DNA of 64,000 nt from Acetobacter fabarum. Its GTDB lineage: Bacteria > Pseudomonadota > Alphaproteobacteria > Acetobacterales > Acetobacteraceae. The translations under genes and the position numbers were made by a program. The notes under the pieces are model-generated. The model had not been told where the DNA came from. It searched no databases and saw only the letters and a program-made list of their open reading frames with translations. Numbering within the stretch: the stretch's first letter is position 1; the number at the start of each line of letters is the position of its first letter. The stretch is taken from NCBI RefSeq assembly GCF_011516925.1, contig NZ_WOTG01000001.1, positions 434,001-498,000 of the forward strand, read 5' to 3'. Below, piece after piece: positions 1-64,000 of the stretch.

Positions 1-1
1 C

Positions 2-1051
2 TCCTGTGATGAAACCGCCTGCGCCATTCTGGCCCCCGATGGCACCTGCCTTGCCCAGCGCGTTGTCTCGCAGGATGGGCATGCGGATTTTGGGGGGGTG
101 GTGCCAGAAATAGCTGCCCGCGCGCATCTGGCCCTCCTGCCTGCCCTGGTCGAAGCAACATTGGCAGATGCAGAGCTGGCCACCACGGACCTTGCCTTTA
201 TTGCCGCCAGCACCGGGCCGGGGCTGATTGGCGGGTTGATCGTTGGCACAAGTTTTGCCAAAGGGCTGGCTCTGGCGCTGAATATTCCTTTTGTTGCGGT
301 CAACCATGTGGAAGCCCATGCCCTGACCGCCCGTCTGCCCGGTATTGTGCCCGATGGTGCGCCTTTCCCCTACCTGTTGCTGCTGGTTTCTGGCGGGCAT
401 TGCCAGTGCATTGCGGTGGAAGGCGTTGGCCAGTACCGCAAACTCGGCGGCACCATAGACGATGCAGCAGGCGAAGCATTTGACAAGGTCGCAAAAATGC
501 TCGGCCTTGGCTGGCCCGGTGGCCCGGCACTGGAAAAACTGGCCCAGATGGGTAACCCGGATGCCATAGCCCTACCCCGCCCGCTCCTGCACCGGCCGGG
601 GTGTGACTTCTCATTCTCCGGGCTTAAAACCGCAATTGCGCAAAAACTGGCCCCTTACGGACAGGCTCCCCTGCCCCACCAGTTTGCCGCCGACCTTGCG
701 GCATCCTTCCAGCAGGCGGTGGCCGATGTTGTGGCCGACCGCATCAACCATGCGCTGGACATGATGCCACAGGCCCGCCTTCTGGTTGCCGCTGGTGGCG
801 TTGCCGCCAACACCACCCTGCGCGCCAGACTGGAGGACGTAGCCCACAAGCGCGGCCTGCGCTTTGCCGCACCTCCGCTCCGGCTTTGCACGGATAATGC
901 CGTTATGGTCGGCTGGGCAGCCCTTGAAACATGGCGTGAAAGCGCTGAACGCAGCCTGCCCGCACCCAACAACACAACCCTGCGCCCACGCCCGCGCTGG
1001 CCACTGGAAGACATGGCCCAGCGTTTTGAACCCGATCAGGCCTCCGCATGA
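2..1051 (+). CDS. tsaD: tRNA N6-adenosine threonylcarbamoyltransferase TsaD, 5' partial
   Basis: The open frame enters from the window edge, with residues reading SCDETACAILAP from base 2, so only about the first ten residues are missing. TsaD (Gcp/Kae1 family) transfers the threonylcarbamoyl group to A37 of ANN-decoding tRNAs, together with TsaB and TsaE, in the cytoplasm. The HVEAH metal-binding motif lies near residues 102-106 of the visible part. It is followed by the SGGH segment and the GTIDDAAGEAFDK stretch. The C-terminal CTDNAVM segment carries the conserved aspartate ligand. An internal GTG at 98 could pass for a start, but homology clearly continues upstream of it. The stop overlaps the rlmJ start (ATGA), implying translational coupling. 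Confidence 0.95.
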   Translation, partial: SCDETACAILAPDGTCLAQRVVSQDGHADFGGVVPEIAARAHLALLPALVEATLADAELATTDLAFIAASTGPGLIGGLIVGTSFAKGLALALNIPFVAVNHVEAHALTARLPGIVPDGAPFPYLLLLVSGGHCQCIAVEGVGQYRKLGGTIDDAAGEAFDKVAKMLGLGWPGGPALEKLAQMGNPDAIALPRPLLHRPGCDFSFSGLKTAIAQKLAPYGQAPLPHQFAADLAASFQQAVADVVADRINHALDMMPQARLLVAAGGVAANTTLRARLEDVAHKRGLRFAAPPLRLCTDNAVMVGWAALETWRESAERSLPAPNNTTLRPRPRWPLEDMAQRFEPDQASA

Positions 1052-1869
1052 ACTATCGCCACATCTACCACGCAGGCAATTTTGCCGACTGCATGAAGCA
1101 CACGTTGCTGGTCAGCCTGCTCCAGCATTTTCTGCGCAAGGAAGCGCCTTTTCTGGTGCTGGACACCCATGCCGGTATTGGCCGGTATGACCTTGAAAGC
1201 CCCGAGGCCGAAAAAACCGGCGAATGCCAAAGTGGTATCGGCAGACTATGGGCAGAAGCGCCAGACAGCCCGCTTGCTCCATGGCTGGAGCTGGTACGCA
1301 GGGCTGGCGGGCCACGCTTTTACCCCGGCTCCCCCCTGCTGGCATCGCTCATGCTACGCCCACAGGACCAGTTGATCTGCTGCGAAAAACATCCGGTGGA
1401 CAAACGGGCACTGTACCGCCTGTTTGCAGGCCAGCCCAACATAAGCGTGCATGAGCGCGATGCGTATGAGAGCCTGCGTGCACTCCTCCCCCCCAAAACA
1501 GCAAAACGCGGCCTTGTGCTGATCGACCCACCATTTGAGGAACCGGGGGAATTTGACCGTCTGGCCGAAGCACTCCAGACCATTCGCACCCGCTTTGCCG
1601 CAGGCATGATTGCGGTGTGGTACCCCATCAAGCACAGAACACCTGTGCGCCAGTTCCATACCAGCGTGGAGCAGGCGGGGCACCGCAACGTGCTGGTGGC
1701 GGAACTGCTGATGCGCCCACCCCACAACCCCGATGCCCTCAATGGGGCGGGGCTATTGGTGATCAAGCCACCTTACGGTTTTGCCACACAGGCACAGCAA
1801 CAGCTTGAGCGGCTGAAAACGGCACTTGGTGCGTTTGACGCCACAGTAAATGAACTGGTGCCTGAATAA
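1048..1869 (+). CDS. rlmJ: 23S rRNA (adenine(2030)-N6)-methyltransferase RlmJ
   Basis: The 273-residue protein has the RlmJ (YhiR/DUF519) N-terminus MNYRHIYHAGNFADCMKH and the SAM-binding segment VLDTHAGIGRYDL. The N6-adenine methyltransferase catalytic motif DPPFE lies near residue 160. In E. coli this enzyme methylates A2030 of 23S rRNA. Length is normal for the family. The ATG lies inside the stop region of tsaD (4-base overlap), so the two form a small translation-related operon. No clear T-run terminator follows; the next gene converges on it 86 bases downstream. Confidence 0.93.
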   Translation: MNYRHIYHAGNFADCMKHTLLVSLLQHFLRKEAPFLVLDTHAGIGRYDLESPEAEKTGECQSGIGRLWAEAPDSPLAPWLELVRRAGGPRFYPGSPLLASLMLRPQDQLICCEKHPVDKRALYRLFAGQPNISVHERDAYESLRALLPPKTAKRGLVLIDPPFEEPGEFDRLAEALQTIRTRFAAGMIAVWYPIKHRTPVRQFHTSVEQAGHRNVLVAELLMRPPHNPDALNGAGLLVIKPPYGFATQAQQQLERLKTALGAFDATVNELVPE

Positions 1870-1955
1870 ACCAGCCCCCCTTTTTTGCGTAATGAAGCCT
1901 CATGCCTCAGTCGGAAGACGGGGCGTGGATATGAGCGTAAGGGAGGTCCCCCTGC

Positions 1956-2696
1956 TTAAGCGGGGCGGCTGACATCCTTGAGCAGGCTGTGCCACATATC
2001 TGTTGCAAAACCCTGCACGCCTGCGGCCAGAATCTGCACGCCAATGCACAGCAGAACGAGTGCTGCCATCCGGCTGACAATCCGCGTGCCGGTTACACCC
2101 AGCATGGATACCAGTTTTTCCGAGCTGGAATACGCAGCCCACACGATCAGAACCACGCAGATAGCAGCAACAGTCGTACCCGCCGAATATGCCCAGAAGG
2201 AATGACCCGACGGACAACCCGAGCCCAGGGCAATAGCCACGGCAATTGTGCCCGGTCCAACGGTAAAGGGCATAGCGAGCGGGAAAAACGCCGTATCTGC
2301 CCAGTTGGGCGACATAACGGTGCGACCACCCTGCAGGGCCTGTTTTTCCTTCTGCGCTTCCACACTCTCCGGGCTTTGCAGCAGGGCCCATGCCCGTACG
2401 GCCACAACCAGACCGCCGGCCACACGCAGGGCGTTAACGGTTACGCCAAAAAACGCCAGAACAAGGCTGCCAAACCACAGGGAAACAATGATCAGCATGA
2501 AGGAATAAAAAGAAACCAGCCGCGCAAGAGCCATAATCTCGCGCTGGGAGCGACCATCGGACGCCTGAGCAAAAATAAGCGCCGCGCCAAATGGATTAAC
2601 AATGGAAAACAGGGCGGGAAAAGCCAGCAGAAAAGAGGAAATCCCTGTCCTGACCATACTGCCGCTTAGCAGAACCTCGGGAAGATGCGCCGCCAT
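1956..2696 (-). CDS. MarC-family integral membrane protein
   Basis: The 246-residue hydrophobic protein has about six membrane segments. Characteristic MarC-family (UPF0056) stretches are visible: FSIVNPFGAALIF near the N-terminus, GPGTIAVAIALGS in the middle and the GVQILAAGVQGF end. The biochemical role of the family is not settled; the early link to multiple antibiotic resistance in E. coli was not confirmed. It is the last gene of the minus-strand group lysS - mprF-like - this gene, beginning 49 bases after the mprF-like stop. A shared transcript is likely but not proven. Confidence 0.85.
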   Translation of the reverse strand: MAAHLPEVLLSGSMVRTGISSFLLAFPALFSIVNPFGAALIFAQASDGRSQREIMALARLVSFYSFMLIIVSLWFGSLVLAFFGVTVNALRVAGGLVVAVRAWALLQSPESVEAQKEKQALQGGRTVMSPNWADTAFFPLAMPFTVGPGTIAVAIALGSGCPSGHSFWAYSAGTTVAAICVVLIVWAAYSSSEKLVSMLGVTGTRIVSRMAALVLLCIGVQILAAGVQGFATDMWHSLLKDVSRPA

Positions 2697-2745
2697 AACC
2701 CTGCCCGGAACTCCAACACAAACACCACACCGGCCAACAGGCCGC

Positions 2746-4812
2746 TCAAAGAGGGACGTCGGTTACGTCCCGGTTGGCTTTATAGGTTTTTACAAAACGC
2801 GAGACCAGAGCAATATCCTCCGGCGGGTAACACAGATTGGTATTGCTGCCATCTTCAAGCGGCCACACATTCAGCCCGATGTCGTTATAAATCCGGATAA
2901 AGCTGCCCCCCACCTGCCAGAAGGCAAGCCGCAGCCCCTGCTGCAAGGCCAGGTCTCGCAACCGCCAGATGGCCGAAATGCTGTCATCCTCCCCGCCGGC
3001 GGGGTCCCCCAGCCCGACGAGCAGGTTCCCACGGTGGATAAAGGGAATAACCGCATCCCCTGCCTCCCCTTCTACAAAGCCTTCGGGCTTCATGTCTGCA
3101 ATGTCAGGCAGGGCGTGTTCGAGCGTTCCGTAATGCTCGGCCATATCCTGCGTCCATGACTGGATAGGAATACGGGCAGGCCACATCAACCGTGCCAGCA
3201 CGACCAGAGCCAGCAGCACGGCCAGTGCCACGGTCCAGCGTACGGCCCCATGCGCGGGAGAGGCAAGAATAAGCTGCCACCAGCTCCCCGCCCCGGCATT
3301 GCGCGTGGCCAGAGCAATAATGCAGGCAAAAAACAGCAACAGACACAAAAGGTTGGAACGCGATAGCGGTTCGCTCAGCAATTCGGCGCGACGGTAATAG
3401 CAGTTCCGGAACGGCGCAATGAACAGTGCGGACAACCCCAGCATAACGGGCACAAAAATTGTGTTCCCGCGCAGGAAGGTCATGACCGTTGCCACCAGCA
3501 ACAGGCCCAGCGCCCCCCGCCATGCCAACGTTACCCGCTGGGAAAGACCAATGGCCATGCCAATAAGCGCAACCCCCATAAGGGAGAGCAGATAGTTCCC
3601 CCCCACATGCACAAGGCCCGCAAACGTGTCCGGCAGCATGGAAAACTTGGGAACAGGCTCCATCAGCACAAGGCAGAGCAGCAGCACGCCACACAGCGAG
3701 ACAGCGCCCGTTGCCACGGCAACAGAAAAAGCCGCCTCGCTTTCACGCACAACCTGACTGGGCCTGCGCCGGACAACCTGTGCATCCTTGCCACGTTTGC
3801 GGTTTTTCTTTTTGGCGAGAGCGGCATCCCCCCGCAGGAACAGCTCATGCCCGGCAAACATGATGCCCGCCAGAAAGAGAGGAATAATGTAGTAAAAAAG
3901 GCGAAAAATCAGCACCACACCCAAAATCTGGGGGGCAGGCATATATGGGCCGAGCGCCAGCAGCATGGCCCCGTCAAACACCCCAAGCCCACCGGGCACA
4001 CTCGCCACCAGCCCTGCCGTGTAAGATGCGATATAAATGGCCAGAAAAGAGCCAAAATCTACCCCGCACCCTTTGGGCAGCAGCACAAAGGCAATGCTGG
4101 CGGTTGCTGCAACTTCTGCCGTAGCCACCACAGTCTGCATGAAAGCCATGCGGGGGGATGGCAACGCAACAACCCATTTACGGAACCGGAATTCGCGCAG
4201 CCAGAAGGACAGCCCGATATACCCGGCCACCATCAGCCACAGCAGCCCGCCTACAAAGGCCAGCACCACCTGCGGTACACGGTTGCCAATACCGGGCAGT
4301 ACCGAAGGCTCCAGAATAAGCACCGCCCCAATAAGGACCGCAGCCCCCAGCAGGTAGGTGGCAGAGCAAAAGGCAATAATCTGGGTAATGGCAAAGGCGT
4401 TAACGCCCCAGTTACGGTACAGCCGGTACCGGACCGCTGCCCCCGAAACTGCCGAAAAACCAAGGTTATGCGACAGCACATAGGAGCAGAAAGCCGCAAA
4501 CGCCGCACGGCGGAAAGGCAATTGCCCATACCCGACCTGAATGGCGGCCAGCCGGTCGTAAAAAGACAGAATAAAGTAGGACAGTAGTGTGCAGCCAACA
4601 GCAGCCCATAGCTGGAAGGCGGGAATAGCCTCCATGGCCTGCCGGATGTCGGTCATTTTCAGGTGCCGCACCTCATGCTGCACCACAAGAATGGCCGCCA
4701 CCATCAGCACCAGCCCGACCAGATGGGGGAGATGCCTCAGCCGCTTTTTCCATCCCTTTTCCCCTCCGTGGAGGTCAGGTTGCTGGTCGGGGAGCTGGGG
4801 CATCTGTGTCAT
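2746..4812 (-). CDS. mprF: MprF-like lysyl-phosphatidylglycerol flippase with a truncated synthase domain
   Basis: The first ~540 residues form the multi-span MprF membrane region, including the LSHNLGFSAVSGAAVRYRLY segment and the CGVDFGSFLAIYIASYTAGL / VPGGLGVFDG region typical of the LPG flippase domain. A soluble C-terminal part follows that starts like the LPG synthase domain (DUF2156): HRGNLLVGLGDPAGG, IWRLRDLALQQG, RIYNDIGLNVW. It then stops at residue 688, whereas bifunctional MprF proteins usually run to about 850. The second half of the synthase domain, which in known enzymes builds the lysyl-tRNA and lipid sites, is absent, and no continuation was found in other frames before marC. 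Flipping of aminoacylated lipid may persist; lysine transfer looks unlikely. It sits 17 bases after lysS on the same strand. Confidence 0.8.
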   Translation of the reverse strand: MTQMPQLPDQQPDLHGGEKGWKKRLRHLPHLVGLVLMVAAILVVQHEVRHLKMTDIRQAMEAIPAFQLWAAVGCTLLSYFILSFYDRLAAIQVGYGQLPFRRAAFAAFCSYVLSHNLGFSAVSGAAVRYRLYRNWGVNAFAITQIIAFCSATYLLGAAVLIGAVLILEPSVLPGIGNRVPQVVLAFVGGLLWLMVAGYIGLSFWLREFRFRKWVVALPSPRMAFMQTVVATAEVAATASIAFVLLPKGCGVDFGSFLAIYIASYTAGLVASVPGGLGVFDGAMLLALGPYMPAPQILGVVLIFRLFYYIIPLFLAGIMFAGHELFLRGDAALAKKKNRKRGKDAQVVRRRPSQVVRESEAAFSVAVATGAVSLCGVLLLCLVLMEPVPKFSMLPDTFAGLVHVGGNYLLSLMGVALIGMAIGLSQRVTLAWRGALGLLLVATVMTFLRGNTIFVPVMLGLSALFIAPFRNCYYRRAELLSEPLSRSNLLCLLLFFACIIALATRNAGAGSWWQLILASPAHGAVRWTVALAVLLALVVLARLMWPARIPIQSWTQDMAEHYGTLEHALPDIADMKPEGFVEGEAGDAVIPFIHRGNLLVGLGDPAGGEDDSISAIWRLRDLALQQGLRLAFWQVGGSFIRIYNDIGLNVWPLEDGSNTNLCYPPEDIALVSRFVKTYKANRDVTDVPL

Positions 4813-4829
4813 CTACTGCCAGACCCTGC

Positions 4830-6449
4830 TTAAACCTGCGTATCTCGCAAGAGGGCGGCGTCTATAAGAGCAATGGTTTCTGGCACACCGTACAGTGCAA
4901 CAAAGCCGCCAAAGCGTGGCCCTTCCTTTTGCCCCAGAAGCACCTCGTACAGGCAGCCAAACCAGCTCCTAAGCGGTTCAAACCCGTGGCGCTTGCCAAT
5001 TTCAAACACCAGATTCTGCAAGATGGATGCGTCTGCCGCCTCCCCTTCAAAACCCCGCAGGGTTTCGGCCAGATCCACAAGTGCCGCGCGTTCCTTATCC
5101 GTTGGAGCACGGAAGGTTTTGGCAGGGCGGACAAAGTCCGCGTAATAAGCAATGGCATGCTTGACCAGCTCGGCCAGCATGGGATGCGTCTGCGGTGACA
5201 CGGCACTATCGTAACGGCGGATAAAGCCCCACAGCACTTCGGGCGTATCCGCATTGGCAACACTGGCCAGGTTGAGCAGCATGCCAAACGGTATCGGGCT
5301 TCCGGCATCTTCCGGCACGCTGCCTTTGTGAATGAACCATGCAGGGTTTGCCCGCAGGTCATTCCCTGCCGGGTTTTCTGCCTGAAGGGCGCGCGCCTTG
5401 TCCGCGTGGGTCAGGTAGTCATCCGCCGTTTTGGGGATCACATCAAAATACAGCCGTTTGGCCCGCTGCGGCTGGTTGAACATGAACTGGCCAAGGCTTT
5501 CCGGCGGGGCATAACGCAGCCACTCTTCCACCGACAGGCCATTGCCCTTGGATTTGGAGATTTTTTGCCCCTGCTCATCCAAAAACAGTTCGTAGGTCAG
5601 GCCCGCAGGCGGTGTGCCGCCCAGAATTTTGCAGATGCGGCCAGACAGGCGCACGCTGTCGATCAAATCCTTGCCCGACATTTCGTAATCAACGCCCAGC
5701 GCATACCAGCGCATGGCCCAGTCGGCCTTCCACTGCATTTTGGCGTGGCCACCTGTAACCGGCGTTTCAAACACCTCGCCTGTTGCGGGGTCGGTCCAGC
5801 GCACGGTGCCTGCTGCGGCATCAATCGCGTCCATTTTAACCTGCATGACCTCCCCCGTACGGGGGTGCAGCGGCAGAACGGGCGAATAGGTTGCCCGGCG
5901 GTCCGGCCCCAGTGTGGGCAGGATTACAGCCAGAATCTGGTCGTGTACTTCCAGCACCCGCAGCAAGGCCGCATCAAACCGGCCGGAGGTGTAGTACTGG
6001 GTGGAAGAGGCAAATTCGTATTCGAACCCGAAACTGTCCAGAAACGCGCAGAGTCGGGCGTTATTGTGCGCAGCAAACGACTCGTGCGTGCCAAACGGGT
6101 CCGGCACGCGGGAGAGGGGCTGCCCTATGTACTTCTGCAACATCTCACGCTGGGGCACGTTATCGGGCACCTTGCGCAGGGCGTCCATGTCGTCCGAAAA
6201 AGCCAGCAGGCGCGACGGGCGGCCCGTAAGCGCCGTATAGGCCTGCCGCACCCAGGACGTGCGCGCGACCTCACCAAAGGTACCGATATGAGGCAGGCCG
6301 GAAGGGCCATACCCGGTTTCCAGCAGAGCCGGGCGCTCATCGGCGCCTGTGCTGCTACGTGTTGCAACATGATCGGCCAGTTTGCGCGCCTCTTCAAAAG
6401 GCCACGCGCGCGGAAGATCGGAAGCGGATGCTGTTTGGCTATCTGACAT
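4830..6449 (-). CDS. lysS: lysine--tRNA ligase, class I
   Basis: This is a class I (archaeal/alphaproteobacterial type) lysyl-tRNA synthetase, not the usual class II enzyme. The HIGH-type motif reads PHIGT at residues 53-57 and the KMSKS-type motif reads KISKSKGN near residue 296. Length from the chosen ATG is 539 residues, normal for the family. The frame stays open to 6557, but residues upstream of MSDSQTAS do not resemble the family, so I start at 6449. The gene is transcribed away from the molybdopterin-binding protein gene and leads directly into the mprF-like gene (17-base gap). That is a suggestive pairing, because MprF uses lysyl-tRNA as substrate. Confidence 0.94.
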
Positions 6450-6604
6450 GCGCGGGAAGCTATGAATTGCGTGGCACCCGGTCAATGCAAAAACGCGCAG
6501 GACACCCTTCGTGGTGTAATTTTTACGCCCATTGACCCCGCAAACACTCCGCTCCATCCTTGCGGGCAGTCAAGAAGCCCAGAACAAAAGGTCAAGCCCG
6601 AGTC

Positions 6605-7357
6605 ATGCGCCGCACTTCTGCACTCATTCTTATTGGTAACGAAATCCTTTCTGGCCGCACACGGGACGACAACATCCAGTTTCTGGCGCTCCGGCTGGGA
6701 GAACTGGGGATTCCCCTGGTCGAAATCCGCGTGATCCCCGACATCAGGGCCACCATCATCAACACGGTCACGGAATTACGCGCCCGCTTTGACGAGGTGT
6801 TCACAACCGGCGGCATTGGCCCGACACATGATGACATTACATCCCCCTGCGTAGCCGAAGCCTTTGGGGTGCCGTGGGAAATTCATGCCCCCACCTTTGC
6901 CGTGCTGCAAGAACGCTTTGGGCCGGAAAACTTCAATACAGCCCGCCAGCGCATGGCCAAACTGCCCAAAGGGGCAACCCCCATTGCCAACCCCGTCTCC
7001 ATTGCGCCGGGCTTTAGCATTGGCAATGTGCATGTGCTGGCTGGCGTCCCCCGCATCATGCGCGCCATGTTTGAAGAGCTGGCCCCGACCTTGCAGAAAG
7101 GTGCGCCAGTTTTTTCACGCACATGGCACACCACACTGCTGGGTGAAGGCGCGCTGGCCGATGGGCTGGAAGCGATACAGGAACGATTTACCGATCTGGA
7201 TATCGGCTCCTACCCGTTCCACCGTGAAGGTGGCCACGGTGTGGCTCTTGTAGCCAAAGGCCAGGATATGCAGCGCGTGAACGATGCGGCACAGGCCATC
7301 CACGACCTGCTCAAAGAAAAAGGCGGCTCACCCGTGGAAGGTGAACCGCCTGTCTGA
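6605..7357 (+). CDS. competence/damage-inducible CinA-like protein, molybdopterin-binding (MoCF) domain only
   Basis: The 250-residue protein opens with ALILIGNEILSGRTRDDN and continues with TTGGIGPTHDDITSP, the signature of the MoCF-biosynthesis (MoaB/MogA/CinA N-terminal) domain. It matches the stand-alone alphaproteobacterial molybdopterin-binding proteins that lack the CinA amidase domain. The exact reaction is not known; CinA relatives hydrolyse ADP-ribose, and related domains bind molybdopterin. I chose the ATG at 6605 because the family starts right there. A TTG at 6560 would add 15 unrelated residues. It ends 61 bases before the convergent accA, with an inverted repeat in the gap. Confidence 0.85.
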   Translation: MRRTSALILIGNEILSGRTRDDNIQFLALRLGELGIPLVEIRVIPDIRATIINTVTELRARFDEVFTTGGIGPTHDDITSPCVAEAFGVPWEIHAPTFAVLQERFGPENFNTARQRMAKLPKGATPIANPVSIAPGFSIGNVHVLAGVPRIMRAMFEELAPTLQKGAPVFSRTWHTTLLGEGALADGLEAIQERFTDLDIGSYPFHREGGHGVALVAKGQDMQRVNDAAQAIHDLLKEKGGSPVEGEPPV

Positions 7358-7379
7358 TCCGCCTGGTGCCCGCATCCTG

Positions 7380-7406
7380 CTGACCGCGCCGGAGTGGTGC
7401 GGTCAG
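7380..7406. terminator. inverted repeat between convergent genes
   Basis: CTGACCGC at 7380-7387 pairs perfectly with GCGGTCAG at 7399-7406 across an 11-base loop. It lies in the 61-base gap between the convergent cinA-like and accA stops. There is no T-run on either side, so it is at best a weak or Rho-assisted end signal. Confidence 0.35.
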
Positions 7407-7418
7407 GCGTGGTGCGGC

Positions 7419-8375
7419 TCAGTGCAGGGCTTCACGCCCCATAGCCAGAAACTTTTCGCGGCGCAGTTCCTTCAGCTTTTCCGGCGCCAGCGGCAGCAGG
7501 TCTTTCAGCATCGCACCCAGCACACCACGGACGGCATCCATGGCGGCGGCCGGGTCACGCTGGGCGCCCCCCACGGGTTCGGGAATGATCTGGTCGATCA
7601 GGCCAAGGCGCTTGAGGTCCTGAGCAGTCAGACGCAACGTTTCCGCCGCCGTGCTGGCCTGCTTGGGGTCACGCCACAGGATGGAGGCGCAGGCCTCGGG
7701 CGAGATAACGGAGTAAATGGCGTGTTCGAGCATAAGAACCCGATCCCCAGCCCCCAGCGCCACCGCACCACCTGACCCACCTTCGCCAATAACCGTGGCG
7801 ATCAGGGGAACAGGAGCGTCAAAACAGGTGGCAATGGAGCGGGCAATGGCTTCAGCCTGCCCACGCTGTTCCGCATCAATACCCGGCCATGCACCTGCGG
7901 TATCAATAAAGGTGAGAATCGGCAGCTTGAACTGGCCAGCCATCTTCATCAGCCGTTGGGCCTTGCGGTAGCCTTCGGGCCGGGCCATGCCAAAGTTGTG
8001 CTGGAGCCGGGTTTCCAGGTCCGAGCCACGCTCGGTCCCGATCACCATTACGGGCATGCCATCAAAACGGCCAATGCCACCGATAATGGCCTTGTCATCC
8101 CCAAACAGCCGGTCGCCTGCCAACGGCGTAAAATCCGTTACGAGCCGACCAATATAGTCCTGCGTGTGCGGACGCTGGGCATGACGGGCCACCTGCACTT
8201 TCTGCCAAGGTGTGAGCTTGGCGTAGATCGTGCGCAGGTGCTTTTCCGCCTTATCAGAAAGGCGGGCCGTCTCTTCTTCTATATTGACCCCTTCGGGGTC
8301 GGTCATCTGCCGCAGTTCGTCGATCTTGTTCTCAAGTTCGGCGACGGGCTTTTCGAAATCCAGGAACTGACGCAT
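7419..8375 (-). CDS. accA: acetyl-CoA carboxylase carboxyltransferase subunit alpha
   Basis: The 318-residue protein matches AccA, which with AccD moves the carboxyl group from carboxybiotin to acetyl-CoA in the first committed step of fatty-acid synthesis. It starts MRQFLDFEKPVAELENKIDE, the family N-terminus. The open frame reaches 8651, but the upstream part is cysteine- and arginine-rich nonsense, so the ATG at 8375 is used. The crotonase-like core shows TFIDTAGAWPGIDAEQRGQ and GEGGSGGAVALGAGD, followed by YSVISPEACASILW. The gene follows xerD on the same strand with an 82-base gap. Confidence 0.95.
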   Translation of the reverse strand: MRQFLDFEKPVAELENKIDELRQMTDPEGVNIEEETARLSDKAEKHLRTIYAKLTPWQKVQVARHAQRPHTQDYIGRLVTDFTPLAGDRLFGDDKAIIGGIGRFDGMPVMVIGTERGSDLETRLQHNFGMARPEGYRKAQRLMKMAGQFKLPILTFIDTAGAWPGIDAEQRGQAEAIARSIATCFDAPVPLIATVIGEGGSGGAVALGAGDRVLMLEHAIYSVISPEACASILWRDPKQASTAAETLRLTAQDLKRLGLIDQIIPEPVGGAQRDPAAAMDAVRGVLGAMLKDLLPLAPEKLKELRREKFLAMGREALH

Positions 8376-8457
8376 GAGCAAAGCCGATAGCACAATGGCG
8401 CTTAAAGCCAAGTCACTTCGTGCATCCAAATGTGTTCTGGGTGTGCTTTTTACGCTC

Positions 8458-9390
8458 TCAATCGTCCAAACCGGTGTTTTGAGAGGCTGAGAGCGGGTGA
8501 TGTTCGGCCACAACCTGCCGCAACCGCTCGGTCTGCACATGGGTATAAATCTGGGTTGTGGCAATATCCGCATGCCCCAGCAGCATTTGCAGCGCACGCA
8601 GGTCCGCCCCATGCGCAAGCAGGTGGGTCGCAAAGGAGTGGCGCAACACATGGGGGGAAAGGCGCGCAGGCTCCAGCCCGGCCTTTAACCCCACATCATG
8701 CAATATCCGGTCAAAAGCCTGCCGGGTCATGGCCCGCGCGGGGTTCCGTCCGGGAAAAAGATAGGGGCTGTTCAACCCTGCATCGGCCTGCACAAGCGCA
8801 CTGGCCGCCTGCCGCGCACTATCGGAAAGCGGGACAAGCCGCTCCCGCCCGCCTTTGCCGCGCACGCTGAGCATGCGCTGCCCCCCCGCCAGAGCCTGCC
8901 GGGGCAACACCAGCAGCTCCGAAATCCGCAACCCCGATGCGTACAGCAACTCCAGCGCCGCCCGTGCCACCAAAGCGCGACGCTTTTTGGCGGGGGAGGC
9001 TCCTTCTGGCTCCACGCAGGCATCAAGCAGGGCCAGCACTTCCGATTCGGACAAAAAGCGCGGCAGAGCCTGCTCCGCACGGGGGGAATCGAGGTGCTCG
9101 GCCGGGTTATCCGCCCGTAGGCCCTCACGCAGTAAAAACAGATAGAACTGCTTTATGCATGACAGGCGGCGCGCCACGGTACGCCGCGACTGCGCCTGTG
9201 CGGACAGGTCCGCCAGCCAGCCCCGCAGGCCGTCAGCACTTGCCGTGCGCAGGGTCTGCCCCACGGCCAGCAAACTCTGCGCACAGGATGCAAGATCAGC
9301 CTGATACGCCAGCAGGGTATTGGGGGCGGCCGCACGCTCGGCCGCCTGCATTTCCAGAAAAAGCTCTACACAGCCTTCCGCGTTGCTCAC
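8458..9390 (-). CDS. xerD: tyrosine site-specific recombinase XerD
   Basis: The 310-residue tyrosine recombinase has an N-terminal SAM-like DNA-binding domain (about residues 5-95) and a C-terminal catalytic domain. Catalytic residues are visible in order: Arg in SGLRISELL, His and Arg in HVLRHSFATHLL, His in LGHADIATTQ, and the nucleophile Tyr in IYTHV. Its context next to accA is chromosomal rather than phage-like, and no att site or phage gene is present, so I call it the housekeeping chromosome-dimer recombinase rather than an integrase. Translation starts at a GTG that overlaps the stop of the upstream 86-residue membrane protein (GTGA), which points to coupling. Confidence 0.9.
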   Translation of the reverse strand: MSNAEGCVELFLEMQAAERAAAPNTLLAYQADLASCAQSLLAVGQTLRTASADGLRGWLADLSAQAQSRRTVARRLSCIKQFYLFLLREGLRADNPAEHLDSPRAEQALPRFLSESEVLALLDACVEPEGASPAKKRRALVARAALELLYASGLRISELLVLPRQALAGGQRMLSVRGKGGRERLVPLSDSARQAASALVQADAGLNSPYLFPGRNPARAMTRQAFDRILHDVGLKAGLEPARLSPHVLRHSFATHLLAHGADLRALQMLLGHADIATTQIYTHVQTERLRQVVAEHHPLSASQNTGLDD

Positions 9391-9647
9391 GGGTGAGCGG
9401 GAGCCTGCACTGTGGGAGAAATGCTGACCTGAGCAGGGGGTGCTGGCACAACAGGCGTTACAACTGGCACAGCAGGAGCCGGGGGCACGGCAACGGAAGG
9501 GGTTGTTGCCACCGCATCGGCCGCAAAAGGCAGGTCATGGTGGACGGGCTGCGGCACGGGCGGCCGACCGGCAACCCCAAGGGCGGCAAAGCCCCCCAGC
9601 GCGCCAAGAACAACAACGGCAAAAACGATCAGAACCATACGGCTCAT
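9387..9647 (-). CDS. small membrane-anchored Pro/Val/Ala-rich protein, unknown function
   Basis: The 86-residue product has an N-terminal membrane segment (about residues 4-26, MVLIVFAVVVLGALGGFAAL) followed by an extracytoplasmic tail dominated by proline, valine and alanine. It has no recognisable domain. It is probably a single-pass anchor protein or uncleaved signal sequence. It diverges from aroKB (start 9713) and its stop overlaps the xerD GTG start by four bases, which supports it being a translated gene rather than chance. I do not recognise a family. Confidence 0.6.
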   Translation of the reverse strand: MSRMVLIVFAVVVLGALGGFAALGVAGRPPVPQPVHHDLPFAADAVATTPSVAVPPAPAVPVVTPVVPAPPAQVSISPTVQAPAHP

Positions 9648-9712
9648 TCGGGCAGGCTCCCCTTACAACAGATATAGGTGTGTTCTTTCTGCTCTATGTT
9701 AAGCTAGGCTTT

Positions 9713-11443
9713 ATGTCATCACGTATCTCTCCCCCCTCCCCAACCACAGACCCGCCGCCTATCCCGCTTGATCTGGAGCGGATTGTCCGCAACCCCAGCA
9801 GCACGGGCATGACCTCCGGACGCAGCATTGTGCTGGTCGGCCTTATGGGTGCTGGCAAAACAACGGTGGGCCGCCACCTTGCTGCCAGACTCGGCCTGCC
9901 TTTTGTTGACGCCGATGTTGAGATCGAGCGCGCTGCTGGCTGCTCCATTGCCGATGTGTTCCAGCTTTATGGCGAAAGCGCGTTCCGCGATGGTGAGCGC
10001 CGGGTGATTCGCCGCCTGCTTGAAGGCCCCCCCATGGTGCTGGCGACCGGGGGCGGCGCGTTCATGGATTCCCAGACCCGCGCTCTGGTGCGCAGGCAGG
10101 CGGTTTCGGTCTGGCTGCGCTGCCCGCTACCCGTGCTGCTCCGCCGTGTGGCGGGGCGCACACACAGGCCGCTGCTCAACACCGCATCCCCCAAAGATGT
10201 GCTGGACCGGCTGATGACCATCCGCCACCCGGTCTATGCCGAGGCCGAGATTATTGTCGATTGTGGAGACAACAACGTGGAACACACCACAACCCGCGTT
10301 ATGGAAGCGCTTGCCCTGTCCCGCCGCCCGTTGCGGCTGCCTGTGTCGCTGGCCAGAACGTCCTATGATGTGGTGATCGGCACGGACCTGATCAGCCGGG
10401 CAGGCGGGCTGCTGGCCCCGGTACTTCCACAGAAAAACGCCATCATCATTACCGACAGCACCGTAGCGCCGCTTTACCTGCAGAAGCTGGAGGATTCGCT
10501 ACGCGAAACGGGCGTACGCACCCGCAGCCTGCGCGTAACGCCGGGCGAGCAGAGCAAATGCCTGACCGTTTACCAGCACCTGACAGACGCGATTCTGGAA
10601 CATGGCGTGGAGCGGCGCACAACAATTATCGCCCTTGGTGGAGGAGTCGTGGGGGATCTGGCCGGGTTTGTGGCAGCCACCACCCTGCGCGGACTGCCTT
10701 TTGTGCAAATCCCGACCACCCTGCTTTCGCAGGTCGATTCTTCTGTAGGTGGTAAAACAGGCATCAACACACGCTGGGGCAAAAACCTGCTGGGCGCGTT
10801 CCATCAGCCTTTGTGTGTGTTGGCAGATGTAACCACGCTCAGCACCCTCCCCCGGCGCGAGCTGGTTGCGGGGTATGCCGAAATCGTCAAATCCGGCCTG
10901 ATCGGTGACCCGGCTCTGTTTAACTGGTGCGAGAAACACGGCGCGGCCGTGCTGGACCAAGAGCCTGAAGCGCTGGCCGAAGCCGTGCGGCAGGCCTGCG
11001 CCTTCAAGGCCCGCGTTGTGGCGGCAGATGAGCGTGAGGAGCAGAAAAGCAACGGGCGCGCGCTGCTCAACCTCGGCCATACCTTTGGCCACGCGCTGGA
11101 AGCCGAGCTTGGTTACGATGGCCGCCTGTTGCATGGCGAGGCTGTATCCATCGGGCTGAATCTGGCCTTTGCGCTTTCAGTCAGGCTCGGACTTTGCCCG
11201 GAGCAGGATCAACTCCGCGTGACACAGCACCTGGAAAGCCTGAACATGCCCGCGCATATCCGGGACCTGCCCCAGACCTTTGCCGTGGATGACCTGATGG
11301 CCCACATGCAACGGGACAAGAAGATGCAGGACGGGCGTCTCTCGTTCGTTCTTGCTCACGGAATCGGTCGTGCCTTTACAACACAGGACGTTCCTGCAGA
11401 TGCAGTCAGGGAAGTTCTGGTCTGCGATGGCGCGCAGGGGTGA
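9713..11443 (+). CDS. aroKB: bifunctional shikimate kinase / 3-dehydroquinate synthase
   Basis: One 576-residue frame joins two shikimate-pathway enzymes. The shikimate kinase half (about residues 35-205) has the Walker A loop GLMGAGKTTVG near residue 42, the DADVEIE segment, ATGGGAF and the RTHRPLL lid. The 3-dehydroquinate synthase half (about 215-576) has GGGVVGDLAGFVAAT, QVDSSVGGKTGIN, ELVAGYAEIVKSGLI and the zinc-site NLGHTFGHALE. In many bacteria aroK and aroB are adjacent separate genes; here there is no stop or frameshift between them. The frame runs back to 9440, but that part overlaps the divergent small gene. The ATG at 9713, just ahead of a plausible kinase N-terminus, is preferred. 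Confidence 0.95.
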   Translation: MSSRISPPSPTTDPPPIPLDLERIVRNPSSTGMTSGRSIVLVGLMGAGKTTVGRHLAARLGLPFVDADVEIERAAGCSIADVFQLYGESAFRDGERRVIRRLLEGPPMVLATGGGAFMDSQTRALVRRQAVSVWLRCPLPVLLRRVAGRTHRPLLNTASPKDVLDRLMTIRHPVYAEAEIIVDCGDNNVEHTTTRVMEALALSRRPLRLPVSLARTSYDVVIGTDLISRAGGLLAPVLPQKNAIIITDSTVAPLYLQKLEDSLRETGVRTRSLRVTPGEQSKCLTVYQHLTDAILEHGVERRTTIIALGGGVVGDLAGFVAATTLRGLPFVQIPTTLLSQVDSSVGGKTGINTRWGKNLLGAFHQPLCVLADVTTLSTLPRRELVAGYAEIVKSGLIGDPALFNWCEKHGAAVLDQEPEALAEAVRQACAFKARVVAADEREEQKSNGRALLNLGHTFGHALEAELGYDGRLLHGEAVSIGLNLAFALSVRLGLCPEQDQLRVTQHLESLNMPAHIRDLPQTFAVDDLMAHMQRDKKMQDGRLSFVLAHGIGRAFTTQDVPADAVREVLVCDGAQG

Positions 11444-11789
11444 GAAACAGACAGCCATGCACTTTATTTTTGGGGCGTTGCATTTTTGCCACCAGCCTCA
11501 ATTCCGCCTTATTCTGGCGCGAGAGCATGGCTTAAATCTGCAACGGCAGAGCTATTGGACACAGTAAACGAAGCAACAACCACGCAGCATGCAGCCAGTT
11601 CATGTTCATGCTGCAAAATGAGCTGTTGCAACGAAAGCACTGCTGTGTCTTTTAGTCGACAAGAGTATGAAACGTCGCTTTCCCGAATGGGTGGTGACCG
11701 CTTTATACGAATTTTTGGTGCATCGGGTGGTCAGTTACGCCAGTAATTGGTAGAACAGGCTCACCTAGATGAAATATTGAGGGCAAAAA
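11444..11789 (+). promoter_or_regulatory. 346-base leader region upstream of the OmpA gene
   Basis: No convincing gene is present. The stretch is clearly more AT-rich than its surroundings and must hold the promoter of the porin gene. The ribosome-binding site GAGGG lies at about 11780-11784, six bases before the ATG. I cannot assign -35/-10 boxes with confidence. The long untranslated leader is typical of abundant outer-membrane proteins. Confidence 0.4.
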
Positions 11790-12878
11790 ATGCGTCTCCG
11801 CACGGCGTTACTCGCAACAACCCTGATGGCAGCGGCTCCGGCGGCCGCATCCGCCACCACCATCACCGGCCCGTATGTCGACCTTGGCGGCGGCTACGAC
11901 CTGACCCAGACCCAGACGTTCAAAACCAAAGCTGGTTCTGAACCCGGCTCCAACAAGGTTGGCCACAAAAGCGGCTGGACCGGTTACGGCTCCGTCGGCT
12001 GGGGCTTCGGTAACGGCCTGCGCGCTGAAGTGGAAGGCACCTACCTGCGTTCCAACCTGAGCGGCAACACGGGCAATGGCTCGCGCAACCACGGTAAGGA
12101 TTCTTCCTACGGTGGCTTCATCAACGCTCTGTATGACTTCGACCTGACGAAGTTCGGCATCAACAACGTGCCGGTTACTCCGTTCATCGGTGCCGGTGCT
12201 GGCTACCTGTGGACGCAGGAACACCAGAGCTTTGGTTCCGCTCCTGGTTACCGCGGCACGAAGGGTGGCTTTGCTTACCAGGCCATCGTCGGTGCAGCAT
12301 TCGACACGGGTATCCCTGGCTTCCAGGTGACCGCGCAGTACCGTATGATCGGTCAGCCCGGCTCCTTCCGTAACGGCCAGTTCGACGACGTTCGCTCCGG
12401 CACGGACCGCACCAGCGTTGACCATCGCTTCAACCACCTGTTCATGGTTGGCCTGCGCTATGCGTTCGACACGGCTCCGCCGCCCCCGCCGCCGGCTGCT
12501 CCGATCGTTGCTGCTCCGGCTCCGCTGCCGGCACGCTCCTACCTCGTGTTCTTCGACTGGGATAAGTCTGTCCTGAGCGCACGCGCTCGTCAGATCGTGG
12601 CTGAAGCGGCTCAGGCTTCCACCCACGTTCAGACCACCCGCATCGAAGTTAACGGTTACACCGATAACTCCGCAGCTCACCCCGGCCCGCGCGGCGAAAA
12701 GTACAATCTGGGCCTGTCCCTGCATCGTGCTGAAAGCGTGAAGGCTGAGCTGGTTCATGACGGCGTTCCGGCTGCTGCTATCGACATCCACGGTTATGGC
12801 GAAGCCCATCCGCTGGTGCCGACCGGCCCGAACACCCGCGAACCGCAGAACCGCCGCGTGGAAATCATCCTCCACTAA
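11790..12878 (+). CDS. OmpA-family outer-membrane porin
   Basis: The 362-residue precursor has a signal peptide (about residues 1-22, ending AAASA). An eight-strand OmpA-like beta barrel follows (about 25-235), beginning GPYVDLGGGYDL and containing GWGFGNGLRAEVEG. Next come a proline-rich hinge (PPPPPPAAP) and a C-terminal peptidoglycan-associating OmpA domain starting LVFFDWDKSVLS, with the GYTDNSA and NRRVEI motifs. It anchors the outer membrane to peptidoglycan and forms a barrel. Synonymous codon choice is visibly more biased than in neighbours, which suggests high expression. The gene stands alone, with a strong terminator just downstream. A paralogue lies at 54938-56098. Confidence 0.93.
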   Translation: MRLRTALLATTLMAAAPAAASATTITGPYVDLGGGYDLTQTQTFKTKAGSEPGSNKVGHKSGWTGYGSVGWGFGNGLRAEVEGTYLRSNLSGNTGNGSRNHGKDSSYGGFINALYDFDLTKFGINNVPVTPFIGAGAGYLWTQEHQSFGSAPGYRGTKGGFAYQAIVGAAFDTGIPGFQVTAQYRMIGQPGSFRNGQFDDVRSGTDRTSVDHRFNHLFMVGLRYAFDTAPPPPPPAAPIVAAPAPLPARSYLVFFDWDKSVLSARARQIVAEAAQASTHVQTTRIEVNGYTDNSAAHPGPRGEKYNLGLSLHRAESVKAELVHDGVPAAAIDIHGYGEAHPLVPTGPNTREPQNRRVEIILH

Positions 12879-12905
12879 TCGGTCTGCTCCGGGTTACCTC
12901 GGAAC

Positions 12906-12940
12906 AAAAAGAGAGGCACCTTCGGGTGCCTCTTTTTTTA
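12906..12940 (+). terminator. Rho-independent terminator after the first OmpA gene
   Basis: GAGGCACC at 12913-12920 pairs with GGTGCCTC at 12925-12932 around a TTCG tetraloop, followed by TTTTTTT. An A-run precedes the stem, so it could also work on the other strand. Confidence 0.92.
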
Positions 12941-13457
12941 TGTCTGCTCACTGGAGAGCGGCCCTGCATATTTGTCTTTTTTTACGGAACCTTATCCTCA
13001 GCGCCTTTTTGCATTACTGCTTATTGCCAAGAACAGTTCAGCCGCATGATTGAATACCCTGCATGCGTGTTCTTGAAAAAGCCGATCAGACAGTTCATAC
13101 CCCCGATCACCCATTTAAAAAAAACACATTCTTTCAGTCAGTTACACTAATGCGCCCGCCTCGATAGCCTTACCTGTCAAGTATTTTCAAACATAGTGCT
13201 GTACAGACGGTAGCCTACTCTTCGAGCTCGAGCACGCAGCCATGCACCACCGCGGCCTGTTGCATATACATCACACCCTTCCTGTTCACGCCCCAATACA
13301 CCAGACATAAGCAGAGCAAGCGCACCGCATAACAGGAGCAGTTCATACCCAAGTCAGCCACGACCCCTCGGAAGATTCCTGAACAGGATACAGCGAGGCC
13401 CGGGCGGCTCCGTTTTTATATCTTGCCCTGCGCATTTTTTTCTGACTTTTGCAGGGG
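12941..13457. other. 517-base gap with no supported gene
   Basis: The stretch between the porin terminator and the GtrA gene is relatively AT-rich and interrupted in all frames. No tRNA, repeat array or convincing small gene was seen. It presumably contains the GtrA promoter, but no clear boxes stand out. Confidence 0.4.
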
Positions 13458-13955
13458 ATGCGTTCAGTTCTTCCGTTCAGGCTCTCCCCACGCCTTTTGC
13501 GCTTTTTCAAATTTTGCGTTGTCGGCTGTCTGGGTTTTGTGTGGGACACAGGCTCCGTTTACGCTCTGCGCCCCGTTATCGGGTTAACTGCCGCAACGCT
13601 GGCGGCTTATTTTATTGCCGCAACGCTCAACTGGATTCTGAACAGTTTATGGACATTCCGCGGTGTTGGGCACCACGAGCACCCGGTGCTGCAATGGCTG
13701 CGATTCCTTTCCGCCAACAGTCTGGGTTTTTTTCTTAACCGCGGAACGGTCTATACGCTGTTCTACCTTTTTCCGCTTTGCGTCCATTACCCCATTCTGG
13801 CTCTGGCCTGCGGCTGTTTTGCTGGGTTGTTTGCCAACTTCAACCTGACGCAAAAACTGGTTTTTCGTGAAAAACCACCTGCTTCGGCACTGGAGCTTGC
13901 AGAAATGACAGTGCAGCTCCCCCCCACCGACCCCACACACAACGCAGAGCCATAA
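13458..13955 (+). CDS. GtrA-family membrane protein
   Basis: The 165-residue protein has four hydrophobic segments and the GtrA-like pattern: an N-terminal FFKFCVVGCLGFVWDTGSVY helix, the LNWILNSLWTFRG loop, a third segment around SANSLGFFLNRG, and a C-terminal FANFNLTQKLVFRE motif. GtrA proteins are thought to move lipid-linked sugars such as undecaprenyl-phosphate-glucose across the inner membrane for surface polysaccharide modification. Neither possible start (TTG 13449, ATG 13458) has a well-spaced ribosome-binding site; the ATG is used. No glycosyltransferase partner is adjacent, so the substrate is unknown. Confidence 0.82.
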   Translation: MRSVLPFRLSPRLLRFFKFCVVGCLGFVWDTGSVYALRPVIGLTAATLAAYFIAATLNWILNSLWTFRGVGHHEHPVLQWLRFLSANSLGFFLNRGTVYTLFYLFPLCVHYPILALACGCFAGLFANFNLTQKLVFREKPPASALELAEMTVQLPPTDPTHNAEP

Positions 13956-14069
13956 TCCTGCCCTCTTTCAGAGAAGCACAGGGTGCGCTACATTTACCCA
14001 CAGGTTTAAGAGAATACTGCGCGTATCACCCGGCCGTAAGCATCGTCCGTCGCTCTGCGGGAGGGTCTT

Positions 14070-16754
14070 ATGCGCTCAACCAGTTTCAGGACTTTGCTGC
14101 CTCACGCCATGCTGACAACAAATGAAATCCGCACCGCTTTTCTGGACTATTTTGCCAGCAAGGGCCACCAGATCGTCCCCTCCTCGTCCCTCGTGCCGAG
14201 CAACGACCCAACCCTGCTGTTTACCAACGCGGGGATGGTCCAGTTCAAAAACGTGTTTACGGGGCAGGAAACACGCCCCTATTCCCGCGCAACAACCGCA
14301 CAGAAAGTTGTGCGCGCAGGTGGCAAGCACAACGATCTGGATAACGTTGGCTACACGGCCCGGCACCATACGTTCTTTGAAATGATGGGGAATTTTTCCT
14401 TCGGGGATTATTTCAAACCGCAGGCCATAGAGCTGGCATGGAACCTGATTACCAAGGGTTTTGGCATCTCCCCGGACAAGCTGCTTGTAACCGTCTTTGC
14501 TGAGGATGAAGAAGCCGCCGGTCTGTGGCGCTCCATTGCAGGGCTGGATGACAGCCGCATTATCCGCATCCCCACTTCCGACAACTTCTGGCGGATGGGT
14601 GATACCGGCCCCTGCGGCCCCTGCTCCGAGATTTTTTATGATCACGGCCCCGATGTTCCCGGTGGCCCCCCCGGCTCCCCCGATGAAGATGGCGATCGGT
14701 TTGTTGAAATCTGGAACCTCGTGTTCATGCAGTATTTCGAAGACCCGCCGGGCACACGTTCCCCCCTGCCCCGCCCTTCCATTGATACGGGTCTGGGGCT
14801 GGAACGCTTTGCCGCCATCATGCAGGGCAAGCGTGACAACTACGATACGGACACGTTTGTATCGCTCATCAACGCATCATCGGAACTGACGCATCAGGCC
14901 GTGGACGGCCCCTTCAAGGCCAGCCACCGCGTTGTGGCCGATCACCTGCGCTCCACCGCGTTCCTGATTGCCGATGGTGTTCTGCCCTCCAAGGATGGCC
15001 GCGGTTATGTGCTGCGCCGGATCATGCGCCGCGCCATGCGCCATTTGCACATGATGGGCACCACAGACCCGATTTTTTACAAGCTGCTGCCAGCCCTGAT
15101 CCAGCAGATGGGTTCGGCCTACCCCGAACTGGTGCATGGGGAAGCCCTGATCCGCGAAACCATGCGCGGGGAGGAAGAACGCTTTAAAGCCATGCTCGAC
15201 CGCGGCCTGCACCTGCTGGACGACGAAAAAAGCAAGCTGGCCTCTGGCGCACCGCTCCCCGGTGATGTGGCCTTCCGCCTGTATGACACATTCGGCTTCC
15301 CGCTGGATCTGACGCAGGACGCCCTGCGCGGTAGCGGCCACGATGTGGATGTAAAAGGCTTTGATGACGCCATGACCATCCAGCGCCAGCGTGCCCGCGC
15401 GGCCTGGACCGGTTCTGGCGATACAGCGGTTGAAACCATCTGGTTTGAAGCCCGCGACAAGTTTGGTGCTTCCGAATTCCTAGGCTACTCCACCGAGCAG
15501 GCTGATGGCGAGGTTCTGGCTCTTGTTGCCGGCAACGCGTTCCTGCCGGAAGCCACGATCGGGCAGGAAGTTGCCGTGCTGCTCAACCAGACCCCATTTT
15601 ATGGGGAAAGTGGTGGTCAGGCGGGCGATACAGGCTTTTTGACCGCCAAAGGGCTGAAGATCGCCATCCGCGATACACAGAAAAAAGCAGGTGACCTGAT
15701 CGTGCATTACGGCACGGTTACCGAAGGAACGCTCAAGCCCGGCGTGGCTGTAACCGCCACCGTGGACCATGACCGTCGTTCGGCCATACGTGCCCACCAT
15801 TCGGCCACCCACCTGTTGCACGAAGCCCTGCGCCGCCGCCTTGGTGCGCATGTGGCACAAAAAGGCAGCCTGAACACCCCCGACCGCCTGCGCTTTGACG
15901 TTAGCCAGCCCCGCCCGATTACGGCGGAAGAACTGGCGGATATTGAGGCCGAAGTGAACCACCGTATTCGCCAGAATGCGGCCGTGACCACCCGCTCCAT
16001 GACCCCCGAAGAAGCCATTGCCGAAGGGGCAACCGCCCTGTTTGGCGAAAAATACGGCGATGAGGTGCGCGTTGTGGCCATGGGCCCGTCTGAAGATGGC
16101 AAGGGAGCGTGGTCCATGGAACTGTGTGGTGGCACGCATGTCAGCCGCACGGGGGATATTGGGCAGTTCCGTATTGTGGCCGAAAACGGTGTTTCCGCCG
16201 GTGTGCGGCGTATCGAAGCCGTAGCAGGCAAGGCTGCCGAATCCCTGACGGCTACCAACGAGCAGAGGCTGCTCCAGCTTGCCAGCATGATGAAGGTGAG
16301 CGTGGCCGATGCCCCCGAACGGCTGGCTACCCTGCTGGAAGAACGCAAGGCCATGGAACGCCAGATTGCCAACCTGCAACGCCAGATGGCAACAGGCAGC
16401 GTTGCCGCTGCTGGCGTGGAAAAAGTGGGGGCTGCCCGCCTGGCCACACGTAATGTGGGGGAAACCCCCGCACGTGAACTGAAAGGGCTGGCAGAAACCA
16501 TTCTCAAGCAGGGCGAAGCCGATGTGGTGGTCCTGATTTCCTGCGCTGAAGGCAAAGGCAGTGTTGTGGCGGCCGTAGCCCCGGCCCTGACCGAAAAGGT
16601 CAGCGCCGTGACTCTGGTCAAGGCAGCCAGCGTGGCCATGGGTGGCAAAGGTGGCGGTGGCCGCCCGGACATGGCGCAGGCCGGTGGCCCGGATGGCGCA
16701 GCAGCGGATGCGGCCTTTGCCGCCGTACGCGATGTGCTGAAAGAAACCGTCTGA
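14070..16754 (+). CDS. alaS: alanine--tRNA ligase
   Basis: The 894-residue class II synthetase has the full AlaRS layout. The aminoacylation domain includes [15 protein letters not shown] and [18 protein letters not shown]. The editing domain carries the HHSATHLLH zinc-type motif near residue 575 and the [13 protein letters not shown] motif near 684. The C-terminal oligomerisation domain ends with the glycine-rich [14 protein letters not shown] segment. The ATG at 14070 has a good ribosome-binding site (GGAGG, five bases away). Most family members begin about 13 residues later, at the ATG at 14109 ([11 protein letters not shown]), which lacks one. Both are possible. Confidence 0.96.
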
Positions 16755-16772
16755 CACAGACGCCCTGAAAAC

Positions 16773-16813
16773 GAAGCAGCGGAGCAGACCTTACTCCCCT
16801 GTCCCGCTGCTTC
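16773..16813. terminator. inverted repeat between alaS and psd
   Basis: GAAGCAGCGG at 16773-16782 and CCGCTGCTTC at 16804-16813 form a perfect 10-bp stem with a 21-base loop. There is no T-run. It may attenuate or process the transcript between alaS and psd. Confidence 0.4.
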
Positions 16814-16846
16814 CCTTTGGTGCGCCTTTGGCGTAAGGATTGCGTT

Positions 16847-17536
16847 ATGTCTTTACTTGCATCCCTTAAACTTGTTGTTGCACGCCCCCACCCCGAAGCC
16901 CGCCCGTTTTTGCTGGCATCGGGTGCGGTGTCCGCTGTGTCCTACCTGCTTGGCCGCAAGCTGCGCTGCCCCAAGCTGCGCCTGCTTGGCCATGCCAGCA
17001 CCGGCTTTTTTGGCTTCTGCCTCTACTTTTTCCGGGACCCGGAGCGTGTAACACCTGCCCGTAATGACGTGGCGGTGGCACCTGCGGATGGGCATATTGT
17101 GTCCATTGAAAAAATTGCCCCCCCCAAAGAACTGGGTATGGGCGAAACCCCGGTATGGCGGATTGCCACCTTCCTGTCCGTTCTGGATGTGCATGTAAAC
17201 CGTATGCCCGCAGCAGGGACAGTTACCCGTATTGCCTACCACCCGGGCCTGTTCCTGAACGCAAGTCTGGACAAGGCATCCGAGCAGAATGAACGCAATG
17301 CGCTCAGCCTGACCCTGCCAGATGGCCGCATGCTGGCCGTGGTGCAGATTGCAGGGCTGGTTGCACGCCGGATTGTCTGTTCCGTCAATGAAGGTACAAA
17401 AGTGGAAGCGGGCGAACGCTTCGGCCTGATCCGCTTTGGATCACGCACCGACCTGTATCTGCCGCCCGGTGTTGAACCGCTGGTAGCTGTTGGTCAGACC
17501 ATGGTTGGCGGTGAGACCGTCATGGCGCGTCTCTGA
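16847..17536 (+). CDS. psd: phosphatidylserine decarboxylase proenzyme
   Basis: The 229-residue protein is of the short (type II-like) Psd class common in alphaproteobacteria. It converts phosphatidylserine to phosphatidylethanolamine at the inner membrane. The membrane-associated N-terminus is followed by FFRDPER, APADGHIVSIEK and FLSVLDVHVNRMPAAG, with the catalytic His in the last. Self-cleavage to the pyruvoyl cofactor is expected at the Gly-Ser of RFGSRTDLYLP near the C-terminus. The ATG at 16847 has an AAGGA site upstream and fits the family start. The open frame from 16817 adds ten unlikely residues. It is followed at once by pssA, which makes its substrate. Confidence 0.95.
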   Translation: MSLLASLKLVVARPHPEARPFLLASGAVSAVSYLLGRKLRCPKLRLLGHASTGFFGFCLYFFRDPERVTPARNDVAVAPADGHIVSIEKIAPPKELGMGETPVWRIATFLSVLDVHVNRMPAAGTVTRIAYHPGLFLNASLDKASEQNERNALSLTLPDGRMLAVVQIAGLVARRIVCSVNEGTKVEAGERFGLIRFGSRTDLYLPPGVEPLVAVGQTMVGGETVMARL

Positions 17537-17543
17537 CAAGCCC

Positions 17544-18434
17544 GTGACACTCCCCACACCAACACCTCCTGCAGTGGTTCTGACCGAGCAAACGGATGCG
17601 CCGCGCCCGCGCCACCGCAAGCGGCGTGTGCGCAACAAAAGCCGCGGCCCTTCCTTTAACCGCCTGATTCCCAACATTCTGACAATGCTGGGGCTTTGCG
17701 CGGGCCTGATGGGCATGCGTTTTGCCATTGAAGGACGTTTTCAGGCGGCTGCGGCAGCATTGCTCATTTCCGCCTTTATTGATGGGCTGGACGGGCGCAT
17801 TGCCCGCATGCTTCGCGGGGCCACACGCTTTGGCGCGGAGTTTGACAGCCTTTCCGACTTTCTGTGCTTTGGGGTCGCTCCCTCGTTCCTGCTGTATTTC
17901 TGGGCGATCAAGGACAGTAACCGCTACGCTTTTCTGCCCTGCCTGCTCTTTACGGTCTGCATGGCGCTCAGGCTGGCGCGCTTTAACGCCAATCTGGATG
18001 GGGAAGAGCTGAAACCCAAATATGCCAGCAACTTCTTTACCGGCGTACCCGCACCCGCCGGAGCCGGGCTTGCGCTTTTCCCGCTCTTTTTGGGGCTGGA
18101 AGCACAAAAGCTGGGCATAGACTGGCTTTACAACCTGACCCGCCTGCCATGGCTGCCGGACTTTACCTTGACCAGCACGGCCCTGCTGCTGGTTTCCACC
18201 CTTCCGGTCTGGTCCTTTAAAAACTTCAAGGTTCCGGCCCAGTTTGTGCTGCCCCTTATGCTGGGGACCGGCATTTACGCAGTGGTGCTGGTGGCAGACC
18301 CGTGGGCCGCACTGGCTGCGGCAGGCGTAATCTATATGGTTCTGCTCCCCTTAAGCCGCCGCAGTTTTCTCAAACTGAAAAAAGCGGCAGAAGACCTGCA
18401 TAAAGACGATACCGAAACGCCCTCATCCCCCTGA
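17544..18434 (+). CDS. pssA: CDP-diacylglycerol--serine O-phosphatidyltransferase
   Basis: This CDP-alcohol phosphatidyltransferase of about 296 residues makes phosphatidylserine from CDP-diacylglycerol and serine. The family motif is intact: DGLDGRIAR followed by GAEFDSLSD, which supplies the metal-binding aspartates. Several membrane helices follow. The N-terminus is basic (RPRHRKRRVRNK) before the first helix. The start is uncertain: GTG at 17544, seven bases after the psd stop, is chosen over the TTG at 17490 that lies inside psd. Together with psd it forms the phosphatidylethanolamine operon. The stop codon lies within a terminator hairpin shared with the convergent Hyf-like operon. Confidence 0.92.
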   Translation: MTLPTPTPPAVVLTEQTDAPRPRHRKRRVRNKSRGPSFNRLIPNILTMLGLCAGLMGMRFAIEGRFQAAAAALLISAFIDGLDGRIARMLRGATRFGAEFDSLSDFLCFGVAPSFLLYFWAIKDSNRYAFLPCLLFTVCMALRLARFNANLDGEELKPKYASNFFTGVPAPAGAGLALFPLFLGLEAQKLGIDWLYNLTRLPWLPDFTLTSTALLLVSTLPVWSFKNFKVPAQFVLPLMLGTGIYAVVLVADPWAALAAAGVIYMVLLPLSRRSFLKLKKAAEDLHKDDTETPSSP

Positions 18435-18450
18435 GGGCGTTTCTTTTTTA
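18414..18450 (+). terminator. terminator overlapping the convergent 3' ends of pssA and the HyfI-like gene
   Basis: GAAACGCCCTCA (18414-18425) pairs perfectly over 12 bp with TGAGGGCGTTTC (18432-18443) around a six-base loop, followed by TTTTTT on the plus strand. The pssA stop codon is the first three bases of the right arm, and the opposing HyfI-like stop is in the left arm. Confidence 0.9.
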
Positions 18451-18920
18451 CCGCCCTGCGCGGCACTCCCAAGCAGGGAGCACAACCCGTTCAGGATTTC
18501 CTGCGGGCTGGGTGGGCACCCCGTAATGGCCAGATCGACCGATACGCGCCGCTCCAGCCCCCCCATAACGGCATAATTTTCGCTAAATACGCCGCCATCC
18601 AGTGCGCAGTTGCCAATGCTGATAATGCCTTTGGGGTTTGGCATGGCCTCCCACGCTGCCTGCAACACAGGAGCCATGGTGCGGGTTAAAGCCCCGGTAA
18701 CCAGAAGCACATCGGCCGAGCGGGGGGAGTTTACAAACCCGAACCCCGCCCCCTGCATGTCATACGGCAGGCAGGTCATGGCCTGTAGCTCCATGCCACA
18801 GCCACCACAGCCACCCGTATCCACATGAAAAAGCAGCAAGGGCCAGCGCGGACCTAATGGTTTGCGCTTTTGCCGCTCTTTCCAGAACACCGTATTCATG
18901 ACCGCGCGGATCAGCCCCAT
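18423..18920 (-). CDS. HyfI/NuoB-like iron-sulfur subunit of a NiFe-less group 4 hydrogenase-related complex
   Basis: The 165-residue protein resembles the small subunit of group 4 hydrogenases (HycG/HyfI) and complex I NuoB. The [4Fe-4S] ligands are all present: Cys38 and Cys41 in DTGGCGGCGME, Cys105 in IGNCALDGG and Cys135 in TGCPPSPQEIL. Unlike the other subunits of this operon, its cofactor site is therefore intact. It is the last gene of the operon, 36 bases after the HyfG-like stop. The ATG at 18920 is used; another ATG at 18899 is possible. Its C-terminus runs into the terminator shared with pssA. Confidence 0.88.
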   Translation of the reverse strand: MGLIRAVMNTVFWKERQKRKPLGPRWPLLLFHVDTGGCGGCGMELQAMTCLPYDMQGAGFGFVNSPRSADVLLVTGALTRTMAPVLQAAWEAMPNPKGIISIGNCALDGGVFSENYAVMGGLERRVSVDLAITGCPPSPQEILNGLCSLLGSAAQGGKKETPSGG

Positions 18921-18956
18921 GACCGCCCCGCCTTGTACCCGTTCATGCCTGCTCCC

Positions 18957-20453
18957 TTAACCATCGAGTGCTGCTGCGTTCATACCGAGTGAGCAGGCCA
19001 GCAACGCGGCATCCTCCGCCGCATGGTTGGGCAGAGCCTGCTCGAACACCAGCAGGGCCGAGGTTTCAGGCTTGCGGCAAAAAGCTTCCGCCACACGGCC
19101 ATGCGCCAGACGCACCCAGTACAGCACGCCCCCCCATGGCCCTTCCACCAGCCCCGTGCCCTCCCCATCCTGCATGGACAGGGGAACCGTACCACCTGCA
19201 TTCAGCCCGATCCGGGCCGAGGCCAGGTCCAGCATGCGCAGGCTTTCCTCCATCTCATCCAGCAACAGCAGGGCGCGGTCTTCCGCCGTGCCGTTCTGCC
19301 TGCCCGATGTGTAACGCCACAGCCCGTCATATGCCGGCATAATGCGTCTGCCATCACAGTCCCAGCCTGCGGCCCGGGCTACGGGGCCATCCAGCCCGAC
19401 CCGTTCCAGATCATCAGCCTGAATACGCCCCACACGACCCAGCAGGGCAGAAAGACCGGGGTATTCACGCCATAAAAGCACCAGTAGCGGGTAAGCCTTC
19501 TGCCCCAGTTCGTACACTCTGCCGCACAGATCCCCCATCTGCGTTGCGTCCCGCACGGACAGGCCACCGGGGATGCAAACATCCATCAGCAACCGTGACC
19601 CGGTTATGGGGGCAGCCTCGGCCACCAGTTTTTCCCGCAACGCCATACAGTGCGATGCCACAAGCTGCGCACCCGCCAGCCGCGCCATACCGGCCAGAAT
19701 GTACAGGTGCTGGAACAGGCGCTCCATTTCCAGCAAGGCTACGCGCAGGAGTGCCACTTCGGCCCCGACCTGCGCATTGCAGGCATTTTCTACCGCCTGA
19801 CAGAACGCAACCTGATGCGCCACGGAGCTGCCTGCCGCAACGCGGCTGCTCAACCGGCAGACATCCTCTACCCGCGCATGCCGTGAGCGGGCGGCAATGC
19901 CCCGGTGGGCATAGCCTGTCTGTGTTTCCGCATTGGCGACCAATGTGCCGGACAGGACAAGCCGCGTATAAAACGGTGGGGCCAGATCGCCCGTTGCAGG
20001 CCCACGTTCTTCCACCCGCCCCTTGGCGGCCGCCATGGCATCGGATGGCTGGAACGCCACAAGTCCCTTGCGCTGCCCGCCCCGACCGGGTGCGGCGCAA
20101 AGCGGTGGAGCGGCAGACCACACATCATGGTCTAGCAGAGGGCGCACATCCACCGCCCACATGGCCTCTGCCCCGAACAGGTCATAGATCGCCCGTTCAT
20201 ACAGGCTGGCAGCAACCCGTGCGGGGGAAAGGGCAGGATAACGCCCCCCTTCCAGCGCCAGCGTTGCAGCGAGTGGGTGCCCATCGGGCAAGAACAGGGC
20301 ATGCACATCCGCCCCATCACACCACAGGCCGACAAAGGGCAGATCATCCCCTTTAAGCATATCCACCATATCGCGCCAGGCCAGTTCATCCAGCCGGAAG
20401 CGCCATGGGGTGGAGGTCTGTTCACCTGCGTAAATCAGTGCGGCAACATCCAT
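18957..20453 (-). CDS. HyfG-like (NuoC-NuoD fused) large subunit lacking the NiFe ligands
   Basis: The 498-residue fusion has an N-terminal NuoC-like part (about residues 1-115, with the signature ERAIYDLFGAEAMW) and a NuoD / hydrogenase large-subunit part (about 165-498, with YAHRGIAARS, AVENAC, LLEMERLFQHL and GRVGRI). True group 4 hydrogenases bind nickel-iron with CxxC near the start of the large-subunit part and DPCxxC near its end. Here the first motif reads C199-RLS (second Cys lost) and the second region has a single Cys487 in LLACSLG. It cannot be an ordinary hydrogenase. The start at 20453 overlaps the upstream stop by one base (TGATG); the frame open to 20516 is not used. Confidence 0.87.
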   Translation of the reverse strand: MDVAALIYAGEQTSTPWRFRLDELAWRDMVDMLKGDDLPFVGLWCDGADVHALFLPDGHPLAATLALEGGRYPALSPARVAASLYERAIYDLFGAEAMWAVDVRPLLDHDVWSAAPPLCAAPGRGGQRKGLVAFQPSDAMAAAKGRVEERGPATGDLAPPFYTRLVLSGTLVANAETQTGYAHRGIAARSRHARVEDVCRLSSRVAAGSSVAHQVAFCQAVENACNAQVGAEVALLRVALLEMERLFQHLYILAGMARLAGAQLVASHCMALREKLVAEAAPITGSRLLMDVCIPGGLSVRDATQMGDLCGRVYELGQKAYPLLVLLWREYPGLSALLGRVGRIQADDLERVGLDGPVARAAGWDCDGRRIMPAYDGLWRYTSGRQNGTAEDRALLLLDEMEESLRMLDLASARIGLNAGGTVPLSMQDGEGTGLVEGPWGGVLYWVRLAHGRVAEAFCRKPETSALLVFEQALPNHAAEDAALLACSLGMNAAALDG

Positions 20454-21586
20454 CAGAACGCCCCCAGCATCATGGCCAATGGCACCAGAAAGCCCATAAC
20501 GGTCAGCACCGAACATGCCACGCGCCCGGCCATGTCATCTGGCCAGAACAGGCGGGCGGCCTCCCGGTCCGGCACGGCGCGCAGCACGGCGGCCAGAATG
20601 CCGCACACGGTCAGCACCGCAACGGGCCATGCCCAGTCGGTCATGACAGACAACAGGAGCAGGCACCCCACAAACGGTGCACCGGGGGGAAAACAGGCCA
20701 GAACATTAATCGCCCAGCCCCGCCCACTACGGTTACCCCCGGCCAGACACCAGCCACACAGGAACAGCAAAGCCGCAACATCCGCCTCCACGCCAACGGC
20801 CATAAGTGCCAGCGCGGACGGAAATGTGCGGAACAGCCTCTGCCTGTCCCCCGCGCGGCCCGCAGCAGCCGTTAACCAGACCGAAATAAGGCCCGCCGCC
20901 ACCAGAGCCATTTCAAACGCAGCACCACCATGCCCGCGCAGCCGCATGGCCAGCAGGATGGATGCCCCCGCAAACGGGAGAAACAGGAAGCTATCGTTCT
21001 CATCGCGCCAGAACTGACCAAACGGGGCAAGTCCGGTTAAAATAACAAGGCCACATGCCATCATCAGGCCCGAAACCGTGCTCCCCTGCGGCAATAACAG
21101 ACCCGACAGCACAAGGACCGTTCCCACCGACCCGGTGCGGATTAACCCCCACCCGGTTTTGGCCTGCCCGGCCGGGCGCGTAAAAACAAACACGCCCCAC
21201 GCCAGAGCCAGTTCCAGAATACCCAGCCCTACAGCCGGTTGAGGCGCAACACATGCAAGCCCCGCCAGAGCCGTGCAGACATGCGGCAGGCTACGCAACA
21301 GGCGGTCGGGCTGGATGCCGTTTTCCAGCACCAGCAGCAGCAGGCCGAAGGCGAGCATGACCCGCCCGGCCCTTTGCACCGGATCATCATCCCACCCGCT
21401 GGCGCCATTCCCGACCGAAGGGAACATGAACACGACAACCGCAAGCCCGCAACCGATGGCGGCCATCCATATCGCGACTTCACGGCTATGGGGAGCCGGC
21501 AGCGCGGCCACAACCAGCGCACCAATAAAGGGCCACACAAATGCCAGTGCGGCCAGAAAAACCGTGGCTTCCATGCCAGCACTCAT
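20453..21586 (-). CDS. HyfF-like antiporter/NuoN-type membrane subunit, diverged
   Basis: The 377-residue hydrophobic protein is in the HyfF position, with many membrane helices. The region GLAPFGQFWRDEND followed by FAGASILLAMRLRG lines up with the PLHxWLPDAHxEAPT ... LLKxxLYxLLR part of proton-pumping subunits, but the histidine, glutamate and lysine of that motif are missing. DRQRLFRTFPSALALMAVG likewise matches DxKRLLAYSSxEHMG with the key residues changed. It is shorter than typical HyfF (about 500). The ATG at 21586 overlaps the upstream stop (ATGA), which decides the start. Confidence 0.75.
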   Translation of the reverse strand: MSAGMEATVFLAALAFVWPFIGALVVAALPAPHSREVAIWMAAIGCGLAVVVFMFPSVGNGASGWDDDPVQRAGRVMLAFGLLLLVLENGIQPDRLLRSLPHVCTALAGLACVAPQPAVGLGILELALAWGVFVFTRPAGQAKTGWGLIRTGSVGTVLVLSGLLLPQGSTVSGLMMACGLVILTGLAPFGQFWRDENDSFLFLPFAGASILLAMRLRGHGGAAFEMALVAAGLISVWLTAAAGRAGDRQRLFRTFPSALALMAVGVEADVAALLFLCGWCLAGGNRSGRGWAINVLACFPPGAPFVGCLLLLSVMTDWAWPVAVLTVCGILAAVLRAVPDREAARLFWPDDMAGRVACSVLTVMGFLVPLAMMLGAF

Positions 21587-22167
21587 GCGCCTGCCCCTCC
21601 GCCCGGCTGCTCCGTGCGCCTGCCCCGCTGGCCAGCAGCACGCACAGGCACAACACGCGGCATAATGCGGTGGATGCACATGCCCCCAAGGAGCAGCACC
21701 ACCGCCCCGGCCAGAGCAGCCACACCCAGCACCACCGGCTGGTGGCCCAATACGGCAGACAGCAGAACACCTTCAATACAGGTTAAAAGCCCCGCCCACT
21801 GCCAGACCATGCTCTGGCGGCACACAACGGCCACCAGCCCGGCTACCATGGTGCACAGCCCTGCGGGAAAAACCGTGCTCCCCGCGTGGTTACAGGCCAG
21901 CAGCAGCAAAACCATAAGAGCCAGCGCAAAAAACGGCACGGCGGCCCCTGTGCGTTCGTGCGTGGCATCGTGCTGGTAGCGGGTTAAAAAAAACGGCGGC
22001 AGGGCTGCAAACAGCAACGCCAGCATGGCCCCTACCTCCTGCACCGGAGCAAGCCCATCCACCAGCATGGCCAGTGCAGTCACCACCCCAGCGGGCAGCA
22101 GAAAACCAACACCCCGCGCCACAACACACAAGGCCACCATAGGCACAAGAATGGCAACAAGGGTCAT
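21583..22167 (-). CDS. HyfE-like small membrane subunit
   Basis: The 194-residue protein has about six predicted membrane helices and no cysteine-rich or soluble domain. Its size and place between the HyfC- and HyfF-like genes match HyfE (a NuoK-related subunit). Sequence similarity alone is weak, so the call rests mainly on gene order. An acidic residue typical of NuoK helices may be the Glu in TCIEGVLLS. Both ends overlap neighbours by four bases (ATGA), giving tight translational coupling. The C-terminal tail is arginine- and glycine-rich. Confidence 0.65.
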   Translation of the reverse strand: MTLVAILVPMVALCVVARGVGFLLPAGVVTALAMLVDGLAPVQEVGAMLALLFAALPPFFLTRYQHDATHERTGAAVPFFALALMVLLLLACNHAGSTVFPAGLCTMVAGLVAVVCRQSMVWQWAGLLTCIEGVLLSAVLGHQPVVLGVAALAGAVVLLLGGMCIHRIMPRVVPVRAAGQRGRRTEQPGGGAGA

Positions 22168-23177
22168 GGCGTATCCTCCATACCTGCGGCGGAAGCCTGC
22201 GAATTATCCTGCAAGACGGCAGACACGCTGGTATCCTCCCGTTCGGCCAGAAAAGGGTGAACAGACCAAGTGACCTGTAAGGCCAGCACTCCAAGCAAAA
22301 AGATACTGACCAGCCTTACCCGCGCGCGCCGTAGCGGGGGCAGCACAACCAGCCGGACCAGTGCAAGCAACACCGCAGCCAACAGCAGCTTGGCACCCCA
22401 CAGGCCAAAACCGAGCATGCACTGGCTCAGCCACTGTTCCATGCCCGCATCATCAGGCAAGGCAAGGCTGCCCGGCCATGCCGTATCCAGCGCCAGCACA
22501 ACCCATGTTATTTGCACACAGTCTGCCGCCCAGAGCCACATAGCCCGCTCCGACCCGGCCAGCAGGGCAAGCTGGCCATCCTGCACAGGCCACGCCAATG
22601 CGGGCACTAAAAACAGGGCCACACCGGCCAGCACAAAAGGCGCGCCATCGGTTAGGGGGGAAAGCCCGTGTACCGTGGCCAGAAAATCTGAAAAATCACG
22701 CGCACCACAGAGCAGAAAAACCGGCACCAGCGCGGGCAGCAACAAAAATGCCCCCAGCATGCCGCGAGCCCCCTGCACAGCCCCCAAGCCACCGCCCAGC
22801 ACACAGGGAATGTTCAGGCACACCAGCGCCATAACCAGCACGCAGCAGATCAACAGCAGGCCCGGTGCAGGAAAACCGGGAACCGCCAGTGTAAATGCAG
22901 GAACCAGCGCACAGCCCAGAACGGCCAGCACCAATGCCGCCGCACAGGCAATACTGGCCAGCTGTGCGCCCTCCTGCTGCAAGCGAGGCCGGCGGAACTG
23001 GTGCCCTATATCCTGCCACCGCCCCATGACCGGAAAAGCCGAAACACCCGACAGGCGCCCCGCCACCCGCCCGACAAGCCCGCTCAACCAGGGTGCTGCA
23101 AACACCATTGCCAGTGTTTGCAGGCCCAGAAGCGGCAAAAAGAGGAGGACCCAGCCCCAGGGAATGGAATGTGTCAT
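22164..23177 (-). CDS. HyfC/HycD (NuoH-like) membrane subunit, diverged
   Basis: The 337-residue membrane protein carries a recognisable N-terminal HyfC pattern: APWLSGLVGRVAGRLSG, then VMGRWQDIGHQFRRP, matching the loop before the second helix of HycD/NuoH proteins. The acidic block of the family (ELTMVHEAMxLEYSG), which lies next to the quinone/proton pathway, is replaced here by a stretch around GQLALLAGSERAMWLW with only one acidic residue kept. The frame is open to 23393, but the ATG at 23177 overlaps the HyfB-like stop (ATGA) and is the clear start. It should anchor the soluble subunits to the membrane. Confidence 0.78.
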   Translation of the reverse strand: MTHSIPWGWVLLFLPLLGLQTLAMVFAAPWLSGLVGRVAGRLSGVSAFPVMGRWQDIGHQFRRPRLQQEGAQLASIACAAALVLAVLGCALVPAFTLAVPGFPAPGLLLICCVLVMALVCLNIPCVLGGGLGAVQGARGMLGAFLLLPALVPVFLLCGARDFSDFLATVHGLSPLTDGAPFVLAGVALFLVPALAWPVQDGQLALLAGSERAMWLWAADCVQITWVVLALDTAWPGSLALPDDAGMEQWLSQCMLGFGLWGAKLLLAAVLLALVRLVVLPPLRRARVRLVSIFLLGVLALQVTWSVHPFLAEREDTSVSAVLQDNSQASAAGMEDTP

Positions 23178-24907
23178 TTGCCCACAAACAGCCCGGCCAG
23201 CAGCCCTGCCCCCATAAGAAGCAGGATCAGAACCATACCCTGCGCTTCGCACCAGCTTATGGCCACAAACAGGCAACGCCGTGCATAACGCCAGAAAACT
23301 TTTCCCCGGCGTGGCAGAATACCCCTTGCCCCCGGTACGCGCAGGGCCGTAACGGCCGCAGGCGTGGTAAAAAACCCGCGCCATGCTGGCCACAAAGGCA
23401 ACAGCCCCCCACCAAAGCCCCCCTCTGCCACAGATGCGGGGCCATTCCGGTCCGGAGGAATCTCATACACCGGAGCACCCTGCCGCCATGCTGTAACCTG
23501 CCGCAGAGCCGGGGCAAATGGCATAAAACCAAACACCCGGACCAACAGAGCCGTGGCAAGCAGCACAAGCGCCAGCCCCAGCAAAACCAGCAGTGGCGTC
23601 AGGCGGGCAGCGTGCCCTGCAAAATGCACTGTTGTCATGTCCTGCCATGTTACGGGTAGCAGGGGCGGCCCCACCACCAGATGGTCTGCCACAAACAGCC
23701 AGGTTCCCGGCACAAAGGCCAGAACACTGCTCAGTACCGCGCATACCCACAAAGGCAGAACCATGGCAGCGGGGGCATCCGCCTTCCCCTGTGGGGCAGA
23801 CAGAAGCAGCAGGCCCGCACGCACCAGAGCGGCACTCAACATCACTCCAAGGGCGACAAAAAACACCACCAGCATAACCGCCAGGAGCGCCATGACCGGC
23901 TGCGTGGCCTCGACCGAGTAACTGCCCCCCGCCAGAGCCGCCCACAGGACCGCAAACCCACCACAGGGTGGCAGAACCGAGCACTGGGCCAGCACCACAC
24001 CCAGCAGGCACCGCGCCGCACGGGTGTGCAATATACCGCCCTCACCTGCGTCACTCCGCTGGGCTACCCAGAGCATGCCCAGCAGCGCCACAACAGGGGC
24101 CCCCATGCCCAGCACTACGGTTGTACGAAACGTATCCGCCCCACCCAGAGGGGAGGAAAGCGCCAGCACAAGGGCCAGCACGAGCATGCCGTACCAGCAG
24201 GCCGCCAGCCCTGCCACAAGGGCCGTGGCCTGCTGGTTGCGCATGGCCTGCGCAAGCCCTGCACACGCAACCACACCCCCACACGCCAGCAGCACCCCTT
24301 GCGACAGCAGGGGCAACTCCCCCACTTCGGCCAGCAAACGCCCAAGCAAAAACAGGCCAATACAGGCAGGCAGCACTCCCAACGGCCCCCGCTGCACGGC
24401 AATGGCCCACCCAACAAGCAGAACCATAACCCCCAGCAGCGGCACAGACAGGCTGCTATCGGCGGGAATACAGGCAGGCAGCACGGCAAAAGGCAGGCAC
24501 AGCCCGCGCTTGCCATGCCCAGCCAGCAGCACAAGGGCCGTACCCGTAAACAGGCCAAACACCAGAGGTGAAAGGGCCAGAACCCCCAGACAGGCCAGCA
24601 CACAGGCCACGCCAGCACGCCCCCGGCCAACCAGCGCCCCCACACAGGCCAGAATGGCCAGCATGGGCAAAGATGGCCCATCCGCCCCAAATACGGGGAA
24701 CCACCCCAACTCCCCTTCCACACGGAAGGCGGCACCGGTCAGGGCTGTTACACCGGCAATGGCCCAGAGTACCGCCAGTATTTCTGTCCGCCAGAATGCC
24801 ATGCCACGCAGGATTTTATCCGGCAGCGCAGCAACAGCACCCAGTGCCACCAGCACCAGAAGCAGACCACAAAGAACACTAGAGAGAAGAATGGAACCCA
24901 GCCCCAA
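23174..24907 (-). CDS. HyfB-like (NuoL/M-type) membrane subunit, diverged
   Basis: The 577-residue protein has many membrane helices and is the first gene of the six-gene operon, as hyfB is in hydrogenase-4 operons. The C-terminal soluble-facing stretch RQGAPVYEIPPDRNGP and final helices resemble HyfB. The conserved loop of proton-pumping subunits (WLPxAHxxAP) and the following lysine helix cannot be found, so proton translocation by the usual mechanism is doubtful. The start is uncertain: a TTG at 24907 with a weak AGG upstream is used because no ATG fits. No Hyp maturation gene is nearby. Confidence 0.72.
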   Translation of the reverse strand: MGLGSILLSSVLCGLLLVLVALGAVAALPDKILRGMAFWRTEILAVLWAIAGVTALTGAAFRVEGELGWFPVFGADGPSLPMLAILACVGALVGRGRAGVACVLACLGVLALSPLVFGLFTGTALVLLAGHGKRGLCLPFAVLPACIPADSSLSVPLLGVMVLLVGWAIAVQRGPLGVLPACIGLFLLGRLLAEVGELPLLSQGVLLACGGVVACAGLAQAMRNQQATALVAGLAACWYGMLVLALVLALSSPLGGADTFRTTVVLGMGAPVVALLGMLWVAQRSDAGEGGILHTRAARCLLGVVLAQCSVLPPCGGFAVLWAALAGGSYSVEATQPVMALLAVMLVVFFVALGVMLSAALVRAGLLLLSAPQGKADAPAAMVLPLWVCAVLSSVLAFVPGTWLFVADHLVVGPPLLPVTWQDMTTVHFAGHAARLTPLLVLLGLALVLLATALLVRVFGFMPFAPALRQVTAWRQGAPVYEIPPDRNGPASVAEGGFGGGLLPLWPAWRGFFTTPAAVTALRVPGARGILPRRGKVFWRYARRCLFVAISWCEAQGMVLILLLMGAGLLAGLFVGK

Positions 24908-24986
24908 AACCTATGAACACGAAAACCGGCGGATAACACCATGAGTGCAGGCTGAATACAATGCGTTCAACCGTGCCCAGTGCGGG

Positions 24987-25736
24987 CTAGGGTGTTTTTC
25001 CCGCTCTGGGCGCTCCGGCCATGCCAGCCGAGGGCATGCGCATACGCGCAAGCCACCCCTTTTTGTGCTGCACGGGCAAAGAAAGAGCAGAATACATTTC
25101 CGGCACGGCTTCTACCAGAATAAGGCTTCCGCCACCGGGGCAGAGCACCTTGCCTGCAATATCCATCCGCCGACCACGCCGGAGCGTGCGGCAGGCCTGA
25201 CTTGCGGGCAGGAACACGGCCTCATCCCACTGTTCGGCCCGCAGCATGGCTGCTGCCAGCAACTGCCGCAGCTTGGGCCGCGTAAAGGAGGCATCCCGCG
25301 CAAACGGAGTACGCCGCAGCCTTGCCCGCCCACCCAGCCGACTGGGCACCACCATAAGCAGGCGTCCATCATCCTTGAGCGCGCGCGCTGCGGAGCGCAG
25401 CACGGTCAGCGGGTTTTCACGCCCTTGCAGAGCATGCACAAGCACAATGCGGTCAAACCTCTGCGCTTCAAATGGAAGGCTCGCAGGGTCCACCACGCAG
25501 CATGGACCGGGCTGCAAAACCATATCGCCCTGCACGCCCCCAAAACTGGCCCCAATGCGCAGGGTGGATGCATCGCCCAGTGCGTGCAGGTAAGGGACTG
25601 CCCCGCCCAACCCCAGAACAGACTGGTTTTTAAGCTCCGGCCAGAACCACCGCATGCGCTCGCCCAGCAGGCTGACACACACTCTGCCCGGTGGAGTCCC
25701 GTAAAAGCATTCTTCGCGCGGCATGGCATTTTGCAT
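24987..25736 (-). CDS. SAM-dependent methyltransferase domain protein
   Basis: The 249-residue protein looks like a class I methyltransferase: a SVLGLGGAVPYL glycine-rich segment in the motif I position, then FDRIVLVHALQG and LKDDGRLLMVVPS, which match motifs IV-V of the type 11 family. The substrate is unknown. Related genes commonly sit divergently beside gloB in alphaproteobacteria, as here, with the two starts 62 bases apart. Its stop is 79 bases upstream of the HyfB-like start on the same strand, so read-through into that operon is possible. Confidence 0.78.
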   Translation of the reverse strand: MQNAMPREECFYGTPPGRVCVSLLGERMRWFWPELKNQSVLGLGGAVPYLHALGDASTLRIGASFGGVQGDMVLQPGPCCVVDPASLPFEAQRFDRIVLVHALQGRENPLTVLRSAARALKDDGRLLMVVPSRLGGRARLRRTPFARDASFTRPKLRQLLAAAMLRAEQWDEAVFLPASQACRTLRRGRRMDIAGKVLCPGGGSLILVEAVPEMYSALSLPVQHKKGWLARMRMPSAGMAGAPRAGKTP

Positions 25737-25798
25737 GGTTCATGCCTATCATATATTGGCCCGCCAAAGCCATGACCCAGCCAGCAGCAGGAGGCCCC

Positions 25799-26524
25799 AT
25801 GCCCCTTACCATTCGCGCCATTCCGGTCCTGAACGATAATTACGCCTGGCTCCTGCGGGATGAAGCAACTGGCACAACTGCCATTGTGGACCCCGGCGAG
25901 GCCGCCCCCATAGAACGCGCACTGGCTGAGGATGGGAACAGGCTGGATTTTATTTTACTCACCCACCACCACCACGACCATATTGGCGGCACTGATGCCC
26001 TGCGCGCCCGTTACCATGCCAAAGTGGCTGGCCCCGCAGCCGAACAGCACCGCATGCCGGCACTGGACCTGCCCCTGCATGACAATGACAGGCTGGAAAT
26101 AGGCCAGAGCGCCGGGCAGGTTCTTGCCATGCCGGGCCATACGCTGGGCCATATTGCCTATTACTTTGACCAGCCCCCGGCCCTATTCTGTGGCGATACG
26201 CTGTTCAGCCTTGGCTGTGGCCGCCTGTTTGAAGGCACAGCACAGCAGATGTTTACAAGTCTGGGCAGGTTACGCGCCCTACCAGAGCAGACCCTCATCT
26301 GCTGCGGGCATGAATATACGCTCTCCAACGCTCTTTTTGCCCTGAGCGTAGACCCCGAAAACCCCGCCCTAGCAGCACGCACGCAGGAAGTACGCGCCCT
26401 GCGTGACAAGGGATTGCCCACCGTGCCCTCTACCCTTGGGCTTGAGCGCGCGACAAACCCGTTCCTACGCGCACCCGATGCGCAAACGTTGGCCAGCCTG
26501 CGCAAACGTAAAGACACGTTCTGA
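25799..26524 (+). CDS. gloB: hydroxyacylglutathione hydrolase (glyoxalase II)
   Basis: The 241-residue metallo-beta-lactamase-fold enzyme hydrolyses S-lactoylglutathione to lactate and glutathione, the second step of methylglyoxal detoxification. The binuclear metal motif THHHHDHIGG is intact, followed by MPGHTLGHI, CGDTLFSLGCGRLFEG and the CCGHEYT ligand region. The C-terminal substrate-binding helices end in ERATNPFLR. The ATG at 25799 follows an AGGAGG site by a good distance; the frame open from 25691 is not used. It converges on the DUF2125 gene with a 12-base gap. Confidence 0.95.
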   Translation: MPLTIRAIPVLNDNYAWLLRDEATGTTAIVDPGEAAPIERALAEDGNRLDFILLTHHHHDHIGGTDALRARYHAKVAGPAAEQHRMPALDLPLHDNDRLEIGQSAGQVLAMPGHTLGHIAYYFDQPPALFCGDTLFSLGCGRLFEGTAQQMFTSLGRLRALPEQTLICCGHEYTLSNALFALSVDPENPALAARTQEVRALRDKGLPTVPSTLGLERATNPFLRAPDAQTLASLRKRKDTF

Positions 26525-26536
26525 CCACCCACGGCA

Positions 26537-27604
26537 CTACTGCGTAGCCTGCGTGCCCTGTTGGGGTTGCATCAGCCTTACAACTGGTAAAATCTGCCCC
26601 AGCGGCACAGCCCCCATATACACGTAGCCATTGCGTGCGGAGAGCGAGAGAACGAGCTTGCCGCCTGACCGGTCCCCCCGGGCAATCATATCTTCCAATG
26701 TGGTTTTAAAAACCGCTGCCTGCTCAGGGGGGAAGATTTTTTCAGGTTGCAGGCGCTCCACAAAAGGCTTCCAGTCCCTGACTGTCAGCCAGAAATCACC
26801 GGTCATGGCTGTGGCATGCCCACCCCGCACATGGCCGGTCACACCCAGCTTGAGGCCATTCCAGTCAGCCGAGGCTTTTTGCACGAGCAGTTCGGGCCAG
26901 ATGGCCTGCCCGCTCTCCTCCTCCTGTTCCAGCACGCGCAGGCGCTCATACGGGCCGGGCATGGAAAAAGCGGCTTTGACGTTTTGCAAATATTGCGGCC
27001 AGGCAGGGACAGTCATCTGCTCCACCGACAGGGAAAGGCCTAGCACGCTGGCCTGAAACGTAGCCTGTGTGTTCCACAGCCATTCGCCCTGCACGTTGGT
27101 CATGCTCACACCCGATGCACGCACATGCACAAACGGAGCGGTAAACGCAGCACGGCCGGCAGGCCGGGAGCGCACGGGCCAGAATACATCTACCGGGCTG
27201 CCTTCAAGCACAAATGCGCGTGTATCCTCCACACCATCATGTTCATACGGCACGGCAAAGGACTGCGGTCCGTCCAAGCGCATATGCACCTGCAAGGGGT
27301 GCCACGGCACCACCTCCAGCCAGACACGGCTGACCGCGTATTCCACCGCCCCTCTGGCTGGCCCGCCATGCGTGGTGGGGGTGCAGGCTACGCGCACGCC
27401 CTGCAATGCCAGACCGGCCCGGAACAGCCCCCCCGTGTGCTGCCTGCCCTGATAGGTTATCTGGCACAGCCCGGCAGGGTGCGTAACAAGCTGGTCCAGA
27501 TACTGCTGGCTCTTCCAGCGGAACGCGCCTGCTCCGCCACCAAGCAGCACAACACCAGCGGCCAGCGTTACAAGGGCCGTTTTTACAAAGCGTGTCATCC
27601 CCAC
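26537..27604 (-). CDS. DUF2125 domain-containing protein
   Basis: The 355-residue protein has an N-terminal membrane/signal segment (about residues 5-27, VTLAAGVVLLGGGAGAF) and a long extracytoplasmic beta-rich region. The motif WYW-like start KSQQYLDQLVTHPAGL, the AVSRVWLEVVPWHPLQV stretch and the SARNGYVYMGAVPLGQI end match the DUF2125 family of alphaproteobacterial envelope proteins. The molecular function is unknown. The start may be the ATG at 27604 or at 27598. Its upstream region is the AT-rich gap with DnaA boxes. Confidence 0.78.
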   Translation of the reverse strand: MGMTRFVKTALVTLAAGVVLLGGGAGAFRWKSQQYLDQLVTHPAGLCQITYQGRQHTGGLFRAGLALQGVRVACTPTTHGGPARGAVEYAVSRVWLEVVPWHPLQVHMRLDGPQSFAVPYEHDGVEDTRAFVLEGSPVDVFWPVRSRPAGRAAFTAPFVHVRASGVSMTNVQGEWLWNTQATFQASVLGLSLSVEQMTVPAWPQYLQNVKAAFSMPGPYERLRVLEQEEESGQAIWPELLVQKASADWNGLKLGVTGHVRGGHATAMTGDFWLTVRDWKPFVERLQPEKIFPPEQAAVFKTTLEDMIARGDRSGGKLVLSLSARNGYVYMGAVPLGQILPVVRLMQPQQGTQATQ

Positions 27605-27637
27605 CTCAAATGGCTGTCTTCCGCCTGCCGCGTAAAA

Positions 27638-27646
27638 TTATCCACA
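27638..27646 (+). promoter_or_regulatory. DnaA box (perfect TTATCCACA)
   Basis: This is an exact match to the high-affinity DnaA binding sequence, 33 bases upstream of the DUF2125 start. Whether DnaA binds here is not known. Confidence 0.5.
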
Positions 27647-27813
27647 GCCTGACTTCCTTCCCGGCAGCGCCTTGCCCTGCGGCAACCTAGCCTATGCCTC
27701 CACCCAATTCCACAGCAAATGCACTGAATACATAAGACTTAAAAAGCCCTTTGCAGACAATGGATTTTTTTAACAAAAAGCCATACGGCCCCTAACGCAC
27801 ACAAAATACCTTT

Positions 27814-27848
27814 GCCTGATTTACTTAAGGGCATGCAGTAAATCAGGC
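27814..27848. repeat. 11-bp perfect inverted repeat
   Basis: GCCTGATTTAC at 27814-27824 and GTAAATCAGGC at 27838-27848 are separated by 13 bases. There is no T-run on either strand, so an operator or origin element is as likely as a terminator for plsC. Confidence 0.6.
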
Positions 27849-27896
27849 GGCAATACTGGTATGACCCTTTTATGACATGGATCATACTCCACAAAG

Positions 27897-27905
27897 TTAT
27901 CCACA
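27897..27905 (+). promoter_or_regulatory. DnaA box (perfect TTATCCACA)
   Basis: This is a second exact TTATCCACA, 259 bases from the first and in the same orientation, 42 bases past the plsC stop. A weaker TTATCCCCT follows at 27918. Confidence 0.5.
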
Positions 27906-27947
27906 ATGACGGGTGGTTTATCCCCTGCCGCCAAGCTGTACCTGAAG

Positions 27948-28652
27948 CTACAGGCCACAGCCTGGTTCAAGCGCGCGCCAGCTTTTTTCAATCTCTTCCA
28001 GCAGGACCGCTCTTCTGGTCGGGTCAATGCTTGGGCCAATGCACACATGCAGCACACCCGAGCGTTTAACAAACGCATTACGTCCCCAGAACAGGCCCGA
28101 ATTGGTGGCAACAGGAATAACCGGCAACCCAGTATGGCTGGACATGGCGGCAATACCGGGCTTGAGCGCCACGTGCTCGCCCGGCATGGTGCGCGTTCCT
28201 TCAGGGAAAATAATAATCTGCCGGTTATCGGCCACCGCCTTGTCCGTGCCCTGCAACAGCAGCCGCAGGGCACGCGCCCCCGCTGCGCGCTCGACCGGCA
28301 TCATGCCCGTAAGGACCAGCATGGGGCCAAGCAGGGGAATACGGGTGAGTTCACCTTTCATGACATAGCATGGCCGTGGCAGAAGCAGCATCCATACCAG
28401 CGTATCGAACGCAGACTGATGCTGCGAGGCAATAAGGGCCGGGCCGGATTGTGGCAGATGTTCCAGCCCGCTCACACGCACCTGCACCCCGCAGATGGTA
28501 CGGAACAGCCACAGGACCAGCCGCGACCACAACTTGGCATAGGCCAGCGCATGCCCGGGCATAAACCAGCGGATTGGCAATGCGCCAACCCCCATGACCC
28601 CGGTCAGCACAAAAGCCACAATATTAAACACGACGGAACGCACAACAGCCAT
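27948..28652 (-). CDS. plsC: 1-acyl-sn-glycerol-3-phosphate acyltransferase
   Basis: The 234-residue membrane-anchored acyltransferase makes phosphatidic acid from lysophosphatidic acid. The PlsC motifs are in order: SQHQSAFDT (the HxxxxD catalytic pair), GELTRIPLLGPML, IIIFPEGTRT (phosphate binding) and GLPVIPVA. One N-terminal helix lies at about residues 5-27. The ATG at 28652 (MAVVRSVVF) is preferred to the longer frame to 28742. It ends 42 bases from the second DnaA box and diverges from ahcY. Confidence 0.9.
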   Translation of the reverse strand: MAVVRSVVFNIVAFVLTGVMGVGALPIRWFMPGHALAYAKLWSRLVLWLFRTICGVQVRVSGLEHLPQSGPALIASQHQSAFDTLVWMLLLPRPCYVMKGELTRIPLLGPMLVLTGMMPVERAAGARALRLLLQGTDKAVADNRQIIIFPEGTRTMPGEHVALKPGIAAMSSHTGLPVIPVATNSGLFWGRNAFVKRSGVLHVCIGPSIDPTRRAVLLEEIEKSWRALEPGCGL

Positions 28653-28835
28653 TAGAACAAACCCGTTACAACCCGCATAATTTAGTCTTTGATTAACAAG
28701 TGCTGGACACCAGAAAACCGCGGTTGTGGCAAGCAAAACCACATAAAACCAGACCTGCCATACCTGTTCCGGCTGGCCTATGGCCGTCTATGGCTGTATA
28801 GCAAAGCAGCACTTTGCATAGAAAGACAGGATAAT

Positions 28836-30125
28836 ATGAGCGACTATAAGGTAAAGGACCTCTCGCTGGCCGATTGGGGTCGCAAGGAAATTTCCATTGC
28901 TGAAGGCGAAATGCCGGGTCTGATGGCACTGCGCGAAGAATACGGCGCAAGCCAGCCCCTTAAGGGCGCGCGTATTGCCGGCTGCCTGCACATGACCATC
29001 CAGACCGCGGTTCTGATTGAAACGCTGGTCGCTCTGGGTGCAACCGTGCGCTGGTCTTCTTGCAACATTTTCTCCACGCAGGACCACGCTGCCGCAGCCA
29101 TTGCCGCTGCTGGCATTCCGGTGTTCGCATGGAAAGGCCTGACAGAAGACGAATTCAACTGGTGTATCGAGCAGACCATTCAGGGCCCCGATGGCTGGAC
29201 CCCGAACATGATCCTCGATGACGGCGGTGACCTGACCGTGATGATGCACGAGCAGTACCCCGAACTGCTGGCCAAGGTTAAGGGCCTGTCGGAAGAAACC
29301 ACAACGGGTGTGCACCGTCTGTGGGAAATGCAGAAAAAAGGCACGCTGAAGGTTCCCGCCATCAACGTGAACGACAGCGTTACCAAATCCAAATTTGATA
29401 ACCTGTATGGCTGCCGTGAAAGCCTGGTGGACGCCATCCGCCGTGGTACCGACGTCATGATGGCAGGCAAGGTTGCCGTTGTTGCCGGTTATGGTGACGT
29501 GGGCAAAGGCTCCGCTGCCTCCCTGCGTAATGCTGGCTGCCGCGTGCTGGTAACGGAAGTGGACCCGATCTGCGCCCTGCAGGCCGCCATGGAAGGCTAC
29601 GAAGTGGTCACCATGGAAGCCGCTGCACCGCGTGGGGACATTTTTGTAACAGCAACCGGCAACGTGGACGTCATTACCGTTGACCACATGCGCGCCATGA
29701 AAAACCGCGCAATCGTGTGCAACATCGGCCACTTTGACTCCGAAATCCAGATCGGCGGGCTGCGCAACTTCACATGGGAAAACATCAAACCGCAGGTTGA
29801 CGAAGTGGTGTTCCCCGATGGCAAGCGCCTGATTGTTCTGTCCGAAGGCCGTCTGGTCAATCTGGGCAACGCAACCGGCCACCCGTCCTTTGTGATGTCT
29901 GCTTCCTTCACCAACCAGACGCTGGCCCAGATCGAACTGTGGACGGCACCTGAAGGCAAGTATGATGTTGCCGTTTACACCCTGCCCAAAAAGCTGGACG
30001 AAAAAGTTGCAGCCCTGCATCTGGCCAAAGTTGGCGCGCAGCTGAGCAAGCTGAGCGAAACACAGGCCAAGTACATTGACGTTCCGGTTAACGGTCCCTT
30101 CAAGCACGAAGAATACCGTTACTAA
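28836..30125 (+). CDS. ahcY: adenosylhomocysteinase
   Basis: The 429-residue cytoplasmic enzyme hydrolyses S-adenosylhomocysteine to adenosine and homocysteine, recycling the product of SAM-dependent methylation. Clear landmarks are [25 protein letters not shown], the NAD-binding [15 protein letters not shown] and the C-terminal signature [16 protein letters not shown]. Length is normal for the bacterial enzyme. The ATG at 28836 follows a short AGGA site. The 183-base leader was checked for an SAH riboswitch and none was recognised. Codon use suggests high expression. Confidence 0.97.
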
Positions 30126-30137
30126 AATATCTTGAAC

Positions 30138-30180
30138 GAAGGGTGGGGGAGCATTCCTTACGGAATACCCCCTACCCTTC
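30138..30180 (+). terminator. imperfect long hairpin downstream of ahcY
   Basis: The GAAGGGT..GGGGG..ATTCC arm pairs with GGAAT..CCCCC..ACCCTTC around TTAC, giving about 18 pairs with small bulges. It is placed 13 bases after the ahcY stop, but only a short pyrimidine run follows (TTCGGGCTTT), so termination strength is uncertain. Confidence 0.55.
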
Positions 30181-30316
30181 TTCGGGCTTTGGCCCTGCCA
30201 GCACCGCACGTGCCGTGGCCTGCCCCTTCTCCCCTACAAAAAATTCCTGACTGGTCGCGGTTTTTAACCCGAACCGGCCCCGGCTCCGGGCGTTAGCACC
30301 GGCATGGTCTTTGCCT

Positions 30317-30337
30317 GCCGTAGGGCTGCGGCTTTTT
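30317..30337 (+). terminator. possible short terminator
   Basis: GCCGTA pairs with TGCGGC (one G-T pair) around GGGC, followed by TTTTT. It is a weak stem and may be chance. Confidence 0.3.
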
Positions 30338-30475
30338 GCCGTGCCTGCACGCCAGAACATGCCACCGTTAGCCTCCACACCCATGCGCTTGCACAAAACT
30401 GTCTCTTTCCTGCCAGATTTGTCAGGTTATCTTACCTCACACGATCGCATTGTATCTTATGAAAGGGTTACCCCC

Positions 30476-30871
30476 ATGAGCATTTTTGGTTCCATTTTAT
30501 CTGCCATTTTTCATCACGCCAAAGCTGCAACGCCAGACACCACATCCCCCGCCAATGCCGGCACGCAGCCCAGTGCCGCCGCAGCAGCAGCACCTGGCAC
30601 GGTGCCCCCGGCAGGCTCCCCCGTTAATGTTGATGCCGTGCTGACAAGCCTTGCCACCCAGAACGGGCAGAACCTGAACTGGAAAGAGTCCATTGTGGAC
30701 CTGCTTAAACTGCTGGGGCTGGATAGCTCGCTGGATGCCCGCAAAAAGCTGGCGGCAGAACTGGGCTACACCGGCAGCACGGAAGACAGCGCGAGCATGA
30801 ATATCTGGCTGATCAAGGAAGTTCGCCAGAAACTGGCGCAGAATGGCGGCACGCTGCCTGCGGGCCTGTAA
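30476..30871 (+). CDS. DUF3597 domain-containing protein
   Basis: The 131-residue protein has an N-terminal short helix (MSIFGSILSAIFHHAKA), a low-complexity Ala/Pro/Thr linker (about residues 18-47) and a conserved C-terminal domain. That domain, VNVDAVLTSLATQNGQNLNWKESIVDLLKLLGLDSSLDARKKLA onward, is the DUF3597 fold. The family is small, cytosolic and of unknown function. The ATG at 30476 is preceded by GAAAGGG; upstream residues in the open frame are not family-like. A strong hairpin follows 37 bases after the stop. Confidence 0.85.
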   Translation: MSIFGSILSAIFHHAKAATPDTTSPANAGTQPSAAAAAAPGTVPPAGSPVNVDAVLTSLATQNGQNLNWKESIVDLLKLLGLDSSLDARKKLAAELGYTGSTEDSASMNIWLIKEVRQKLAQNGGTLPAGL

Positions 30872-30907
30872 GCCAAAGCTTACACAGGCTGAACCGGAGC
30901 ACACAGC

Positions 30908-30934
30908 AAAGCGCAAGCCCCCAGCTTGCGCTTT
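30908..30934. terminator. hairpin between convergent DUF3597 and L,D-transpeptidase genes
   Basis: AAAGCGCAAGC (30908-30918) and GCTTGCGCTTT (30924-30934) form a perfect 11-bp stem with a five-base loop. The T-run is short on both strands, and it probably serves as a bidirectional terminator. Confidence 0.6.
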
Positions 30935-31004
30935 ATGCTTTTGCGGCATTGCGCACACTGGAACTCACTTCAGCGGCAGCTAGAGCTAGGCATAAAGACC
31001 AATC

Positions 31005-32024
31005 TTATCCATGCACAATGGGCCTGTGTGGGGCAGCCTCGTTTTTAAAAGCCGCAGCGGCCGGGGGCATGGCCAGCCCTGCTGTATCCACCACCACAAC
31101 CAGCAGTCCGGCTATGGGGGAAGCAACCCTGTCCTTGCGTAAGAGGGCTGCAAACCTGCGGTCCACGGTGGCGCGTTGTTCATACTCCGTATCCAACAGC
31201 CCGTGGCGGTCAATGAACACATTGAGTGATGACGGAATACGGATGCACCCCTCGGACGCCGTATGGCCCAGCCGCTGCTCCAGATAAACAGGATCTGTTG
31301 CGTGCATTTCCAGCCGGATCTGCACTTTGTCCCGGCTTGGTAGCCAGCCTTTTTCAGCCCATTGCCAACCAAAATCCCAGACGCGCATCCCCGTGGTGCC
31401 GTTCCCCATAATGCCGTTTTCGTTCTTGGTACCCAAGGCCCGGTAGCCAAGCCGGGTTGCCGAATTGGGGAAAACGCCGGTGGGAGTAATATAATAATAC
31501 TGCCGCCCGGTTGTGCCGGTGGAAACTTTGGTACTGCCAATAACCTGCCAGTCCGCGCTACCGGGAATGGCCAGAATCAGGCAAAGGCGCTGCACTTTGG
31601 GGTTGCGGTCCACCACCACAAGCACCTGCGGGCGATCCAGCACATAGCCTGCCTGCTCCAGTTGCTGGCGGGCCAAAGCCACCCATGCCGCTTTATAAGC
31701 TGAGGAAACAGAAACAGCGACAGGCACCTCGCGCCTGAACGCCAGTGTCAGCGCCCATGCTTCCTGCCGGGCGGCATCCTCCCCAAGAATGGGGGGAGAG
31801 TCGTCTGTAAAGGAAGGAGAAGGATGTGTGCCGCCAGACACTCCGGCAAAGGCGGGGTCAAGTGCGCGGTCATCCACACCCGCAGGGGGTGTAGCAGCCT
31901 GTGTGCCAGCACCGGCATGGCCTGTGTTCTGCCATGCCGCACCTTGGGCATACACCATATTTACCCCGGCCAGAAAACCACCAGCCACGGCCAAGCAGAC
32001 TGCCAGCTTCCCTGCCACACACAT
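31005..32024 (-). CDS. L,D-transpeptidase family protein (YkuD domain), secreted
   Basis: The 339-residue precursor has a signal peptide (about residues 1-26, ending VYAQ) and a YkuD catalytic domain in the C-terminal two thirds. The ITPTGVFPNS segment, EMHATDP and the active-site motif GHTASEGCIRI (nucleophile Cys, with His and Arg) are visible. L,D-transpeptidases crosslink peptidoglycan stem peptides or attach envelope proteins in the periplasm. It is a single gene with its own promoter region, 68 bases downstream of the lpd stop on the same strand. The final ~40 residues contain a hydrophobic segment (LLVVVVDTAGLAM) whose role is unclear. Confidence 0.85.
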   Translation of the reverse strand: MCVAGKLAVCLAVAGGFLAGVNMVYAQGAAWQNTGHAGAGTQAATPPAGVDDRALDPAFAGVSGGTHPSPSFTDDSPPILGEDAARQEAWALTLAFRREVPVAVSVSSAYKAAWVALARQQLEQAGYVLDRPQVLVVVDRNPKVQRLCLILAIPGSADWQVIGSTKVSTGTTGRQYYYITPTGVFPNSATRLGYRALGTKNENGIMGNGTTGMRVWDFGWQWAEKGWLPSRDKVQIRLEMHATDPVYLEQRLGHTASEGCIRIPSSLNVFIDRHGLLDTEYEQRATVDRRFAALLRKDRVASPIAGLLVVVVDTAGLAMPPAAAAFKNEAAPHRPIVHG

Positions 32025-32092
32025 ACATACTCTCCTCCGTATGCAACTACGGAAGAGAGTATGGCATTAGTCCTAACAAGAAGAAAATTTTC

Positions 32093-33811
32093 TTAGATAT
32101 TGATCGCGCGGTTGTCAGCGCCCAGAGCAGCTTCCTTTACGGCTTCGCTCAGGGTTGGGTGCGCGTGGCAGACGCGGCCAATATCTTCCGCCGAGGCACC
32201 AAACTCGATCGCCATGGTGGCTTCGGCAATCAGCTCACCTGCTGCGGGGCCAATAATGTGCACACCCAGTACGCGGTCTGTCTGCTTGTCGGCCAGCACC
32301 TTCACAAAGCCATCGGTCATGCCCAGTGCGCGTGCGCGGCCATTGGCAAGGAAGGGGAACTTGCCGGTCTTGTAAGCAACACCCTTGTCCTTGAGCTGCT
32401 CTTCCGTAAAGCCCACGGAGGCAACTTCGGGCCATGTGTAAATCACGCCGGGAATAGCATCGTAATTAACGTGCCCGGCCTGCCCGGCCAGCAGTTCGGC
32501 CAGCGCCACACCTTCCTCTTCCGCCTTGTGGGCCAGCATGGGGCCCGCAATAACGTCCCCAATAGCGTAAATACCGGGCACGTTGGTTGCGTAATGGGCA
32601 TCCACTTCCACACGGCCGCGCTTGTCCAGCGCAATACCGGCTTCTTCCAGCCCCATGTTCTTGCTGGCTGCCGTACGGCCAACCGCAACCAGAACCACAT
32701 CGGCTTCCAGCGTTTCCACCGCGCCACCAGCCGATGGTTCGATACTGAGCACAACGCCTTTTTTGGTTTTTTCGGCCTTGGTCACCTTGTGGCCCAGCTT
32801 CATTTTGAAGCCCTGCTTGGTCAGCAGTTTCTGGAACTGTGCCGCCACTTCATTATCGGTGCCGGGCACCAGACGGTCCAGAAACTCAACCACGGTAACT
32901 TCCGCACCAAGGCGATGCCATACGCTACCCAGTTCCAGCCCGATAACGCCGCCACCAATAACCACCAGACGCTTGGGCACTTCAGACAGTTCAAGCGCAC
33001 CTGTGGAAGTGACAATAACTTTTTCGTCCACCTCAATACCCGGCAGGTTTGCGCTGTCGCTCCCGCTGGCAATAATGATGTGCTTGGCGGTTACCGGCTT
33101 GCCGTCCACACTCAGGCGGCCTGTGCCTTCAACCTTGCCGTGGCCTTTAAGCCAGGTGATGCCGTTTTTCTTGAAAAGGAATTCAACCCCTTTCACGTTG
33201 GCACCAACAATGTCGGCCTTGCGGGCCTGCATTTTGGCCAGATCAAGCTTTACGCTATCAATCAGCACGCCATGGGCAGCAAAATCATGCCCTGCTGCAT
33301 GATAGTTTTCTGAAGACTGAAGTAGCGCCTTGGAAGGAATGCAGCCGACATTAAGGCAGGTGCCACCAAGAGTTGCGCGTTTTTCCACGCAGGCAACCTT
33401 AAAGCCAAGCTGCGCTGCACGAATGGCGCAAACATACCCACCCGGGCCCGCACCAATAACCACAACGTCATAATCTGTCTCGGCCAGGGGAGCGGCCTGT
33501 GCTTCTGCCTTGGGGGCAGATGCCGCCTGAGCGGGAGCAGCCTGTGCCGCCGGGGCAGCGGCTTTGCCTGCGGCTCCGGCTTCCAGCAGAGCCAGCACGG
33601 CACCAACTTCAACCTCGTCCCCTTCCTTGACCGCGTGGTTTTCCAGCCGACCGGCGGCGGGGGCAGGCACTTCCACGCTCACCTTATCCGTTTCCAGCTC
33701 CACAACCGGTTCGTCTTCCTTGACCGCTTCGCCCGGCTGCTTCAGCCACTTCCCTACCGTGGCGGTGGTCACACTTTCTCCAAGGGTTGGTACTTTAATT
33801 TCGGTCGGCAT
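32093..33811 (-). CDS. lpdA: dihydrolipoyl dehydrogenase with N-terminal lipoyl domain (E3)
   Basis: The 572-residue FAD/NAD enzyme reoxidises dihydrolipoamide of the 2-oxoglutarate dehydrogenase complex. It has an N-terminal lipoyl domain (about 1-80, lipoylated Lys in [11 protein letters not shown]), an Ala/Pro linker and the pyridine-nucleotide disulfide reductase core. [17 protein letters not shown] binds [16 protein letters not shown] is the redox disulfide, and [12 protein letters not shown] binds NAD. The catalytic [13 protein letters not shown] lies near the end. The lipoyl domain is nearly identical to that of SucB next door. The ATG at 33811 matches the lipoyl-domain start; the longer frame to 33868 is not used. 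Third gene of the sucA-sucB-lpd operon. Confidence 0.96.
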
Positions 33812-33900
33812 GGGTATTGTCTCGCTCACGTTAGGGTCTGCAAAAAAGGAAAGGCCGGAGAGCAGCACCCAAGCAGCCTCCGGCCTGTGCCAGTGTCAGA

Positions 33901-35124
33901 TCAGACGTCAATCAACAGGCGGCGGGGGTCTTCCACATTCTGCTTGAGCCGGACAAGGAAGCTGACCGCCTCCTTACCATCCACAATGCGATGATCGTAG
34001 GACAGGGCCACATACATCATGGGGCGGATGACCACCTGACCGTTTACGGCAACCGGGCGTTCCTGAATGGAATGCATGCCCAGAATACCGGACTGCGGGG
34101 AGTTCAGGATCGGGGTGGACAGCAGCGAACCGTAAATGCCGCCATTGGTGATGGAGAAGGTACCACCGGAGAGTTCGTCCAGCTTGAGTGTGCCTTCCCG
34201 CGCGGCCTTGCCAAACCCGGAAATGGTTTTTTCAATCTGGGCAAAACCCATTTTATCGGCATCGCGGATAACCGGCACCACCAGACCGTTGGGGCCACCC
34301 ACGGCAATACCAAGGTTGATGAAGTCGCGGTAAATTACGTCCTCACCATCGATTTCGGCGTTAATGGCCGGGAATTCCTTGAGTGCCGCTATAACAGCAC
34401 GGGAGAAGATGGACATATAACCCAGCTTCACACCATGCTTTTTAACAAAGCTGTCCTGGAATTCGGCACGCAGCGCCATGGCACCGGACATGTCGATTTC
34501 GTTAAACGTGGTCAGCATGGCCGCCGTGTTCTGCGCTTCCTTCAGGCGGCGGGCAATGGTGCGGCGCAGGCGCGTCATTTTTACGCGTTCTTCACGCGGG
34601 TCGTCCTTGCGGGCGGCTTTGGGTGCGGCGGCGGGGGCTGCCCCCTGCGGCTGGGACAAAAAGCCCAGAACATCGCCTTTGGTAATCCGCCCGCCAAGAC
34701 CCGTGCCCTGACCAACCTGCCCGGCACTCAGGCCATTTTCGGCCATGATCTTGCGTGCAGCAGGCAGAGCAGCTGCAGAATCAACTGCCCCGGCCGCAGG
34801 CTGTGCTGCGGGGGCGGGAGTTGCAGGGGCTTCCACCTTCTTTTCCGCGGCTACAGCCTTGGGCGCTGCGGGGGCTGCCCCTGCCTTGCCGGGTTCAACG
34901 GTTGCCAGCAGGGCACCCACTTCAACCTCGTCCCCTTCCTTGACGGCCTGCGGGCCAAGCACACCAGCCTGCGGGGCGGCAACTTCCACACTGACCTTAT
35001 CAGTTTCAAGTTCAACGACTGGTTCGTCTTCCTTGACCGCCTCACCCGGCTGCTTCAGCCATTTGGCAATGGTTGCCGTGGTCACGCTCTCGCCCAGTGT
35101 TGGCACCTTGATCTCGACTGACAT
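33901..35124 (-). CDS. sucB: dihydrolipoyllysine-residue succinyltransferase (E2 of 2-oxoglutarate dehydrogenase)
   Basis: The 407-residue protein has a lipoyl domain (about 1-78, Lys in [11 protein letters not shown]) and an Ala/Pro hinge. A peripheral subunit-binding domain follows ([20 protein letters not shown], then [13 protein letters not shown]), then the catalytic acyltransferase domain. Landmarks there are the TTFNEIDMS segment and the active-site [14 protein letters not shown] near the C-terminus. It forms the core of the complex and transfers succinyl to CoA. The ATG at 35124 is the family start. It lies 109 bases after sucA and 89 bases before lpd, all on the minus strand. Confidence 0.96.
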
Positions 35125-35233
35125 CCTGTTCCCCATTCTTCTCAAGAAAGCCCCTGTGTGGGGTAATGGTTTTGCCACACAGGGTTTTTCTTCCGCGTAA
35201 GGCGGACAATTTTTCTAAAATTCCAGACCCTGC

Positions 35234-38101
35234 TCAGCGAGCCGCCTTCAGCCCAAGTGCGCGGTCCACAAGGTCCGCCTGCTCGGCGGCATGGATACGC
35301 GCAAGACCCGTTGCCGGGCTGGCTGCGGCAGCACGCCCCACATACTGCGGGCGCCCCGCCTTGTGGCCTGCACGCACCAGAGCTTTTTCAATCCGCCGGT
35401 CCACAAAGTGCCACGCGCCACCATTTTCCGTTTCTTCCTGACACCAGACAATATCTGCCTCAGGATAACGCTTGAGCTCGGCTGCGAGTGCTGCTTCTGG
35501 GAAGGGGTAGAGTTGCTCCACACGCACGATGGCGACATCCTTGATGTCCTTTTCGCGCCGGGCGGCAAGCAGGTCGTAATAAACCTTGCCCGAGCAGACC
35601 ACCACACGGCGGACCTTGGCATCCGGCCCCAGAGCATCCACCTCGGGCAGAACGGGACTGAAGCGCGTCCCCGGTCCGAAATCGGCCAGAGCGGAAACCG
35701 CGAGCTTGTGCCGCAGGAGGGATTTGGGCTCCATCAGCACCAGCGGCTTGCGGTAATCCAGCTTGAGCTGGCGGCGCAGCGCGTGGAAGTAGTTTGCAGG
35801 CGTGGTGATGTTGCAGACAAACATGTTATCTTCCGCGCAAAGCTGGAGATAACGCTCCAGACGTGCGGAGGAGTGTTCTGGCCCCTGCCCTTCGTACCCG
35901 TGGGGCAGAAGCAGCACCAGACCGGACATGCGCAGCCACTTGGTCTCACCCGATGCGATAAACTGGTCAATAATGACCTGCGCACAGTTGGCGAAGTCCC
36001 CGAACTGGGCTTCCCACAGCACCAGCGTCTGCGGGTTGCGCACGGAGTAACCGTATTCAAAACCCAGCACACCGTATTCGGACAGTAGCGAGTTCCAGAT
36101 TTCGATTTTGGCCTGATCCGCCTGAATATGGTTCAGCGGTGTGCAGGGGGTCTGGTTGACCTGATCGGTCCATGTTGCATGGCGCTGGCTGAAGGTCCCG
36201 CGCTGGCAGTCCTCACCAGACAGGCGCACACGGTGGCCTTCCAGCAGGAGAGAGCCAAAGCCCATGGCCTCACCCGTTGCCCAGTCGAACCCTTCGCCCG
36301 AGCTGAACATGGCCGCCTTGGCCTTGAGCTGGCGCGCAATTTTGGAATTGAGGTTGAACCCTTCGGGCACCTTGGTAATGGCAGCCCCAATTTTTTGCAG
36401 CGCATCCAGTGCCACACCCGTATCGGGCCATGCCTGCTCGGGCTTCTGCCCCGGTGCGGTTAGCCCCTTCCAGCCGCCTTCCAGCCAGTCTGCCTTGTTA
36501 ACCTTGTAGGATTCGGCAGCCTTGTAATCCGCTTCCAGCCGATCCTGGAACGCATCCCACTGAGCTTGCGTTTCGGCCTCGGTCATGACCCCTGCTTCCA
36601 CAACACGGCGGGCATACAGGGTGTGCGGCGTTTCGTGGCTGGCAATGGCCTTGTACATGACGGGCTGGGTAAAGACCGGCTCATCCGTTTCGTTGTGGCC
36701 ATGGCGGCGGTAGCAGACAATGTCGAGCACAATGTCGCTGGCAAATCTGAGGCGGTAATCCGCGGCAAGGCGTGAGGCGTAGATAACGGCCTCGGCATCA
36801 TCCCCATTCACATGCAGGACAGGTGCCTCAATGGATTTGGCAAGGTCAGTGCCATACACACCGGAATGCCCGCATTCGGGGTTGGTGGTAAAGCCGATCT
36901 GGTTGTTGACCACCATATGGATGGTTCCACCCGTGCGGTAGCCGGGGAGCTGGGACATGGCAAAGGTTTCGTAAACAATACCCTGCCCGGCAAATGCCGC
37001 ATCACCATGAATGATAATGCCCATGCTGCCAGTGCGGTTTTGCGTATCGCCCGCATCATCCTGCGTTGCGCGCACCTTGCCCAGCACAACGGAATCCACG
37101 GCCTCAAGATGCGAAGGGTTGGGCAGGAGCGAAATATGCACCGAGCGCCCGCTCACTTCCACATCCGCCGAAGACCCCAGATGGTACTTGACGTCCCCCG
37201 AGCCTTCCACATTGTCGGGCTTGAAGGAGCCACCGGCAAATTCGTTAAAAATGGCCACGTAAGGCTTGCGCACCACATTGACCAGCGTGTTCAGGCGGCC
37301 ACGATGGGCCATGCCGATAGTGACCGAGCCAACACCTTGCACTGCGGACTGGTCCACAATGGCGTGCAGTGCGGGAATGGAGATTTCCCCCCCTTCCAGC
37401 CCAAAGCGCTTCGCACCCACGTAGCGCTTCTGACAGAAGGCTTCGAACCCTTCTGCTTCAGCCAGATTTTTAAGAATGCTCTTGCGTTCGGCCACGCTGA
37501 CATTCTGCTGCCAGTTATCGCTTTCCAGCCGGTTGCGGAACCATTCGCGCTGTTCGGTATTCCGGGCATACAGGTATTCCGCACCAATATTGCCACAGTA
37601 TACCGTGCGCAGGGCCGCAATAACGTCCTTGACCTTGGCTGTGTTGCGCCCCTTGAGCAGAGGCTCCAGCAGGGAGCCAATAAAAACCTCACGCTCCAGA
37701 TCCTTGGGGCCAAAGCCGTAGGTCTGGGGGTTCAGTTCCTCACGCTGGGTGGGAACCTTGAGCCCGAGCGGGTCAAGCGTTGCTTCCAGATGACCAAATT
37801 CGCGGTAGGCGCGGACCAGCCGGGCAATAGCCAGACTATCCTGCGCGGCCAGACCGCCAGCCGGGCCACCCTTGGCAGGCGGTGGCGGCTCTTCCCCCGT
37901 AATAATGGACGGGCGCGGTGCCCAGGATGCGCCAAGCGCATCATGCAGCACGGCTGCCTCGTCATCCCCCAGCGAGCTGAAGAGAATATCGAAGGAGGGA
38001 TCTACACTTTTTGGATCCTTTGCCCACTGGGCATACAAATCCGCAAGGTACGCGATATTGGCACCGTTCAGAGCGGTTGCCAGCATATCCGATACCGCCA
38101 T
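35234..38101 (-). CDS. sucA: 2-oxoglutarate dehydrogenase E1 component
   Basis: The 955-residue thiamine-diphosphate enzyme decarboxylates 2-oxoglutarate in the TCA cycle. The N-terminal ANIAYLADLYAQWAKDP helix that docks on E2, the GMAHRGRLN histidine motif, the cofactor segment GDAAFAGQGIVYETF and the late LLPHGYEGQGPEHSSARLER motif are all intact. Length is typical. It is the first gene of the operon sucA-sucB-lpd. The 204-base gap upstream, before the zapE stop, should hold the promoter. Its presence argues for a TCA cycle complete at this step in this organism. Confidence 0.97.
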   Translation of the reverse strand: MAVSDMLATALNGANIAYLADLYAQWAKDPKSVDPSFDILFSSLGDDEAAVLHDALGASWAPRPSIITGEEPPPPAKGGPAGGLAAQDSLAIARLVRAYREFGHLEATLDPLGLKVPTQREELNPQTYGFGPKDLEREVFIGSLLEPLLKGRNTAKVKDVIAALRTVYCGNIGAEYLYARNTEQREWFRNRLESDNWQQNVSVAERKSILKNLAEAEGFEAFCQKRYVGAKRFGLEGGEISIPALHAIVDQSAVQGVGSVTIGMAHRGRLNTLVNVVRKPYVAIFNEFAGGSFKPDNVEGSGDVKYHLGSSADVEVSGRSVHISLLPNPSHLEAVDSVVLGKVRATQDDAGDTQNRTGSMGIIIHGDAAFAGQGIVYETFAMSQLPGYRTGGTIHMVVNNQIGFTTNPECGHSGVYGTDLAKSIEAPVLHVNGDDAEAVIYASRLAADYRLRFASDIVLDIVCYRRHGHNETDEPVFTQPVMYKAIASHETPHTLYARRVVEAGVMTEAETQAQWDAFQDRLEADYKAAESYKVNKADWLEGGWKGLTAPGQKPEQAWPDTGVALDALQKIGAAITKVPEGFNLNSKIARQLKAKAAMFSSGEGFDWATGEAMGFGSLLLEGHRVRLSGEDCQRGTFSQRHATWTDQVNQTPCTPLNHIQADQAKIEIWNSLLSEYGVLGFEYGYSVRNPQTLVLWEAQFGDFANCAQVIIDQFIASGETKWLRMSGLVLLLPHGYEGQGPEHSSARLERYLQLCAEDNMFVCNITTPANYFHALRRQLKLDYRKPLVLMEPKSLLRHKLAVSALADFGPGTRFSPVLPEVDALGPDAKVRRVVVCSGKVYYDLLAARREKDIKDVAIVRVEQLYPFPEAALAAELKRYPEADIVWCQEETENGGAWHFVDRRIEKALVRAGHKAGRPQYVGRAAAASPATGLARIHAAEQADLVDRALGLKAAR

Positions 38102-38305
38102 CTCACATTCCTCCCTGTCGCGGGGTGATCACGCGCCGCAGACCAGATGTTGTGTCACACTCCAACGTAAGCCGGACCATCTTTTCCTTCACCCCACCCA
38201 TACGGCAGAGTGCCCTTGATATCCCTTGCCAGAAGCACACAGCCCCCGGCTCTTTCTGTCTCAAGAGCTAGACCGGCCATGGGAGCGGAACAAGGGCACC
38301 GCCTG

Positions 38306-39529
38306 TCACGCTCTAGCGAGGCTATGCGCCGCCTGTGCTGCCTGTGCACCATGCTCAAGCCAGCTTTCACTGCCCATTTCCGCCAGACGGGAGGCTGTAC
38401 GGGCAAATGCGTCCGATCCCTCGCCCTCGGTAAACAGTTTGTCAGGTGCGGCCGCAGCCGAGGCAAACAGCAGGTTTCCGTTGTCGTACAAGGCATCTAT
38501 GAGGGTAATGAAGCGCCGCGCCAGGTTGGCCTCGTCCTGTCCCATGCAGGGAATGTTGTCGATCACGACAACGGGAAAACGCCTTGCCAGTGCCAGATAA
38601 TCGTTCGGCCCCAGCGGTTTTCCACACAAAGAGTTGAAATCGAACCGGCACACCGGCCCTGCCGCCTGCTCCACCTCAAAACTGCGGCCAATAAACTCCA
38701 GCGTGACCGGCTGGGGGCTGGCACCACCGGCCTGATGGGCAAAAATACGGTCCAGCGTGGCGTGGGCCTGCGCATCGGCCGGGACCAGCCATGTCTGCCG
38801 GTCCTGCTCGCGCCCGCGCCGGTAATCCCGTGGCGAATCCAGCTCGATCGTATCCAGCTCACGCCGGATAATGGCAATGAACGGCTTAAAGGCATCCGCC
38901 CCCGGTCTGTTCTGGAACAGCTGGGAAGGCTCGGTGTTGGAGGTGGCCACAATCACCACGCCATCGGCAAACAGGGCCTCAAACAGGCGGCCCAGAATCA
39001 TGGCATCGGCAATGTCGTTCACCTGAAACTCGTCAAAGCACAAAAGCTGCACACGGGCTGCAATGGCTTTGGCCAGCGGGGGAATGGGGTCGGCCATACC
39101 GGGGTTGGCGGCCTTGAGGGCATGCAGCTTCTGGTGCACGTCCTGCATGAAGCGCAGAAAATGGATGCGCTCCTTGAGCCGGACAGGCGCACAGCCAAAA
39201 AACAGATCCATGACCATGGTTTTGCCCCGGCCGACCCGCCCCACAATATAAAGCCCGCGCGGGCGGTCCTGCGTGGGCTGTGCGGGCTGGCTCATCAGCT
39301 TTTTGGCAAGTCCTGCCAGAAAGCCCCTGCCTTTGCTGGCGGGGCTGGCCGCCTGCGGCGCGCGCGCGGGCATGGTGGCAAGTTCGCGCCACAACTGGTC
39401 CAGACGTTCGACCACACGGGCCTGATCCGGATCGCTCTTGATGTCCCCGGTCGCAATGCGCTGCCGGTAAACTGCCAGAGGCCCCTGTGCGGTCGCAGCG
39501 GAGGCCCCGCTCGTGTTCATGTCTGTCAT
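38306..39529 (-). CDS. zapE: cell division ATPase ZapE (AFG1-like)
   Basis: The 407-residue AFG1/ZapE-family P-loop ATPase has Walker A GRVGRGKTMVMD near residue 125, Walker B LLCFDEFQVND and the downstream ATSNTEPSQLF sensor. The C-terminal FDFNSLCGKPLG and DNIPCMG motifs are also present. E. coli ZapE acts at the Z-ring during constriction and in oxidative or low-oxygen stress. The ATG at 39529 is used because sequence upstream of MTDMNTSG is not family-like. The gene reads toward sucA on the same strand, but a 204-base gap makes a shared operon uncertain. Confidence 0.92.
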   Translation of the reverse strand: MTDMNTSGASAATAQGPLAVYRQRIATGDIKSDPDQARVVERLDQLWRELATMPARAPQAASPASKGRGFLAGLAKKLMSQPAQPTQDRPRGLYIVGRVGRGKTMVMDLFFGCAPVRLKERIHFLRFMQDVHQKLHALKAANPGMADPIPPLAKAIAARVQLLCFDEFQVNDIADAMILGRLFEALFADGVVIVATSNTEPSQLFQNRPGADAFKPFIAIIRRELDTIELDSPRDYRRGREQDRQTWLVPADAQAHATLDRIFAHQAGGASPQPVTLEFIGRSFEVEQAAGPVCRFDFNSLCGKPLGPNDYLALARRFPVVVIDNIPCMGQDEANLARRFITLIDALYDNGNLLFASAAAAPDKLFTEGEGSDAFARTASRLAEMGSESWLEHGAQAAQAAHSLARA

Positions 39530-39658
39530 AAGTCTGCCCGATAACGGCTTGAAGGCTCTTTCCGCAAGTATCAACACCTCTCCTAACCGTGTCGTGACAA
39601 GGCCGAAGGGCTCTGGTGCTGTTGGAAGGTCCAACATACCCATATCGGAGTCCATGTC

Positions 39659-39997
39659 ATGACCGACTGGAATGCTTATCGCGCCAATATGCAAAAAAAC
39701 GTCAAGGCACTGGCACAGCTAACCCCAAACACACTCAAAGGGTTGCAAACGCTGGAAACACCTCTGCCTGAACTGAAGCATCTGGACGCCAAAACGCGCG
39801 AGCTGATTGCGCTGGCCGTAGCCGTAACCACACGGTGTGATGGCTGTATTGCCGTACACTCCGCTGCCGCCCGCAAGGTAGGCGCCAGCAAGGAGGAAAT
39901 AGCCGAAGCCCTTGGCGTGGCCGTGGCGCTGAACGCAGGGGCCGCCCTTGTCTATTCCAGCCGGGTGATGGAAGCGTTTGACAGCACGGAAAGCTGA
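39659..39997 (+). CDS. carboxymuconolactone decarboxylase / AhpD-like family protein
   Basis: The 112-residue protein has the CMD/AhpD pattern LDAKTRELIALAVAVTTRCDGCIAVH: a helix followed by the redox CxxC (CDGC) with a downstream His. A second helix pair, GASKEEIAEALGVAVALN, follows. AhpD relatives reduce peroxiredoxin partners, while others are lactone decarboxylases. The CxxC pattern favours a thiol-redox role. It diverges from zapE with a 129-base gap and converges on comEC. Confidence 0.87.
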   Translation: MTDWNAYRANMQKNVKALAQLTPNTLKGLQTLETPLPELKHLDAKTRELIALAVAVTTRCDGCIAVHSAAARKVGASKEEIAEALGVAVALNAGAALVYSSRVMEAFDSTES

Positions 39998-40014
39998 CTA
40001 ACGCCCCATAAACA

Positions 40015-40031
40015 GGCGTGGGTGCCACGCC
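40015..40031. terminator. short hairpin between convergent AhpD-like and comEC genes
   Basis: GGCGTGG pairs with CCACGCC around a three-base loop in the 44-base gap between two convergent stops. There is no T-run, so it is weak. Confidence 0.4.
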
Positions 40032-40041
40032 AGCACACACC

Positions 40042-42237
40042 TTATTCCGCCTGAGCCAGAGGCAGGGTGGGCATACCGTGGCCGCCGGGCTTAAGCACCC
40101 ACAGCCGCTCCCCCCGTGTTTGCCGGTCACTGACCACCCGCACGCCCGAAGCCAGAAAAACCGCCTGTGCTCCCACGCGCCAGGCAGAAAAACGATCCAG
40201 CCGGACTGCAACATCGGGGCATGATTCCCTTAAGGGGGCCACGCTCACCACCAGATCAGCCTGCGCGCACAGGTCTGGGGGGAGCAGGCTGCGCCCGTCC
40301 GAGGGATCATGCACACGCAGCACCACTTCGTGCTTATTGCGGAGCAGGGTGCAGGTGCCCCCGGCATCGCCCTCCCCGCAGATCAGGCTGCCATCGGGTG
40401 TTTCGGCCGCCTGCTCTGCCGTGGTGGAAAAACCGGTTACAGGCATGGCCAGTGCCTGCGCCCAGGCAGCCTTTATGGCCCGCTCATCCCGCGCATGGCC
40501 CATAACCAGTATGGCCGCGTGGTCGCGCACCCCCATTAACTGCCCATCCGGGCTGATCAGGAGGTCTGGCCGGCTCACTAGCCATGGGCTCAGGGTGGCA
40601 CACAGTACAACAGGCATGCCCCACCACCGCAGCCGCCCCCGCCACAAACACAGCCAGCACAGGCCCAGAAGCACACCGGCAAGCCCCCAGCCGGGCATGG
40701 CGGGCACCTCCATGCGCGCACCCGGCCAAGCTGCCACACTCCGCGCCAGCCACAGCACAACACGCACACCGGCATCCATCAGGTATAAAAAAGGGGCCTC
40801 TGCATGCAGGGGCATGGCCACCAGCGCCGCCAGCCCCAGCGGCATAATCCAAACGCCCATAAGCGGCACGGCCAGCAGGTTGGCCAGCACAAAAAACGGC
40901 TGCACCACCCCAAAATGGGCCATCACCACCGGCAAGGTGGCCGTGCCAGCCAAAAGGCTGGTCAGCACCAGCATAACACCATGCCGGGCCAGCCCGTGTC
41001 TGGCTCCCGTAAGCCCGGACAGGCGGCGGGTCAGGCGGGGTTGCAGGAGCTCATACCCCGCCACAAGCGCCATAACCGCGGCCATGGACATTTGAAAAGC
41101 CACATCCAGCACAACCTGCGGTGCCACCAGCAGCATAAGGGTTGCCGCCAGCGCCAGCCCCCGCATGGACACGGCCCTGCGCCCCACCATAAGCCCCAGC
41201 ACCACAACACTGGCCATAAGCCAGCTCCGCACGGCGGGCAGGTGCGCGCCTGTAAGCAGTACATACCCCCCGCCCACACCCCATGCCACAAAAGCGGAAA
41301 GCGCCTTGCAGGGCCACCGCAGGGCGGCATATTCCCACGCGGCCAGCGCCATGCGGCAAACCAGCATGGCCGCCCCCATAACAAGGCCAAGGTGCAAGCC
41401 CGCTACCGCCAGCAGATGCGCAAGCCCGGAGGCGGCAAAATCTTCCCGCACATCCTGCGGAACGGCCTCTGCCCTGCCATCCAGCAAAGTGGCAACAACA
41501 GCCCCGGAAGGGCCGGGCAGAACAGCCCGCACACGCGCGTTAACCCGACCGCGCACGGTAGCCACCCCCTGCCAGAAGCCCGATACCCTGCCCTGTACCC
41601 CCGGCTCCACCTGCACGGGCTCCAGTGCATAACCACTTCCTGCCTGCCCGGAAAACCATGCCTCGAACTGCCTGTCCCGCCCACCGGGCAGGGCGGGAAA
41701 AGGCGGGGGCTGCAGCATAGTCCGCACCCGCACGCCATCCCCCGGCGCGAGCAGGGCCGAATCGTGTTGCACCAGCCGTATAGCCAGAGTGCGGCGCAGG
41801 GGGGCCATGCCATCATCTACAAAATCATGCAGAACCACCTGCGCAAGGGTCACGCGCCGTACCGGCTCCCCCTGCCCTGTGGACGCGGGAAAAAAGGCAA
41901 CATCGCGCACAATGCCGGAAATTTCGGTACCCCGGCGGGGCAGTTCAGGCATGGGCGGTTGGCGGTGTGCCGCGCACCATGCTGCACCAAACCCCACGGC
42001 CAACGCCATGCCAGCCCCACCAGCCAGCCGCGCCACAAGACTCTGCCGCCAGTAAAAACAGGCCCCAAGGCACAGGCCCACTACCCCTGCGGGAACGCCC
42101 ACACCACCGAGCAGCCCCGGCTCATACGGCCATAAAAAATAGGCGAGCGCCCCCAGCGCCAGCAGGACCGGAACCCACAGCACCAACCGCCTGAACTCCG
42201 CATCCAGCAACACCATGACAGACATCGGGTTCAGCAT
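40042..42237 (-). CDS. comEC: ComEC/Rec2-family competence membrane protein
   Basis: The 731-residue protein has an N-terminal DUF4131 region with two or three helices and an OB-like fold (about 10-190). The Competence-domain membrane core (about 220-500) contains GLAHLLAVAGLHLGLV and GGGYVLLTGAHLPAVRSWLM. A C-terminal soluble part begins SRPDLLISPDGQLMGVR. ComEC forms the inner-membrane channel for single-stranded DNA during uptake. The metal-binding HxHxDH motif of the C-terminal metallo-beta-lactamase domain found in Firmicutes ComEC is absent, as in many alphaproteobacterial versions. The ATG at 42237 diverges from gltX with a 38-base gap. Confidence 0.88.
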   Translation of the reverse strand: MLNPMSVMVLLDAEFRRLVLWVPVLLALGALAYFLWPYEPGLLGGVGVPAGVVGLCLGACFYWRQSLVARLAGGAGMALAVGFGAAWCAAHRQPPMPELPRRGTEISGIVRDVAFFPASTGQGEPVRRVTLAQVVLHDFVDDGMAPLRRTLAIRLVQHDSALLAPGDGVRVRTMLQPPPFPALPGGRDRQFEAWFSGQAGSGYALEPVQVEPGVQGRVSGFWQGVATVRGRVNARVRAVLPGPSGAVVATLLDGRAEAVPQDVREDFAASGLAHLLAVAGLHLGLVMGAAMLVCRMALAAWEYAALRWPCKALSAFVAWGVGGGYVLLTGAHLPAVRSWLMASVVVLGLMVGRRAVSMRGLALAATLMLLVAPQVVLDVAFQMSMAAVMALVAGYELLQPRLTRRLSGLTGARHGLARHGVMLVLTSLLAGTATLPVVMAHFGVVQPFFVLANLLAVPLMGVWIMPLGLAALVAMPLHAEAPFLYLMDAGVRVVLWLARSVAAWPGARMEVPAMPGWGLAGVLLGLCWLCLWRGRLRWWGMPVVLCATLSPWLVSRPDLLISPDGQLMGVRDHAAILVMGHARDERAIKAAWAQALAMPVTGFSTTAEQAAETPDGSLICGEGDAGGTCTLLRNKHEVVLRVHDPSDGRSLLPPDLCAQADLVVSVAPLRESCPDVAVRLDRFSAWRVGAQAVFLASGVRVVSDRQTRGERLWVLKPGGHGMPTLPLAQAE

Positions 42238-42275
42238 ATGGCTCCCTGCGCCTGCGCGTGATAAAGAAGCGCCCC

Positions 42276-43682
42276 ATGACGACCATCCGCACACGCTTTG
42301 CTCCGAGTCCGACAGGCCTGCTGCATATTGGCAACGCCCGCGCAGCCCTGTTCAACTTCCTCTTTGCCCGTCACCATGGCGGTCAATTCCTCCTGCGTAT
42401 TGAAGATACCGACCGCGAACGCTCCACCCAACAGGCCGTAGATGTTATTTTTGCGGGTCTGGACTGGATGGGCATTACGCCGGATGAGGAACCCGTCTTC
42501 CAGTCCTCGCGGGAGGCACGCCACCGCGAGGTTGCACTGGAACTGCTTGAAAAAGGTCTGGCCTACAAGTGCTACTGCACGCCAGAAGAACTCAGGCAGA
42601 TGCGCGAAGACGCCACAAAAAATGGCCTGCCCCCGCGCTATAACGGCCTGTGGCGCGACCGCGACCCGGCAGACGCGCCCGCAGGTGCCCCCTACGCCAT
42701 CCGCATCAAGGCCCCGCGTGAAGGGGATGCGGTTATTGATGATCTGGTGCAGGGCGAAGTCCGCGTGGCCAATGTGGAACTGGATGACATGATCATCCTG
42801 CGTTCCGATGGCACCCCCACCTACCAGCACGCCGTGGTGGTGGATGACCACGACATGGCCATTACCCACGTGATCCGTGGTGATGACCACCTGACCAACA
42901 CCTTCCGCCAAGCCATGATCTACCGCGCCATGGGCTGGGACCTGCCGCGCTTTGGCCACCTGCCGCTTATTCATGGCCCCGATGGCGCCAAGCTTTCCAA
43001 ACGCCATGGCGCGCAGTCCGTGGTGGAATTCCGCGACATGGGCTACCTGCCCGAAGCCCTTTGCAACTACCTGCTCCGTCTGGGCTGGGGGCATGGGGAT
43101 GCGGAAATCCTCTCGCGCGAAGAACAGATCAAGCTGTTCGACATTGATGGTGTGGGCCGTGCGCCCTCGCGCATGGATTACGCCAAGCTCGACCACATCA
43201 ACGCCGTATGGCTGCGGCAGGCGGATGACGTGCGCCTGACGGATGACGTTATGGAACGCCTGAAAAAAGTTGAAGGCGTTAATGTGGACGAAACCACCCG
43301 TGCCCGTGTGCTGTCCCTTATGCCCGGCCTTAAGGAACGCGCACGCACACTGGTTGAACTGACCGAGAACGCCGCCTTCCTTGGCCGCCATGTGCCCCTG
43401 CCCATGAACGCCAAGGCCGAAAAGCTGCTCACCCCCGAAGGCCGCGCCCTGCTGGGTGAACTGGCGCGGGATCTGGCCGTGGTGGAACCCTTCAGCCCCG
43501 AAAACATAGATGCCGCCCTGCGCGCCTTTGCCGAGCGTGGTGGCCACAAGCTTGGTCAGGTTGCCCAGCCACTGCGCGCGGCCGTAACCGGCTCCAACTC
43601 CTCCCCCGGGATTGATGCCACGTTGCAGGCACTCGGCCGGGATGAAACACTGGCCAGAATAGGAGCCGTTCTGCATGGCTAG
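42276..43682 (+). CDS. gltX: glutamate--tRNA ligase
   Basis: The 468-residue class I synthetase has the HIGH motif as HIGN (in [17 protein letters not shown]) and the KMSKS motif as KLSKRHG, plus the [10 protein letters not shown] segment for glutamate and ATP binding. Length is normal for bacterial GluRS. I cannot tell from sequence whether it is discriminating or also charges tRNA-Gln; alphaproteobacteria often have two copies. The ATG at 42276 matches the family start ([12 protein letters not shown]). The stop overlaps the pyrB start by eight bases, opening a long plus-strand gene run. Confidence 0.95.
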
Positions 43683-44616
43683 CTTTCCCGGCCGCCACAC
43701 CCGGCATCTGCTCGGGCTGGAGGGCATGACGCCAGACCAGATCGAGCCGCTGCTGGATCTGGCCGAGAGCTATGCCCTGCTCAACCGCTCCCGCAAGGTC
43801 CCGCGCGATGTGCTGCGCGGGCGCACCTTGATCAACCTGTTTTTTGAAGACAGTACGCGCACGCGTACCTCCTTCGAACTGGCAGGCAAGCGGCTGGGGG
43901 CGGACGTGATCAACATGTCCGTCGCCCAGTCCTCGGTGAACAAGGGGGAAACCCTGCTGGACACCGCAGCCACCCTTAATGCCATGCGCACGGACCTGCT
44001 GGTGGTCCGCCACTCCCAGTCCGGTGCGCCCGCCCTGCTGGCCCGCAAGGTGGAAGCCTCGGTCGTGAATGCGGGCGATGGCATGCACGAGCACCCCACG
44101 CAGGCTTTGCTGGATGCGCTGACCATCCGCCGCCACCATGGCACTCTGGGGGGGCTTAAAGTCGCCATCTGTGGGGATGTCGCCCATTCCCGCGTGGCGC
44201 GCTCCAATATTCATCTGCTCACCACAATGGGCAGTTCCGTGCGCCTTGTAGGCCCGCCCACACTGGTACCGGGCAACCTTGGACAGCTTGGGGTGGACAT
44301 CCACCACAGCATGGAAGACGGCCTGCGCGATGTGGATGTGGTGATGATGCTGCGCCTGCAGCGCGAGCGCATGTCCTCCGGGCTTATTCCCAGCGCGCGC
44401 GAATACTTCCGCTTTTTTGGTCTGGACCGCAGGCGGCTGGATCTGGCGCACAAAAACGCACTGGTCATGCACCCCGGCCCCATGAACCGGGGCGTGGAAA
44501 TTGACAGCTCCGTTGCCGATTCCGACCAGAGCGTTATTCAGGAACAGGTGGAAATGGGTGTGGCCGTACGCATGGCCGTTCTGGACCGCCTTACACGCAG
44601 CAGGCAAACGCCATGA
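43675..44616 (+). CDS. pyrB: aspartate carbamoyltransferase catalytic subunit
   Basis: The 313-residue enzyme condenses carbamoyl phosphate and aspartate in pyrimidine synthesis. The carbamoyl-phosphate loop [15 protein letters not shown], the [10 protein letters not shown] motif and the MHPGPMNRG segment are intact. No pyrI regulatory subunit is nearby. Instead, a pyrC-like gene lacking zinc ligands overlaps its stop by four bases, an arrangement like the PyrB plus inactive PyrC' complexes known in Pseudomonas. Its start lies inside gltX. Confidence 0.96.
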
Positions 44617-45905
44617 CCACCGTTGTTTTTGAAAATGTCCGCCTGATCGACCCGGCCTCCGGGCTGGACCAGCCCGGTCGCCTGCTTGTGCGCGACGGGC
44701 AGATAGCCGGCATAGACAAACCCGGTGCAGAAGGCAGGCCGGAAGGTGCCGCCCATGTGGATGGGCAAGGTGCCGTGCTCTGCCCCGGTCTTGTGGACAT
44801 GCGCGTGGAAATTGGTGAACCCGGTTACGAATACCGTGAGACCATAGCCTCCGCCACCCGTGCTGCCTCTGCCGGGGGGATTACCACCATTGCAGTACTC
44901 CCCACCTGCAAACCCGCCATAGATAACCCTGCTCTGGTCCGGATGCTCCGCGCCCGGGGGGAGGAAACCGGGGCTGTAACCATTCTGCCCTATGGGGCCC
45001 TGACCAAAGGGTGCGAAGGCAAGGAACTGGCCGAAATCGGCCTGCTGCACGAAGCCGGAGCCGTGGCCTTTACCGATGGTAACCGCGCCATAGACCCTTC
45101 CCGCCTTATGCGGCTTGCTCTGGCCTATGCCAGCGGGTTTAACGCCATGGTGGTGCAGCACCCCGAAGACCCATCCCTTGCCGGGTCAGGGTGTGCCACA
45201 TCTGGCGCACTGGCCACCCGCCTTGGGCTTGCGGGCATTCCCACAGCGGCCGAATCGATCATGATCGCGCGGGACATCCGTCTGGCGGAACTGACCGGGG
45301 GACGCCTGCATTTTGGCCATGTCTCCACGGGAGAAGGGCTGGACCTGATCCGTCAGGCCAAGGTGCGCGGGCTGAACGTGACATGCGATACAGCCCCCCC
45401 CTATTTTGACCTGAACGAAAACGCGATTGGCGATTTCAGAACCTACGCCAAGTTCTCCCCCCCCCTGCGGAGCGAGGAAGACCGGCTGGCCGTATGTGCC
45501 GGGCTGGCCGATGGCACGATTGACGCCATTGCCTCCGACCACCACCCGCGGGATGCGGATGACAAGCGCCTGCCCTTTGCGCAGGCCGCAACCGGAGGCA
45601 CGGGCATGGTGACGCTGCTGGGCGTAACCCTTGCGCGTGTGCATGATGGCACGCTGGGTCTGCCACAGGCCCTTGGCCTGCTGACCTACCGCCCCGCCAG
45701 CCTGCTGGGCGTGGAAGCCGGAACACTGGCCGTAGGGGCCATGGCCGACCTGTGCCTGTTTGCCCCAGAGCAGAGCTGGCTGGTAACAGCAGGCAAGCTC
45801 CCCGGTCGTGCGCAGAACACTCCATTTGACCGCCGCCCGCTGGAAGGCCGCGTACTGGGCACATGGAAGGCTGGCCAGCGCGTTTATGAGGCAGACGCGG
45901 CATGA
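44613..45905 (+). CDS. pyrC: dihydroorotase-like protein lacking the HxH zinc motif (PyrC'/PyrX type)
   Basis: The 430-residue amidohydrolase is of the type I dihydroorotase family. The first metal motif of active enzymes, DxHxHxR followed by EPG, here reads D62-M-R64-V-E66-I-G68-EPG, so both histidines and the substrate arginine are replaced. Later ligand regions QHPED, HFGHVST and IASDHHP are kept. This pattern resembles the non-catalytic partner of PyrB in Pseudomonas, where it supports transcarbamoylase assembly; similar variants occur beside pyrB in alphaproteobacteria. A separate active dihydroorotase would then be expected elsewhere in the genome. The gene overlaps pyrB and plsY by four bases each. 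Confidence 0.9.
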
Positions 45906-46546
45906 GCGGGCAGCTTCCCTCCTACGTGCTGTGGCTTATGGCGGCCATGGCGTTCATGGGTTACGCGCTGGGGAGTGTTCCGTTCGGGCTGATCCTGACC
46001 AACCTTGGCGGTGCGGGGGATTTACGCAGCATCGGCTCGGGCAATATTGGCGCGACCAACGTGCTGCGCACCGGCCGCAAGGACCTTGCCGCCGCAACGC
46101 TGGGGCTGGATGCAGGCAAGGGGTTTCTGGCGGTTCTGATCGCATGGGTCATGACCTCACCCGATTATTCCGACCATACCGCATCTCTTGCGGCCCTTGC
46201 GGCGGTGGTGGGGCACTGTTTCCCCGTTTTTCTGGGCTTTCGGGGGGGCAAGGGCGTGGCCACGGGGCTGGGGGCACTGCTTGCCCTCTCCCCCATTACC
46301 GGGCTGGTCGGGTGTGCCGTGTGGCTGGGGGTTGCCAAGCTCTCCCGCATTTCCTCCGCCGGGGCGTTGGCTGCCTTTGTGGTCATGCCCGTTGTTATTC
46401 TGGCCCTGTATGGGTTTTCCTTTCAGGCTAGCCCAAAACCCATGGCAACGCTGCTGATCAGCCTGCTGGTCATTGCCCGCCATCATGAAAACATTGTCCG
46501 TATCCTGCGGGGGACCGAGTCCCGCATTGGTCAGAAAAAGGACTGA
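45902..46546 (+). CDS. plsY: glycerol-3-phosphate acyltransferase PlsY
   Basis: The 214-residue inner-membrane enzyme acylates glycerol-3-phosphate using acyl-phosphate. The three PlsY loops are present: GSVPFGL followed by GSGNIGATNVLRTGRK, then GHCFPVFLGFRGGKGVATG, and a C-terminal ARHHENIVRILRGTESR. Five or so membrane helices separate them. The ATG overlaps the preceding stop by four bases. With plsC at 27948 it supplies phosphatidic acid for the lipid genes in this window. Confidence 0.95.
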   Translation: MSGQLPSYVLWLMAAMAFMGYALGSVPFGLILTNLGGAGDLRSIGSGNIGATNVLRTGRKDLAAATLGLDAGKGFLAVLIAWVMTSPDYSDHTASLAALAAVVGHCFPVFLGFRGGKGVATGLGALLALSPITGLVGCAVWLGVAKLSRISSAGALAAFVVMPVVILALYGFSFQASPKPMATLLISLLVIARHHENIVRILRGTESRIGQKKD

Positions 46547-46579
46547 CCGGCCTTTGTGCCGGTTGCTCCACCCTTTCGC

Positions 46580-47794
46580 ATGAGCAGCCTGTATGCAGCC
46601 CTGCGCCTTGCGCGGACCGAGCAAGTTGGTCCGCGCACATGGCAGCGGCTGGTCGCGCAGTATGGCACGCCAGAGACGGCATTGGATGCCCTGCCGGGTC
46701 TGCCCGCCAGAGGGCGCACACGCCCCAGCATTCCCCCGCGGGACAGCATTGAGCGCGAAATTGAGAACACGCTGGCCCTCGGCGGGCAGTTCCTGACCCT
46801 GCTGGACCCGCACTACCCACCCCTTTTGCGGCATATTCCCGATGCCCCACCCGTACTGAGCATTCTGGGCGACCCCGCCTGCCTGAGCCAGCCGGGCGTT
46901 GGCATTGTCGGAGCACGCAATGCCTCGGCCCAGGGGTTACGGCTGGCCGAAAGCCTGGCCACGGAAATAGCCGACTCCGGCCTGAGCGTTATTTCCGGTC
47001 TGGCACGGGGGATAGACAGTGCCGCCCATCATGGCGCGCTTTACAAACAGGGCCTGACCGTTGCCGCCATAGCAGGTGGGCTGGACTGCCCTTACCCGCC
47101 CCAGAACACCGATTTGCAGGCACGCATTGCCCAAATGGGCGCAGTTGTGACCGAGGCGCCCCTTGGCACCGCCCCGCAAGGCCGCCATTTTCCGCGCCGG
47201 AACAGGCTTATTGCAGGGCTGGCCCTTGGCTGTGTGGTGGTGGAGGCAGCCCCCCATTCTGGCACGCTGATTACGGCACGCATGGCCGCCGATTACGGGC
47301 GAGAGGTCTTTGCCGTGCCCGGCTCCCCGCTGGACCCAAGGTGCAGGGGCAGCAATGATCTGCTGCGCAAGGGGGCCATTCTGGTTGAGCGTGTGTCCGA
47401 TATTCTGCCCCATATTGCCGTAACTCCACCCCAAAACCCGCCTTTGGCCCTGAGCCGCACAAAATCCACGCTTGACCTGTTTGCATCTCTTCCCCCCTCC
47501 GCCACCACAGGCACGGAGGGGAAGGATTTTAAAAATTCACCACAAAAACAAAGCCTTGCGCATACAGCACCGACCTTGCCAGCACAGCAGCATGCAGCGC
47601 CCACCCCTGCCAGACAGCTGCTTGATCTTCTGTCCTTTACACCCATAGCTGTTGACGATCTTATAAGGCGCTGCCAGTTCTCGGCTTCTGTCGTTCTGGC
47701 CGCGCTCACCCAGCTTGAGCTGTCAGGTCAGGTGACCACCTATCAGGATGGTCGCGTTGGGCTAACTAACGGGCAGGCAGAAACGAGTAGGTAA
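46580..47794 (+). CDS. dprA: DNA-processing protein DprA
   Basis: The 404-residue protein loads RecA onto incoming single-stranded DNA in transformation. The Rossmann-like DprA core shows VGIVGARNAS, GLARGIDSAAHHGAL, GGLDCPYPPQN and HFPRRNRLIAGL. A winged-helix-like C-terminal domain follows (TPIAVDDLIRRCQFSASVVLAAL), joined by a low-complexity Thr/Pro/Gln linker. The ATG at 46580 is used; a GTG at 46556 is the alternative, and neither has a clear ribosome-binding site. comEC lies 4 kb to the left on the other strand, but pilus-type uptake genes are not in the window. Confidence 0.94.
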   Translation: MSSLYAALRLARTEQVGPRTWQRLVAQYGTPETALDALPGLPARGRTRPSIPPRDSIEREIENTLALGGQFLTLLDPHYPPLLRHIPDAPPVLSILGDPACLSQPGVGIVGARNASAQGLRLAESLATEIADSGLSVISGLARGIDSAAHHGALYKQGLTVAAIAGGLDCPYPPQNTDLQARIAQMGAVVTEAPLGTAPQGRHFPRRNRLIAGLALGCVVVEAAPHSGTLITARMAADYGREVFAVPGSPLDPRCRGSNDLLRKGAILVERVSDILPHIAVTPPQNPPLALSRTKSTLDLFASLPPSATTGTEGKDFKNSPQKQSLAHTAPTLPAQQHAAPTPARQLLDLLSFTPIAVDDLIRRCQFSASVVLAALTQLELSGQVTTYQDGRVGLTNGQAETSR

Positions 47795-47823
47795 GTGCTG
47801 CTTCCGGGCAGGTCGGAGAGAGT

Positions 47824-50571
47824 ATGACTGACGTTGTTGTGGTCGAGAGCCCAGCCAAGGCTAAAACGATCAACAAATATCTGGGCGATGGCTACACGGT
47901 GCTTGCATCGTTTGGACATGTGCGCGACCTCCCCCCCAAAGATGGGTCCGTCCTGCCCGATGACGGCTTTGCCATGAAGTGGCAGGCCGATGAACGCGGC
48001 ACAAAGCAGGTTGCTGCCATTATCAAGGCGCTCAAGGGTGCCAAGCACCTCTACCTCGCCACTGACCCGGACCGGGAAGGGGAAGCCATTTCTTGGCATG
48101 TGCGCGCCATGCTGGAGGAGCGCAACGCGCTCAAAGGCGTGGACGTGCAGCGTGTCACGTTTAACGAAATTACCAAAAGCGCCATCAAGCACGCCATGGC
48201 TCACCCCCGCGAGCTTGATCTGCCACTGATCGAGGCTTATCTGGCCCGCCGCGCGCTGGATTATCTGGTAGGCTTTACCCTCTCCCCCGTTCTGTGGCGC
48301 AAGCTGCCCGGCTCGCGCAGTGCTGGCCGGGTACAATCCGTTGCCCTGCGCCTGATCTGCGAGCGTGAGGCCGAGATCGAGGTGTTTAAGCCGCGGGAAT
48401 ACTGGAGTGTAACCGCGTCCCTGCTCACGCCGGGCAACGCACCCTTTACCGCGCGCCTGACACACCTGAACGGCAAAAAGCTCGACCAGTTTGACCTTGG
48501 CAATGCCGAGCAGGCCGAAGCCGCCAAACGCGCGGTGGAAGCTGAGGAACTGAGTGTCCGCTCCATTGAGCGGCGCAAGGTCCGGCGCAACCCGCAGCCC
48601 CCCTTTACCACCTCCACCTTGCAGCAGGAGGCATCGCGCAAGCTGGGCATGAGTGCCCAGACCACCATGCGCACCGCCCAGCAGCTCTATGAAGGCATGG
48701 AACTGGGGGGGGAAACCGTCGGCCTGATCACCTATATGCGAACCGACGGCGTAACCATGGCGCAGGAAGCCATCCACGCCATTCGCGGGCATATTGGCAG
48801 CAAGATTGGCGCAGACTACGTGCCCGCCCAGCCACGCCATTACACATCCAAGGCCAAGAATGCGCAGGAAGCGCATGAGGCCATTCGCCCCACGGATATT
48901 TCCCGCACCCCCGAATCCATGGCGCGCTACCTCAACAACGATCAGCGCCGCCTGTACGAACTGGTGTGGAAGCGCGCCGTAGCCAGCCAGATGGAATCGG
49001 CAACGCTGGATCAGGTAGCGGTAGATATTGCCGGCCCCTCCGCCCAGACCGTACTGCGCGCCAATGGCTCGATCATTACCTTTGACGGTTTTCTCAAACT
49101 CTACCGCGAAGGCCGTGATGATACCGAAAAAGCTGCGGCGGATGATGAGTCCCGCATGCTCCCGCCCATGCATGAGAAAGACCCCCTCAAGCGTGAGGAC
49201 GTAGAGGCAGAGCAGCACTTTACCCAGCCGCCCCCGCGCTATTCCGAGGCATCTCTGGTCAAGAAAATGGAAGAGCTGGGCATTGGTCGGCCCTCTACCT
49301 ATGCATCCATCCTGACCGTGCTCCAGGACCGCAGTTACGTTCAGCTGGAAAACCGGCGCTTTGTGCCCGAAGCCCGTGGGCGGCTGGTAACTGCGTTCCT
49401 TGTTTCCTTTTTCGAGCGGTATGTGGACACGGGCTTTACGGCCAGTCTGGAAGAACTGCTGGATGATATTTCGGACGGTCAAGCCCAGTGGAAGGAAGTT
49501 CTGGCCTCCTTCTGGCATGACTTTTCCAAAGCTGTGGGCGACACCAAGGAACTGACCATTACCGATGTGCTGAACGCACTGGACAAGGACCTTGGCCCTT
49601 TCTTCTTCCCCCCCCGTGCAGATGGCTCGGACCCGAGGCATTGCGCTGCATGTGGTACGGGGCGGCTTGGCCTTAAGCTGGGGCGTTATGGGGCGTTTAT
49701 TGGCTGCTCCAACTACCCCGAATGCCAGTTTACCCGCCGGCTGACAGCCGAGAGCGCTGAAGATGGCGATGGCAGCAGCACGCTCAAGGACGGTATGCGC
49801 CTGCTGGGCCAGCACCCGCAAACCGGCGAGGATATTACAGTGCGGCAAGGCCCGTGGGGCCTGTATGTGCAGCAGGGCGAACCCGACCCGGCGGACAAAA
49901 AAGCCAAGCCCCGCCGCGCATCCCTGCCCAAAGGAATGGATGGCGCCAGCATAACGCTGGATCAGGCTGTTGGCCTGCTCTCCCTCCCCCGCCTTGTGGG
50001 CCTGCACCCTGAAACGGGCGAGCCGATAGAAGCCGGTCTGGGCCGGTTTGGGCCATACGTCAAAATGGGTGCGGTTTATGGCTCGCTCGACAAGGATGAT
50101 GATGTCCTGACCGTGGGGCTGAACCGGGCAGTTGATGCGCTGGCCAAAAAGCTGGCTTCCATCCGCAATCTGGGCAACCACCCCAAGGATGGCGAACCGG
50201 TTATGGTGCGCAAGGGCCGGTTTGGGCCATATGCCCAGCACGGGCAGGTGGTTGCCACCCTGCCACGCGGCACGGATATGGACGAGGTCACTCTGGACGA
50301 AGCCGTGGCCCTGCTGGCAGACAAGGGCAAGCCGCTCAAGGCCAAGGCCGGAGCCAAAAAAGCCCCAGCCAAGAAAAAAGCGGCCGCAAAAACCACAACT
50401 GCAAAGGCCACCACAAAAACGCCGGCTAAAACTGGCACCAAAACGGCCACCAAGAGTACGACCAAAACCACAAAGGCCAAAGCCGCCGCCACACCAGAAG
50501 GCGAAGCCGCACCGGCCAAACCCAAGGCCCGCAAGGCCACCACGACAACGCGCAAAAAAAAGGCTGAATAA
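47824..50571 (+). CDS. topA: DNA topoisomerase I
   Basis: The 915-residue type IA topoisomerase relaxes negative supercoils. It has the N-terminal TOPRIM domain (VVVESPAKAKTI, ATDPDREGEAISWH) and the active-site tyrosine in LITYMRTDG near residue 305. One C-terminal zinc-finger motif follows (CAACGTGRLGLKLGRYGAFIGC), then several repeated topo C-terminal modules (GRFGPYVK, GRFGPYAQ). The last ~75 residues are a Lys/Ala/Thr-rich basic tail, presumably for DNA binding. It starts 29 bases after dprA and is followed by the RNase R-type gene three bases after its stop. Confidence 0.97.
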   Translation: MTDVVVVESPAKAKTINKYLGDGYTVLASFGHVRDLPPKDGSVLPDDGFAMKWQADERGTKQVAAIIKALKGAKHLYLATDPDREGEAISWHVRAMLEERNALKGVDVQRVTFNEITKSAIKHAMAHPRELDLPLIEAYLARRALDYLVGFTLSPVLWRKLPGSRSAGRVQSVALRLICEREAEIEVFKPREYWSVTASLLTPGNAPFTARLTHLNGKKLDQFDLGNAEQAEAAKRAVEAEELSVRSIERRKVRRNPQPPFTTSTLQQEASRKLGMSAQTTMRTAQQLYEGMELGGETVGLITYMRTDGVTMAQEAIHAIRGHIGSKIGADYVPAQPRHYTSKAKNAQEAHEAIRPTDISRTPESMARYLNNDQRRLYELVWKRAVASQMESATLDQVAVDIAGPSAQTVLRANGSIITFDGFLKLYREGRDDTEKAAADDESRMLPPMHEKDPLKREDVEAEQHFTQPPPRYSEASLVKKMEELGIGRPSTYASILTVLQDRSYVQLENRRFVPEARGRLVTAFLVSFFERYVDTGFTASLEELLDDISDGQAQWKEVLASFWHDFSKAVGDTKELTITDVLNALDKDLGPFFFPPRADGSDPRHCAACGTGRLGLKLGRYGAFIGCSNYPECQFTRRLTAESAEDGDGSSTLKDGMRLLGQHPQTGEDITVRQGPWGLYVQQGEPDPADKKAKPRRASLPKGMDGASITLDQAVGLLSLPRLVGLHPETGEPIEAGLGRFGPYVKMGAVYGSLDKDDDVLTVGLNRAVDALAKKLASIRNLGNHPKDGEPVMVRKGRFGPYAQHGQVVATLPRGTDMDEVTLDEAVALLADKGKPLKAKAGAKKAPAKKKAAAKTTTAKATTKTPAKTGTKTATKSTTKTTKAKAAATPEGEAAPAKPKARKATTTTRKKKAE

Positions 50572-50574
50572 CCC

Positions 50575-52629
50575 ATGTCTGGCAGGTCTGAAGTTGCTGC
50601 CCTTCCTTCCAGCGCAGCACTTCGGGCCTTCCTGCTTGGCGGGGTTACCCCCGTTGGGCTGAGCGACATTTTGCGCGCGTTTGACCGCCCGATCCGCGAC
50701 AAGGCACGCCTGAAGGCCATACTGCACACCATGGCGCTGGGTGGCAGCCTGCTTGACCTGCCCGCAGGACGCCTAAAAGCCTCCATCGGGCTGCCAGAAA
50801 CCGCACGGGCGCGCATAACCCATATCCGCCCCGACGGTACCCCCTGCGGCATACTGGCCGATGACCCCGCGGCAACGCCTGTTGTTCTCAACACCCGCGC
50901 CCCCGACCTGCACCTCCCCTTACCCGGTGATCTGGTTCTGGCCCGCTTGCGCCCCGCCTGCGGTGCCCGCCGCAGGGAGGCCCGCGCCGAACGTGTACTG
51001 GCCCGAACGGGGGAGAGCCTCGCCTTTTCCCGCGCACTTGGGGAGGATGGCGCGCCAGTGGAACGGTTATGGGCCTGTAACCCGCAGATTGCAGGCACGT
51101 TCGCGCTGGCCACACCAGAACAGCATGCCCTGCCCGAACCGGGGGAAGTTGTTCTGGCGACCTTGCGCTCCATGCCAGATGGCACACTGGCGGCGGATAC
51201 CCCCACCCCTTACGGCCGGGCAGATACCGCAGGCATGGCCAGCGCGCTCAGCCTGCTGACACACGCCATTCCCACCCGTTTTTCCGCAGCAGCGGAGCAG
51301 GAGGCCGCGCGCGGAGCCGCACAGGCCACAGCCCTGCACAACCAGCCCGCCCCCGCCGACCGGCACGACCTGCGCGCTCTCCCGCTGATTACGCTGGATG
51401 ATGAAACCGCACAGGATTATGACGATGCCATATGGGCAGAGCCGACAGACACGGGTTTTCATCTTGTCATCGCCATTGCCGATGTCAGCCACTACGTGCC
51501 AGCCGGTTCGGCGCTGGATGAGGAGGCCCGCTTACGGGGCACCTCCATTTACCTGCCCGACCAGACCATACCCATGCTGCCGCTGGACCTGTCGGCCAAT
51601 GCGTGTTCGCTCCTGCCTGGGCAGGACCGGCTCTGCCTGTTTGCCGATATTCTCATCACCCATGACGGCCATATGCAGGATGGAACAATCAGGCGCGGGA
51701 TCATGCGCAGCGCAGCCCAGCTGAGCTACCACGATGCACAAAGCGCGCTGGACGGCAAAACCCTGCCCCCGGCCCACCCCATACACACCCTGCCGGCAAC
51801 ATTGCTGCAAACCCTTATGGCCGCGAGTAGTGCGCTCAATAACGATGCAACCAAACGCAATGCCATGCGTTTGGATGAAGATGCCTGGGTCGTTACCTTC
51901 CACCCCGACGGGCAGCCTGCTGCCTTTTTACCGCGCGAGCGCCTTGCAACCCATGATCTGGTTGCCAGCTTCATGATCGCGGCAAACACGCTCGCCGCCC
52001 GGATTGCGCATACAAACCGGCTTGCGGTTCCGTTTCGGGTGCATCCCGCCCCTACGGCCACACAGCCACGCCCGGCAGCACGCTACAGTGCCGTAGCTGG
52101 CCGCCATAACGGGCTGGGCCTGCCATTATACACCCATTTTACCAGCCCCATCCGCCGCTATGCCGACCTGCTGGTACACAGAGCCATAAGTGCTTGGTGC
52201 ATGGAGCAAAATCCCCGGCAGGAGGGCACTCCATCTGTGGCCTGCGCGCCACCATGGGAGCAGGATCATGCATTGGTGTCGCACCTTAATTTTACCGAGC
52301 GCCGGGCCGGAAAAAGCGTTCAGGACTGCCAAAATCGGCTGGCGGCGGCCTTTCTGGTTCCCGACATAGGGCAAAACGTGAACATCCATGCCACCACAAC
52401 AACACGGCATGGCCTTTGCGTGCGATTGACGAAAACAGGAACTCCGTCTTTGCTGCCGTGGTCTGCTTTTCCGGATTGCGCAAGGATGAATGACGACTCG
52501 CCGTACGGTGGCATTGCCGCCCGCTACACGCCCCTTATCCAGAACGGGGCACTGCCTGTGGCAGTTCTGCTGGCAACCTGCCCGGCGCGAGGCGTGTCCG
52601 TACTGGCGTCCCATACCCATGCGCGCTGA
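50575..52629 (+). CDS. rnr: RNB-domain exoribonuclease (RNase R/II type)
   Basis: The 684-residue 3'-5' exoribonuclease has an N-terminal winged-helix region and cold-shock-like domains (to about residue 260). The RNB catalytic domain carries the metal-binding LDDETAQDYDDAIW near residue 273 and the late YTHFTSPIRRYADLLVHR. The C-terminal S1-like part is short and weakly conserved. Family RNase R proteins are usually longer (about 750-800). This compact form is known from alphaproteobacterial topA-rnr pairs. It follows topA by three bases, and its stop overlaps the start of the S41 peptidase. Confidence 0.9.
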   Translation: MSGRSEVAALPSSAALRAFLLGGVTPVGLSDILRAFDRPIRDKARLKAILHTMALGGSLLDLPAGRLKASIGLPETARARITHIRPDGTPCGILADDPAATPVVLNTRAPDLHLPLPGDLVLARLRPACGARRREARAERVLARTGESLAFSRALGEDGAPVERLWACNPQIAGTFALATPEQHALPEPGEVVLATLRSMPDGTLAADTPTPYGRADTAGMASALSLLTHAIPTRFSAAAEQEAARGAAQATALHNQPAPADRHDLRALPLITLDDETAQDYDDAIWAEPTDTGFHLVIAIADVSHYVPAGSALDEEARLRGTSIYLPDQTIPMLPLDLSANACSLLPGQDRLCLFADILITHDGHMQDGTIRRGIMRSAAQLSYHDAQSALDGKTLPPAHPIHTLPATLLQTLMAASSALNNDATKRNAMRLDEDAWVVTFHPDGQPAAFLPRERLATHDLVASFMIAANTLAARIAHTNRLAVPFRVHPAPTATQPRPAARYSAVAGRHNGLGLPLYTHFTSPIRRYADLLVHRAISAWCMEQNPRQEGTPSVACAPPWEQDHALVSHLNFTERRAGKSVQDCQNRLAAAFLVPDIGQNVNIHATTTTRHGLCVRLTKTGTPSLLPWSAFPDCARMNDDSPYGGIAARYTPLIQNGALPVAVLLATCPARGVSVLASHTHAR

Positions 52630-54385
52630 ACTTCCCTTCCGCGGTTATGTCCGGGCCATAGTGCAGCACCAGTTGCTTGTGCCTGGCGTTGTGCTGGCCA
52701 TTCTGCTCCTGTGCCAGCCCGCCACCCTGCATGCCCAAAGCAGCAGCGGCGGGCCTGTGCCCAGCCCACCGCCAGCAACGCCCCAGCCCGCGGCCCCAGC
52801 CCCCAGCGCTGCCCCGGCAGCTGAGGCCCCCGCCGGACCTGCACCCACCAGCCCGGCACCTGCTCCACCAGCCCAGCCCGATGTACCCGCGCCCCCGCCC
52901 CCCCCTGTGGTGGACATGCAGCTTGTGCATTCGGTCATTGCCACGGCACTGGAGTTTTTAGGCCCCCGTACACTTGAGCCCCATAGCAGCCGGGATTTTA
53001 CCCTGTGGGGGCTGGGCTGCCTGACAGCGCTGGACCCTACGCTCACTTTCGATTCCCGCGGGACAAACATCCAGCTCCTTGCAGGCCCGCAACCCCTGCT
53101 CTCCCGCCCGGCACCACCGGCGGACAGCGTGGATGACTGGGCCAGACTGGCCACTGATTTTCTGGAAGCCGCCCGTACCCATTCCGCCGCTGTGCGTTCA
53201 GCCGAGCGGGATGATCTGTTGCAGGCTTTTTTTGATGAACTGTTCAACCATCTGGACCCATACTCCCGCTACATAGGGCCATCTTCCGCCAGTACGGACC
53301 GTGAGGCCCGCACCGGTGGGGAGGCCGATGCAGGCATTACTCTGGCCCAGAGCGGGCGGCATATTGTTGTGTCCGCCATTAACGCAAACGGCCCGGCATG
53401 GACCTCCGAGATTGATACGGGGGACCGGATCATAGCTGTTAACGGCCAGCTAACCGCCGGGCAGTCCATTGCCACCGTTACGGACTGGATTCGTGGACCA
53501 GAAGACAGTGCCCTTGTGCTGCGCCTGCTCTCCCCCGGGCGGCGGCGCGCACATACGGTTACGCTGCGCCGCTCCAAAGTGCCGCCAGAAACCGTGTTTG
53601 CTTTTGCCAGCGGCCCTATTGTGGTGCTCCGTGTAACCGCTTTTTCCTCCGATACGGCGGAGGAGATGAGTCAGTATCTGGACCAGGCCACACAGGACAA
53701 GAACCTGCGCGGCCTGATTATTGACCTGCGCGGCAACCGGGGCGGTGTGCTGCAACAGGCCGTAACCGCCGCAGCCTTGCTGCTTGACCACGGTGTGGCC
53801 GCCGTAACCAGTGGGCGGGACCCACAATCCAACCATATCTGGGCCGTGCAGGGTGGGGACATGACCAACGGCCTGCCCATTGCCGTTCTGGTGGACGGAC
53901 GCACCGCCAGTGCTGCGGAAATTCTGGCCGCAGCGCTGGCTGACCACCGGCGCGCCGTGGTGATCGGTAGCGCCACTCTGGGTAAGGGGCTGGTGCAGAC
54001 CGTGGCGCAGCTCCCCGATGAAGGCGAACTGTTTGTCACGTGGAGCCGGGTCATCGCCCCCCTGCACTGGCCGTTGCAGGGGCTGGGCGTTATGCCCCAG
54101 ATCTGCACCAGTCTGGGGGAGGCGGATACAAACCACGCGCTCCACACGCTGGCCAGTGGCAAACTGGCCAATCAGGCGGCCATAACGGCTTCCCGCGCGG
54201 CGCGTTACCCGTTGAGTGTTCCCAGTATTCTGGCTATTCGCAAGGCATGCCCTGCCGCACTGGGCAATGACCGCGACATCAGCGTTGCGCGTGACCTTAT
54301 TAACCACCCCGCATGGTACAAAACCGCCATTACCGCCATTCCTGATGATGTGGCCGCCGTACCCCAGATGTCCGCTGCACCATGA
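52619..54385 (+). CDS. S41-family (CtpA-like) C-terminal processing peptidase, secreted
   Basis: The 588-residue protein has an N-terminal signal or anchor (about 18-40, LLVPGVVLAILLLCQPA), then a long Pro/Ala-rich linker (about 42-100). A PDZ domain (DAGITLAQSGRHIVVSA, DRIIAVNGQ) and the S41 serine-protease domain follow. The catalytic Ser is at about residue 431 in RTASAAEIL and the Lys at about 456 in TLGKGLVQT, with the usual spacing. It is a periplasmic protease that trims envelope proteins. The ATG at 52619 lies inside the end of the RNase R gene; the frame from 52490 is not used. The stop overlaps the DUF1491 start (ATGA). Confidence 0.9.
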   Translation: MRAELPFRGYVRAIVQHQLLVPGVVLAILLLCQPATLHAQSSSGGPVPSPPPATPQPAAPAPSAAPAAEAPAGPAPTSPAPAPPAQPDVPAPPPPPVVDMQLVHSVIATALEFLGPRTLEPHSSRDFTLWGLGCLTALDPTLTFDSRGTNIQLLAGPQPLLSRPAPPADSVDDWARLATDFLEAARTHSAAVRSAERDDLLQAFFDELFNHLDPYSRYIGPSSASTDREARTGGEADAGITLAQSGRHIVVSAINANGPAWTSEIDTGDRIIAVNGQLTAGQSIATVTDWIRGPEDSALVLRLLSPGRRRAHTVTLRRSKVPPETVFAFASGPIVVLRVTAFSSDTAEEMSQYLDQATQDKNLRGLIIDLRGNRGGVLQQAVTAAALLLDHGVAAVTSGRDPQSNHIWAVQGGDMTNGLPIAVLVDGRTASAAEILAAALADHRRAVVIGSATLGKGLVQTVAQLPDEGELFVTWSRVIAPLHWPLQGLGVMPQICTSLGEADTNHALHTLASGKLANQAAITASRAARYPLSVPSILAIRKACPAALGNDRDISVARDLINHPAWYKTAITAIPDDVAAVPQMSAAP

Positions 54386-54735
54386 AGGATGACATGACCC
54401 CTCCCCCCCGCCTGCGCACGGACCTTGTAGCCCGCGCACTCATCCGTCAGGCCGGGCTGGATGGCCGCTCGGCCATGCTGCTCCGCAGGGGCGACCCGGA
54501 TGCTGGTGGTATTCTGGTAATATTACTCGGCCGTAACGGAGACGGTGTGGTACTCACCCAGACCCGCACACCCGAGGGAGAGGCCGCGTGGATGCGTGGC
54601 ACAGGCACAACACCCGTAAACGCCGAACAAATTCAGGCCTATGTTGACCGGCAGCTCAAATACGACCCGGACCTGTGGGTGCTGGAGGTTGAAACCGTGG
54701 ACTTCAGCCCTCCGTTTGAAGCAATACTGATCTGA
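54382..54735 (+). CDS. DUF1491 family protein
   Basis: The 117-residue protein matches DUF1491: RLRTDLVARALIRQAGLDGRSAMLLRRGDPDAGGIL at the start, the TPEGEAAWMRGTG core and the YDPDLWVLEVET end. The family is small, cytosolic, largely alphaproteobacterial and of unknown function. The ATG overlaps the peptidase stop; a second Met at 54394 is possible. It closes the long plus-strand gene run that began at gltX. Confidence 0.88.
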   Translation: MKDDMTPPPRLRTDLVARALIRQAGLDGRSAMLLRRGDPDAGGILVILLGRNGDGVVLTQTRTPEGEAAWMRGTGTTPVNAEQIQAYVDRQLKYDPDLWVLEVETVDFSPPFEAILI

Positions 54736-54937
54736 CAAGAAAGGTAGGTATTGTGGCTTAACCCACACGCCTGCGGTATTTATGACGCATAAAATCCACA
54801 AGTTTGGGAAAACTCTGGCTTCTGCCTGTTGCGTCATACACAACTTTACAGCAAAGAAGGCAGGCATGTGTGCCCTCGTACCATCCAACGCCATACGTGA
54901 TGTATCGCACAACCTTTGCCACAGCAGGGAGAAGACC

Positions 54938-56098
54938 ATGAAGCCGCGCCGTATACTGCTTGCGCAAACGCTGCTTTCTGCGCCGCTTGCGGCTGGCCTC
55001 CTGCTGTCCGCCGTTTCAGCGCATGCGCAGCCTGTTCAAGGCCTGTATATTGCCGGTGAAGGGGGCGGGACCCTCAATCAGGATCAGCGCGTTAGAAGCA
55101 CACCCAACTTCCCCGACGGTCGCGACCGCTGGAAAGCTGGCGCGGTTGGAATCGGCTCTGTGGGCTGGGGGCTTGGCAACGGTTTTCGTGTTGAGGTCGA
55201 AGGCAACTACCGCAGCATGGACTATAACCGCCTTGTGAACAGCAACGTGACCACAAAAGGGGATGGCCGCCGCCAGACCTATGGCGTTATGGTTAATGCC
55301 CTGTTTGACCTTGATATAGGCAAACCGTGGCTGTTCCCCTATTTCGGGGCTGGCGTTGGTTATGGCTGGACCTCCACCACGGCATCGCTCGTGGGGCATA
55401 ATGCTTCGGGCGGCACCACCATGCAGCGTATGGGTGGCACTTACGGCAACGCCACCTATCAGGGCATTTTTGGCCTATCCTTCCCCGTTCCCTGGGTTGT
55501 CGGCCTGTCTGCCACGGCGGAATACCGGTTCTGGACCATGTTTGGCCCGCAGTCCCATGGCGTGACCTCCACGGGGGATATTGGGGGTACACAAGCAGTT
55601 ATTGGCGGAAGCACCACCTTTAACGGCACCCACAAGACGGCAACGGACTTCAACCATTCCATGATGCTGGGCCTGCGGTACGAGTTTAATCCCGCACCCC
55701 CGCCTCCCCCGCCAGTGGCCAACACCCCGGCCCCGGCTCCGCAGGCCGCACGCAGCTATCTGATCTTCTTTGACTGGGACAAAGCCGACCTGACCGACAG
55801 GGCACGTTCCATTGTGAACGAAGCCGCGCAGGCCGCTACCCATGTTGCCCTAACCCGTATTACCGTGTCGGGCTATACGGATAACTCCTCTGCCCATCCG
55901 GGCCAGAAGGCGGGCGAAGAATACAACATGAAGCTCTCCATCCGCCGCGCAACGGTTGTTAAGGCCGAGCTTATGCGGGATGGCATTGCAGGCTCCACCA
56001 TTGATATTCATGGTTATGGGGACACGCACCCACTGGTGCAGACGGCCCCCAATACCAAGGAAGCCCAGAATCGCCGGGTGGAAATTATCTTCCGCTAA
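54938..56098 (+). CDS. OmpA-family outer-membrane porin (paralogue)
   Basis: The 386-residue precursor has a signal peptide (about 1-31, ending SAHA), an OmpA-like beta barrel with the same SVGWGLGNGFRVEVEG pattern as the porin at 11790, a proline-rich hinge and a C-terminal OmpA domain. That domain opens LIFFDWDKADLTDRARS and contains GYTDNSS and NRRVEI. The ATG at 54938 has an AGGGAGA site; the frame from 54782 is not used. Barrel loops differ from the first porin, while the OmpA domains are close. The gene ends in a strong bidirectional terminator. Confidence 0.92.
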   Translation: MKPRRILLAQTLLSAPLAAGLLLSAVSAHAQPVQGLYIAGEGGGTLNQDQRVRSTPNFPDGRDRWKAGAVGIGSVGWGLGNGFRVEVEGNYRSMDYNRLVNSNVTTKGDGRRQTYGVMVNALFDLDIGKPWLFPYFGAGVGYGWTSTTASLVGHNASGGTTMQRMGGTYGNATYQGIFGLSFPVPWVVGLSATAEYRFWTMFGPQSHGVTSTGDIGGTQAVIGGSTTFNGTHKTATDFNHSMMLGLRYEFNPAPPPPPPVANTPAPAPQAARSYLIFFDWDKADLTDRARSIVNEAAQAATHVALTRITVSGYTDNSSAHPGQKAGEEYNMKLSIRRATVVKAELMRDGIAGSTIDIHGYGDTHPLVQTAPNTKEAQNRRVEIIFR

Positions 56099-56121
56099 CA
56101 GACAGGTTTTTCCCCTGCCTT

Positions 56122-56157
56122 AAAAAAGCCCGCCCCAATATGAGGCGGGCTTTTTTT
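56122..56157. terminator. bidirectional Rho-independent terminator (OmpA / cysK)
   Basis: GCCCGCC at 56128-56134 pairs with GGCGGGC at 56144-56150 with a nine-base loop, with A6 before and T7 after. It serves the convergent porin and cysK genes. Confidence 0.92.
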
Positions 56158-56192
56158 ATACCCAGAACAACATAGCCAAAGCCGGAAAGAGC

Positions 56193-57179
56193 TTACAGCC
56201 CCGAGAACAGGGAGGTGGAGAGGTAACGCTCGGCAAAAGAGGGGGCTATGGCAACAATGGTCTTGCCTGCGTTTTCCTTTTTATGGGCCAGTTGCAAAGC
56301 CGCGTGCAGCGCAGCACCGGAGGAAATACCAACGGGAATACCATCAATCCGCGCGCAGCGTCTGGCAGCCGCAATGGCCTCACGCTCAGAGACAGTCAGC
56401 ACCCCATCAAGCGATTTAAGGTGCAGTGTTGCCGGGCAAAAACCCGGGCCAATGCCCTGAATACCGTGGGGGCCGGGTTCATCCCCGTTCAGGATGGCAC
56501 TTTCCGCCGGTTCCACACCAAAAACCTGTATGCCCTTGCGCCGGGGCTTGAGCGATTCCGCAATCCCGGTTGCGGTTCCACCCGTACCAACACCGGCAAC
56601 AACAATATCGACCTTACCTGCCGTATCTTCCCAGATTTCCTCTGCTGTGGTGGCGGCATGCACGGCGGGGTTTGCGGGGTTGTCAAACTGGTCGGGCATC
56701 CACGCGTCGGGCGTTTCGGCCAGAATTTCGTTCGCGCGGGCAATGGCTCCTGCCATACCAAGGCGGGCGGGGGTCAGTTCCACCTGGGCATCCATCAGCC
56801 GCACCATGCGCCGCCGCTCGATAGAAGCACCTTCCGGCATGGTCACGATCAGCCTGTAACCCCGTGCAGCGGCCACAAACGCCAGGGAGATGCCCGTATT
56901 GCCCGATGTGGGCTCCACCAGCAGGGTGCGGCCGGGTGTAATTTTACCCCTGCGCTCGGCATCAAGCACCATGGCTGTGCCGATTCTATCCTTGACCGAG
57001 CCGAGCGGATTAAAAAATTCCAGCTTGAGCAGGACACGGCTTGTCAGCTTGTCTTCCTGCATGATGCGCGGCACGGCAACCAGAGGGGTTCCACCCACCA
57101 CATTCAAAACCGAGTCGTAAACTCTCCCACGAGGCGCTGCAAAGCCGTAACCCTCGTTATCGTGCGTTGTTGATGGCAT
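56193..57179 (-). CDS. cysK: cysteine synthase A (O-acetylserine sulfhydrylase)
   Basis: The 328-residue PLP enzyme makes cysteine from O-acetylserine and sulfide. The cofactor lysine is in FNPLGSVKDRIG, the substrate loop is EPTSGNTGISLA and the phosphate cup is GVGTGGTATG. C-terminal GISSGAALHAAL is also conserved. The ATG at 57179 has an AGGTAGGG ribosome-binding site; the frame to 57269 is not used. It diverges from an Rrf2-type regulator gene, and a palindrome sits just upstream of its start, which suggests direct regulation. Confidence 0.95.
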   Translation of the reverse strand: MPSTTHDNEGYGFAAPRGRVYDSVLNVVGGTPLVAVPRIMQEDKLTSRVLLKLEFFNPLGSVKDRIGTAMVLDAERRGKITPGRTLLVEPTSGNTGISLAFVAAARGYRLIVTMPEGASIERRRMVRLMDAQVELTPARLGMAGAIARANEILAETPDAWMPDQFDNPANPAVHAATTAEEIWEDTAGKVDIVVAGVGTGGTATGIAESLKPRRKGIQVFGVEPAESAILNGDEPGPHGIQGIGPGFCPATLHLKSLDGVLTVSEREAIAAARRCARIDGIPVGISSGAALHAALQLAHKKENAGKTIVAIAPSFAERYLSTSLFSGL

Positions 57180-57191
57180 TTGGTCCCTACC

Positions 57192-57210
57192 TGAACTGTT
57201 TAAATGTTCA
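57192..57210. promoter_or_regulatory. imperfect palindrome in the cysK leader, candidate operator
   Basis: TGAACTGTTTAAATGTTCA is a 19-base palindrome with seven of nine pairs matching, 12 bases upstream of the cysK ATG and downstream of a TATTAT -10-like box on the minus strand. The position is suited to repression by the divergent Rrf2 protein. Confidence 0.45.
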
Positions 57211-57331
57211 ACTGTCTTATAATACGAATTTACAACGTAGATAAACAGCCATTCCCCTGCTATAAGCACTCAACACAGCAAAGCTGGCACATCATACGCC
57301 AGACCGTAAGCCAAGCAGGAAGGACCTTGCG

Positions 57332-57781
57332 ATGATTCTTCGTCGTGACAGAGCAATGACCGCTGTTCTCATCATGCTGGACGTTGCTTTCCACGCAGGC
57401 CGCTCCAATGCGGTAAGTGCTGCCGATATTGCCGAGCGCTCCGGCCTGGCCCGCCGGGGGATTGAACCGCTGCTTCAGGCACTCTCACGCTCAGGGCTAC
57501 TGGAGAGCATCCGCGGCCCGCGTGGGGGCTACCGGCTGGGCCGTCCCCGGCGGGATGTAACCCTGATCAATATTATTGAAGCAGTTCTGAACGATGACCC
57601 CGAAGGCAGCGATGGCCCGCAAGGCCCTCTCTTCCACAAGGTTATTGAACCCTGTTGGAGCGGGTTTGACACCAAGCTGACAGAACAGATGCGCCAGACC
57701 ACGCTGGATGAACTGGTGCGTCAGGCCGAGGATGCCGGTCTCAAACGCCCGCAAAGCGAGCCCATTACCTTTTCCATCTGA
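57332..57781 (+). CDS. Rrf2-family transcriptional regulator without Fe-S cysteines
   Basis: The 149-residue protein has an N-terminal winged helix-turn-helix (about 5-75: VSAADIAERSGLARRGIEPLLQALSRSGLLESIRGPRGGYRLGR), the Rrf2 signature. IscR-type members have three cysteines for an iron-sulfur cluster; here only one Cys is present (in EPCWSGF), so cluster sensing is unlikely. A CymR-like role in cysteine metabolism is suggested by the divergent cysK, but this is inference. The ATG at 57332 has an AGGAAGGA site. A bidirectional terminator follows. Confidence 0.88.
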   Translation: MILRRDRAMTAVLIMLDVAFHAGRSNAVSAADIAERSGLARRGIEPLLQALSRSGLLESIRGPRGGYRLGRPRRDVTLINIIEAVLNDDPEGSDGPQGPLFHKVIEPCWSGFDTKLTEQMRQTTLDELVRQAEDAGLKRPQSEPITFSI

Positions 57782-57809
57782 CCTTTGGCGACAAGGTTGG
57801 TCCGGGCAT

Positions 57810-57846
57810 AAAAAAAGCGGTGCTGCTTACGCGACACCGCTTTTTT
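57810..57846. terminator. bidirectional Rho-independent terminator (Rrf2 / lipoprotein)
   Basis: GCGGTG pairs with CACCGC around a 12-base loop, with A-run before and T6 after. It sits between convergent stops. Confidence 0.88.
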
Positions 57847-57865
57847 GCTGATCCGGAGGATCTGC

Positions 57866-58426
57866 TCAGTTCTTGGTAGCTGCTTTGGCTGGGCGCGCAG
57901 CCCGCTTTGTCACCACCTTCTTTTCCGCAGCAGCAGGCACAGGCGCGGTCACTGCAGGGTGGGGGATATACACACCCGTTGCATCAACCTGTGCGGTAAC
58001 CGTCAGGCGGGTACGCTGCTGGCCCGGACCGGGGATAAGGATAACCGTAAACCGGTCCTGCCCCGCGTAACCCTGTGTGGGCGTGTAGGTTACGTGTGTG
58101 TCGTTATCCAGCGTGTACAGGAACGCCTTGCCATGCTCGGGAGCAGGAGAAGCCCCAAAGGACAGGTAGGGCTTGCCATCAGGCTGGGAGACCAGCACCT
58201 CACACAGCCCGTCATCGGAGCGGACCGTCATAGTGGTGGAAAGCTGGCCGTCGGCCTCTTTCTTGATGGGGGTCGTGCTGCACACGGCAGATTTTTTGAG
58301 ATACCCAAACGGATTGGGAGATCCGACATGGACAGGGCCCACGGTTGTCGCGCAGCCGGCAAGCATGCCAGCAGTTAGCGTCAGCCCGGCAATTCCTCGT
58401 AAGCGCACTCCACAGCTCCGCTTCAT
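57866..58426 (-). CDS. putative lipoprotein
   Basis: The 186-residue protein has a type II signal sequence: MKRSCGVRLRGIAGLTLT followed by the lipobox LAGC, so the mature protein starts at Cys25 with a lipid anchor. The rest is a beta-rich region without a recognised domain, with YTPTQGYAGQDRFTV resembling cadherin/Ig-like repeat stretches. It ends in a Lys/Ala-rich tail (KKVVTKRAARPAKAATKN). An ATG at 58444 is an alternative start. The function is unknown. Confidence 0.72.
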   Translation of the reverse strand: MKRSCGVRLRGIAGLTLTAGMLAGCATTVGPVHVGSPNPFGYLKKSAVCSTTPIKKEADGQLSTTMTVRSDDGLCEVLVSQPDGKPYLSFGASPAPEHGKAFLYTLDNDTHVTYTPTQGYAGQDRFTVILIPGPGQQRTRLTVTAQVDATGVYIPHPAVTAPVPAAAEKKVVTKRAARPAKAATKN

Positions 58427-58800
58427 TCTTGTTAAATCAACCATAAACCCAGTGCGTTCCATTCTGGTTAAAGGGATAAGCCTTTGCCTGCTGGGCTCAC
58501 CAGCACAACAGGCCATAACGCCGCATGAGTCGTTCTTGCCTTTAAATCATCCCGCCGCAGGAAGGAAGAGGCACGACCCGCACCTTTTGGCACCCCTGCC
58601 TCTCTGTTTACAGGCAGGTGCAGTAAAAACATTGTTTTGCCACAACACAGCACTAACGCAGCAGGGCAGCACACGGCCATGTATGCATAATCCTGCCATG
58701 TGCCCCCATGGCGGGAAATGACGGTATGACAAATTAGGCCGTTTCTTTCCTGCCTGAATAGGCTATTGCGTTGTGCAGCATCTGTCGGAGGTCCTACCGT
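58427..58800. other. 374-base gap between divergent envelope protein genes
   Basis: No supported gene. The region holds the promoters of the lipoprotein and the secreted protein. A GGAGG ribosome-binding site for the latter lies at about 58786. No repeat or RNA gene was recognised. Confidence 0.4.
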
Positions 58801-59319
58801 ATGTTCCTTTCCCGTCTTTTTGCCGCGGGTGTTCTTGCCGCGGGCGTTCTGCATGGTTCCGTTACTTTTGCCGCCAGTCCGTGCGGCCATTCCCCAGCAC
58901 ATGAAGCCTTTAACGTGCAGGGCCTCAAAAGCGAGCTGATGGTAACCGCCCTCTCGTGCAGCGCGCAGGACCGCTACAACGCGTTTGTTGCCAAGTTCCG
59001 CACCGTTCTGCTGAACGAGGAAGACAAGCTTAACGGCTACTTCCGCTCCACCTACGGCCGCACCGCACAGCGCGAGCATGACGATTATATTACCCAGCTG
59101 GCCAACGTGCAGTCCGAGCGCGGGTTGCAGTCAGGCACCATCTTCTGCCAGCAGCGCATGGCCATGTTTGATGAAGTGAATGCCCTGGACACCGGAGAAG
59201 ACCTCTCCAATTATTCCGACGCCAAGGATGTTACGCAGCCTGCGTCGTTTGAAACATGCGCAGCGCCCACCACCACACGCGCCCCTGTGCGCCGCCGGGC
59301 TACCCACAAAGCCGCATAA
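58801..59319 (+). CDS. small secreted protein with conserved-looking cysteines, unknown function
   Basis: The 172-residue precursor has a clear signal peptide (about 1-25, LFAAGVLAAGVLHGSVTFA). The mature part is mostly helical, with four cysteines (near residues 28, 53, 118 and 153) that could form two disulfides. It includes QDRYNAFVAKFRTVLL and SGTIFCQQRMAMFDEV, and ends in a basic tail. It is probably periplasmic. I do not recognise a family. The ATG at 58801 has a GGAGG site. It precedes parE by 94 bases. Confidence 0.7.
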   Translation: MFLSRLFAAGVLAAGVLHGSVTFAASPCGHSPAHEAFNVQGLKSELMVTALSCSAQDRYNAFVAKFRTVLLNEEDKLNGYFRSTYGRTAQREHDDYITQLANVQSERGLQSGTIFCQQRMAMFDEVNALDTGEDLSNYSDAKDVTQPASFETCAAPTTTRAPVRRRATHKAA

Positions 59320-59413
59320 TGTTTGTCAACCACAGGTGGCATACCGGGGTTTTGGTCCCCGGGCTGCCTCTGGTGCTTGACGAATCAACGCCAAAGCGGG
59401 ACAGACTTCCCGC

Positions 59414-61438
59414 ATGAGCGATCTGTTTTCCGCCCCCACACCGCCCCGCAAATCCGCCAGCGCCTCCGCCCGCCCCAAAGCGCCGGACAATCAGGCGTAT
59501 GACGCCAGCGCCATTGAGGTGCTTGAGGGGCTGGAACCCGTACGCCGCAGGCCCGGCATGTATATTGGCGGAACAGACGAAGGTGCCCTGCACCATCTGG
59601 CCGCAGAAATTCTTGATAACTCGATGGATGAGGCCGTGGCAGGCCACGCCAACACCATTGACGTGCATCTGGCCCCCAATAACTGGCTGTCCGTGCGGGA
59701 TAATGGCCGGGGTATTCCCGTTGACCCACACCCCCGCTTTCCCGACCGCTCGGCGCTGGAAGTGATTCTGACCACGCTGCACGCGGGGGGTAAGTTCTCG
59801 GGCAAGGCATATGCCACCTCTGGCGGGTTGCATGGTGTTGGCTCGTCCGTGGTCAATGCCCTTTCCGCCCGCATGGATGTAGAAATCGCGCGTGACCGCA
59901 CCTTGTGGCAGCAATCCTACGAACAGGGCAAACCCGTAAGCGCATTGCAAAAAGCGGGGGCAGCCCCCAACCGGCGCGGCACCCAGATTACCTTCCAGCC
60001 GGACCCGGAAATTTTTGGCACGCATGTTTTTGTGCCCTCCCGCCTGTACAAGCTCTGCCGTTCCAAGGCATTCCTGTTCCGTGGCGTCACCATCCGCTGG
60101 TCGTGCGACCCCTCTTTGCTCAAGACGGGGGATGAAACCCCGGCAGAAGCTGTTCTGCACTTCCCCGGTGGTCTGGCCGACAGTCTGGCTGATGAGCTTG
60201 GCCCCGATGCCCCCCTGCTCACCCCTTTCTGGTCGGGGGAAGCACCCCTGCCCCCGCAGGCGGATGGAACAGATAATGGCAAGGTAGAATGGGCCGTTGC
60301 CTTTCTGGAAAGTGGTCCGGCATCCCTGATCTCCTACTGCAACACCATCCCGACTCCACAAGGTGGCACGCATGAGACCGGGTTCCGCAACGCGCTGCTC
60401 AAGGGGCTGCGCGCATGGGGGGACCAGCGTTCCATTAAAAAAGCGGCCAGCATTACAGCCGAAGACATACTGGGCATGATTGCCGCCCGCCTGTCCGCCT
60501 TTATTCGGGACCCTCAGTTCCAGGGCCAGACCAAGGAAAAGCTGACCACGGCCGAAGCCAGCAAACTGCTGGAAACCGCCCTGCGCGACCGGTTTGACCA
60601 CTGGCTGGCCCAGAACCCCCCGCAGGCGGATTCGCTGCTCAGCTTTGCCATTGACCGCGCAGAAGAGCGCCTGCGCCGCCGTGAACTCAAAGATACGCCG
60701 CGCAAAAGTGCGACCCGCCGCCTGCGGCTGCCCGGCAAGCTGACCGACTGCACCAAGGAACACGCACCCGACACCGAAATTTTTCTGGTGGAAGGGGATT
60801 CGGCAGGCGGGTCCGCCAAGCAGGCCCGCAACCGTGAAACACAGGCCGTGCTCCCCCTGCGCGGCAAAATCCTGAACGTGGCAAGCGCGACAACCGAAAA
60901 ACTGCGCGCCAATCAGGAACTACGGGATCTGATAGAAGCACTAGGTTGCGGGTCGGGTGAGCGCTTTGACCTGACCAAGCTACGCTATGGCCGCGTCATT
61001 ATCATGACCGATGCAGACGTGGATGGCGCCCATATTGCCTCCCTGCTCATGACGTTCTTCTACCGCGAACTCCCCGAGCTTATCCGCAACGGGCACCTGT
61101 ATCTGGCGCAGCCCCCGCTCTACCGGCTTACACAGGGCGCACACAGCGTGTACGCCATGGATGATGCGGACCGGGAACGCAAAATGGCGATCCTGACCAA
61201 AAAGCGGGGCAAGATTGATGTCTCCCGCTTTAAAGGGCTGGGGGAAATGCCTCCGGCGGACCTGAAGGAAACCACAATGGACCCACGCAGCCGCACCCTG
61301 CTCCGCGTGGTGGCCCCACCGGAAGACCGGCTTTCCACGCGTGAGCGGGTGGAAAGCCTGATGGGCCGCAAACCCGAACTCCGCTTTGCTTTTATTCAGG
61401 AACATGCCCGCTCGGTTGATGAGTTGCTGGACATCTGA
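59414..61438 (+). CDS. parE: DNA topoisomerase IV subunit B
   Basis: The 674-residue GHKL ATPase subunit of topoisomerase IV pairs with ParC to decatenate chromosomes. The ATP-binding residues are in LDNSMDEAVAGHA, DNGRGIPVD and ATSGGLHGVGSSVVNALS. The TOPRIM metal site is in LVEGDSAGGSAKQARNR and MTDADVDGAHI, and FKGLGEMPPADL is near the end. ParE rather than GyrB is favoured by the short length and the QTGDETPAEAV-type middle without a GyrB insertion. A ribosome-binding site is not obvious. An EamA transporter gene follows 11 bases after the stop. Confidence 0.95.
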   Translation: MSDLFSAPTPPRKSASASARPKAPDNQAYDASAIEVLEGLEPVRRRPGMYIGGTDEGALHHLAAEILDNSMDEAVAGHANTIDVHLAPNNWLSVRDNGRGIPVDPHPRFPDRSALEVILTTLHAGGKFSGKAYATSGGLHGVGSSVVNALSARMDVEIARDRTLWQQSYEQGKPVSALQKAGAAPNRRGTQITFQPDPEIFGTHVFVPSRLYKLCRSKAFLFRGVTIRWSCDPSLLKTGDETPAEAVLHFPGGLADSLADELGPDAPLLTPFWSGEAPLPPQADGTDNGKVEWAVAFLESGPASLISYCNTIPTPQGGTHETGFRNALLKGLRAWGDQRSIKKAASITAEDILGMIAARLSAFIRDPQFQGQTKEKLTTAEASKLLETALRDRFDHWLAQNPPQADSLLSFAIDRAEERLRRRELKDTPRKSATRRLRLPGKLTDCTKEHAPDTEIFLVEGDSAGGSAKQARNRETQAVLPLRGKILNVASATTEKLRANQELRDLIEALGCGSGERFDLTKLRYGRVIIMTDADVDGAHIASLLMTFFYRELPELIRNGHLYLAQPPLYRLTQGAHSVYAMDDADRERKMAILTKKRGKIDVSRFKGLGEMPPADLKETTMDPRSRTLLRVVAPPEDRLSTRERVESLMGRKPELRFAFIQEHARSVDELLDI

Positions 61439-61449
61439 GCGGACAGCCC

Positions 61450-62349
61450 ATGAGTAGGCCCATTTTTTCCGTTAAGGAGCGCCTGTCTGCCCTGCTGCAG
61501 GTTGTAGGGGGCATGCTCTTCCTGCAATTTGGCTCCTCCTATGCCAAAATGCTGTTCCCCACTTTTGGGGCGGCGGGCATGGTGGGGCTGCGCACTTTTT
61601 TTGCCGCCATTATGCTGATGCTGTTCTTCCGCAGCTGGCATAACCTGTCACGCAGGGTGCTTCTGCTGGTGCTGCCTTATGGGCTGTCACTCGCAGCCAT
61701 GAACTATTTTTTCTACCTTTCCCTTGGCCGCCTGCCTTTGGGCACAACTGTAGCGCTGGAGTTTACCGGCCCCCTTGTGCTGTCCTTCATCCATACCCGC
61801 CGCTGGAGCGATGTGGTGTGGACCAGCCTGACCGTGCTGGGGCTTGTTTTGCTGCTTCGCCCCGAATCAGCCGTTCGGCCAGACCTTATTGGTATTCTGT
61901 TTGCCCTGCTCGCTGCTGTGTGCTGGGCGCTTTATATTATTTTTGCCCGCAACATTGCTGGCAAACTGCCCTCTGGTCAGGCGTGCTCGCTTGGTATGCT
62001 ATGTGGGGGGGCTGCGGTTTTTGTGCCCTGCACCGTTCCCGCATTATGGGTGGGGGTGCATGCACCGCTTTTGCTGGGGCTGAGCGTTGTGGTTGCCCTT
62101 TGCTCCTCCGCCCTGCCCTACACTCTGGAAATGAGTGCAATGCAAAAGCTCTCGGCCCGCGAGTTTGGGGTGCTGTGTAGCCTGGAACCTGTTTCCGCAG
62201 CGCTGGCCGGAGCCATATTGCTGCATGAGATTCCATCCCTGCTACGTTTGTGCGGTATTTTCTGTGTGGTTCTGGCGTCCCTCGGCACTGTGCTGATGCC
62301 CCAGGGGAGCAATACCACAGTGCCAGACGGCCCAACCCTGCCGGAATAA
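61450..62349 (+). CDS. EamA-family transporter (RhtA-like exporter)
   Basis: The 299-residue protein has ten membrane helices in two EamA repeats. It resembles RhtA, the threonine/homoserine exporter: GGMLFLQFGSSYAKMLFP at the start, LEFTGPLVLSF, then VCWALYIIFARNIAG and ALPYTLEMSAMQKLSAREFGVLCSLEP in the second half. The exact substrate is not known. It starts 11 bases after parE and converges on nuoM with a 19-base gap. Confidence 0.87.
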   Translation: MSRPIFSVKERLSALLQVVGGMLFLQFGSSYAKMLFPTFGAAGMVGLRTFFAAIMLMLFFRSWHNLSRRVLLLVLPYGLSLAAMNYFFYLSLGRLPLGTTVALEFTGPLVLSFIHTRRWSDVVWTSLTVLGLVLLLRPESAVRPDLIGILFALLAAVCWALYIIFARNIAGKLPSGQACSLGMLCGGAAVFVPCTVPALWVGVHAPLLLGLSVVVALCSSALPYTLEMSAMQKLSAREFGVLCSLEPVSAALAGAILLHEIPSLLRLCGIFCVVLASLGTVLMPQGSNTTVPDGPTLPE

Positions 62350-62368
62350 TCCGTCCTGTGGCCTGCCG

Positions 62369-63889
62369 TTACCGACTGGCCAGATGCAAAACCGGGTCAT
62401 GGAGAGTGGAGGACGCAACGTTAACTGCGTTTGCGTGCACGGCCTGCATGATCATCGGATCAAAAATCCGGGTGAATGTGCCCGGGTGGACCCCCATCCA
62501 CAACGTGACCACCGCCAGCGGCACCAGCACGGCGAGTTCCCCCACCGTTAGGTCACGCAACAAGCCAACCGTGCCACGCACGCTACCAAACAGAACCCGA
62601 CGATACAGCGAGAGCATGTAAACCGCCCCCATGATCATGGTGCCACCAGCCAGCAGCGCCACCCAGATGGAAACGTGAACAGCCCCCATAAGCACCAGCA
62701 ATTCGCCCACAAAGGCCCCGGTGCCGGGCAGGCCCACATTGGCCATGGTAAACAGCATGGCCAGCAGGGCCAGCACAGGCATTTGCCGGGCAACACCACC
62801 CAGAGCGTCAATCTCCTGCGTTTCCGCCCGCCATGCCACTGCTGCCACGCAAAAGAACAGGGCTGCAATAACCACACCGTGCGAGAGCATCTGGAAGATG
62901 GCGCCATCTATCCCCTCTGCCGTCAGGGTAAACAGGCCAACCGCGATCATGCCCATATGGGAGAACGAGGAATAGGCGATAAGCCGCTTCATGTCCGTCT
63001 GGGCGAAGGCCACAAACGCTGCGTACAGAATGGCCACCACACCAAGGGCAAGCACATAGGGTGCAAACTGGCGCACGGCATCGGGGAACATCAGCACGCC
63101 AAAGCGTAGCAGCCCGTAAGCCCCTGTTTTGGACAGCACGCCAGAGAGCATGGCCGATGCCGGTGTAGGGGCTTCCGTATAGGCATCAGGCAGCCAGGCA
63201 TGGAGCGGAAACAGAGGGAGTTTGACGCCAAAAGCCAGCAGAAAAGCCAGCAGCAGCCAACCCTGAAGGGAGTGCGAAAAACCAGCATGCATAAGGGCCG
63301 GAATATCCGTAGTCCCGGCGTGCAGCCACATGGTGATCAGCCCGACCAGCATGAACAGCGAACCGCCAAAGGTAAACAGGAAGAACTGAAGCGATGCCCA
63401 GACCCGCTTGGCCCCGCCCCAAATGCCAATCATCAGGCAGCCGGGAATAAGCGTTGCTTCGTAAAAAACATAAAACAGCACCAGATCCTGCGCGGAGAAC
63501 AGGCCAAACAGGGCTGTTTCCAACAGCAGCATGGCGGCAACAAAGTCCCGCCCCTGCGTTTGCACGCTCCGCCAGCCTGCCCCAAGCGCCAGTGGCGTGA
63601 GAAAAGCGGTGAGCAGGATAAAGACCAGACTGATCCCATCCACCCCGGTATGGTAGGAAATACCATAGTCGCTCAGCCAGCGTAGCCGGGTTTCAAATTG
63701 CAGGCCGGGCTGGCTGGGGTCAAAACCGACCCACATCAGCACGCTCAGCCCAAACGTGAGGAGCGTAGTCCACAACCCCAGCCAGCGCGCCGTGCGGTCC
63801 CGCTCCGGTCCCTGACCGGGGCAAAGAAAGGCCGCAACCGCGCCTGCAAGGGGAAGATAGGTTATCAGCGAAAGCAGGATTGGCTGCAC
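62369..63889 (-). CDS. nuoM: NADH-quinone oxidoreductase subunit M
   Basis: The 506-residue proton-pumping subunit of respiratory complex I has about 14 helices. In contrast to the Hyf-like subunits at 20-25 kb, its channel motifs are intact: LFYVFYEATLIP (acidic residue), LPLFPLHAWLPDAYTEAPTPASAMLSG, VLSKTGAYGLLRFG (lysine), and TDMKRLIAYSSFSHMGM. The start is a GTG at 63889. The gene is presumably part of a nuo operon coming from the right, where nuoL would normally precede it. Confidence 0.95.
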   Translation of the reverse strand: MQPILLSLITYLPLAGAVAAFLCPGQGPERDRTARWLGLWTTLLTFGLSVLMWVGFDPSQPGLQFETRLRWLSDYGISYHTGVDGISLVFILLTAFLTPLALGAGWRSVQTQGRDFVAAMLLLETALFGLFSAQDLVLFYVFYEATLIPGCLMIGIWGGAKRVWASLQFFLFTFGGSLFMLVGLITMWLHAGTTDIPALMHAGFSHSLQGWLLLAFLLAFGVKLPLFPLHAWLPDAYTEAPTPASAMLSGVLSKTGAYGLLRFGVLMFPDAVRQFAPYVLALGVVAILYAAFVAFAQTDMKRLIAYSSFSHMGMIAVGLFTLTAEGIDGAIFQMLSHGVVIAALFFCVAAVAWRAETQEIDALGGVARQMPVLALLAMLFTMANVGLPGTGAFVGELLVLMGAVHVSIWVALLAGGTMIMGAVYMLSLYRRVLFGSVRGTVGLLRDLTVGELAVLVPLAVVTLWMGVHPGTFTRIFDPMIMQAVHANAVNVASSTLHDPVLHLASR

Positions 63890-63966
63890 GGCTTAACACC
63901 ATCCGGGTTTAATGACACTTTTTTAAGACTGCGCCTTTTTAGCGCATGAGGCCAGCGTGGGGCTGT

Positions 63967-64000
63967 TCACGTTCCGCCGATCAGCCATTCCCGAACAGGG
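63967..64000 (-). CDS. possible 3' end of nuoL (partial)
   Basis: In one minus-strand frame the window edge reads PVREWLIGGT then a stop, 77 bases upstream of nuoM, where nuoL would be expected to end. Only about ten codons are visible and no conserved motif is included, so this rests on position alone. Confidence 0.25.
   Translation of the reverse strand, partial: PVREWLIGGT

Follow-up and report, generated by a model that had tools for sequence, protein, structure and literature searches.

A six-gene operon in a 64,000-nucleotide stretch of Acetobacter fabarum DNA (the whole of the sequence analysed, hereafter the window) is probably a decoupled, Ehr-derived member of the complex I/group 4 hydrogenase superfamily. 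Published usage places its product among the Ehr (energy-converting hydrogenase related) complexes; judging from the sequence, however, energy conversion is most likely gone, and the product would be neither a hydrogenase nor an ion pump. In the ancestor, the NiFe ligands would have been lost and a replacement motif fixed, with the ion-pumping residues of the membrane arm kept. A lineage within Acetobacteraceae would later have lost the replacement motif too, together with residues of the active-site canopy and most of those known from the proton path. The tree is not securely rooted, so the direction of change is read from the distribution of these features. What remains would be anchored in the membrane as an assembly whose small subunit has one [4Fe-4S] cluster, and the operon supplies no ferredoxin-like entry subunit.

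Gene content and homology of the operon

The operon occupies positions 18423-24907 of the minus strand, where ORF and homology comparison gave six open frames in the order HyfB-C-E-F-G-I, as the initial annotation had proposed. The first gene encodes a HyfB/HycC-like antiporter-fold subunit of 577 aa with a called TTG start (23174..24907), recognised by its profile match to HycC, and is followed by the gene of a HyfC/HycD (ND1)-like subunit (22164..23177), which starts at an ATG (23177) overlapping the stop codon of HyfB. Next come a HyfE-like subunit of 194 aa (21583..22167), a shortened HyfF-like subunit of 377 aa (20453..21586) and, assigned by profile and alignment, a HyfG/HycE-like large subunit of 498 aa without NiFe ligands (18957..20453). 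The last gene encodes a HyfI/NuoB-like small subunit of 165 aa (18423..18920; Oxidored_q6 match at 5e-27). For HyfC (23177) and HyfF (21586), the likely start is internal to a longer ORF. The tight stop-start overlaps described at first were found at four junctions (ATGA at B/C, C/E and E/F; TGATG at F/G), and a 36-nt gap without overlap separates HyfG from HyfI. No ferredoxin-like subunit (HyfA/HyfH) was found in the operon, where the gene spacing leaves no room for another gene, and NuoE, F, G and NuoI are likewise absent from it. The assembly of the six subunits into a complex is predicted from the genes.

The scanned neighbours of the operon are pssA, psd, a methyltransferase and gloB. A candidate terminator hairpin (18414..18443, no strand assigned; a pattern match only), with a 12-pair stem followed by TTTTTT on the plus strand, spans the overlapping 3' ends of pssA (plus strand) and HyfI (minus strand). 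The pattern search gave 16 terminator-like sites, whereas shuffled sequences averaged 10.6.

The best PDB matches of the family profiles were to E. coli formate hydrogenlyase (HycE 7e-67, HycC 3e-39, HycD 2e-34), with NuoD of Thermus next for the large subunit at 5e-55. HyfB alone had no Pfam or NCBIfam match at 1e-3. With profiles built without E. coli rows, HyfE matched E. coli HyfE weakly (5e-5) and HyfF did not match E. coli HyfF directly; its comparison with canonical HyfF by HHalign gave 51% (E 1.6e-4), so that HyfF is named mainly by position. HyfF has 377 aa, whereas the match in canonical Ehr covers roughly 470 aa. An antiporter-type HyfF of 297-460 aa is still present in six derived loci, which we count against decoupling.

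NiFe site and small-subunit cluster

Aligned to E. coli HycE, the window large subunit has A206, S209, N492 and A495 in the NiFe ligand columns, that is, 0/4 cysteines. The homologous stretches are R204-VAAGSSVA-H213 for the first motif (19815..19844, minus strand; RVCGICGFAH in HycE) and S488-LGMNAAAL-D497 for the second (18963..18992, minus strand; SLDPCYSCTD in HycE), with coordinates hand-computed from the frame. The initial annotation had read C199-RLS as the first motif and Cys487 as a remnant of the second, both of which proved to be in the wrong columns; its claim that the product is not a NiFe hydrogenase is supported, since none of the four ligands is present. Across 115 alphaproteobacterial large subunits, 106 lack any ligand cysteine, nine have one, and none has CxxC (L127, hydrogenase-like with all four NiFe cysteines, was set apart from this set). 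The NiFe loss is old and not particular to the window operon.

Two other explanations of the missing ligands were discarded. A hydrogenase with unusual ligands is ruled out by the 115 members, which have at most one ligand cysteine and never CxxC. Loss of the site through missing NiFe maturation genes is unsupported, because the same genome has HypD and, on contig C8 (L128), a pair of large subunits in which none of the four cysteines is missing.

The four [4Fe-4S] cysteines of the small subunit were correctly assigned from the outset: Cys38, Cys41, Cys105 and Cys135 of HyfI are present in the window and kept in 107/108, 108/108, 107/108 and 105/108 sequences, respectively, and would hold a single cluster. 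This conservation bears on the reading that the operon encodes a redox enzyme without a pump, in which the cluster would link a soluble partner to quinone by electron transfer within a cavity like that of complex I. The large and small subunits are both under purifying selection (see below), and HycE H284, R395 and E437 survive as H249, R360 and E400, which we count against the decoupled reading. However, the loop His and Glu and the canopy Arg and Asp are gone (HycE H188, E193, R478 and D529 are T154, P159, W440 and G490 in the window), the window HyfC aligns as a gap at HycD 189-203, and the operon supplies no ferredoxin-like entry subunit, so that we regard such an enzyme as unlikely. A comparison for newly conserved columns in derived large subunits (in which the derived HyfG group had 44 rows including the E. 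coli reference, instead of 43) yielded one weak column and no pointer to a new active site, which also speaks against decoupling.

Replacement motif and proton path

Ehr of other Alphaproteobacteria and about half of the Acetobacteraceae loci compared carry the replacement motif RxSGDSTVA...SFNCSYSG, and these motif-bearing loci also retain residues conserved in the antiporter and the E-channel. In the Acetobacter type the motif is absent, as are the canopy Arg and Asp and nearly all of the antiporter/E-channel residues. What is new here, as far as the alignments indicate, is this second loss, of the replacement motif and proton-path residues, in the Acetobacter lineage; the initial annotation had missed the proton-path loss, which is more unusual than that of the NiFe site. 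That the two disappear together across loci was counted for the decoupled reading.

"Canonical" and "derived" are labels of the present analysis. A strict rule (both motifs) was used in the 89-locus HyfB table, from which loci with HyfB shorter than 400 aa or none were left out; a looser canonical rule (second motif only) was used for the tree, the newly conserved columns, the membrane-residue content, the HyfF dN/dS and the HycD counts. L034, L110, L177 and L184 were removed by hand from the family sets for counts, and L112 and L127 were also left out; on inspection L034 and L110 belong to the Acetobacter type and L177 to the canonical one, whereas L184 diverges and carries neither motif, L112 is fragmentary and L127 has four NiFe cysteines.

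Among the 89 loci with a usable HyfB, 53 have both strict motifs; HycC E135, K239, H328, H332, K336 and E391 are present in all of these and H222 in 51. Of the other loci, 35/36 keep at most one of the seven residues, the exception being L119, where the second motif is canonical and none of the seven is missing. The window HyfB has A, Q, C, G, P, L and L at E135, H222, K239, H328, H332, K336 and E391; in a second alignment E135 corresponds to G and K239 to a gap, with the other five unchanged. Derived HyfB is very divergent, with gaps at E135 in 9/36 and at K239 in 8/36, a point against the decoupled reading. The pattern in HyfC is similar: HycD R108, E138, D196, E203, E206, E211 and E275 are present in 61/61 canonical sequences, and the 39 derived ones keep them in 19, 3, 11, 1, 10, 7 and 1 cases, respectively. 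The window HyfC has L, L and R at E138, E211 and E275 and D at E206, and E189, D196 and E203 fall in the gap mentioned above. HycD E199 and E201, which when changed along with E203 lowered FHL activity by 99%, are likewise Ala or His in canonical Ehr, again counted against decoupling.

In E. coli FHL, according to PMC9474812, changing HycD E138 lowered H2 production by 98%, and HycC E135A, H222A, K239A, H328A and K336A caused no significant drop in H2 production. The null effect of those HycC changes was counted against the decoupled reading.

A column-free measure gave a mean E+K+H in membrane stretches of 23.7 in canonical versus 12.3 in derived HyfB, and of 18.9 versus 6.4 in HyfC, which favours decoupling; the overlapping ranges, the unchanged Arg and the higher Asp in derived HyfC count against it. 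AlphaFold2 models built for HyfG and HyfB from six close rows each were of unusable quality (mean pLDDT 45.6 and 44.7), and the residue losses thus rest on sequence alignment.

An Ehr that still pumps ions through different residues would fit the retention of pump residues in canonical relatives, the unchanged Arg content and the operon order, which is constant across loci where all six genes were found. The losses, however, hit HyfB and HyfC together, and E+K+H is down to about half in the former and a third in the latter; we therefore consider such a pump improbable. Coupling of a redox reaction to ion translocation is suspected for Ehr in print, not established, and the residue losses in HyfB and HyfC argue against it in the window operon.

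Retention in Acetobacteraceae and relation to known systems

According to the initial annotation, selection appears to maintain the operon; it also suggested dN/dS as a check. Run against L106, L107 and L108, this gave 0.02-0.18 (I and F 0.02-0.07 each, G 0.08-0.10, C 0.07-0.15, E 0.10-0.15, B 0.14-0.18), HyfF being lowest among the membrane subunits; control genes gave 0.03-0.04 (alaS), 0.02-0.05 (psd), 0.03-0.06 (pssA) and 0.11-0.25 (gloB). Against L109, a contig with part of the operon only, values were 0.05 (F), 0.12 (G) and 0.09 (I). At E 1e-70 the family was found in 340 of the 397 Acetobacteraceae genomes searched and 86 of 102 genera, and the claim of selection is borne out.

The long branches of the tree, and the split HyfC and HyfG frames of one Acetobacter okinawensis strain (L111), would suit a decaying remnant en route to loss. 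Yet HyfG is unbroken in L109, another locus of A. okinawensis, so that an assembly error may account for L111; no large-subunit sequence among the matches listed has an internal stop, and the low dN/dS and wide retention across genera argue against simple decay, which we judge very improbable.

Since natural selection preserves it, the decoupled operon probably has a job outside those recognised. Tentatively, it may be a non-catalytic "pseudoenzyme complex" with one [4Fe-4S] cluster, its proton path and motif erased, and its membrane arm (HyfF above all) remodelled under strong selection for some new function of acetic acid bacteria in sensing, scaffolding or transport. It is conceivable, if doubtful, that it serves another process at the membrane as a structural or redox-sensing partner. 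No metabolic partner gene adjoining the operon was found in the flanking ORFs of derived and canonical loci, which we count against decoupling: pssA-type (10), aldo/keto reductase (9), psd (8) and holC (6) were commonest among 67 ORFs at 18 derived loci (out of 106 ORFs at 20 loci selected), and no family occurred more than four times among 99 ORFs of canonical loci (147 selected).

For Ehr complexes, other papers cite Marreiros et al. 2013. The operon was at first taken for an undescribed system, which does not hold, as hydrogenase-related complexes without NiFe ligands, of unknown function, have already been named Ehr (PMC10284858, PMC6349859 and PMC6728331). As described there, Ehr share with the operon group 4 hydrogenase-like subunits without NiFe cysteines and antiporter-like membrane subunits; the window operon has no NiFe cysteines and an antiporter-like subunit (HyfB, profile to HycC at 3e-39). 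What sets the Acetobacter type apart is its shortened HyfF and the further absence of the replacement motif and of most residues of the proton path. The E. coli formate hydrogenlyase-1 and hydrogenase-4 (Hyc, Hyf) give the best PDB profile matches, and the gene order matches hyfB, C, E, F, G, I; in contrast to them, with four cysteines in HycE and HyfG, the operon has no NiFe site, HyfA, HyfD or HyfH. As for group 4 NiFe hydrogenases in general, the operon has none of the four cysteines and neither HyfA nor HyfH. With complex I (Nuo), also without NiFe ligands, it shares NuoB- and NuoD-type families and ND1- and antiporter-type matches, but it lacks NuoE, F, G and I, and FHL outscores complex I in the profile matches; a separate NuoB/NuoD/antiporter cluster (L129) is present in the same genome.

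Hydrogenase, Ehr with pump residues and Ehr without them would form a natural series, partly in culturable food bacteria, and a lineage without recognisable chemistry in which selection still keeps the assembly makes it directly testable which part of an Ehr complex is needed. The main text of PMC10715153 has no occurrence of hyf or Ehr; it describes deranged bc1 and COX1-like proteins of Acetobacteraceae that have lost cofactor ligands, are retained and are proposed to be structural. These belong to a different complex but are likewise disarmed, retained respiratory proteins of the same family, and the operon would be a further such case beside deranged bc1.

The former NiFe site and the identity of the operon

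The gene order HyfB, HyfC, HyfE, HyfF, HyfG and HyfI proposed in the initial annotation was confirmed as six genes on the minus strand (23174-24907, 22164-23177, 21583-22167, 20453-21586, 18957-20453 and 18423-18920, respectively). Three of the junctions read ATGA, the HyfF/HyfG junction reads TGATG, and 36 nt separate the end of HyfG from HyfI. In Pfam and NCBIfam, the small subunit HyfI matched Oxidored_q6 (5e-27) and the large subunit HyfG matched Complex1_49kDa (4e-14); HyfB, HyfC, HyfE and HyfF had no match at 1e-3. The family profiles of HyfG, HyfB and HyfC had E. coli formate hydrogenlyase (FHL) as top PDB match (7e-67, 3e-39 and 2e-34). HyfE matched E. coli HyfE weakly (5e-5). HyfF did not match E. 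coli HyfF directly; its profile matched HyfF of canonical Ehr, the type with a replacement motif at the former NiFe site (HHalign, 51%, E 1.6e-4).

In the alignment with the FHL large subunit HycE, the ligands C241, C244, C531 and C534 correspond to A206, S209, N492 and A495, and H188, E193, R478 and D529 to T154, P159, W440 and G490; H284, R395 and E437 are retained. C199 and C487, previously assigned to the NiFe motifs, turned out to lie near the ligand columns without being homologous to them. Of 115 family members (a set excluding locus L127), 106 lack all four ligand cysteines and the other 9 retain a single one. Within the large-subunit alignment, the complete set was confined to HycE and HyfG of E. 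coli, L127, and two hydrogenases at L128. L127 (G417:C70) is a related operon of another alphaproteobacterium, with HyfI before HyfG and a large-subunit match that runs through one TAA. L128 (G000:C8:51000-70000) lies in the same genome as the window and, judging by its two four-cysteine NiFe large subunits and nearby HypD, looks like an uptake hydrogenase region; a third large-subunit-like protein there, with a partial motif, may be HupK-like. This genome also encodes a complex I cluster.

Distribution and the replacement motif

Relatives at E 1e-70 were found in 340 of 397 Acetobacteraceae genomes and 86 of 102 genera; for 21 of the 340 matches, counted from the list, the E-value did not reach 1e-100, and these may be NuoD. 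The class sample had relatives in 36 of 385 genomes (four of them Acetobacteraceae, and one G417, which carries L127), and the phylum sample in 65 of 299 (three Acetobacteraceae; second profile, 1e-80).

Where the NiFe site used to be, Ehr of several classes (large subunits of L113-L126, L130-L147 and L189-L218) share a motif pair resembling RxSGDSTVA[HY] and SFNCSYSG; RxSGDSTVA...SFNCSYSG or near variants occur in most canonical loci, and further classes of the phylum have them too. In the locus set compared, the second motif was present in 32/32 loci outside Acetobacteraceae and 40/83 within. Thus the absence of the NiFe cysteines extends far outside Acetobacter, and a conserved motif takes their place. 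The pair may correspond to a site for a different cofactor or substrate; we found no description of it in the available portions of the Ehr literature.

On the large-subunit tree, canonical and derived types (the latter without the motif) required three changes by a quick method, with a minimum of two, versus 34 in shuffles. The derived type formed one large clade (40 derived rows), within which the canonical L169 was nested, and one separate pair. The root is insecure, since the long-branched E. coli HyfG was placed among the canonical sequences.

Missing proton-path residues, and purifying selection on the operon

The HyfB residue table covers 89 loci with usable HyfB. HycC residues E135, K239, H328, H332, K336 and E391 were retained in all 53 loci with both strict motifs, and H222 in 51; of the remaining 36, L119 had all seven residues and the other 35 at most one. 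HycD R108, E138, D196, E203, E206, E211 and E275 were each present in 61/61 canonical HyfC (scored by the second motif), versus 19, 3, 11, 1, 10, 7 and 1 of 39 derived HyfC. The window HyfC keeps only an Asp at E206. HycD E199 and E201 are unconserved in canonical Ehr as well. Counts of E, K and H in membrane stretches, made without reference to alignment columns, are in line with this loss, with overlapping canonical and derived ranges; Arg did not drop in the derived type, and Asp rose in HyfC. The residues compared are the ones that PMC9474812 discusses in E. coli FHL. There, changes at HycD E138 or E199/E201/E203 lowered H2 production by 98-99% and at HycC E391 by 45%, while it was not significantly affected by changes at HycC E135, H222, K239, H328 and K336.

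The earlier proposal that selection maintains the operon was supported by dN/dS of 0.02-0.18 across the six genes against loci L106-L108, where L106 is A. lovaniensis (a close genome; large subunit 98% identical): 0.02-0.07 for HyfI and HyfF, 0.08-0.10 for HyfG, 0.07-0.15 for HyfC, 0.10-0.15 for HyfE and 0.14-0.18 for HyfB. Comparison genes gave 0.02-0.05 (alaS, psd), 0.11-0.25 (gloB) and 0.12-0.15 (upstream methyltransferase). At greater distances dS exceeded 1 and the HyfB ratio reached ~0.5, values that are unreliable. HyfF is far shorter than its canonical counterpart and among the most constrained subunits within Acetobacter; its identity to other derived genera is only 21-29%, and an antiporter-type HyfF persists in six derived loci. 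The four small-subunit cluster cysteines are, as first noted, kept (105-108 of 108 sequences). Both HyfC and HyfG have split reading frames in Acetobacter okinawensis JCM 25146 (L111), possibly an assembly error; HyfG is intact in L109, also A. okinawensis.

Among the flanking ORFs scanned, pssA (10/67) and psd (8/67) were frequent at derived operons, canonical operons shared no neighbour, and no partner enzyme was found at derived or canonical loci. The end of a methyltransferase-like gene (24987-25736, minus strand; Methyltransf_11, 3e-6) lies 79 nt upstream of HyfB, in the same orientation. The gene is present in each of the nine compared Acetobacter relatives whose sequence covers this region, and could be co-transcribed with the operon.

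Comparison with described complexes

As read from sequence, the window operon is one under purifying selection in which the NiFe ligands and most known proton-path residues are absent. The small-subunit cluster is probably assembled, and the six proteins would form one complex that probably no longer converts energy; redox sensing, scaffolding or non-pumping electron transfer are guesses at its role. No paper on this operon appeared among the open-licence matches listed, acetic acid bacteria included, judged by title and start of abstract. PMC10715153, which deals with deranged respiratory enzymes in Acetobacteraceae, names neither hyf nor Ehr in its main text, and the Komagataeibacter passage available from PMC12361115 concerns plasmid-borne Nuo subunits. 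The initial view of an undescribed system is not supported: the accessible parts of PMC10284858, PMC6349859 and PMC6728331 already describe Ehr complexes of unknown function in which the NiFe ligands are missing.
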